Virus record (IMG/VR): IMGVR_UViG_3300033150_000987
Span: 1 to 27,114 of that record
Source of the DNA: a virus
Direction: 5' to 3' (one strand)
Length of the DNA stretch: 27,114 bases
The notes under the pieces: model-generated
The model's input: only the letters and a program-made list of their open reading frames with translations
Told to the model about the DNA's origin: nothing
Database searches by the model: none
Position numbers and translations under genes: made by a program
Shown: one piece after another, positions 1 through 27,114 of the stretch
Numbering within the stretch: the stretch's first letter is position 1
Layout: the number at the start of each line of letters is the position of its first letter

Positions 1-104
1 GGCTTCTCAAGAGCGCGCTGCCGCTCCCGCATCTTCTCCAGAGCGGTCTTGCGGCGATATTCGTCCTCTCGCTCGAAGCGCCAGAAATCCGCTGCACCAG
101 CCAT
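1..104 (-). CDS. Partial leftward gene, N-terminal 34 residues only
   Basis: An ATG at 104 opens a frame that runs off the left edge. The visible part is strongly charged, rich in Arg, Glu and Lys (it begins MAGAADFWRF and continues with alternating acidic and basic residues), as in an alpha-helical or coiled-coil segment. It begins 5 bases after the stop of the 573-aa coiled-coil gene, so it is the next gene of the same leftward late operon. Function cannot be judged from this fragment. Confidence 0.6.
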   Translation of the reverse strand, partial: MAGAADFWRFEREDEYRRKTALEKMRERQRALEK

Positions 105-109
105 CTATC

Positions 110-1831
110 TCACCACCCGCCCCAAACGCTTGTCGGATTCACCCGGCCCTGTGGAGCCGACTGGTACAAGCGCCGCAACCAGTCATCAGCATAGCCCCCC
201 TGGGCCTCAACCAGGCCCAGAAGCATCTGCTGTTCACCAGGTAACATGTTCGCCCACTGGTCTATCCTGATCTGATGGGGTTGTTGCAAATAGCCAAGAT
301 TCGCGTAGGGGTTGGCCTGCTGCGTACTCTGTAACGGTTGATTGAGATTGGTAGAGCCAGCGGGGGGAGCCTCTGGTGTGGGGGCGGCGTACCCGGGGGG
401 CTGTCCGCTCTTATAGTTCCGGTAAGCTTGCCACTGCTCGGGTGAAATGTATATCTGCGGCGCAGCCTCGCCCGGGCCTAGTGAAGTGATGTGGTCCATC
501 GTCTGAACCATCTCCGGAGTTAGACCATATGCGGCAAGATCACCGGGCGCGGGTTGAGCAACCGAAGGAGCCGTTGTACCAAGCGCCTCGGCCAGCGTCT
601 CGGTCCACATGGGGTTTGGCTCTTCCGCCGCTATTGCGGGAGTGGCGGCTGCATATTGCCCCAGTGGGGGAACTTCTTGCGCACCCTGGAAGGGGGCAAA
701 CGCCTGCCCTTCAGCCAACATGTTCGCCCACGCAGGAAGCTCGGTCTGCTGGGCGGCTCGTTGAACATTGGCATACTTCACCCAGTCGCGGGGACCGCTC
801 AGTTGGCTAAGCAAACCTAAATAGCCGAGCCCCAACTCGCCTTGCCCGAGCCGCTCTTGCAGAGCCAGCTCCGCCCTGGCAATGTCTTGTTCGCCAAGGC
901 CAAGCATCCGCATGATGTCGAGCTCTCGTTGCCCAAGGGCCAGCTCGCCCGAGGACATCTGCTGCAAAGCCAGGCTGTATTCCTGCTCCAGAGCCTTTTC
1001 CTCAAGGGCCAGGCTCTTCTCCCCAAGCAGCCTATCCAGGTCGACCTTCTGTTGGGCAATGTCAGCATCGCTAGAAGCCCGGAATCGCTCGATAGCAGCC
1101 AGCTCCCGAGACACGTCTAGGTTGCCTCGCTGCACCTCGGCCTGAAGCTCTAACTGCCGATTCGCCAAGTCGAGATCGCTTTCGTAGGCAAACTTCTGGA
1201 AGGCCAGCTGCTCATACTGAAGATCGAGTTGCTTGATCCCAAGTAGCTCGTCTAGTTCTATGCGCCTCAGACCAAGCTCTTCGCTTATGCGGTTTCGCTC
1301 TCGCTCGATCTCGGCGTTAGTCATCATAGATTCACGCCGCAACTCAAGGTCCGCCGTGCCCAGCATCTCCTGAAGCTCGAGCTCGCCTATTCCCAAGCGC
1401 TCCTGAAGCTCCAGGCTCCTTTCCTGAATCTCCAGCGATTTCTCGTCCATCTTCTGCTGATGTTCGAGTCGCTTCTTCTCCAGCGTGTCTTCGCGGGTCT
1501 CTTCACTTGGCTTTGCGACCCAACCCTTCGACTCAGCATAGGTAACGGGGTTTCGGTCTCCCACATCCTCGTCGGTAATGTAGAGCCAGTTGCGCACGGC
1601 ATCGCGGGGGTTGTACTCCCCCTCACCCCACGCCTCGTCATAGTGCTCTTTCAGGTCGGGGCGGTTGGCCCAGATCGCGTCCAGGGCCTCTTCCTCGGTA
1701 GCCTGCTCAACGGCAGGGGTAACAATCGTACCGGTCAGAGCGCCCTTTTGGAGCTGGCCGCTTAGAAGGGTGGCTAGGAGGTTGAGAAACTCTTGATACC
1801 AAGCGCCACCGCCATAGGTGGTTCCGTCCAT
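110..1831 (-). CDS. 573-aa coiled-coil, Gln/Glu/Leu-rich putative virion protein
   Basis: The N-terminal ~100 residues look globular and contain an acidic stretch with a DAIWANRPDL-type segment. Residues ~110-360 are a long helical region made of irregular repeats of the form LELQERLGIGELELQ, with heptad-like leucines and alternating Glu/Gln/Arg. The C-terminal third is Pro/Gln/Ala-rich and looks flexible, ending in VWGGW. The start has a good GAGGAG site upstream. It follows a shorter Gln-rich protein in the late operon, and both share the LALQERQLQLQ style of repeat. Such proteins in late phage operons can be internal virion, scaffold or tail-needle-like proteins, but no family was recognised, so the virion role is inferred from position and composition. 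Confidence 0.75.
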   Translation of the reverse strand: MDGTTYGGGAWYQEFLNLLATLLSGQLQKGALTGTIVTPAVEQATEEEALDAIWANRPDLKEHYDEAWGEGEYNPRDAVRNWLYITDEDVGDRNPVTYAESKGWVAKPSEETREDTLEKKRLEHQQKMDEKSLEIQERSLELQERLGIGELELQEMLGTADLELRRESMMTNAEIERERNRISEELGLRRIELDELLGIKQLDLQYEQLAFQKFAYESDLDLANRQLELQAEVQRGNLDVSRELAAIERFRASSDADIAQQKVDLDRLLGEKSLALEEKALEQEYSLALQQMSSGELALGQRELDIMRMLGLGEQDIARAELALQERLGQGELGLGYLGLLSQLSGPRDWVKYANVQRAAQQTELPAWANMLAEGQAFAPFQGAQEVPPLGQYAAATPAIAAEEPNPMWTETLAEALGTTAPSVAQPAPGDLAAYGLTPEMVQTMDHITSLGPGEAAPQIYISPEQWQAYRNYKSGQPPGYAAPTPEAPPAGSTNLNQPLQSTQQANPYANLGYLQQPHQIRIDQWANMLPGEQQMLLGLVEAQGGYADDWLRRLYQSAPQGRVNPTSVWGGW

Positions 1832-1850
1832 GCTATCTCCTCACCCTCCC

Positions 1851-2711
1851 TTACGGTCCGAACTGCGCGATGGCCGACTCAAGCCAGTCTTCCATCTCCT
1901 CTACGGTCGGCTCCGGGGCCGGGGCCAGCCGTTGCGGCGTATATCGAGTCCCCGTCATCCGAGCCAGCTGGCTCGCCGCCCCACCCGGCCCGAAACCGGG
2001 CGCGTATTGCGTGCCCGTTGGGAGCTTATAGGGCAAAGCAGTAGCCCAGTTCTGAGACTGGAGACCCGCAATGGTTTGACCCATTTGTGCGGCCATTCCC
2101 CTCTGTGCCTGCTGCTGTTGCAGGTTGGCTATCTGCATCTGTTGGGCCAGCTGCTCCCGAGCACGTGCGTCGGCTAGCATCATCTGCTGCTCCTGGAGCT
2201 GAAGTTGACGCTCCTGAAGAGCTAGTTCGGCCCAGTCCAGACTTGAAGGTGTAGTGGAGTAGTTGTAGTTGTAGTTCCCACCGCTACCAGTACCACCAAG
2301 AGCTTGCATAAGGAGCTGCTGCACGAGAGCCTCGTCCGATAGGTCCAGAGCACCGGGCTGGGTCGTACCCCCCGCCACACCTGCCCCCGTCCCCGGCTCG
2401 GCCATTGTGGGGGCTATGCCCCCAGTGGCGGGCTGCGCCGCCAGTTGGGCGCGAACCTGTGCGGCCCTAGGGCCAAACCGCTCGATCTGCGTAGTGGGGG
2501 CACCCGAGACCCGTAGCCAGGAGGGGTTCGCAGCCTGGGCAGCCTGGGACCATGCCGGAGGGCCGCCTTGGGCCTCTGCTATTGCGGGGAGCGCTCGGCT
2601 TGCACCAGCACGAAGCTGGTTCCACGTATTCTGGAGCGCACTGCCTGTAGCCCCTATGGCCTGGGTTATCCCCAACTGCTCAAGCAGCCGCTCAACGATT
2701 GGGTTCGCCAT
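1851..2711 (-). CDS. 286-aa Gln/Ala-rich putative virion protein
   Basis: The N-terminus (MANPIVERLLEQLGIT) is predicted helical. The middle is low-complexity with Gly/Thr-rich linkers around a YNYNYST tract. Residues ~160-215 form a Gln-rich helix (repeated LQLQEQQ-like units), and the C-terminus ends with an acidic helix before AQFGP. Its start overlaps the end of the preceding 98-aa gene by 20 bases, and the 573-aa coiled-coil gene follows 19 bases later, so the three are likely cotranslated. The similar Gln/Leu-rich helices in this and the next gene suggest the products may interact; that is inference. No enzyme motif is visible. Confidence 0.75.
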   Translation of the reverse strand: MANPIVERLLEQLGITQAIGATGSALQNTWNQLRAGASRALPAIAEAQGGPPAWSQAAQAANPSWLRVSGAPTTQIERFGPRAAQVRAQLAAQPATGGIAPTMAEPGTGAGVAGGTTQPGALDLSDEALVQQLLMQALGGTGSGGNYNYNYSTTPSSLDWAELALQERQLQLQEQQMMLADARAREQLAQQMQIANLQQQQAQRGMAAQMGQTIAGLQSQNWATALPYKLPTGTQYAPGFGPGGAASQLARMTGTRYTPQRLAPAPEPTVEEMEDWLESAIAQFGP

Positions 2712-2988
2712 CTTTCATCATCTCCCCCTCCTTATACTGGGCACGATACTTGCGCTCCAGTATCTTGTTATACTCAAGCGTCTCCCGAAGACCCCGCTCC
2801 CGAATGAGCTCCACCCAACGCTCTGGCTTGTCCCGTATCTCAATGTAGCGATCTAGCTGTTCTTCGGGGGTCAACTCCACCGAGCCATAAGGAGCACCGG
2901 CCTCGGGAAGAGCTTCGATTGTTTTTAGAATGTCCGCTACTAGAGCATCCCGAAGCTCTTCAAAATCATTGGGTTTACTTCTTGCCAC
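2692..2988 (-). CDS. 98-aa acidic helical phage protein
   Basis: A GTG at 2988, overlapping the last codons of the preceding basic gene, gives a 98-residue protein that begins ARSKPNDFEELRDAL after the initiator. It is mostly predicted helix and rich in Glu, Arg and Lys, ending near KDGEPNR. The open frame continues upstream to 3081, but that extension lies inside the preceding gene and has a different composition, so the GTG is preferred. An ATG at 3012 is the alternative. It sits between a basic protein and the Gln-rich virion-like protein in the late operon. No family was recognised. Confidence 0.65.
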   Translation of the reverse strand: MARSKPNDFEELRDALVADILKTIEALPEAGAPYGSVELTPEEQLDRYIEIRDKPERWVELIRERGLRETLEYNKILERKYRAQYKEGEMMKDGEPNR

Positions 2989-3124
2989 CGTGCTTCTTTC
3001 CCACGTTCGCATAGAGAGCACGCAGATGGGCCAGGGCAGCCTTGCGGCTACGGTGTCTCTTGAGCCGTACCCACCTACCATTGCGCTTGACCATCACGGT
3101 CGTTCCATTCAGTTTATATGGCAC
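2975..3124 (-). CDS. 49-aa basic small phage protein
   Basis: A GTG at 3124 shares its G with the stop codon of the protease gene (TAGTG), giving a 49-residue basic protein starting MPYKLNGTTVMVKRNGRWV. The ending ALAHLRALYANVG with a helical HLRALYAN segment resembles the common small phage proteins whose pattern is M-P-Y-K... with a C-terminal LRALYAN helix (recalled pattern, not searched). An ATG at 3199 would give 74 residues, but the added part lies over the protease tail and is Arg/Gly-rich shadow sequence. Very basic composition suggests nucleic acid or virion association; function unknown. Confidence 0.65.
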   Translation of the reverse strand: MPYKLNGTTVMVKRNGRWVRLKRHRSRKAALAHLRALYANVGKKHGGKK

Positions 3125-3939
3125 TACTCGCCCCGTTCTTCCTCGAACTTGCGCCGTTCCTCGTCCCGCTCCCGGCGTCGCCTGCGTTCCTCGGCGCATT
3201 CCTCAGAAGTCCTCTCGGGGTTGATAATAAAGTCGAAGACCTGATCCCGAAGGAACTGATAGATGCGCGCCACAGTGATCGCAAAGCCAAGGTGTGTCAC
3301 CACATCTGCCGAGAAACCCAGCGGCACTACAGCGATCCGCGCCGGGACGCCAATCATGTAGCCCGACTCCTCAAGAAACGTCGCCCCACCCGAGTTGCCA
3401 AAGATGGAGGGTGCCGTCACCATCAGGTAGTCCTTGTTGTCGATGTCACACCCGAAGGCTGACAGAAACCCCTTGGTGATGACTGGCTTCTCGCCCATCC
3501 CGCACCCGACGGTCCATACGTCCATGAAGGAGATAAGATGATTGATGTCTTCCTCGGGAAGCAGGTTCGCCACATACTTTTGCGGGTCGGGGCTAATGAT
3601 CTGGAGCAAAGCTAGGTCCTCATCCTTGTCGTAGGCTACAATATCCGCCTGGAGACCCCTAGAGCCCACATCTCGGCTGGTGTAGGCATAAGTAAAGAAC
3701 TCCACCATCGGATGCCCGAGAACGTCTGTAGGAACTTCCCGCTTTAGGAGCGTGCTCCACTTCTTCTCAACCTTGATGAGATTGTCCACTACATGCTCGT
3801 TCGTGAGCACGTAGATGTGATGCATCCCATCTCTCTCTTCCATGTAGATCACAGTTCCCGAACCCAACGCCTTGGGGGTTCGAATGCGAACACATGGATA
3901 GAGACAACGCTCGTGCCTTTCCTTCAAAGACAGCGCCAT
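3124..3939 (-). CDS. Trypsin-like (HtrA/S1-type) serine protease
   Basis: The fold signature of chymotrypsin-like serine proteases is visible: GSGTVIY near residue 27, His49 in LTNEHVV, Asp108 in DEDLALLQI and Ser183 in GNSGGATF, in the usual order and spacing for a His-Asp-Ser triad. There is no signal peptide, transmembrane segment or PDZ domain, so it probably acts in the host cytoplasm or in the virion. The last ~40 residues are almost entirely Glu and Arg, a possible interaction tail. A GGGAGGAA site precedes the ATG. It lies among late genes between two very basic small proteins, so a role in processing virion proteins during assembly is plausible, but most phage maturation proteases are of other families; the role is inferred. 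Confidence 0.85.
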   Translation of the reverse strand: MALSLKERHERCLYPCVRIRTPKALGSGTVIYMEERDGMHHIYVLTNEHVVDNLIKVEKKWSTLLKREVPTDVLGHPMVEFFTYAYTSRDVGSRGLQADIVAYDKDEDLALLQIISPDPQKYVANLLPEEDINHLISFMDVWTVGCGMGEKPVITKGFLSAFGCDIDNKDYLMVTAPSIFGNSGGATFLEESGYMIGVPARIAVVPLGFSADVVTHLGFAITVARIYQFLRDQVFDFIINPERTSEECAEERRRRRERDEERRKFEEERGE

Positions 3940-3951
3940 GATTTCCTCCCG

Positions 3952-4167
3952 TCAGCGCTTCTTGCGCTTTCTCTTCTTACGAAGACGCCTCATCGTCAGG
4001 GCCAAACGTGCCTGCTTACCGGTAGTACCGGACTCTTTGGCTTTTTGCCGAAGCCAGGTCACGCTAATCGTCCCGTCCCGAGTAAGCACACCGGCCCGTT
4101 TCGCTTTGGCGGTGAGAGCGCCCCTACGCTTTACCGCCCCCCGTATCCACTTCCTCTTCTTTGCCAT
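3952..4167 (-). CDS. 71-aa highly basic phage protein
   Basis: The protein starts MAKKRKWIRGAVKRRGALTA and ends with nearly unbroken Arg/Lys (RRLRKKRKRKKR). The central ALTAKAKRAG and later GKQARLALTMRRL patterns recall a family of small basic proteins often seen in phage late operons (recalled, not searched). An in-frame GTG at 4170 is the alternative start; the ATG matches the usual MAKKRK beginning. The charge suggests binding to DNA or to packaged genome. It lies 12 bases upstream of the protease gene, so it could be a substrate or partner; this is inference. Confidence 0.7.
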   Translation of the reverse strand: MAKKRKWIRGAVKRRGALTAKAKRAGVLTRDGTISVTWLRQKAKESGTTGKQARLALTMRRLRKKRKRKKR

Positions 4168-4193
4168 CACTCGCTATCCAATCCTCCCCGCTA

Positions 4194-4508
4194 TTAGCGT
4201 TCCCCACGAACCTCAAAAAAGCACTCTAAAGTATTACCACCGATAGCAAACTGCACCTCCACCCGGTAGTCGTGGTTACGAGTGAGATTCTGAATAAGCG
4301 GGGTTGTGATGACATTGCCGCTCACCCCAGGAGAACCGCTCAAGCACGTAGCGGACACGTCCGCAGACTCCCTATCCTCGTCATATATCTTCACCGAGGG
4401 GCTGGAGGGGTTGTTGCCCCAGTTGGTCACATCTATACGATAGGCGACCTTCTCATCCTCGCCCTGGGCGACAAAGCCCTCGACTGCTCGTCTATTGGTC
4501 ATCCCCAT
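4194..4508 (-). CDS. 104-aa beta-rich conserved phage virion-type protein
   Basis: The sequence is predicted to be mainly beta-strand, with VTNWGNNPSSPSVKIYD, DVSATCLSG, VITTPLIQNL and HDYRVEVQFAIGG segments. This order (a polar N-terminus, then a W-G-x-x-P-S-S segment, then H-x-Y-R-V-x-V-x-F near the end) is a pattern I associate with small Ig-like proteins in phage structural operons. An AAGGA site lies 9 bases before the ATG. It directly follows the 702-aa fibre gene (2 bases between stop and start), so a fibre- or baseplate-associated role is likely but not shown. Confidence 0.7.
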   Translation of the reverse strand: MGMTNRRAVEGFVAQGEDEKVAYRIDVTNWGNNPSSPSVKIYDEDRESADVSATCLSGSPGVSGNVITTPLIQNLTRNHDYRVEVQFAIGGNTLECFFEVRGER

Positions 4509-4510
4509 AT

Positions 4511-6619
4511 CTAGCTATCCTTTTCAAGCACGAACGTGAATGTGTGCGTTCGTCGGTAAAGGGTTGTCGTCCGGGTCCGAGCGACCAACTCCATCTCGTA
4601 GTACCGCACGTGGGGGGCGAAGTCGACAAGGCCCCAATAGCCAAAAGCCCTTCCCACAAGGTCCAGGAGCCCTTGCAGAGATTTCCCAATCCCACGAGAC
4701 ACGTTCCCACTCATGGCGAGAGCGCCCTGAACGCCCTTGCCCGTCTGCTGCCACGCAACGGTTGCGGCCATCGCAAGAGCACCCGCAAGAGCTTTGCCCG
4801 CTCGCCGGGCGAGGCTGCCAGCGGAGCCCAACGTGCCCGCAAAAGCGATACTCGTGCGGCGACAGACAGAGCCGACGGGAGTGAGAGCCCCCACAAGAGC
4901 CCGCCCCACGTGCCGAAGCAGGCCACCGGCAGCGGAAAACGCCCCCACAACCGGGATGGCCGTTCGGCGGGCGAGCGCTCCCGCGCTTGTGAATGTCCCT
5001 ACCACGGTCTTGAAGAAGGCTTTGAGCGCACTAAGAGCCCCCGTGGGGGTGAGCGTTCCCCCTAGGGCCTTGTTCGCTTGCGCTAGCAAGCCGCCCGCTG
5101 CGGAGAGCGCACCGACCAGTTGCTTTCTTCCCTGAGCGACAAGCGCCCCCGCCCCATCCCACGCACCGGAGAGCGTCTTGGGCACCCACCTTAGAACCGC
5201 CCCCGCCGGGGACAGTGCCCCAGCAAAGGATACCGCAACCTTCTTGAGGGCCGCCCCGGTGGAGCTGAATGTGCCAGCGTAGGAGACCGCTGTGGCTCGT
5301 AAGAGCGCCCCAGAGGAAGCAAGGGTCCCCGCTACGTCCTTGAAGAACTCCTGGGCACCGGGGAGATACTGGGTTGCCAGACCACCGGCACTTGACAAAA
5401 CGCCCGAGAGGGCTCTACGCGCTTGTCTGACGAGGGCACCGGCGCTACTCAGTGTGCCCGCCAGAACCTTTCGCGGCAGGTAATCCAATACACCCGAGGG
5501 GGAGAACGCCCCCTCAACACTCTTCAGAACCGCCTTGATAGTGCCAAGTACGCCCGAAGGCGTCAGCGTACCGCCAAACGCCTTCGGAACCCACTTTATC
5601 AAGGAGCCGGACGGAACAAGCGAGCCCACAAACGAAGTTGCAGTCTTGCGAGCCAGCGTGCCTGTACTAGATAAAGTACCCTGGACCGCTTTGAGAGTCT
5701 TACCGACGAGAGCGCCACTAGAGGAGAGCGCCCCCGACAGGGCCTTCCGGCCCTGGGCCAGGAGAGCACCTGCGCCAGACAACATACCCGAAAGGCGGCG
5801 CGTGCCCTGCTTGACCAAAGACCCGCTCGGAGGAAAGGAGCCCACTCGCGAAACGCTTGTGGCTCGGGCCGCGACCCCCGAGCCCGTGAAGACGCCCGCT
5901 TTCGGAAGCTGTGCGAGAAAAACACTCACGCCGGTGGGGGTGAGGGAGCCAGCAATGCTCTTGAAGTATTCTTCCCCACCCGCATACCGCCCGTCCCAGG
6001 TGATGCCGCGAGCATTATTGCTGACAGCAGAATAGGAATCCGTAATAGTACTGGAGAAGCCCGAATGTTTGTAATGCGTACCCGGATCTTGGCTTATCTT
6101 GATCCCAGATGATAGAACATTGGTGCCATCCCAGGCCATAGCCCATGGTTCATCCGTTGGGGTGGAATAGCAGGCCGTAATGGTACTAGAGAAACCAGAA
6201 TGTTTATAGTGCTTATCGTATTGCCTACCTACTGAGAGAACATTATTATCATCCCAGGTGATGCCAGGTACGTAACGACACGGGGTATCATAACTATCAG
6301 TGATAGTGTCGGAGAAGCCAGAGTGCTTATAATGTTTGTATGCGAAAAAGTCTGCGGATATGACATTACTACCATCCCAGCCAATGCCGCTTGGCTCATT
6401 AGCAGGGCTAGAATAGCAAGCCGTGATAGTATCAGAGAAACCGGAGTGTTTATAGTGTTTGTTGGTATCTGCGCCCGTGGCCAGTAGATCAGTGCCATCC
6501 CAGGCCATTCCCGAGAGATCGTATGAGACAGAATAGGAAGCCGTGATAGTGCTAGAAAATCCACTATGTTTGTAGTGTTTGTCGGGGACCATGGTCCCGC
6601 TGATTACATTCCCGGCCAT
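4511..6619 (-). CDS. 702-aa repeat-built tail-fibre-like protein (fibre B)
   Basis: Two repeat systems are evident. Residues ~1-220 hold five copies of a ~40-residue unit containing KHYKHSGFSSTITASYS and a WDGTNVLS element, which resembles blades of a beta-propeller. Residues ~225-645 consist of roughly 20 or more copies of an ~18-residue unit of the GALSSAGALxRxxxKAL kind, alternating small residues with a basic spacer, as in a fibrous shaft. The C-terminus returns to a beta-rich region (RTRTTTLYRRTHTFTFVLE). The 372-aa protein at 8869-9987 has the same plan with a shorter shaft. A receptor-binding or fibre role is inferred from repeats and late-operon position. Confidence 0.75.
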   Translation of the reverse strand: MAGNVISGTMVPDKHYKHSGFSSTITASYSVSYDLSGMAWDGTDLLATGADTNKHYKHSGFSDTITACYSSPANEPSGIGWDGSNVISADFFAYKHYKHSGFSDTITDSYDTPCRYVPGITWDDNNVLSVGRQYDKHYKHSGFSSTITACYSTPTDEPWAMAWDGTNVLSSGIKISQDPGTHYKHSGFSSTITDSYSAVSNNARGITWDGRYAGGEEYFKSIAGSLTPTGVSVFLAQLPKAGVFTGSGVAARATSVSRVGSFPPSGSLVKQGTRRLSGMLSGAGALLAQGRKALSGALSSSGALVGKTLKAVQGTLSSTGTLARKTATSFVGSLVPSGSLIKWVPKAFGGTLTPSGVLGTIKAVLKSVEGAFSPSGVLDYLPRKVLAGTLSSAGALVRQARRALSGVLSSAGGLATQYLPGAQEFFKDVAGTLASSGALLRATAVSYAGTFSSTGAALKKVAVSFAGALSPAGAVLRWVPKTLSGAWDGAGALVAQGRKQLVGALSAAGGLLAQANKALGGTLTPTGALSALKAFFKTVVGTFTSAGALARRTAIPVVGAFSAAGGLLRHVGRALVGALTPVGSVCRRTSIAFAGTLGSAGSLARRAGKALAGALAMAATVAWQQTGKGVQGALAMSGNVSRGIGKSLQGLLDLVGRAFGYWGLVDFAPHVRYYEMELVARTRTTTLYRRTHTFTFVLEKDS

Positions 6620-6620
6620 G

Positions 6621-7214
6621 CTACACCCACCGCCCTAGCCAGTGGCGCTGCAGCGAATCGAAGTCAGCCCAGACCACTTGGTACCCCGCATCTAGGAACT
6701 TGCGGCAGAAGTAGAAATCCTCGCTGCTCTGTAACAGACCCCTTTCGTCGTACTCATCTGCAAACCACGGTGGCTCTAGTTTCTCCAGTACGTCACGTCG
6801 TATGAGCATCCCGGCACAACCGACAGCCTGACATGGTTGCACACCGGTCCATGGCCTATGCTGCACGTACTCACACCTGTTCTCAGTGGCATCTAACACC
6901 ATGGGGCCTATCTCATCCCCTATCTGTGTCATGTGCGGCGCAGCAACCAGGGGCACATCCATCGCCGTCATGCGCAGCAGACAGCCGTCGGGAGGCACCG
7001 CGTCACTGTCCAGGATGAATAGGTGTGTACATGGTGTCTCCAAGAACCGCCACACCTGTAGGTTGCGGGCGTGTACCAACGTCCGCTTCTCGCGGAAGAA
7101 ATCGAGAGAACAGCGCGGTGTCCCCCGCAAGACCTGCCTATGCGCCCACATCAACGGCTCCGGCATCGTGGTGTGAACGCAAGTGCCCGAAATCAGCACG
7201 TGCGGCTCGCTCAC
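6621..7214 (-). CDS. GT-A-fold glycosyltransferase-like protein (copy B)
   Basis: At ~197 residues this is a compact GT-A/GT2-like domain. A predicted strand THLFILDSDAVPP places a DxD-type metal/nucleotide-sugar motif at residues 69-71. A shared VGCAGMLIRRDVLEKL...PPWF segment (131-151) and an acidic SSEDFYFCRK segment (Glu165-Asp166), where GT-A enzymes often carry their catalytic base, follow. No transmembrane segment is seen, so it would act in the cytoplasm. Its ATG overlaps the stop of the adaptor-like 170-aa gene and the fibre B gene starts one base after its stop. It is clearly a paralogue of the protein at 7825-8418. Glycosylation of a fibre or of a host glycan is inferred. Confidence 0.7.
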   Translation of the reverse strand: MSEPHVLISGTCVHTTMPEPLMWAHRQVLRGTPRCSLDFFREKRTLVHARNLQVWRFLETPCTHLFILDSDAVPPDGCLLRMTAMDVPLVAAPHMTQIGDEIGPMVLDATENRCEYVQHRPWTGVQPCQAVGCAGMLIRRDVLEKLEPPWFADEYDERGLLQSSEDFYFCRKFLDAGYQVVWADFDSLQRHWLGRWV

Positions 7215-7723
7215 GCCTTGCCCTTCTCCTCATTGAACGCGGCGGACTTGGCCTCGCACTTAGCAATAATATCTGTCATCGGCTCCAGCGTCGGTTTGGT
7301 CACTTTGAGCGCAGCAAAATCGTCAGCCTCTTCCTGTGACAGACTCAACCCCGCATTTACCTTGGCTGCATATAGGTCCGCCTTGGCTTTCGCCGTCTCA
7401 TCGAGGCGCTCCTCTGGCATCCCTTGATTAACGCGCCAGTCTGCCATGAGCGCGTCGGCCTCGCTCTCCGTGACGATCTCCATATCAGGATGTGCGGCAT
7501 AGGTTTCAGCCAGTTCGTCGGGCAGAACGATGAGGCAATACTCGTGATCGCCACCTTTACCAATGTCGCCCGAATAGCCGCACATGCCACCACTCATGCG
7601 CGGGCCAATGCCTACACGATCAATCTCTTCCGAATCATATGGCCCGCCATGTGCGGCATCGGGATAGACCATCATATCCTCACCAGGGCCACCCCGACGT
7701 ATCTTGACCTTGACTACCTTCAT
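7211..7723 (-). CDS. 170-aa conserved cassette protein (adaptor B)
   Basis: The protein starts MKVVKVKIRRGGPGEDMMVYP and shares its whole layout with the 162-aa protein at 8384-8872: the same N-terminal strand, a Gly-rich GGMCGYSG-like segment, an IVLPDELAE..Y...PDMEIV segment, an ADALM..WRV segment and a C-terminal helix with AGLSLSQEE. It has no enzyme motif I can name. Each copy sits directly before a glycosyltransferase gene, and here the stop overlaps the next ATG. A GAAAGGGGAGTC site precedes the start. A partner or assembly role for the glycosyltransferase or fibre is inferred from this repeated linkage only. Confidence 0.7.
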   Translation of the reverse strand: MKVVKVKIRRGGPGEDMMVYPDAAHGGPYDSEEIDRVGIGPRMSGGMCGYSGDIGKGGDHEYCLIVLPDELAETYAAHPDMEIVTESEADALMADWRVNQGMPEERLDETAKAKADLYAAKVNAGLSLSQEEADDFAALKVTKPTLEPMTDIIAKCEAKSAAFNEEKGKA

Positions 7724-7824
7724 GACTCCCCTTTCTGTCGACTCTCAGTCAACGTCAGTTGGCTTCCTTTAAGGATAGGCTGACACACTAAAGTGCATTC
7801 GTCTTGCTCCATTATCTTCGCCCT

Positions 7825-8418
7825 CTACACATCTTTGCACCGACTACGTATCTGTATCAGGTCGCAATCCGCCCACACTTCGATCCCCGCCTCCGCCAAC
7901 TTCTCGCAGAAGTGAAAGTCCTGCCCCAAGAGCACCTTGGTCCGATCCTCGTTGTAGAGAGTATGGAACCAAGGAGGCTTAAGCTTCTCGCACACATCCC
8001 GGTGAATAAGCATCCCCGCCGAGCCCACGGCGTCGCACTTCTGCAACCCTTCCAAAGGGGAATGCTGGCGATACCGATATTTCCCCACCTTATCCAGACA
8101 CATGACTATGGGTTTGTTATTCTTCAGCGTAATCCCCGGAGCCGAAACAAAAGGCAGATCATAGGCCAGGAGTTTCTGAAGCGTGCCGGGTTTGGGGATC
8201 AGGTCCGAATCCAGAAGGAATAGGAACTCAAAGGGCGAGGAAAGGAAGCGCCGTATCTGCGTGTTTCGCACCACGTCAGTAGGCCCCACGATAAGGATGT
8301 CGTCTACATCTACCTTTGCTGGCCCCATTTGAAGCTGGGTCTTTCTCGCCCAACGCGACGTTCGTATATCCACCGGCCCTTTGCTAGGGAAGCTGATGAG
8401 CGCCTTGTTTATCCACAC
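7825..8418 (-). CDS. GT-A-fold glycosyltransferase-like protein (copy A)
   Basis: This 197-residue paralogue of the protein at 6621-7214 has the strand EFLFLLDSDLIPKPG with DSD at residues 70-72, the matching VGSAGMLIHRDVCEKL...PPWF segment (131-151) and LLGQDFHFCEK (Gln166-Asp167) in place of Glu-Asp. The start is a GTG at 8418, chosen because AAGGAGG lies seven bases upstream; it lies 35 bases inside the preceding 162-aa gene. It is predicted to transfer a sugar from a nucleotide donor. The Glu-to-Gln change beside the likely catalytic acidic residue may mean a different specificity. Donor and acceptor are unknown. Confidence 0.7.
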   Translation of the reverse strand: MWINKALISFPSKGPVDIRTSRWARKTQLQMGPAKVDVDDILIVGPTDVVRNTQIRRFLSSPFEFLFLLDSDLIPKPGTLQKLLAYDLPFVSAPGITLKNNKPIVMCLDKVGKYRYRQHSPLEGLQKCDAVGSAGMLIHRDVCEKLKPPWFHTLYNEDRTKVLLGQDFHFCEKLAEAGIEVWADCDLIQIRSRCKDV

Positions 8419-8872
8419 GCAGCAGCCTCCTTATGGGCCTAAGCCGCTTGTTGATACCGGGCGTTTCGTCGTCCGGGTCCAGGGCTTTGAGGTCCTCGGC
8501 ACTCAAGGCTAGCCCCGCTTCCTGCTTGGCACGAATGGCCGTGAGTCGAACGGGGTCCCGTACAACTTCCTCCGTCAGCCCCTTATCGACGCGCCATTGT
8601 TCCATAAGAGCGTCTGCTACCGACTCGGAGACGATCTCCATGTCGGGATCGAGAGCATACTCATCTGCTAACTCGTCTTTGAGAACAACGATACCCCACT
8701 CCTCATCCTCACCCCGCGCCAAACCACCGGACAGAGCGCACCGGCCCCCGACCGTTGGTGTAGCGTAGCCGTTGGCGTCTACCTCGTAGGGGTTATAGCG
8801 AGCGGGGTAAAGCATGGCGTCCTCGCCTTTGCTTTTGTCCCCACGACGTATCCGAATCTTGACAGCCTTCAT
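8384..8872 (-). CDS. 162-aa conserved cassette protein (adaptor A)
   Basis: Paralogue of the 170-aa protein at 7211-7723: it begins MKAVKIRIRRGDKSKGEDAM and repeats the GGRCALSGGLARG, IVVLKDELADEY, PDMEIVSESVADALM and WRVDKGLTEE segments in order. The C-terminus (GINKRLRPIRRLLRV) is basic and overlaps the start of the glycosyltransferase A gene by 35 bases. Its own start overlaps the stop of the 372-aa fibre gene (ATGA). The pair differ most in the C-terminal third. The function is unknown; the conserved position between fibre and glycosyltransferase genes is the main clue. Confidence 0.7.
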   Translation of the reverse strand: MKAVKIRIRRGDKSKGEDAMLYPARYNPYEVDANGYATPTVGGRCALSGGLARGEDEEWGIVVLKDELADEYALDPDMEIVSESVADALMEQWRVDKGLTEEVVRDPVRLTAIRAKQEAGLALSAEDLKALDPDDETPGINKRLRPIRRLLRVDKQGAHQLP

Positions 8873-9987
8873 TCAGCCTCCCAAGAGCAAACATACAAGG
8901 TAAACGTGAGAGAACGATCCCGGAGCTCGAACGTCTCTGTTCGGGTGGGGATACCCAGCCTGCCCCCGAAGAGGGAGCCCAAGAAGCTCAATACACCACT
9001 CAGCGAGATACGGTGGGTAAGGCCGGTCAAAAGAGACCCGGCCAACCCCAAAGCCCCCGCAACGATCTTCGTAAAGACTTTCGTTGCATTGAGAGCGCCC
9101 GCAAGCGAGAGTGCCCCGGAAAAAGCCCTCGGCACCTGCTTAGTCACGGCCCCAAGCGCTGACCACGCTCCGGCCAGGAGCTTCTGCGCCTCGAAGGTGA
9201 TAGCCCCGCCCAGCGACAGACTCCCCGTGAAAGTCGTCTGCGCCTCCCGAGCCAAAGCACCGGTGGAGCTCAGGCTGCCCGCCCTGCCCACAGAGACCCC
9301 AAAGGATGGGACCCCCGAGGGGGCGAAAGTGCCCGCCGCACCCTGCTCGTATTGTTGCGTCCCGTAACGCCCGTCCCACGCGATCCCCTCGGGGATGGTG
9401 CTGGGAGAACTGATACTATCGCTGATCGTGCCAGTATGGCCCGAGTGTTGGTAAAGAACGTCGTCGTCGGAATCACAAGAGTAAAGATTCGTCCCATCGT
9501 CAGAGAGATCGCGGGGTCTTGTGCTAGGGGCAGAAAAGCTGTTTGAGACCGTCGGGGAGAACCCCGACATTTGATATATCTTGTCCGTCCCGTAGTCGCA
9601 CATCCACAGATCGGACCCGATCCACACGGCACCTGTAGTGTAGCTGCCCGGCGAGTCGAGGGAGTCCGAGATAGTAGCGGTGAAGTCAGAGTGTTTGTAG
9701 CACTTGTCGTTGGGTGTGTAGTTAGTGTGAATCAGATTGGAGCCGTCCCAGGTACACCCATGAGGCTCATCATTCACCGAAAACGAATCGGAGATCGTGT
9801 CAGAAAAGCCCGAGTGCTTGTACGCTTTCCCGGAGGACGCATCCGTAGACAGGACATTATCCCCGTCCCACTCCATCCCCATCGGCCAGCCCGCAGGGGT
9901 GGAGTAGGAGTCGGAGATTGTTGTCGTGAAGTCCGAGTGCTTATAGTGCTTGTCCGCGCTGGTGTCGGCAGACAGGAGGTTAGCCAT
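8869..9987 (-). CDS. 372-aa repeat-built tail-fibre-like protein (fibre A)
   Basis: Residues ~1-215 hold five ~40-residue repeats with the motif KHYKHSDFTTTISDSYS followed by a WDGDNVLS-type element, as in fibre B. Residues ~220-340 carry about six or seven short ~18-residue units (GSLSSTGALAREAQ, GALSLAGALNA and so on), far fewer than fibre B. The C-terminus (RTETFELRDRSLTFTLYV) matches the closing beta region of fibre B. It is the first gene of the duplicated block and follows the 196-aa virion-like gene. A shorter shaft on the same head suggests two fibres of different length or a pair formed by duplication. Confidence 0.75.
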   Translation of the reverse strand: MANLLSADTSADKHYKHSDFTTTISDSYSTPAGWPMGMEWDGDNVLSTDASSGKAYKHSGFSDTISDSFSVNDEPHGCTWDGSNLIHTNYTPNDKCYKHSDFTATISDSLDSPGSYTTGAVWIGSDLWMCDYGTDKIYQMSGFSPTVSNSFSAPSTRPRDLSDDGTNLYSCDSDDDVLYQHSGHTGTISDSISSPSTIPEGIAWDGRYGTQQYEQGAAGTFAPSGVPSFGVSVGRAGSLSSTGALAREAQTTFTGSLSLGGAITFEAQKLLAGAWSALGAVTKQVPRAFSGALSLAGALNATKVFTKIVAGALGLAGSLLTGLTHRISLSGVLSFLGSLFGGRLGIPTRTETFELRDRSLTFTLYVCSWEAE

Positions 9988-9998
9988 ACGGCTAGACC

Positions 9999-10589
9999 TC
10001 AGTTACCGGCGGTGCAAGTCAGCTCGTAGGTGAACTGAATGCTGTCACCGTTGCCAACGTTGATCTCCGAGAACACGCTCCGGTCCATTAGAGTCCCGCC
10101 CGTAGAGGCATTGAACAGCCCGTGCTCGGTGATAGCCTTTGTGGTTGTGTAGCTGATGGTCCCCACACTCTTGTAGATGTTGGCCGAGGAGCCCTCTTCC
10201 TGAGAGCCCGCCACGCGATCCTCTCCATCGGTTGTCTCGATGTCAGTATCCGAAGCGTTCTCAGCAGTCGTCCCCACCCCAGAGTCGTGGTACTTGAAGT
10301 CGCCCCATGTAGAGGACTCCGTCTGGAGCTGATCCACCATGAAGTTCACGAAGGCGGTAGTAACAACCCGCGCACTTATCAGCCCGTAGTCGATGACCTC
10401 GCCGTCCGCTTTGCGATGCCGCGCCCAAAGCCGACCTTCCACGGTCGGGATATTGAGCAGTCTGGCCGGTATGATCCGCCACCCGCGAAGGATGTGCGGG
10501 AGGTTACGAAGCTTCCAAGAGAGGGGAGCCTTCTTGGCCCTGATAACCTTCGTCCCCAGTCTGCCGCGAAAAGTAACTGTACTCTCCAC
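9999..10589 (-). CDS. 196-aa conserved phage virion-type protein
   Basis: The start is a GTG with AGGAG eight bases upstream. The N-terminal ~45 residues are basic; the rest alternates strands with Gly/Ser/Thr-rich loops (SARVVTTAFVNFMVDQL, YHDSGVGTTAENASDTD). The C-terminal ITEHGLFNASTGGTLMDRSV then IQFTYELT pattern is one I recall from unannotated structural proteins in many phages. Placed between portal and fibre genes, it is probably a virion or tail component. It is not convincing as a major capsid protein. No catalytic motif is seen. Confidence 0.7.
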   Translation of the reverse strand: MESTVTFRGRLGTKVIRAKKAPLSWKLRNLPHILRGWRIIPARLLNIPTVEGRLWARHRKADGEVIDYGLISARVVTTAFVNFMVDQLQTESSTWGDFKYHDSGVGTTAENASDTDIETTDGEDRVAGSQEEGSSANIYKSVGTISYTTTKAITEHGLFNASTGGTLMDRSVFSEINVGNGDSIQFTYELTCTAGN

Positions 10590-10658
10590 TTATATGTCTC
10601 CTGAACAATGTGCGCGGAGCATATAAGCGCGGCGCTTTTGAGGGTGGGGCCTATGGCG

Positions 10659-12869
10659 CTATCTGGTTTCTATGCCCGTCCTCCTCGTCCCCGGCGGTCG
10701 GCCCGTCGCCATCCCGGAGGGCATTACCCTTCTTCCTACTCTGGCAGGCGGAGGTCCCGGTGCAGCGCGCTGTCCGGGCGCGGCCATGACCTGCGGCCCC
10801 TGTGGGCTATACTGAGCCCCGAGCTGGAGCCGCTGCAACAGCATCTGAAAGACCTGAACGGGGGTGATGTTTTGCTGTTGGGCCTGGGTCATAATATAGG
10901 TGAGAAGCTCTTGGAGGCTGGTACCCATCTGCTGGGCCATCTGTTGCAGGGCCGCCACTACCTGGTCGGGGCTCATACCCGTCTCAGTAGCAATCTGTTG
11001 GACCAGGGCCATTGCCTGTTGCATCATGGCCTGCCCCTGGTTGCCCTGCGCAACCTGGGCCTGCTGCCCCATCGGTGTAGCGGGACCCCCCACGCCCTGC
11101 TGCTGCGTCGGCTGGGGCTGCCCCGCAGGTCTCATCCCCATTGACTGCACGTCCTGGCCGGGCAGAGCCGCGCCTTGCAGCGTGTTGGAGAGAGCCTGCT
11201 GCATTCCTGGGCCTAGCTGCCCATACGAGCCCTGGATGTCTTGCATCGTCAGGTCGCCCTTGGCTTGTTCGATGCCCGCTTTCTTCAAGGCTTCCGCGAC
11301 GATGAACTCCTGGACCTTGGGATCGGCCCGCCACCTGTCCACCAATATCTTGCGTTGCTCCTCGTCTGGCTGCTCCACACCGATCATTTCCATTGCCGAA
11401 GCCCGGGACCTGAGCCCCGCATTGACCTCGTTGATCGCCATGGAGCTCCGGGCGTAGGAATCGGTGGGCATAACCGGGTTGAGCTTGACCTGAATATTCC
11501 GGTAGCCATTCAGGTCGTCGGGACCCAGGCTAATCCATCCCTCCTCCCTGCCCGTTGCACCGTAAACATAGACTGGTTGCTTGATGTGATGCTCAATGAT
11601 GTCACACAAGGCCACCAGCTGCTTCGCCAGCGCCCTCTCTGCGTGGGCCACCAACGGCTTTAGCCGCATCCGTGCGGCGGCGATAAGCTGATTCAGAGCA
11701 TAACCCGACTCGCCCGCCCCGGCCCCGTACATAGGGTCGGCCAGGCCCGCCTTCTGAATCATGCCGTTCACTATTTGCAGCATCTCGTCTGCATCAGGGC
11801 CATTCCCCGTCCAAGTCAGAAAGGAGAGCTCCTCATCGTTGAATAGCGTGACCGTAGAGCCCGGAGAGATGTCCAAGTTACGAACGGGGAGCGGCGCTTC
11901 TCCACTAGTCTCCCCCTGGCCGGGGTATATCTGTCTGAAGACAACGGTGGGCCAGCACCACATCCGCACAGCCGAAGCTTTCTGGCTCAAAAGGCGATTG
12001 AGCGCAGGAATAAGGTCCCGAATGGGCCAAAGAACGCTCATCCCCATCCGCTCGGGATTGTTGGAGGCCGAAGAAAGACCGAAGGCGTAGGTATACGGGG
12101 CGCTTTCGTAACGGTGTTTCTGATGATGAACAACCCGATCCTCGACAGCGTAAGTCAACGTAGTAGGAGTCCACCACTGGGCAAACTCCACCGAAGTCCC
12201 GTCTCGCTCGTGGAGCCTGGAGAGCTCCTCCATCTCCACCCGGTCAAGTCGCTCTATGTTCCACCGCTTAGGGTGGAGCGTAGCAATATCGCGCTCGTCC
12301 ACTTGCAGAACGCCGTACAAACCAAACTCTCCGTAAAGAGGATAGATCGTCAGAGGATCGCACCAGTTCCAGGCAATAGGAAGCGGTTTGCCCTTCTTCC
12401 ACTCCTCCACCCGCTTGTTGTAAGCAGTGTCCTCCTCATCCTCCTTGTGCCGAGGAGCACCCCTCCACAATTGCTTGGCGGGCAACATCCGCATACACCC
12501 ATGCCCATCCATCACGAGTGACTCGATAAACAGGTCGATAACGTCCTGCTCCGCTTGCTGCTGCAACCGCTCCACCGCCGCCACAAGAAACTTCTCCATC
12601 TTGGAGGATTGTTCTCTGGCCTTCTCGCTCTCGTCCGCAGGAGGAACGGTAATAGTCATGGGGTTGGCCGTAAGCGTACCCACAAGGCGCTCCACGATCT
12701 GATGCGCCTCGGGCGTCATGACAGCCTCCGACTCCAGATCGGCGGGGACATCTACATCCGCTTCCATGTACCGGAGCGCCCGCATCTCCTCTATCATGTT
12801 GTCACGGCTGAGCCAGTCGTGCTGAAGACGCTCTTTGATGGCCGAAATATCGGGATATTCGTCAGCCAT
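10659..12869 (-). CDS. Portal protein
   Basis: At 736 residues the protein has the size and layout of long phage portals: an N-terminal helical region (MADEYPDISAIKERLQHDW), a central mixed region with QLWRGAPRH and a helix-rich segment around GMSVLWPIRDLIPALNRLLSQ, a segment with ILVDRWRADPKVQEF near residue 480, and a long C-terminal Gln/Met-rich tail (residues ~530-700). The portal forms the dodecameric channel through which TerL packages DNA. It lies in the late operon with TerL upstream. The call rests on length, composition and context rather than a diagnostic motif. The start overlaps the end of the 30-aa gene. Confidence 0.75.
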   Translation of the reverse strand: MADEYPDISAIKERLQHDWLSRDNMIEEMRALRYMEADVDVPADLESEAVMTPEAHQIVERLVGTLTANPMTITVPPADESEKAREQSSKMEKFLVAAVERLQQQAEQDVIDLFIESLVMDGHGCMRMLPAKQLWRGAPRHKEDEEDTAYNKRVEEWKKGKPLPIAWNWCDPLTIYPLYGEFGLYGVLQVDERDIATLHPKRWNIERLDRVEMEELSRLHERDGTSVEFAQWWTPTTLTYAVEDRVVHHQKHRYESAPYTYAFGLSSASNNPERMGMSVLWPIRDLIPALNRLLSQKASAVRMWCWPTVVFRQIYPGQGETSGEAPLPVRNLDISPGSTVTLFNDEELSFLTWTGNGPDADEMLQIVNGMIQKAGLADPMYGAGAGESGYALNQLIAAARMRLKPLVAHAERALAKQLVALCDIIEHHIKQPVYVYGATGREEGWISLGPDDLNGYRNIQVKLNPVMPTDSYARSSMAINEVNAGLRSRASAMEMIGVEQPDEEQRKILVDRWRADPKVQEFIVAEALKKAGIEQAKGDLTMQDIQGSYGQLGPGMQQALSNTLQGAALPGQDVQSMGMRPAGQPQPTQQQGVGGPATPMGQQAQVAQGNQGQAMMQQAMALVQQIATETGMSPDQVVAALQQMAQQMGTSLQELLTYIMTQAQQQNITPVQVFQMLLQRLQLGAQYSPQGPQVMAAPGQRAAPGPPPARVGRRVMPSGMATGRPPGTRRTGIETR

Positions 12870-12954
12870 TCGTCACCCTTTCAATCCAGCGAACGATCAT
12901 CAGCAATGCCCGCCGCAATATCTTGAGAAACTCAAGGAACAGTTCTTCGTTCAT
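12862..12954 (-). CDS. 30-aa coupled mini-protein
   Basis: An ATG at 12954 overlaps the stop of the 715-aa gene in an ATGA, and the frame ends in a TGA lying inside the first codons of the portal gene. The product starts MNEELFLEFLKILRRALLM and is one amphipathic helix ending in ERVTNG. Very short helical proteins of this style occur beside terminase and portal genes in many phages (recalled). Tight coupling on both sides argues that it is translated rather than chance. Function unknown. Confidence 0.6.
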   Translation of the reverse strand: MNEELFLEFLKILRRALLMIVRWIERVTNG

Positions 12955-15098
12955 ACTAGTGCGCTCAATCCTGATAGTCCGCTCAAACCGCCCAGCGCCG
13001 CCAACTCGTTCTCCTCCCCCGCTGTCTCCACCTTCTGAAACGCCAAGACCACAAACTTCCGAGCCGAGCCCAACACCGTATCGAAGTTCAAGGTAAAGCC
13101 CGTGCTATGAAAGGAGTAGTAACTGGCCTCATACCCAGAGCCCTGGGTGTGAAGAGGGCAATTGATGGCCTTGTCCTCCGAGAGAGAGGCATCATTGGAG
13201 TTGGGGGAGTGGTCCTGCTCCACCACGGCTAGTTGGCAGAGATCAGTGCTGGCATCCCATCCGGCAAAGACGAAAGGGGAGCCGCCGCCATAATCACCGT
13301 AGAGCCAACTGTCCACACTAGTCATCTGGGTGGGGAGAGCCAGCACAGCGATGGGCTCGAAGTCGGGACCGGAATAGACTTGGTTCCCCGTCGAAGTAGG
13401 GGTGTCTACAACGCCGCACCACGCGGGGTTTTTGGTCTGTAGGCACACCGCCCCGTATTCGTCATTAGTGTCGGCGTTCTCGCCCCGCGTGATAACCGTG
13501 AAGCCCTGGGAATACCCGTCCAACTCCAGAGAGTAGTTATCACTCTCTTTGATGGCCCGGCCCGTTGCTATCTGTCCTCGAGAGTAGGTGGTATAGGAAG
13601 AGCCGTGCTGCCAGTAGAGATCGACGCAGTTCTGATAGTCAGTCTCCCCTAGAGCGGCCAGTCCGATACAAGCGTAAGCATCCTCGTAGGTCGTATCGTT
13701 CAGAGGGGCATTGATACCCGAAGGGATCACTACCTGGGCGTACCAACCCGGGTCGCTCACGTCTTTGGCCCCATTCACCGTACCGTAAGGGGTAAAAGTC
13801 AGTACGTCGATAGCCAGATCATCCCCGGCAAAGAGGATGGCGCTCAGGTAGTAACCACTTGGGGGAGCGATGGTCCAGTTGATCCGCACCCCGTTGGTGA
13901 TAAGGGCGCTGTACTCTGCTTCCGCCAGGACGGACCCGTCCGACGGATCAAGAAGACAGATACACTTGTCTTTCATCCCCCGCCGATAGCACTTGGTATT
14001 GGCCTGGTTATCCTGGGCACTGATAGCCCATGCGAACTGGACAGACCCATCACAGGCCCCGAAGCCAAACCCGGCATCTGCCGCAAAGGCCCCGTTACTG
14101 GTGGCCTTGACCAGCCAGAAGATAGCTCCCTTCGCCGTCTTATCACCCAAGTTGGCCGTGGTAATGTCCTGGGTCCCGGTTCCCGTGTTGCAGGCCACCC
14201 TTGCAAGGGCGATGTTGACCTCCCCTTCCCCGCCTGGGGGAGGCTCCCCTCCCCCGCTGCCGGGGGGCTCTTCGTCGGGGTTGGGGTTCACGTCCGCATA
14301 ACCACAGCCCAAGGCCGCTCGGCCAATCCGCAGTTCGTCGAAATAGTAGAGCCGGTCAACGACGTTTCCAAAGATGTCGTCCCTCCAGCCCCACTTGTAG
14401 ACGCCAAAGGACATATAGGGACCAACATCATCGTTAGAAGCATTGACCCCGGAGAAGTCCACCACCAGATCGCCGTTCAACCAGACCTGGGTATATCCGT
14501 TGCCCTCGTAGTTGAAGTAGACTCGAATGATCCAGTCCAGCCACGTCCCCCGATAGTCCAGGATATTGCCAAAGGCGAAGGTCTGGGTGTGGGTAAACGA
14601 CCCGGGTCCTTCATCCTCGGGCGTGAAGGAGCGCGTATCCCCTCTTATCCATATTCTGAACTGCGGGTTGTACTGGCGATTCTCGCACTCGAAGTAGCAG
14701 GCAAGGATGGGCGAGCGGTACCTCTCGCCTGAATCGGGCATCGCTTGAAACTGCCAGATGAGCTCGTTGGAGCTACCAGAGCCGTGCTGTTGGTAGTCGG
14801 ACTCCCAGTCGGAGGGAAGATAGAAGGAGAGACCAATCCAGTATTCGTCGTTGAAACTGAAAACCTTGGCGTTTCGGTTGTCACCATCCTCCCACGGGTC
14901 GTCGTCATTGTCATTGACAGTCATCATAGAGCGGTAGGTGCTGGGAGTGTCTGTCCGATGGACGTAGTGCCTCAGCGCATACGTCCCCCTGGCTTGCTCC
15001 GTGGAGATGGTGGGATCGTTCCCATTCGAGTAGTAGCCATCTCGGTTGTTGAGGGGACTCTCGTGAGTCTTCTCGTAGATAAGACCCTCTCGCGCCAT
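12951..15098 (-). CDS. 715-aa two-domain virion protein with polysaccharide-lyase-like N-terminus
   Basis: Residues ~30-265 resemble the jelly-roll polysaccharide lyase family of heparin-lyase-I type (PF14099 by recall): EYWIGLSFYLPSDW, NELIWQFQAMPD, a segment with FRIWIRGDTRSF, TWLDWIIRVYFNYEGNG and VWLNGDLVVDFSG appear in the expected order. A Pro/Gly-rich linker at ~271-293 (PPGSGGGEPPPGG) separates it from a second beta-rich domain (~295-700) with DGYSQGFTVITRGENADT. This looks like a surface-glycan-binding or depolymerising protein on the tail. The catalytic residues cannot be assigned by eye. It is packed with the portal and a virion-like gene, overlapping both neighbours by a few bases. 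Confidence 0.65.
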   Translation of the reverse strand: MAREGLIYEKTHESPLNNRDGYYSNGNDPTISTEQARGTYALRHYVHRTDTPSTYRSMMTVNDNDDDPWEDGDNRNAKVFSFNDEYWIGLSFYLPSDWESDYQQHGSGSSNELIWQFQAMPDSGERYRSPILACYFECENRQYNPQFRIWIRGDTRSFTPEDEGPGSFTHTQTFAFGNILDYRGTWLDWIIRVYFNYEGNGYTQVWLNGDLVVDFSGVNASNDDVGPYMSFGVYKWGWRDDIFGNVVDRLYYFDELRIGRAALGCGYADVNPNPDEEPPGSGGGEPPPGGEGEVNIALARVACNTGTGTQDITTANLGDKTAKGAIFWLVKATSNGAFAADAGFGFGACDGSVQFAWAISAQDNQANTKCYRRGMKDKCICLLDPSDGSVLAEAEYSALITNGVRINWTIAPPSGYYLSAILFAGDDLAIDVLTFTPYGTVNGAKDVSDPGWYAQVVIPSGINAPLNDTTYEDAYACIGLAALGETDYQNCVDLYWQHGSSYTTYSRGQIATGRAIKESDNYSLELDGYSQGFTVITRGENADTNDEYGAVCLQTKNPAWCGVVDTPTSTGNQVYSGPDFEPIAVLALPTQMTSVDSWLYGDYGGGSPFVFAGWDASTDLCQLAVVEQDHSPNSNDASLSEDKAINCPLHTQGSGYEASYYSFHSTGFTLNFDTVLGSARKFVVLAFQKVETAGEENELAALGGLSGLSGLSALV

Positions 15099-15532
15099 TA
15101 CGCCTCTTCCGTCCAGTGATTCAGCACATTGATCTTGCCCGTTACGTCAGTCCCACCCGCTGCCAAGGTGATGATAAGGTCAGTGTTCGTGCTGCCTCGC
15201 TTTGGCCGAGGAAAGAGAATAAAGCCAGGCCCCTTGTCCGTGACATCCACATCAAAGACGATGTTTGAGCTACCATCTTCGATGGTGAGTTCGCCGCCGG
15301 AAAGCGTGCCGGAGCCGGAATAAGACCAGGCCACGCCCGTAATGACGTGCTTATTGCCTGCCGAGGCCGAGAAGGTAATCACCGCCGCAGTATTAGCGCT
15401 TCCGGGGGCGTGCACATCCGCAGCCGCGCAGGCAATGGGCTTCTGAAGAGTATTGCCCTCGTCATCTATGGGGACCCGAGGAGCAATCTCCTCATAGGCC
15501 ATTAGCTCTTTTAGTTCATCACTCAAGGCCAT
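15098..15532 (-). CDS. 144-aa beta-sandwich phage virion-type protein
   Basis: The first ~30 residues are acidic and helical; the rest is beta-rich with VITFSASAGNKHVITGVAW, SGGELTIEDGSSNIVFDVD, GPGFILFPRPKRG and VTGKINVLNHWTEE. This order of strands, with the G-P-G-F element and a closing V-T-G-K-x-N-V-L, is a pattern I recall from small structural proteins beside terminase genes. Its start codon follows the TerL stop directly, and its stop overlaps the start of the 715-aa gene. A capsid-decoration or tail-attachment role is possible but unproved. Confidence 0.7.
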   Translation of the reverse strand: MALSDELKELMAYEEIAPRVPIDDEGNTLQKPIACAAADVHAPGSANTAAVITFSASAGNKHVITGVAWSYSGSGTLSGGELTIEDGSSNIVFDVDVTDKGPGFILFPRPKRGSTNTDLIITLAAGGTDVTGKINVLNHWTEEA

Positions 15533-16858
15533 CTAGCTTCTCCTGATACGGGCAATCACATTCCCTCTGGGTGGGGCGTTCACAAAGCCGAAGTTCGCCA
15601 CAAGGCCGTATGCAATTGCCTTGAGGCTGTGGTTGCAGGCGTCAATCGGCTTCTCTCTGATAGGACGGCCCTCCTTGATCTCTCGATACCGATAGAGGCT
15701 ATACTCCTCAATAGTGTGTTTACACTTCGGGTCATGAAACAGCCGGGGCTTCCCAGTTTGGGGGTCTTTGAGAAACGTTCGGTGTCTCATGATACCGTCT
15801 TCGATTGGGACGGGGAGTGAGTAGAGATAGACCCCCGCCTCCTTCAACCAGACCTCGACATGAGATGCCATCCCATGATGCTGTCTTCCCGCTATATCAA
15901 TGACGCCCCCCGCAACGTGCTTCCACCACCCCCTACCTTTGCAGGCGAGGATCACTTCCTGAGCAGTCCAACCAGTCTTGTAAACCTCGTCGATCTGGTA
16001 GACGTTGCCATCCTTGATCTGAACCACACAAACGGCATAAGCTCCGGCATAGCCCGGATCAATCCAGAGAAAAACAGGGCGTTTCTTGTCCAAAGGACAG
16101 GGGATAACGTGGTCCACATGCGAGAACTCAGGAAACACCACGGTTTTCGGAGGGCAGGGAATAGCGGCGAAACGCTCCAGAAACTCTTCTTGAGGATAGG
16201 TCGCCTCAAGGGCCTTGATCTCGGGATCCTCCCTTCCCCCCGGGAAGACGTGGGTGTTTGACCACGTGGGGAGGGAGAAAGACTTGGCGTCATCCAGATT
16301 GGCCCCTCGCCATCTGCTATAGAGCTCGGGATACCAGCGGTTGGCCTTCTCCATCGTACCGGAGAGGATCATGGGTCCCCGCGTCTCGGCAACACGGCCC
16401 CGGCATCTCAGAAAAGCCTCATACGTCTGCTGCCCCGCCTCCACCATGCACAAGGCCCTAGGAGCGGTTCCGGCGAGGCTAGTGGGGTCCTTGGAGGTCT
16501 CTGTCACGACGGTAACGCCGTGAAGGGTCACGATCCGCCATTGACCTTGCTTCGGAAAGGAGACTTCCCCCACCATATCCAAAGCAGTAAGCGCGTTGTA
16601 AAGATGCTCCATCTCGGGATGGGTGAGGTCGTAGTCCGGCCCCACCACCCAAAACACATCCCCCTTCTCGGCTCCAAAGAGCCAGATCAGAGCCTCCTCA
16701 CCCGTCAGGCGAGACTTCCCCGCTCGCTCTCCCCCCAAGACAAGCTTGATGCGTTCTGGCGATAGATGAGCCTCCCGCTGGGCGGGGGTGGGGATGTAGC
16801 CCCGGACCTTCCAGATGCGCTCGCGCATCTCTTCAGTCGCTCGCCAGATCGCTTTCAT
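15533..16858 (-). CDS. terL: Terminase large subunit
   Basis: This 441-residue protein drives DNA packaging through the portal and cuts the concatemer. The ATPase half shows a Walker A GGERAGKS at residues 42-49 and a Walker-B-like RALCMVEAG with Glu140. The nuclease half has the RNase-H-like acidic set: Asp267 in FLWIDPGYAGAY, Asp321 in GVIDIAG and Asp406 in PIDACNHSLKA. Length is typical of TerL. The start at 16858 overlaps the 90-aa gene by 26 bases and has only a weak site upstream; an ATG ten codons further in is an alternative. Confidence in the family is high. Confidence 0.93.
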   Translation of the reverse strand: MKAIWRATEEMRERIWKVRGYIPTPAQREAHLSPERIKLVLGGERAGKSRLTGEEALIWLFGAEKGDVFWVVGPDYDLTHPEMEHLYNALTALDMVGEVSFPKQGQWRIVTLHGVTVVTETSKDPTSLAGTAPRALCMVEAGQQTYEAFLRCRGRVAETRGPMILSGTMEKANRWYPELYSRWRGANLDDAKSFSLPTWSNTHVFPGGREDPEIKALEATYPQEEFLERFAAIPCPPKTVVFPEFSHVDHVIPCPLDKKRPVFLWIDPGYAGAYAVCVVQIKDGNVYQIDEVYKTGWTAQEVILACKGRGWWKHVAGGVIDIAGRQHHGMASHVEVWLKEAGVYLYSLPVPIEDGIMRHRTFLKDPQTGKPRLFHDPKCKHTIEEYSLYRYREIKEGRPIREKPIDACNHSLKAIAYGLVANFGFVNAPPRGNVIARIRRS

Positions 16859-17105
16859 CTATCAGGTCCCGAATATCGTTCAACGCCTCAATGATGGGGT
16901 CCAGCTCGCCCCTCTTCATCGGCTGCTCGAAAAAGAGGCGAGCCTGTATTTTGAGTAGGGGTTCCGTTACCTGCTCCTTGATGCGCCAGAGAATGTTTGC
17001 TATGTCCGCAGTCCGCCCGGAACGGTTTTTCAGTATGTGCTTGTTCTTCTCAAGCGCATCACTCACAAGGCGACGCCCGAATTCGCGCATATCGGTCTTG
17101 TTCAT
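16833..17105 (-). CDS. 90-aa helical protein upstream of TerL
   Basis: A GGGAGGGGCA site precedes the ATG. The protein is helical and charged (MNKTDMREFGRRLVSDALEK at the start, IIEALNDIRDLIDES at the end) with no cysteine and no recognised motif. It overlaps TerL by 26 bases and is the first protein gene after the tRNA cluster in the leftward direction. A terminase-accessory or small-subunit role is possible from position, but the 175-aa protein at 18398 is the better small-subunit candidate. Confidence 0.75.
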   Translation of the reverse strand: MNKTDMREFGRRLVSDALEKNKHILKNRSGRTADIANILWRIKEQVTEPLLKIQARLFFEQPMKRGELDPIIEALNDIRDLIDESDLASD

Positions 17106-17342
17106 TGCCCCTCCCGCAAGACAGAATTGCCCTCCTTGGCCAAGTGCGCCGACTTTGTCCCATGTTCGTCAGCGCTATACCCAGTCAGAGACATTCGTCG
17201 GGCCTGGGCAGCGGGCTTTGTTTTACGACGCGCCCGCTACGTCACGCGCCGACCTGCTAGCGCCGTGCCGGACCCCACGATCCCACCAGTACAACGCCTG
17301 GCTGCCCCCATTACTGGAGACGAAGGGCTACCCGCGCACAAG

Positions 17343-17404
17343 TCGCCGTGGGGGACTCGAACCCCCTGCGCGCTCCTCCTGTACGCCCCACAGGTAGACG
17401 GCGA
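17343..17404 (-). tRNA. tRNA-like gene, short, cloverleaf incomplete
   Basis: On the minus strand a T-arm GGGGG-TTCGAGT-CCCCC (17350-17366) is followed by a 3' acceptor strand ACGGCGA that pairs perfectly with TCGCCGT at 17398-17404; G-1 and C73 extend the pairing. Only 62 bases separate the ends, and the 31 bases between acceptor and T-arm give one good 5-bp hairpin (CCTGT/ACAGG, 7-base loop) but no normal D-arm. The anticodon is therefore not assigned. It could be an unusual or decayed tRNA, or the true 5' end could lie further upstream. Confidence 0.45.
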
Positions 17405-17439
17405 CTGGGAACTAATGCCCCCGGCCAGGGCTCGGCAGA

Positions 17440-17461
17440 CCCAAGCACCGAAGCGATTGGG
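17440..17461 (-). repeat. UUCG-hairpin repeat, copy 1
   Basis: The minus strand reads CCCAA-T-CGC-TTCG-GTG-C-TTGGG: a two-part stem capped by a UUCG tetraloop, among the most stable RNA hairpins. The 26 bases 17436-17461 match 18040-18065 at 25 positions. It lies ~35 bases upstream, in the direction of transcription, of a tRNA-like gene, as copy 2 does. Confidence 0.8.
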
Positions 17462-17470
17462 CCTGTCATG

Positions 17471-17549
17471 CCGTCGGCGCGGATTTGCACCGCGCATCGG
17501 GATGTTCCCGCTGTTGTCAGCAACGGGCCTCGACGCTACTTGCCGACGG
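17471..17549 (-). tRNA. tRNA, 79 bases, long variable region; anticodon probably GAC
   Basis: The minus strand gives acceptor CCGTCGG/CCGACGG (7 bp), a T-arm CGCGG-TGCAAAT-CCGCG and an anticodon arm CGTTG-CTGACAA-CAGCG with U33 and anticodon GAC, which would decode valine codon GUC. A 14-base variable region with a small stem is unusual for tRNA-Val, and the D-arm (17 bases) is poorly formed. The T-loop starts TGC rather than TTC. A tRNA gene is likely; the amino acid identity is uncertain. Confidence 0.6.
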
Positions 17550-17561
17550 CTCTTATTCATG

Positions 17562-17625
17562 GCCCCGCCGGTACTGACAATACCAACGGGGGACTGTTCG
17601 TCCTTATGGGAACGAGTCCCGGGGC
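17562..17625 (-). tRNA. Possible short tRNA-like element
   Basis: Acceptor-like strands GCCCCGG and GCGGGGC (six of seven pairs) enclose a T-arm-like hairpin TGGTA-TTGTCAG-TACCG on the minus strand. The total is only 64 bases, and the T-loop departs from the TTCRA consensus. The interior contains a CCCATAA stretch that could be a Met-type anticodon loop, but its stem does not close. Weak call. Confidence 0.25.
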
Positions 17626-17641
17626 TGCCTGATAAGCCAGC

Positions 17642-17712
17642 TATGGGAACGGGTCACGAACCCGTGTCTCCAGCCATGGCAACTGGCGCATTATCCGCTA
17701 TGCTATCCCATA
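17642..17712 (-). tRNA. tRNA with complete cloverleaf; anticodon CCA (Trp) or GCC (Gly)
   Basis: Best-formed tRNA of the cluster: acceptor TATGGGA/TCCCATA, D-arm GCAT-AGCGGATA-ATGC with the expected GG in the loop, anticodon arm CCAGT-TGCCATG-GCTGG, 4-base variable loop and T-arm ACGGG-TTCGTGA-CCCGT. Pairing the full anticodon stem puts CCA (Trp) at 34-36 but makes base 33 a G; sliding by one keeps U33 and gives GCC (Gly) with a looser stem. The identity is left open. Confidence 0.75.
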
Positions 17713-17803
17713 GTGGTGGCCTTCTTTGCCAACGCGCCACCAACGTTGGCCGCCACCGACTCGGGTGCAAACCATGACAACACCCTTCAGTGCGCGGCTG
17801 TGG

Positions 17804-17908
17804 CCGCCGTGCCGGACTCGAACCGGCCCTGTCAGACGAAGCGCCACACGGTTCCCGTGCAGAACGACTGTCTTTCGCTTGCGCGTACCCCTCGCGCACA
17901 GTCGGCGG
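17804..17908 (-). tRNA. tRNA-like gene, ~105 bases with extended middle
   Basis: Minus-strand acceptor CCGCCGA/ACGGCGG (six pairs plus an A-A mismatch), a long D-arm-like hairpin TGCGCG-AGGGGTA-CGCGCA and a canonical T-arm GCCGG-TTCGAGT-CCGGC are present. The 51 bases between D- and T-arms hold a second strong hairpin CACGG-GAA-CCGTG, as in a long variable arm, but no convincing anticodon arm with U33. It may be a class II tRNA or one with an insertion. Selenocysteine tRNA was considered, but no TCA anticodon is found. Confidence 0.5.
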
Positions 17909-17943
17909 CTTTCAAGTAGCCGGACCACCCATGTGGGTGCAAG

Positions 17944-17997
17944 TCGCCGCGTCGGAGTCGAACCGACAACCATGCACGGCCCACCATCTGACGGCGA
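17944..17997 (-). tRNA. tRNA-like gene, 54 bases, cloverleaf incomplete
   Basis: A canonical T-arm GTCGG-TTCGACT-CCGAC is followed by GCGGCGA, which pairs with TCGCCGT at 17991-17997 (one G-U), plus G-1/C73. The acceptor is almost identical to that of the element at 17343-17404. Only 23 bases lie between acceptor and T-arm, too few for D- and anticodon arms. An alternative reading takes TCGCC as an anticodon stem with CAG in the loop (Leu) and a longer gene, but then no acceptor partner is found. Confidence 0.4.
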
Positions 17998-18026
17998 CCG
18001 CCTGACTGTTACCAGCCAGACCAACA

Positions 18027-18040
18027 GAGCCTTTCGGCTC
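18027..18040 (-). other. GNRA-tetraloop hairpin
   Basis: On the minus strand GAGCC-GAAA-GGCTC forms a perfect 5-bp stem with a GNRA tetraloop, three bases after the second UUCG hairpin. Together they make a strongly structured leader before the tRNA-like element at 17944-17997. Confidence 0.6.
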
Positions 18041-18043
18041 AGA

Positions 18044-18065
18044 CCCAACCACCGAAGCGATTGGG
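18044..18065 (-). repeat. UUCG-hairpin repeat, copy 2
   Basis: Second copy of the 22-base hairpin CCCAA-T-CGC-TTCG-GTG-G-TTGGG (minus strand), differing from copy 1 at a single internal-loop base, so both keep the same fold. It precedes the second short tRNA-like element by ~45 bases. Confidence 0.8.
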
Positions 18066-18075
18066 GAAACAAGCC

Positions 18076-18105
18076 ATCGGGCGGGTACTGCCCCCGCTGA
18101 CCGAT
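18076..18105. other. Two-part stem-loop
   Basis: ATCGG-GCGGG-TACTGCC-CCCGC-TGA-CCGAT forms two stacked 5-bp stems with a 3-base bulge and a 7-base loop. It marks the right end of the structured tRNA region. It does not parse as part of a tRNA with U33. Role unknown. Confidence 0.5.
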
Positions 18106-18164
18106 ACTAGCCTCTCAGCTATTCATTCGAGCCGGAGGTCTTTCGGCCCATGCTTCGAGCGGCG

Positions 18165-18401
18165 TCACTGTCCGCCTGCCGGTGGCTTATGTCCGGCCTC
18201 CTCAAACCAGACCGGTAGCACGAACGTCATGGTGTCCAAAGTCTGAGTCCACATCACGCCGTCCAGGTACCCCACCCGAATATCGGGCATCGTCTTGTGC
18301 CCGATGCGTACCGTAACGGCGGGGTAGTACCGCCTTACAATCGGAAGGAGCCCTGCGCCGAAAAGGAAAGCGGTCTTTCGGAGAAAGTCACGACGGTTCA
18401 T
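18165..18401 (-). CDS. 78-aa protein with twin-arginine-type N-terminus
   Basis: The N-terminus MNRRDFLRKTAFLFGAGLLP has the features of a Tat signal: the RRDFL motif, then a short hydrophobic stretch (TAFLFGAGLLPIV), although the following RRYYP is charged and no AxA cleavage site is evident. The rest (~50 residues) has a DIRVGYLDGVMW then FVLPVWFEEAGH pattern I do not recognise. The start overlaps the stop of the 175-aa gene in an ATGA, so it is coupled and probably real. It could be exported or membrane-anchored, which is rare for a phage late gene; a non-Tat basic-hydrophobic anchor is also possible. Confidence 0.7.
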   Translation of the reverse strand: MNRRDFLRKTAFLFGAGLLPIVRRYYPAVTVRIGHKTMPDIRVGYLDGVMWTQTLDTMTFVLPVWFEEAGHKPPAGGQ

Positions 18402-18925
18402 TGGGGGACTTCCCTCGCCTCACCCTCGATGATCTTTCCATCCTCGTCTTGCTCTACGTTCGGTAACATGTCCTGCCACTCGGCTATGAGCATGGCAAAC
18501 CGCCCGCCCTTCACCCCAACCTGTACCGTCTGGGGGGGCTTCCCGAGTACACGGTCTAATATCTCCGAAGCACAGTCTTGCCTCTCCCTCCATCGAGGGG
18601 AGTCCATCCCCGCAAGCTTCGTCAATACCGCCTTCCCCACCCCAGCAGACATCAGATCAATGCCATGCTCTGCCTGGGCGAGTATAAAACGGTCGGCTAG
18701 GGCTAAGATGCGCTCGCGCCATTCCCTCGGCCTTTTGTAAAAACCCTTCCGCCCTATGGGGAGAGGATAACGACGAAATGCCTCCTGAATGTTCCCACCC
18801 GTCGCAACAATGCCGGAAATAATCAGCGCATCGTCGGGAGTGAGCTCATCGAAGTTGTCATGATGCGTCTTGAGACGCATCATCTTCCCATCCGCTTTAT
18901 CCTTCAGGCGCTTCTCCACGTCCAT
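18398..18925 (-). CDS. Putative terminase small subunit / DNA-binding protein
   Basis: The 175-residue protein has helix-rich regions with TPDDALIISGIVATGGNIQE near residue 30, where a helix-turn-helix could sit, and a central KAVLTKLAGMDSPRWRERQD segment followed by ILDRVLGKPP. This order (N-terminal HTH, then a long helix, then LxKP before a variable tail) resembles small terminase subunits, which recognise the packaging site and load TerL. The acidic C-terminus is flexible. It lies upstream of TerL in the same leftward direction, separated by the tRNA cluster. The call is plausible but not firm. Confidence 0.5.
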   Translation of the reverse strand: MDVEKRLKDKADGKMMRLKTHHDNFDELTPDDALIISGIVATGGNIQEAFRRYPLPIGRKGFYKRPREWRERILALADRFILAQAEHGIDLMSAGVGKAVLTKLAGMDSPRWRERQDCASEILDRVLGKPPQTVQVGVKGGRFAMLIAEWQDMLPNVEQDEDGKIIEGEAREVPQ

Positions 18926-19109
18926 ATACGAAACTTCTCTCAGGTCTTATCGTCACAACCAGCATCACGTCACGCATGTTCTTGAGCTTTAAAAGCTCAT
19001 CTTCTTGCGTCATGTCAACGTCTAACGTCAGCCTCGCCCCCCCTTCCCCGTGCAAACGAATCGCCGTCTGCGTGTGGGGAATAATGGCGAGAAACCTTAT
19101 CTCTTCCAC
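18897..19109 (-). CDS. 70-aa small protein, first gene of the leftward unit
   Basis: A GTG at 19109 with GGGAGGGGCA upstream opens a 70-residue protein. It is beta-rich with FLAIIPHTQTAIRLHGEGGA and MRDVMLVVTIRP strands and a short helix (TQEDELLKLKN) between. The stop overlaps the 175-aa gene by 29 bases. It begins the leftward (late) transcription unit, facing the early genes across the 19110-19825 gap. No family recognised. Confidence 0.7.
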   Translation of the reverse strand: MEEIRFLAIIPHTQTAIRLHGEGGARLTLDVDMTQEDELLKLKNMRDVMLVVTIRPERSFVYGRGEAPEG

Positions 19110-19335
19110 TGCCCCTCCCTGTTACGCTGTCGTCTCGCGCAGCCTCCCTACGAATACCCGCAAGGGGCCTAAACGAATGCGTGCGAAGCTCAGGAGCCCA
19201 TCGAATGCACAGCCTCTCCTAAACGACCAACCCCAGCCGCTGAGCCGGACTACAACGCAATAGTCGCCTATCCACATATCGCCCTCCACACAATTATGTT
19301 AAGCCCCTCGTTTTCGGCGGGTGGGGCAAAAAAAC

Positions 19336-19362
19336 TTGACAGGGACCCCTATGTATAGGGTC
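19336..19362 (+). promoter_or_regulatory. TTGACA box followed by inverted repeat (operator candidate)
   Basis: A perfect -35 consensus TTGACA (19336-19341) is followed by GACCCCTAT-GT-ATAGGGTC (19344-19362), an 8-bp inverted repeat with one extra C in the left arm. A good -10 box at normal spacing is not seen (TATAGG comes only 12 bases downstream), so the promoter itself is uncertain. The palindrome in this place would suit a repressor site. Confidence 0.4.
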
Positions 19363-19760
19363 ATCCCGCCCCGCCCGGAGCCGGAGCCGGGTACCCCGGT
19401 ATGCGCGCCCCGCGTGCGCCCCGCCCTCGCAGAGTGGGGCCGGAGAAAGAGAAGAACCCGGCGCGCCGTAGGCGCGCCAGCCTTGCGCGCTCTCTCGGCG
19501 CAATCAGAATTGCGCCTCGCTCACGCGCCTATGTGCCGGTCCCGCGCCCCGCCCTCAGTCCGCCCCGCCCTCCTAGGGTGAGGCGATCCCGCCCCGCGCC
19601 TCGAGGGTGAGGCCGCCCCAACACACTCCACTACACCGGATACCCTGGACCGCGTACGTTCTCGCGCTACGTAGGGAGGGGCCGAAAACTGCCCCCGCCC
19701 CGCCCCCACTGAAGCCCAATCGCTAACCAAACTCCAACCAAACACAACCTCAGCCCTAAC

Positions 19761-19807
19761 CCACTTTAGTAGCGTTTTGTGCTACAGTGGTAGCGCAAGA
19801 GGCTACC
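19761..19807 (+). promoter_or_regulatory. Overlapping GTAGC/GCTAC palindromes before the early operon
   Basis: CCACT-tta-GTAGC-gttttgt-GCTAC-AGTGG (19761-19790) and GGTAGC-gcaagag-GCTACC (19789-19807) are two neighbouring inverted repeats that share the same GTAGC core. They end just before the AAAGGAGG of the first early gene at 19826. They could be repressor operators or alternative RNA hairpins in the leader. Confidence 0.5.
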
Positions 19808-19825
19808 AAGTAAAGGAGGACGCAA

Positions 19826-20002
19826 ATGAGCCCGCAATCTGAGACCTATCCCGCCCCCACAGTCCCGCCGCCGGATGAGGATGAACTACTACATTGGTAC
19901 GACGCCGGTATCTGTCAGGCTACTGACGGTTGTTGGGTCGAGCCGGACGGGATCTGCGAACACGGTCACCCGTCCTGGTTGCTGTATTGGGACCTAATCT
20001 AG
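19826..20002 (+). CDS. 58-aa conserved small phage protein
   Basis: First gene of the early operon, with AAAGGAGGACGCAA before the ATG. After an acidic, Pro-rich N-terminus comes a core with a DGCWVEPDGICEHGHPSWLL pattern, which I recall as a short conserved protein of phages and GC-rich bacteria, ending in LYWDLI. Four Cys/His residues in that core could bind zinc. The 67-aa gene follows 15 bases later. Function unknown. Confidence 0.85.
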   Translation: MSPQSETYPAPTVPPPDEDELLHWYDAGICQATDGCWVEPDGICEHGHPSWLLYWDLI

Positions 20003-20017
20003 GAAAGGAGACATACA

Positions 20018-20221
20018 ATGCGGTACTCGGGAGACCCCCGCTGGATTACGGTTAGACGCCCCGCCCACTGCGCGCACTGCGATACGCTCATACAGCGCGG
20101 AGACTCTGCGTTCTACTATCCGCGAACGCGCGAACTGTATTGCAGTATCTGCGGGGACGTCGAGGCGCGCCGGTTCCGCGCTGAAGCGTTTGATGAATCT
20201 ATGCTATCCGGTATTTGGTAG
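20018..20221 (+). CDS. 67-aa zinc-ribbon protein
   Basis: Two CxxC pairs (CAHC near residue 18 and CSIC near 42) frame a RGDSAFYYPRTRELYC segment, as in small zinc-ribbon proteins common in phage early regions (recalled). A GAAAGGAG site precedes the ATG. The C-terminus is a short helix (EARRFRAEAFDE). A nucleic-acid-binding or accessory role is likely, not shown. A hairpin and the next gene follow directly. Confidence 0.85.
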   Translation: MRYSGDPRWITVRRPAHCAHCDTLIQRGDSAFYYPRTRELYCSICGDVEARRFRAEAFDESMLSGIW

Positions 20222-20229
20222 CCGACTCT

Positions 20230-20253
20230 GGGAGTGGGGGCCGCCCCACTCCC
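20230..20253 (+). promoter_or_regulatory. Intercistronic hairpin 1
   Basis: GGGAGTGGGG-GCCG-CCCCACTCCC is a perfect 10-bp stem with a 4-base loop, ending a few bases before the AAAGGAG of the gene at 20268. There is no T-tract, so it is unlikely to be a terminator. The same arms recur at 20844. Confidence 0.75.
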
Positions 20254-20267
20254 TAGAAAGGAGACCC

Positions 20268-20537
20268 ATGATCGCAGTGAATCTCTTGGACCTTGGTGAT
20301 CAACCATATGCAATCAGTAGCCTTCTGCTGGGGCCGTATCTCACTCAAAACCGAGTCTACCCACGAGGCAGACAAGAGGTCGACAGTGCCTATCTCACAC
20401 TTTCACTAGAGCACGACTCCGACCAATGGGACGCCATCCGCCACATAATCCGCGAGGGCCTCGGGAAACTGCCTCCCACGCCACGCCACAAACTCCGCAT
20501 ATTTGAGCGTCACGATGGCAAGTGGGTACCCGTCTAA
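20268..20537 (+). CDS. 89-aa early protein
   Basis: The ATG at 20268 is chosen because AAAGGAG lies just upstream; the open frame extends further 5' but that part crosses the hairpin. The protein begins MIAVNLLDLGDQPYAISSLL and is mixed alpha/beta, with a charged C-terminal half (EHDSDQWDAIRHIIREGL, then LRIFERHDGKWVPV). No family recognised. Confidence 0.75.
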   Translation: MIAVNLLDLGDQPYAISSLLLGPYLTQNRVYPRGRQEVDSAYLTLSLEHDSDQWDAIRHIIREGLGKLPPTPRHKLRIFERHDGKWVPV

Positions 20538-20564
20538 CAGCCCAAACTAAGCGAAAGGAGCAAC

Positions 20565-20837
20565 ATGACAACCCGGGAATGTTTGTACGATATGGAACGG
20601 CGCGCCCAGCGCCTCCTACCCGGCCTCACCCTCAATCACTACCAACCAGGGGACGCGCGCTACACTTGGAGGCTATCCCACACCATACCCGGCACAACCG
20701 CCCAGCGTGACCTATCTACCCGCTGGATGACTGCCCAAGAATGTGAAATGTGGCTGGAGGGATTCCTTGCCGGAGCGGCTCACGAAGACCTAATGAGGCA
20801 ATCGCTACGAATGGGCGACAGATTACCCGCCAACTAG
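20565..20837 (+). CDS. 90-aa early protein
   Basis: GAAAGGAGCAAC precedes the ATG. The sequence has an N-terminal helix (ECLYDMERRAQRLL), a middle strand region with a SHTIPGTTAQRD segment and a C-terminal helix (ECEMWLEGFLAGAAHEDLM). No catalytic motif is visible. It is part of the early run of small genes and is followed by hairpin 2. Confidence 0.75.
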   Translation: MTTRECLYDMERRAQRLLPGLTLNHYQPGDARYTWRLSHTIPGTTAQRDLSTRWMTAQECEMWLEGFLAGAAHEDLMRQSLRMGDRLPAN

Positions 20838-20843
20838 CCACCC

Positions 20844-20867
20844 GGGGAGTGGGCCGCCCCACTCCCC
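20844..20867 (+). promoter_or_regulatory. Intercistronic hairpin 2
   Basis: GGGGAGTGGG-CCGC-CCCACTCCCC is a perfect 10-bp stem, nearly the same sequence as hairpin 1 and likewise placed a few bases before an AGAAAGGAGG site (gene at 20884). Confidence 0.75.
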
Positions 20868-20883
20868 AGAAAGGAGGACACAA

Positions 20884-21051
20884 ATGAACCGCTATGAAAT
20901 TACCATGACCGCCGACAAACCGACCAAAAACACCGTCCGCTATGCCGCCGACAACGACAAGCCCAGCCCCTGTCGCACCCTCTACGTTGAACGCTGGGCA
21001 CTCGGCGACCCGCCTCCGCAGAGAATCAAAGTCACAATCGAGGAGGTTTAA
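20884..21051 (+). CDS. 55-aa conserved small phage protein
   Basis: AGAAAGGAGGACACAA precedes the ATG. The protein MNRYEITMTADKPTKNTVRY, then CRTLYVERWALGDPPP and IKVTIEEV, follows a pattern I recall as a short beta-strand protein shared by many phages of GC-rich bacteria (K-N-T-V-R-Y ... L-Y-V-x-x-W-A-L-G-D-P). The function of that family is unknown to me. The next ATG comes one base after its stop. Confidence 0.85.
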   Translation: MNRYEITMTADKPTKNTVRYAADNDKPSPCRTLYVERWALGDPPPQRIKVTIEEV

Positions 21052-21052
21052 G

Positions 21053-21247
21053 ATGCACCGCCACGAGAACACCTATGACTACGAGGACGCCGAAACCCGT
21101 ATTGCTGGTGAACCCACGCTTATCCGCCACGCCGAGACGATCCTATACGAGTGGCCCGAAGGGCCTGAACATTGGGAGTGGGTATGCACCGCCCCGGTTA
21201 GCGAAATCCTGGACTGGGCCGAGGTCGTCCAACGGGAGGCCGAGTAG
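21053..21247 (+). CDS. 64-aa acidic early protein
   Basis: The ATG at 21053 lies just after the previous stop and uses the GAGGAGG inside that gene's end as its ribosome site. The protein is rich in Glu, His and Trp (MHRHENTYDYEDAETRIAG, then WPEGPEHWEWVCTAP) and ends in a helix ILDWAEVVQREAE. Translational coupling to the 55-aa gene is likely. No family recognised. Confidence 0.75.
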   Translation: MHRHENTYDYEDAETRIAGEPTLIRHAETILYEWPEGPEHWEWVCTAPVSEILDWAEVVQREAE

Positions 21248-21252
21248 TGGAC

Positions 21253-21278
21253 CCCGGTCGGGGCCGCACCCGACCGGG
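21253..21278 (+). promoter_or_regulatory. Intercistronic hairpin 3
   Basis: CCCGGTCGGG-GCCGCA-CCCGACCGGG gives about ten pairs (allowing one unpaired base near the foot). The arms differ from hairpins 1 and 2 but the loop again begins GCCG and the element again sits before a strong GAAGGAGG (gene at 21303). Confidence 0.65.
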
Positions 21279-21302
21279 TCGCATCAGCGAAGGAGGAACG
21301 CA

Positions 21303-21608
21303 ATGAACGTGCAAATCAACACCGAGACCGTTACGCCCCGCACCATTTCACCTAGCCAAATCGGCACTCTCCTTTGTGAGTACGTAAACACCATGAGCAG
21401 ATTTTCAATCGAGGCCAAGGAAGTGGCCAGCCAAATCGCCCGCGATCATCCTACCCTACAGCAAGCGGCCGTCCGGTTTTTGCTCAACATTCTCCTAAAC
21501 TACAAACCGTACACCACGGACCTACGCAATGAAGGGGCCGCCGCCCTATGCGACAAACTGCGTCAACTCAATCTAGATGGGCAACTACCCTATCTGCCAA
21601 TCGTCTGA
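21303..21608 (+). CDS. 101-aa early protein
   Basis: The ATG at 21303 follows CGAAGGAGGAACGCA. The protein is mostly helical: an N-terminal MNVQINTETVTPRTISPSQI, then a helix with FSIEAKEVASQIARDH, and a C-terminal half with LLNILLNYKPYTTDLRNEG. An open frame further upstream is an extension without its own ribosome site. Function unknown. Confidence 0.75.
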   Translation: MNVQINTETVTPRTISPSQIGTLLCEYVNTMSRFSIEAKEVASQIARDHPTLQQAAVRFLLNILLNYKPYTTDLRNEGAAALCDKLRQLNLDGQLPYLPIV

Positions 21609-21620
21609 CCTACAAGCCCC

Positions 21621-21643
21621 GCCCGGAGGCTTTGTATCCGGGC
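21621..21643 (+). promoter_or_regulatory. Intercistronic hairpin 4
   Basis: GCCCGGA-(9-base loop)-TCCGGGC, 7 bp, ends two bases before AAGGAGG of the gene at 21655. Weaker than hairpins 1-3 but in the same position relative to the ribosome binding site. Confidence 0.55.
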
Positions 21644-21654
21644 AAGGAGGAAAC

Positions 21655-22245
21655 ATGCAAACCATAGTAGTGTACGATCATCTGCGTCCGCTTGTAGAAC
21701 CCCTCGGCCCTATCATCATGGGCCTACGCGATCCCGAACTAACGAACGACCTCGCAACTCTCCACCAGACCTATAACCCGGATACCATCAGTCCAGAGAC
21801 CCTACAACCCATACTCACGGCCATCGACCAAGTACACGACCATCTACTACCGTATGCCCTAGCCACCGGCTCGCTACGCAATGCATTAGTAGCACTAGAG
21901 TGCGCCAACGCCACCATAAGCGGCATGATGGACGGCCTCACCATACTGGACGGCGATACCCAACCCCTGGCATCCGCTTGCCGCAATCTGTGGGTTGCCC
22001 TCGCCGAGCTCCTTCCCGGCCCCAAGTACGCCGACACGGTGCTACAAATCCGAACCACAGACTACGACAACATGCCCCTTGAACAGCAATGGCGCGGGCT
22101 CCGACATGGCATGATGGCGGCCGTGGACGTTTTCGCCGCCGCTAACCACTATTCGGAGTCAGCCCCACGCCCCATCCTCATCGCCGCCTCACGTGCCGCC
22201 GGATTACTCGCCGTCGGGCTTGTGTACTACGAGGAGGAAACATGA
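21655..22245 (+). CDS. 196-aa helical early protein
   Basis: The start is chosen at 21655 behind GGCAAGGAGGAAAC. The sequence is largely alpha-helical: PLVEPLGPIIMGLRDPEL, LQPILTAIDQVHDHLLPYAL, CRNLWVALAELLPG and a C-terminal ILIAASRAAGLLAVGL stretch that is moderately hydrophobic but probably soluble. No motif of a known enzyme is visible. Its stop overlaps the next ATG (ATGA), so the pair is coupled. Function unknown. Confidence 0.8.
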   Translation: MQTIVVYDHLRPLVEPLGPIIMGLRDPELTNDLATLHQTYNPDTISPETLQPILTAIDQVHDHLLPYALATGSLRNALVALECANATISGMMDGLTILDGDTQPLASACRNLWVALAELLPGPKYADTVLQIRTTDYDNMPLEQQWRGLRHGMMAAVDVFAAANHYSESAPRPILIAASRAAGLLAVGLVYYEEET

Positions 22246-22961
22246 CAAGCACGGACGAACTCATTCGACGCTACTTGCCGCTTGAGGGCGATCCTCATGG
22301 CTACGTCTCCACATCCGACGACGGCAAATATCACGTCATTGCCACCCCAGACGACTGGGCCGAGAATCCTAGAGAGACCTGGAAAAACCTCGGCGCAATG
22401 CGTTGCGTACACCACCGCTACCGCCTCGGGGATGAGCCCTATCCCGAGGACTCACGAACCGTCGTCATCAACACTGCCGACGCGCTGCTTGATGACTCGG
22501 AACGTGCCGAGGACCTATGGTACAAACTAGGCACCGAGGGCCTCCTAGAGTGGTGTGAAGCGCACCCTGATTACTACGGGTACCGATTGTACCTCTACGA
22601 CCATTCTGGCATCAGCATCAGCATCGCTGGCGATACCACACCCTACAATAACCACTGGGACGCCAGTTGTGTGGGCATAATCTGGGCTCCACGCCGCACG
22701 ATCCTAGGGTTTTTTGGTCGCAAGCGCATGAGCAAAAATCTCGCCGCCGCCGCCCTTCGCACCCTACGCGAAGAAGTCGAAGTCTACGACACGTACCTAC
22801 GGGGCGACATCTACCGAGTAGCCATATCCGGCCCGGACGGGGACGACGCCTATGGCGGCATTTTCGGCCTGGAGAACCTTAAGGCGGGCCTCGCAGACTA
22901 TGACCCAAGCCTTGCAAAGAACCTGTCCTATACCAATGACCTTTTTGCATACTGTGCATAA
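22242..22961 (+). CDS. 239-aa conserved phage early protein
   Basis: Coupled by ATGA to the gene before, with GAGGAGG inside its end. The middle has YYGYRLYLYDHSGISIS and WDASCVGIIWAPRR, then a helical region LAAAALRTLREEVEVYDTYLRGDIY. The LYLYDHSG ... VG.I ... EVE.YD.YLRG order matches a protein I recall from many actinobacteriophage and environmental phage genomes, annotated only as hypothetical. Nothing suggests a membrane location. It is the longest early product in this operon. Confidence 0.85.
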   Translation: MTSTDELIRRYLPLEGDPHGYVSTSDDGKYHVIATPDDWAENPRETWKNLGAMRCVHHRYRLGDEPYPEDSRTVVINTADALLDDSERAEDLWYKLGTEGLLEWCEAHPDYYGYRLYLYDHSGISISIAGDTTPYNNHWDASCVGIIWAPRRTILGFFGRKRMSKNLAAAALRTLREEVEVYDTYLRGDIYRVAISGPDGDDAYGGIFGLENLKAGLADYDPSLAKNLSYTNDLFAYCA

Positions 22962-22998
22962 CTTTATGCATAACACATAACGAGAGGAGGACCGACAA

Positions 22999-23220
22999 AT
23001 GATCCTATACGACGTTGTGCGCGACAGCAGAGAGATCAAGCGTAGGGCCAAGTTATTGCCGCCCTACGGCCCCGGATGGAGGAACGGCGAAACGAACGAC
23101 GCCAACAGACTGGAGGTCTGGCAAAGCGAGGGTGACGAGTTCTACACCCTCTATCGCCTCTTCCGGCCGGACCAAACGCTAGAAGCCCGCGTAATGTGGG
23201 CAGACTATGGAAAGGAGTAG
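22999..23220 (+). CDS. 73-aa early protein
   Basis: GAGAGGAGGACCGACAA precedes the ATG. The product starts MILYDVVRDSREIKRRAK and has a strand region EVWQSEGDEFYTLYRLF, ending in WADYGKE. A charged N-terminal helix is followed by beta-strands; no family recognised. The end of this gene carries the GGAAAGGAG that serves the next gene. Confidence 0.75.
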   Translation: MILYDVVRDSREIKRRAKLLPPYGPGWRNGETNDANRLEVWQSEGDEFYTLYRLFRPDQTLEARVMWADYGKE

Positions 23221-23224
23221 TAGA

Positions 23225-23503
23225 ATGAAAGTCAACACATGTGCAACACTACGCATCCCGCGCCCACGCCACACCACCACACTGATCCACGGCTACGCAG
23301 TCGCGCTCGCCGAGGATACCAGGAGACACCACGCCATCATCACTATCGACTACGATGGCGAGGAGCTAGCCACACTGACCATCGGGGCCAAGCAGATGGA
23401 CGCCCTCGCCCTCGCCTGGCTAGACGAGCGTGACAAGACGCCCGACATCGTGGAGCAGCAACCAGACCTAGCCCGAGAGGTTGCACTAGGGGAGAAGTGG
23501 TGA
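23225..23503 (+). CDS. 92-aa early protein
   Basis: The ATG at 23225 is preferred over an upstream in-frame ATG at 23207 because AAAGGAG lies just before it. The product alternates strands and helices (LIHGYAVALAEDTRRHHAII, then GEELATLTIGAKQMDALALA) and ends in a charged helix (EQQPDLAREVALGEKW). No motif recognised. Confidence 0.75.
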   Translation: MKVNTCATLRIPRPRHTTTLIHGYAVALAEDTRRHHAIITIDYDGEELATLTIGAKQMDALALAWLDERDKTPDIVEQQPDLAREVALGEKW

Positions 23504-23504
23504 G

Positions 23505-23705
23505 GTGTACATCACAGTCAGCGTACCACTAAAGGCCAACGACGACACCATCAGGGAAAGCCTACGCCGTCGCTGGCCCACCGCCACCGTCACGATCTTC
23601 CATCATACAGGGTGGTGCCCGCCTCACTCCGTTAACGGCGACCCCAGACACAAACTAGTAAAGGAGGTGACCAGGATAGTTGACAGCGTAATCAAAAACG
23701 AGTAG
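23505..23705 (+). CDS. 66-aa early protein, GTG start
   Basis: The frame opens with GTG directly after the preceding stop (TGAGGTG), with GGGGAGAAG upstream as the likely ribosome site. The product begins MYITVSVPLKANDDTIRESL and later has TATVTIFHHTGWCPP, ending in a helix KEVTRIVDSVIKNE, a beta-alpha-beta-alpha impression. Function unknown; it is one of the less certain early genes because of the GTG start. Confidence 0.65.
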   Translation: MYITVSVPLKANDDTIRESLRRRWPTATVTIFHHTGWCPPHSVNGDPRHKLVKEVTRIVDSVIKNE

Positions 23706-23749
23706 ACTGATCGTGCCGAATGAGAGGCATAGACCGAACAGGAGGAAAC

Positions 23750-24055
23750 ATGAACCCGATCAGAATGAGCCGCATCGTCAACCGAAAGCGCTACGACACA
23801 GAGACCGCCACCCTCATCGCCAGCGACGCCTACTGGGACGGCCATAACTGGGAGCGGAGCGGACGTAACACGTTTCTCTACCGCACACCCCGTGGCAACT
23901 ACTTCGCTGTCTACCGTACCTGCTGGCAAGGCGAACGTGACAGACTCGAACCCCTCACCATCGAGGAGGCCCTCGAACTGTACGAAGGCCCCCTCACAGA
24001 GCACGAGGCCGAGTACGAGGACGCCTTTCCAGCGATAGAGGTCGAGGACGCCTAA
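23750..24055 (+). CDS. 101-aa conserved phage/bacterial protein
   Basis: CAGGAGGAAAC precedes the ATG. The sequence IVNRKRYDTETATLIASDAY, then WDGHNWERSGRNTFLYRTPR and a TCWQGERDRLEPLT segment, follows a pattern I recognise from widespread small hypothetical proteins of phages and bacteria. It ends in an acidic helix. It is the last gene of the early operon and is followed by a terminator. Function unknown. Confidence 0.85.
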   Translation: MNPIRMSRIVNRKRYDTETATLIASDAYWDGHNWERSGRNTFLYRTPRGNYFAVYRTCWQGERDRLEPLTIEEALELYEGPLTEHEAEYEDAFPAIEVEDA

Positions 24056-24076
24056 CTATTCGATTGGTAAGGTGCG

Positions 24077-24110
24077 AAGGCCCTCTTCGGGGGGCCTTTG
24101 TACTTTCTTA
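24077..24110 (+). terminator. Intrinsic terminator of the early operon
   Basis: AAGGCCC-TCTTCGGG-GGGCCTT forms a 7-bp stem at 24077-24098 followed by a T-rich stretch (TTTGTACTTTCTT). It lies between the convergent early operon (ending 24055) and the leftward HNH gene (ending 24128). On the other strand it lacks a T-tract. Confidence 0.8.
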
Positions 24111-24127
24111 CACAGCACAAAACTAGA

Positions 24128-24448
24128 TTATCTAGACTCGCAAACTGCTCCGCCTATTTCTTCTAGTGCTTGCAGCCACAATGCCCGCGTGTACTTATAA
24201 CCGTACTTTTTTCTAAGATAGGTAAGATGACGCTTGCGGGCCTCATGCGTATGAGCCCCCGTATGCCCCGGCCCCTCCCGATGACACATCGGGCACAGGG
24301 TTATCATGTTCTCAATGCGCCATGCGTGCTTGCGACCCCGACTGATGATATGATGGACCTCGCCGGTGGTCCGTCCGCAATCGCAGCAGCGGTAGCCGTC
24401 TCTCTCCAAAACCGCCAGCTTTAGCTCTCTACGTTGCTTGGCTGTCAC
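24128..24448 (-). CDS. HNH endonuclease
   Basis: This 106-residue protein has the HNH/beta-beta-alpha-metal layout: a CCDC near residues 21-24, the catalytic EVHHIISRGRKHAW (His32-His33) and CPMC at 52-55 supplying the second zinc pair. The Asn of HNH is likely in RIENMITLCP. Phage HNH proteins often cut DNA near packaging sites or act as homing nucleases; this one sits beside the holin, away from TerL. The start is a GTG inside the last codons of the holin gene. Confidence 0.9.
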   Translation of the reverse strand: MTAKQRRELKLAVLERDGYRCCDCGRTTGEVHHIISRGRKHAWRIENMITLCPMCHREGPGHTGAHTHEARKRHLTYLRKKYGYKYTRALWLQALEEIGGAVCESR

Positions 24449-24842
24449 GATGCGGAAATTTACGGTCCTTCAGCTCGGCCAGCGTCTCGTACAGCCACTT
24501 GGGTACTGGCATACCGGCCCCCACCACGTTCTCTAAAACCGACAGAGCCTCGCTGGCGCAATAGAATATCGACAGCGCGTTGCGAAACAGATCGACGGCA
24601 AGCAAACGGTCTACCATCGCCCCGACCACTACAACAACCGCTATCATGGCCTTCTTGAGAATACCCCGCCAGGACTCCTTACTTGAGAGCTCTTGCTGAA
24701 TCGCGGCTCGCAGGAACCCGCTCACCACGTCCAACGTTATCAAGACACACAGCACACTCAGAGCCATAGACCACTCGCCCAACATCGTGACGAGCCACGC
24801 CCCCAGAGCGGCCAGCGTCAACTGTATGGAAAACCTCGACAT
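24429..24842 (-). CDS. Phage holin (phi29-type family)
   Basis: The ATG at 24842 is chosen since GGAG lies six bases upstream; the in-frame TTG further upstream overlaps that site. Three hydrophobic stretches are visible: ~LTLAALGAWLVTML, ALSVLCVLITLDVVSG and KKAMIAVVVVVGAMV, with the second containing the LDVVSGFLRA motif and followed by the SSKESWRGILKK segment. This matches the holin family PF05105, which permeabilises the inner membrane for endolysin release. No endolysin gene is recognised in this window. The HNH gene overlaps its end. Confidence 0.85.
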   Translation of the reverse strand: MSRFSIQLTLAALGAWLVTMLGEWSMALSVLCVLITLDVVSGFLRAAIQQELSSKESWRGILKKAMIAVVVVVGAMVDRLLAVDLFRNALSIFYCASEALSVLENVVGAGMPVPKWLYETLAELKDRKFPHRDSQAT

Positions 24843-24966
24843 CGCTATCTCCAAAAACGGGGGCCTATCCGCTGCCTTTCAATGCCACTTCCAAGCCCTC
24901 ATGAGGGCGCGGTCACAGAGCATCCACGCTTTTGCGCCATAGAGCGGGCCGCATTTGTCGCCCCCA

Positions 24967-25176
24967 TCAACCTCCCGTATCCGCCTCGGGATCGACAGCC
25001 CACAGTAAAGCCCAACCGGGCCAATAGCTCTGATCCCAGCCAAAAACATCGTAGAGTGCCTGCACGTCGAGCGGTCTGAACCGATAGTCCTGCATGTACT
25101 TACCCGGTATCCTGGACAGCGAACGGTACTTCTCGGCAGATATGTCGGCGATAGGCGTCCCACTGCCTCTGCTCAT
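24967..25176 (-). CDS. 69-aa protein, possibly the C-terminal part of a frameshifted gene
   Basis: The protein has a helix-forming core (ISAEKYRSLSRIPGKYMQDY, then PLDVQALYDVFGWDQSYWPG) and ends in VDPEADTGG. It overlaps the 66-aa gene at 25100-25300 by 77 bases in another frame. Its ATG has only an AAGG directly adjacent, too close for a normal ribosome site. Joined to the upstream frame near 25130 it would make a ~115-residue protein, so it may be the second half of one gene. Confidence 0.55.
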   Translation of the reverse strand: MSRGSGTPIADISAEKYRSLSRIPGKYMQDYRFRPLDVQALYDVFGWDQSYWPGWALLWAVDPEADTGG

Positions 25177-25300
25177 CCTTCACCGCCCAGATCAACCACT
25201 CCGGCCACCCCGCAGAGTCTACGCCATACTTCCCCAGACAGGCCGCACATAAGGAGCGCCCCCTACGAATCTGTGTACCGCAGGGGCAGTGCTTGACCAT
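25100..25300 (-). CDS. 66-aa zinc-finger-type small phage protein
   Basis: A GGGGGG-type site precedes the ATG. The N-terminus KHCPCGTQIRRGRSLCAACL gives four cysteines for a zinc ribbon, followed by GWPEWLIWAVKDEQRQWDAY, a pattern (W-P-E-W-L ... V-x-D-x-x-R) that I recall from phage zinc-finger proteins. In those the chain continues well beyond this helix, whereas here the last ~12 residues look like random frame. This supports a frameshift into the 69-aa frame. Confidence 0.65.
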   Translation of the reverse strand: MVKHCPCGTQIRRGRSLCAACLGKYGVDSAGWPEWLIWAVKDEQRQWDAYRRHICREVPFAVQDTG

Positions 25301-25339
25301 ATACCCCCCTCTACCTATAAGGGGAACTTCCCGCCCTTT

Positions 25340-25609
25340 TTATTCACACCACCCCCGGAGTATGCTAACCGCCTCGCCCCACCGCCGCGAGACGGTTGAC
25401 TGAGAAAGCCCCAACGTCTCTCCAATCTCTTCCTGCGTATAGCCCTCGGCCACCAGCAGCACGACCTCCCTCAAGTCGTCCGGCAGTTTGGACACGGCCA
25501 TCTCCAAGTCCAGGTACTCGGCCACAGCAAGCCAGGGATCATAGCCGCCCAGTATCTCCGCCCCATCCTTGAGCTCGCCAAACTCGGGTAACACCCCAAA
25601 GATGTCCAC
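25340..25609 (-). CDS. 89-aa sigma-region-4-like helix-turn-helix protein
   Basis: Residues ~42-85 have the sigma-70 region 4 pattern: LPDDLREVVLLVAEGYTQEE then IGETLGLSQSTVSRRW, a clear HTH that binds a -35-like element or acts as a regulator. Region 2 is missing, so it is not a full sigma factor; a phage transcription regulator of late genes is a reasonable guess. The start is a GTG with GGGGG upstream. A terminator lies between it and the SSB operon, so it may have its own promoter or depend on read-through. Confidence 0.75.
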   Translation of the reverse strand: MDIFGVLPEFGELKDGAEILGGYDPWLAVAEYLDLEMAVSKLPDDLREVVLLVAEGYTQEEIGETLGLSQSTVSRRWGEAVSILRGWCE

Positions 25610-25618
25610 GCTGCCCCC

Positions 25619-25650
25619 AAGAGAAAACCCACCCCGTGTGTAGGGGTGGG
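25619..25650 (-). terminator. Intrinsic terminator after the SSB operon
   Basis: On the minus strand CCCACCCC-TACACAC-GGGGTGGG forms an 8-bp stem (25628-25650) followed by TTTTCTCTT. It ends the SSB/57-aa unit just upstream of the sigma-like gene. Confidence 0.75.
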
Positions 25651-25672
25651 ACTATTCTGCTATCACCTAAGC

Positions 25673-25846
25673 CTACTTTTGCAACCTACGTATCCCAGAC
25701 CGCACGAACCCAAGCTGTCCGAGCAGCGCCCCCGCCCGGGCTCGCCGGTTGATGTCCCCTTGCCTCTTCCAAACCCGCCGAAGCATCTCCTGGGCGTTCT
25801 TGGTGTACTGCCTCGCCCTCTCCAACTCTCTTTCATCATCAGTCAT
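25673..25846 (-). CDS. 57-aa basic helical protein coupled to SSB
   Basis: The ATG at 25846 overlaps the SSB stop codon by one base (TAATG), so translation is coupled. The product MTDDERELERARQYTKNAQE then WKRQGDINRRARAGALL is one long charged helix, ending IRRLQK. It is too short for a domain call. Coupling to SSB suggests a role in replication or in SSB binding; this is inference. Confidence 0.65.
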   Translation of the reverse strand: MTDDERELERARQYTKNAQEMLRRVWKRQGDINRRARAGALLGQLGFVRSGIRRLQK

Positions 25847-26238
25847 TAGAACGGTATCTCCTCTTCCGCCGGTGCGACGTTCGACGGGGCGCGTTCAGTA
25901 CTCTTCTGTCCGTTGCTGCCCAAGAACACCACCCGCCGGGCGGTCACGTCCAGCGAGGCCCGCCACGTACCGTCCTTACCCTGGTAGGGCTTCGGCTCAT
26001 TCAGCTCGCCCTCTACCAAGACCTGCCTCCCTTTGGACAGGTACTCGTTACAAGTCTCCGCCAAACGACCCCACGCCGCTATGCGAAACCACACTGTCTT
26101 CTGCTGCTTGTTTCCCTCCTTATCCGTCCAAACCCTATCCGTTGCAACGCTGAAGTTCGTCACTGCCTGTCCGCTGGGGGTATACCTCCCTTCGGGGTCC
26201 CGCCCCAGCCTCCCCACAAGTATGAGCTTCTGGAACAT
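25846..26238 (-). CDS. ssb: Single-stranded DNA-binding protein
   Basis: The OB-fold pattern is plain: MFQKLILVGRLGRDPEGRYT, VTNFSVATDRVW, KTVWFRIAAWGRLAETCNEY, LSKGRQVLVEGELNEPKPYQ, and WRASLDVTARRVVFLG. The C-terminus is a short flexible linker ending in the acidic tip EEEIPF that recruits replication and repair proteins in bacterial SSBs. Length 130 aa is a little short of the host-type ~175, as in many phage SSBs. An AAGGAGGAGGGCTG site precedes the ATG. Confidence 0.95.
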   Translation of the reverse strand: MFQKLILVGRLGRDPEGRYTPSGQAVTNFSVATDRVWTDKEGNKQQKTVWFRIAAWGRLAETCNEYLSKGRQVLVEGELNEPKPYQGKDGTWRASLDVTARRVVFLGSNGQKSTERAPSNVAPAEEEIPF

Positions 26239-26449
26239 CAGCCCTCCTCCTTATCACGATCTCCACCCGCCCCAAGTAGCCCATCCGCCAACCATCCCAG
26301 TCTTGCCACTCCACCGGCAGGTCTCGCAATAGCCGAGTAGACAGCGGCTCTACTTTCGCCCCTCTACCCACCGAGCTGAAAATTAGGATCGGTTTCTTGC
26401 CCCGCATCTCCGACAAGCTCAGGTATCCGTCAAGTCTTACCTCTTCCAT
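26135..26449 (-). CDS. 104-aa protein overlapping the start of ssb
   Basis: The ATG follows the previous stop (TAGATG). The first ~70 residues (MEEVRLDGYLSLSEMRGKKP, then LLRDLPVEWQDWDGWRMGYL and VEIVIRR) look like a real protein; the last ~33 lie over the ssb start and read as shadow sequence. A +1 shift would meet TGA TAA just before the ssb ribosome site, so a single-base error or frameshift upstream may have lengthened it. No family recognised. Confidence 0.55.
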   Translation of the reverse strand: MEEVRLDGYLSLSEMRGKKPILIFSSVGRGAKVEPLSTRLLRDLPVEWQDWDGWRMGYLGRVEIVIRRRADVPEAHTCGEAGAGPRREVYPQRTGSDELQRCNG

Positions 26450-26671
26450 CTACTTCACGTCCTCCCACCTGTCGTCGGTATACCGCCCCTCCAACTTCAC
26501 GTACTTCCCAAAAACCACTAGCATGTGGATAGGCCCTATCCCCACCCAGGCATAGTTCACCGGAAGGCCCGTTTCCCACTGGAGACTCAACGGCAAGGCC
26601 CAGTCTTGCCAGTGAAGTTTCACGTCAAAGCCCAGGTCTCGGTTCAGCACCTCTTTCAGCCTTTCGAACAT
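26450..26671 (-). CDS. 73-aa protein, unknown
   Basis: GGGGAGGGGGC precedes the ATG. The sequence MFERLKEVLNRDLGFDVKLH, then WALPLSLQWETGLPVNYAW and LVVFGKYVKLEGRYTDDRW, is beta-rich after an initial helix. It overlaps the end of the nuclease-like gene by 16 bases and abuts the 104-aa gene, making one leftward run of small genes ending in ssb. No motif recognised. Confidence 0.7.
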   Translation of the reverse strand: MFERLKEVLNRDLGFDVKLHWQDWALPLSLQWETGLPVNYAWVGIGPIHMLVVFGKYVKLEGRYTDDRWEDVK

Positions 26672-26991
26672 GCCCCCTCCCCAAACGCCCTCTTCAGCAA
26701 CCCCATCTCCCCACCCTCTTTGACCAGAGAGCCCGGTAACCGCAAAACCGTCCAGCCCAAGAGAGCGGCCTCATTGTACTTCTCACAATCCTTCACGAAC
26801 CCCGAGCCCCTAGTGTGCCTCCCCCTCACCCACACCCCGCCCTCAATCTCGACAGCCAACTTTCGGTCGGGCCACACCCTATCAAACCTCCACCTTCTCG
26901 TTGGGTGAAAACGGTACTCTTTCTCCGGGGTGGGGAGGCCCAAGGCCCTAACATGTAGATCGAACAGAGCCTCCAAATCACTCTTCGCCAT
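26656..26991 (-). CDS. PD-(D/E)XK-type nuclease-like protein
   Basis: The core WRFDRVWPDRKLAVEIEGG has the Asp...Glu-x-Glu pattern of Vsr/DUF559-like PD-(D/E)XK nucleases (Asp37 and Glu48/Glu50 counted from the ATG), followed by GRHTRGSGF and DCEKYNEAALLGWTVLRLPG, where the Lys-Tyr and conserved G-W-x-V-L-R-L strand fit the same fold. At about 111 residues it is a single domain. A GTG three codons upstream (27000) is the alternative start. Such proteins in phage replication regions often act in recombination or repair; the substrate is not known. Confidence 0.7.
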   Translation of the reverse strand: MAKSDLEALFDLHVRALGLPTPEKEYRFHPTRRWRFDRVWPDRKLAVEIEGGVWVRGRHTRGSGFVKDCEKYNEAALLGWTVLRLPGSLVKEGGEMGLLKRAFGEGACSKG

Positions 26992-27000
26992 GCTCCTCAC

Positions 27001-27114
27001 TCTCCAGGCAGGATTCCCTCACCTCACCGATCCCCTCCCAATGCGTACCGAATGCCGAGAACGCTTACACTACTAGGCAACGGGGTAGTCACCCTCCCCT
27101 CCCCTAAAACCTAT
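27001..27114 (-). other. Unassigned right edge
   Basis: The 114 bases upstream of the nuclease-like gene show no full gene. Short leftward frames here end in TAG near 27073 and in TGA at 27024-27026, so a cut-off gene from beyond the right edge may finish in this stretch, but neither frame is long enough to judge. Confidence 0.3.

What the first reader, a model, noticed from the sequence alone, without database searches (positions are those of the whole stretch)
4511..9987. Duplicated fibre / adaptor / glycosyltransferase block
Reading leftward, the order is fibre A (9987), adaptor A (8872), GT A (8418), adaptor B (7723), GT B (7214), fibre B (6619). Each of the three protein types occurs twice and the copies are visibly paralogous along their whole length. 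Stops and starts overlap, so the set is translated as a unit. A short stand-alone GT-A enzyme paired with its own small partner and a repeat-built fibre suggests a phage system that glycosylates its own receptor-binding proteins, or modifies the host glycan that they bind. I know of no described system with this exact three-part duplicated layout.
Basis: partly seen in the sequence, partly recalled or inferred. Interest (0 to 1): 0.72.

Follow-up and report, generated by a model that had tools for sequence, protein, structure and literature searches.

The report
Mobile phage propeller–glycosyltransferase gene cassette
A phage carries two versions of a three-gene set (a small protein of unknown kind, a short sugar-attaching enzyme and a propeller-shaped probable virion protein) that recurs, almost always once and in the same order, in about twenty phage contigs, which suggests that many uncultured phages put sugars on their own particles with a portable gene set.

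Summary
The six genes are real and in the stated order: fibre A, adaptor A, GT A, adaptor B, GT B, fibre B. Both GTs are GT-A-fold enzymes by motifs and profile; the nearest solved structure is STIV A197. The 'fibres' begin with a five-bladed β-propeller (AlphaFold pLDDT 94) and end in variable repeats. The 'adaptor' has no recognisable relative by sequence or fold.

The trio is not peculiar to this contig. Adaptor, GT and propeller occur together on one strand in 20 distinct contigs, in that order in 19, and no adaptor was found without the other two. The window is the only contig with two adaptors. Its copies are not a local duplication (AU p 9e-4 and 4e-7). Cassette B is about 83% identical in DNA to a cassette in a phage sharing nothing else with the window, so it moves as a unit. 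GT A has lost the C-terminal metal-binding His.

Most likely the GT, helped by the adaptor, glycosylates the Ser/Thr-rich virion propeller. Propeller fold, GT family and linkage are shown; acceptor, sugar and adaptor role are inferred.

The parts
8869..9987 (-). fibre A, 372 aa: five-bladed beta-propeller (about 9370-9987) plus a short GxLxxxGAL-type repeat tail
   Evidence: ORF; five motif copies spaced 41 aa; AlphaFold model of residues 1-214 with 20 strands, pLDDT 94
8384..8872 (-). adaptor A, 162 aa, orphan family; nearest relative L030 at 58%
7825..8418 (-). GT A, 197 aa GT-A glycosyltransferase; DXD and xED-Asp kept, xED Glu changed to Gln, C-terminal His changed to Arg
7724..7824 (.). 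101-nt gap between the two sets; DNA similarity to the foreign cassette stops at its left edge (adaptor B start codon)
7211..7723 (-). adaptor B, 170 aa; 84-89% identical to L003/L004
6621..7214 (-). GT B, 197 aa GT-A glycosyltransferase with DXD (D69-D71), G-loop (G132), xED (E165-D166) and C-terminal His (H191)
4511..6619 (-). fibre B, 702 aa: five-bladed propeller (about 5987-6619) followed by about 490 residues mostly of GxLxxSGxL repeats
9999..10589 (-). flanking structural protein (phrog_5417 and head protein phrog_240); relatives also precede the cassette in L024, L026 and L031
10659..12869 (-). portal protein (context)
   Evidence: phrog_64
15533..16858 (-). large terminase (context)

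Best explanation
This is a portable phage cassette for a glycosylated virion propeller. The propeller protein is a virion component of the receptor-binding or fibre class, built on a five-bladed beta-propeller like that of the phage phi11 receptor-binding protein. The short cytosolic GT-A enzyme attaches sugar to Ser/Thr on that propeller before assembly, and the small orphan protein acts as its dedicated partner (substrate escort or GT cofactor). In this phage an intact cassette B was acquired by horizontal transfer beside an older, divergent cassette A whose GT has lost its C-terminal metal ligand. Shown: gene order, GT-A family, propeller fold (confident model), conserved linkage, horizontal mobility, independent origin of A and B, setting among virion genes. 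Inferred: virion location of the propeller, that it is the acceptor, the adaptor's role, and the donor sugar.
For: The trio is linked in 20 distinct contigs, 19 in the order adaptor-GT-propeller and usually with touching genes; no adaptor was found outside it. Adaptor and GT tree distances correlate (Mantel r 0.72, 4 of 2000 permutations as high). GT: profile hit to STIV A197 (2c0n, E 1.8e-4), a 203-residue PDB chain; A197 is the proposed glycosyltransferase for the glycosylated STIV coat protein (PMC4187194). Propeller: pLDDT 94, pTM 0.90, 20 strands; best five-bladed matches are glutaminyl cyclases (TM about 0.7), the fold named nearest to the phi11 RBP propeller (PMC4901313). Virion setting: neighbours are portal, head, terminase and fibre-like genes; in L029 the propeller is fused to a Sipho_Gp37 tail protein. 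Propellers are 24-31% Ser+Thr against 14% for ORFs over 150 aa. Sugar-modifying genes flank other cassettes: GTs, methyltransferase, DegT aminotransferase and hexapeptide transferase in L026, deacetylase in L040, L046, L053, sulfotransferase-like in L030, L048 and weakly L032. Phage GTs acting on virion proteins are known in mycobacteriophages.
Against: No acceptor is identified. High Ser/Thr may be a property of the repeat, and the background includes non-coding ORFs. The adaptor could itself be the acceptor. Some propellers (L042, L047, L052) lack a GT of this family on the DNA held. GT A departs at two motif positions yet is retained. No virion proteomics exists for these uncultured phages.
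Confidence: 0.45

Rival explanations
1. The small 'adaptor' is the glycosylated polypeptide or a minor virion protein, and the propeller is a lectin-like partner that binds the glycan or is docked by it.
For: The adaptor is the gene most tightly tied to the GT, their trees correlate, and its alpha/beta fold has no catalytic relative.
Against: The adaptor has no Ser/Thr-rich or repetitive segment and its conserved motifs (GEDMMVYP, PDMEIV, LDPDDPTPGINK) look like packing or binding surfaces rather than acceptor sites.
Confidence: 0.17
2. The GT modifies a host surface glycan (receptor masking or conversion) and the propeller is the receptor-binding protein matched to it.
For: Five-bladed propellers act as glycan-binding RBPs (PMC4901313); the GT is paired with the putative RBP; neighbouring sugar genes in other contigs could build any glycan.
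Against: The GT is a short single domain with no evident membrane segment, encoded with late structural genes; known seroconversion systems use membrane-bound GTs with a flippase and sit apart from virion genes (own knowledge). It does not explain the conserved adaptor.
Confidence: 0.15
3. The GT glycosylates another virion protein (capsid or tail tube, as in mycobacteriophages) and is linked to the propeller only because both are late structural genes.
For: Mycobacteriophage GTs act on capsid and tail tube proteins (PMC12363180); a head-family gene lies next to the cassette here and in L024, L026 and L031.
Against: The propeller stays next to the GT while the other neighbours change from contig to contig, and the cassette moved between phages without capsid genes.
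Confidence: 0.15
4. GT A is a decayed or non-catalytic copy, so only cassette B works and the doubling is a transient by-product of cassette turnover.
For: GT A has Arg in place of the C-terminal His and Gln in the xED motif and sits on a long branch.
Against: The ORF is intact with DXD and xED-Asp kept and follows a good ribosome-binding site (AAGGAGG); C-His is lost in several active GT-A families (PMC7185993). Compatible with the main reading.
Confidence: 0.35

Closest known systems
STIV A197 (PDB 2c0n), stand-alone viral GT-A glycosyltransferase
   Same: Very similar size, GT-A family, best solved-structure hit of the family profile, DXD and catalytic Asp; proposed to glycosylate the virus's own coat protein
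   Different: Archaeal virus; no adaptor or propeller partner is mentioned in the passages read
Staphylococcus phage phi11 receptor-binding protein Gp45
   Same: Five-bladed propeller in a phage protein, nearest fold glutaminyl cyclase in both cases
   Different: No sequence relation was found here; phi11 Gp45 is a stem-platform-tower trimer, while here the propeller is N-terminal and made of near-identical 41-aa repeats
Mycobacteriophage virion glycosylation (Che8 gp110, Corndog gp38, Myrna)
   Same: Phage-encoded GTs that modify virion proteins
   Different: Acceptors there are capsid and tail tube proteins; no adaptor-propeller cassette is described in the passages read; not compared by sequence here
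NHL/PknD-type beta-propellers
   Same: Weak profile relation to the PknD sensor and designed Pizza propellers (E 1e-4 and weaker)
   Different: Five blades here (20 strands) instead of six

Membership tests
GT-A fold glycosyltransferase | DXD metal-binding motif | tested here: met
   LDSD in both copies; both Asp invariant or nearly so in 17 relatives
GT-A fold glycosyltransferase | xED motif with catalytic Asp | tested here: met
   Asp invariant in 17 relatives; Glu is Gln in GT A and varies in some relatives
GT-A fold glycosyltransferase | G-loop Gly | tested here: met
   G132 invariant
GT-A fold glycosyltransferase | C-terminal His | tested here: inconclusive
   GT B has it (Q-R-H); GT A has Q-I-R; 15 of 17 rows have His
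GT-A fold glycosyltransferase | Profile relation to a solved GT-A structure | tested here: met
   2c0n A197, E 1.8e-4; Pfam GT2 families hit in several members. The GT itself was not modelled.
Five-bladed phage receptor-binding propeller | Five four-stranded blades | tested here: met
   20 strands, pLDDT 94; five 41-aa repeats in most members, but three in L004
Five-bladed phage receptor-binding propeller | Virion location and receptor binding | not testable with these tools
   Only indirect: structural neighbours and fusion to Sipho_Gp37 in L029
Phage virion glycosylation system | Phage GT encoded with virion genes | tested here: met
Phage virion glycosylation system | Sugar found on a virion protein | not testable with these tools
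   Uncultured virus

The most novel reading that the evidence does not exclude
A previously undescribed, horizontally mobile cassette in which an orphan escort protein hands a phage's own propeller-type receptor-binding protein to a dedicated GT, so that the adhesin is glycosylated before assembly; phages swap or stack cassettes to change the sugar coat or specificity of their adhesins, some adding deacetylase, sulfotransferase or methyltransferase steps.
Probability: 0.35. Interest if true: 0.7.

Novelty: new variant of a known kind. Interest (0 to 1): 0.52.

Why it matters
Glycosylated phage virions are known in only a few systems. A compact three-gene unit that travels between unrelated phages and carries its own presumed acceptor would give a testable genetic marker for virion glycosylation in uncultured phages, and a small system for asking how a phage GT finds its protein target. 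The orphan adaptor family, found only in this setting, is the most informative unknown.

Tried and rejected
Local duplication of the trio: rejected by AU tests for both adaptor and GT, although a pairing of A and B that pre-dates the split from L003/L004 is not excluded (AU p 0.096 and 0.31). A frameshift at the end of GT A: reading the DNA gives no better C-terminus, so the lost His looks like a substitution. Adaptor-GT fusions that would prove interaction: the long GTs in L040 and L053 carry a second GT domain, not an adaptor. The adaptor's C-terminal motif in other contexts: all hits were cassettes already known. Adaptor fold by Foldseek: no match below E 0.001 in the viral library or the PDB. 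Cultured phages: no relative of adaptor B or of the L024 adaptor, nor of fibre A or the L031 propeller; only weak partial GT hits. Host: the one genome hit with a full trio is a Chloroflexota MAG contig, but a search of 400 genomes of that phylum found only that same genome, so the host is unresolved. Two adaptor-alignment scans failed for lack of conserved stretches.

Full report
Observation. The window is a 27,114-base uncultured virus record. The six ORFs exist as described: fibre A 8869-9987, adaptor A 8384-8872, GT A 7825-8418, adaptor B 7211-7723, GT B 6621-7214, fibre B 4511-6619, all on the minus strand. All three pairs are paralogous well beyond shuffled controls. Three junctions overlap, one is separated by 1 nt, and one (GT A to adaptor B) by 101 nt. 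Upstream lie terminase, a 715-aa protein with a polysaccharide-lyase domain, portal and a head-family protein.

What the proteins are. The GTs give sub-threshold Pfam GT2 hits on their own, but relatives hit GT2 and Anp1 families, and the family profile finds STIV A197, a solved viral GT-A enzyme of nearly the same length, as best PDB hit. The four GT-A core features named in PMC7185993 (DXD, G-loop, xED, C-terminal His) are all present in GT B. GT A keeps DXD, G-loop and the xED Asp, has Gln for Glu in xED and Arg for the C-terminal His; since C-His is lost in several active families, GT A may still work. I did not model the GT itself.

The fibres start with five 41-residue repeats. The AlphaFold model of fibre A residues 1-214 is confident (pLDDT 94, pTM 0.90) and has 20 strands, hence five blades of four strands. 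PDB comparison gives propellers throughout, the best-fitting being five-bladed glutaminyl cyclases (TM about 0.7). After the propeller come variable C-terminal parts: GxLxxSGxL repeats here, GTGTYTPLAITGTG repeats in L003/L004, an Ig-like domain and Sipho_Gp37 in L029, nothing in L032, L034 and L046. The adaptor is an alpha/beta protein modelled at pLDDT 83 with no match in Pfam, PHROGs (one weak hit among 17 members), PDB or the viral fold library.

Neighbourhood test. Profile searches of the fetched loci place an adaptor, a GT of this family and a propeller together on one strand in 20 distinct contigs including the window (copies of one contig counted once, L054 and L055 being one contig). 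The order is adaptor-GT-propeller in all but L046. A gene is inserted between adaptor and GT in L040, L053 and L055; in L040, L053 and (after the adaptor) L046 it is a polysaccharide deacetylase. No adaptor was found outside a trio; scans with its N-terminal and C-terminal patterns returned only such loci. The loci were found through adaptor or propeller queries, so this does not measure how often such GTs occur alone: GT-only contigs also turned up (L006-L021). Window apart, each contig has one adaptor.

Mobility and origin of the doubling. Nucleotide comparison of the window with L003 and contig G002 finds similarity only inside cassette B: 83% over 6567-7716 against L003 and 78% over 6253-7722 against G002, ending at the adaptor start codon, with weaker repeat matches inside fibre B. 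The rest of those phages is unrelated to the window. Trees place adaptor B and GT B with L003/L004 at full support, while copy A falls elsewhere; uniting the window copies is rejected (AU p 9e-4 for adaptors, 4e-7 for GTs). The window therefore carries two lineages of the cassette, at least one acquired horizontally. Distances between adaptor and GT trees correlate (r 0.72), consistent with co-inheritance.

Mechanism. The GT is short, has no evident membrane segment and is encoded with virion genes. The propeller is rich in Ser/Thr (24-31% against 14% for ORFs over 150 aa, a rough background), sits next to the GT throughout and is fused to a tail protein in L029. Five-bladed propellers are known in phage receptor-binding proteins (PMC4901313), and virion-glycosylating phage GTs are known (PMC12363180, PMC11256854). 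Other cassettes are flanked by further sugar-modifying genes. The best reading is glycosylation of the phage's own propeller protein with the adaptor as dedicated partner. Which protein carries the sugar, which sugar it is, and what the adaptor does remain inference. Rivals: the adaptor as acceptor, a host glycan as acceptor, or another virion protein as acceptor.

Novelty. Each element has a precedent (STIV A197, phi11 Gp45, mycobacteriophage virion glycosylation), but I found no description of the three-gene unit or of the adaptor family in the open-access papers searched, and no relative of adaptor or propeller in the cultured phage records. I rate it a new variant of a known kind.

Noticed in passing
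window 12951-15098 (-): 715-aa protein with an N-terminal polysaccharide-lyase domain (PF14099, E 5e-26) between terminase and portal; possibly a virion-borne depolymerase.
   Followed up: partly
window 3124-3939 (-): Trypsin-like serine protease (PF13365) just downstream of the cassette in the same strand block.
   Followed up: no
L026 240-6601 and L024 724-7088: A run of sugar genes (GT2 enzymes, methyltransferase, GT1-type enzyme, hexapeptide transferase, DegT aminotransferase in L026, with relatives in L024) directly upstream of the cassette and close to head genes: looks like a dedicated glycan pathway.
   Followed up: partly
L004 10915-11712 and L003 4478-5275: A second, 265-aa GT of the same broad family, right after a head-tail-connector-like gene and before tail genes.
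   Followed up: partly
L004 9084-10028: Only three propeller repeats instead of five; a closed propeller would need more blades or oligomerisation.
   Followed up: no
L053 7923-16649 and L050 8001-11732: Very long ORFs (2908 and 1243 aa) with extra propeller-type repeats beyond the first five.
   Followed up: no
L046 6168-10329: Four separate propeller genes around one adaptor, one deacetylase and one GT: a multi-propeller version of the cassette in a different order.
   Followed up: partly
L008, L009, L013, L016: About 466-470 aa proteins with an N-terminal part that reads like a methyltransferase and a C-terminal GT of this family, found without adaptor or propeller.
   Followed up: no
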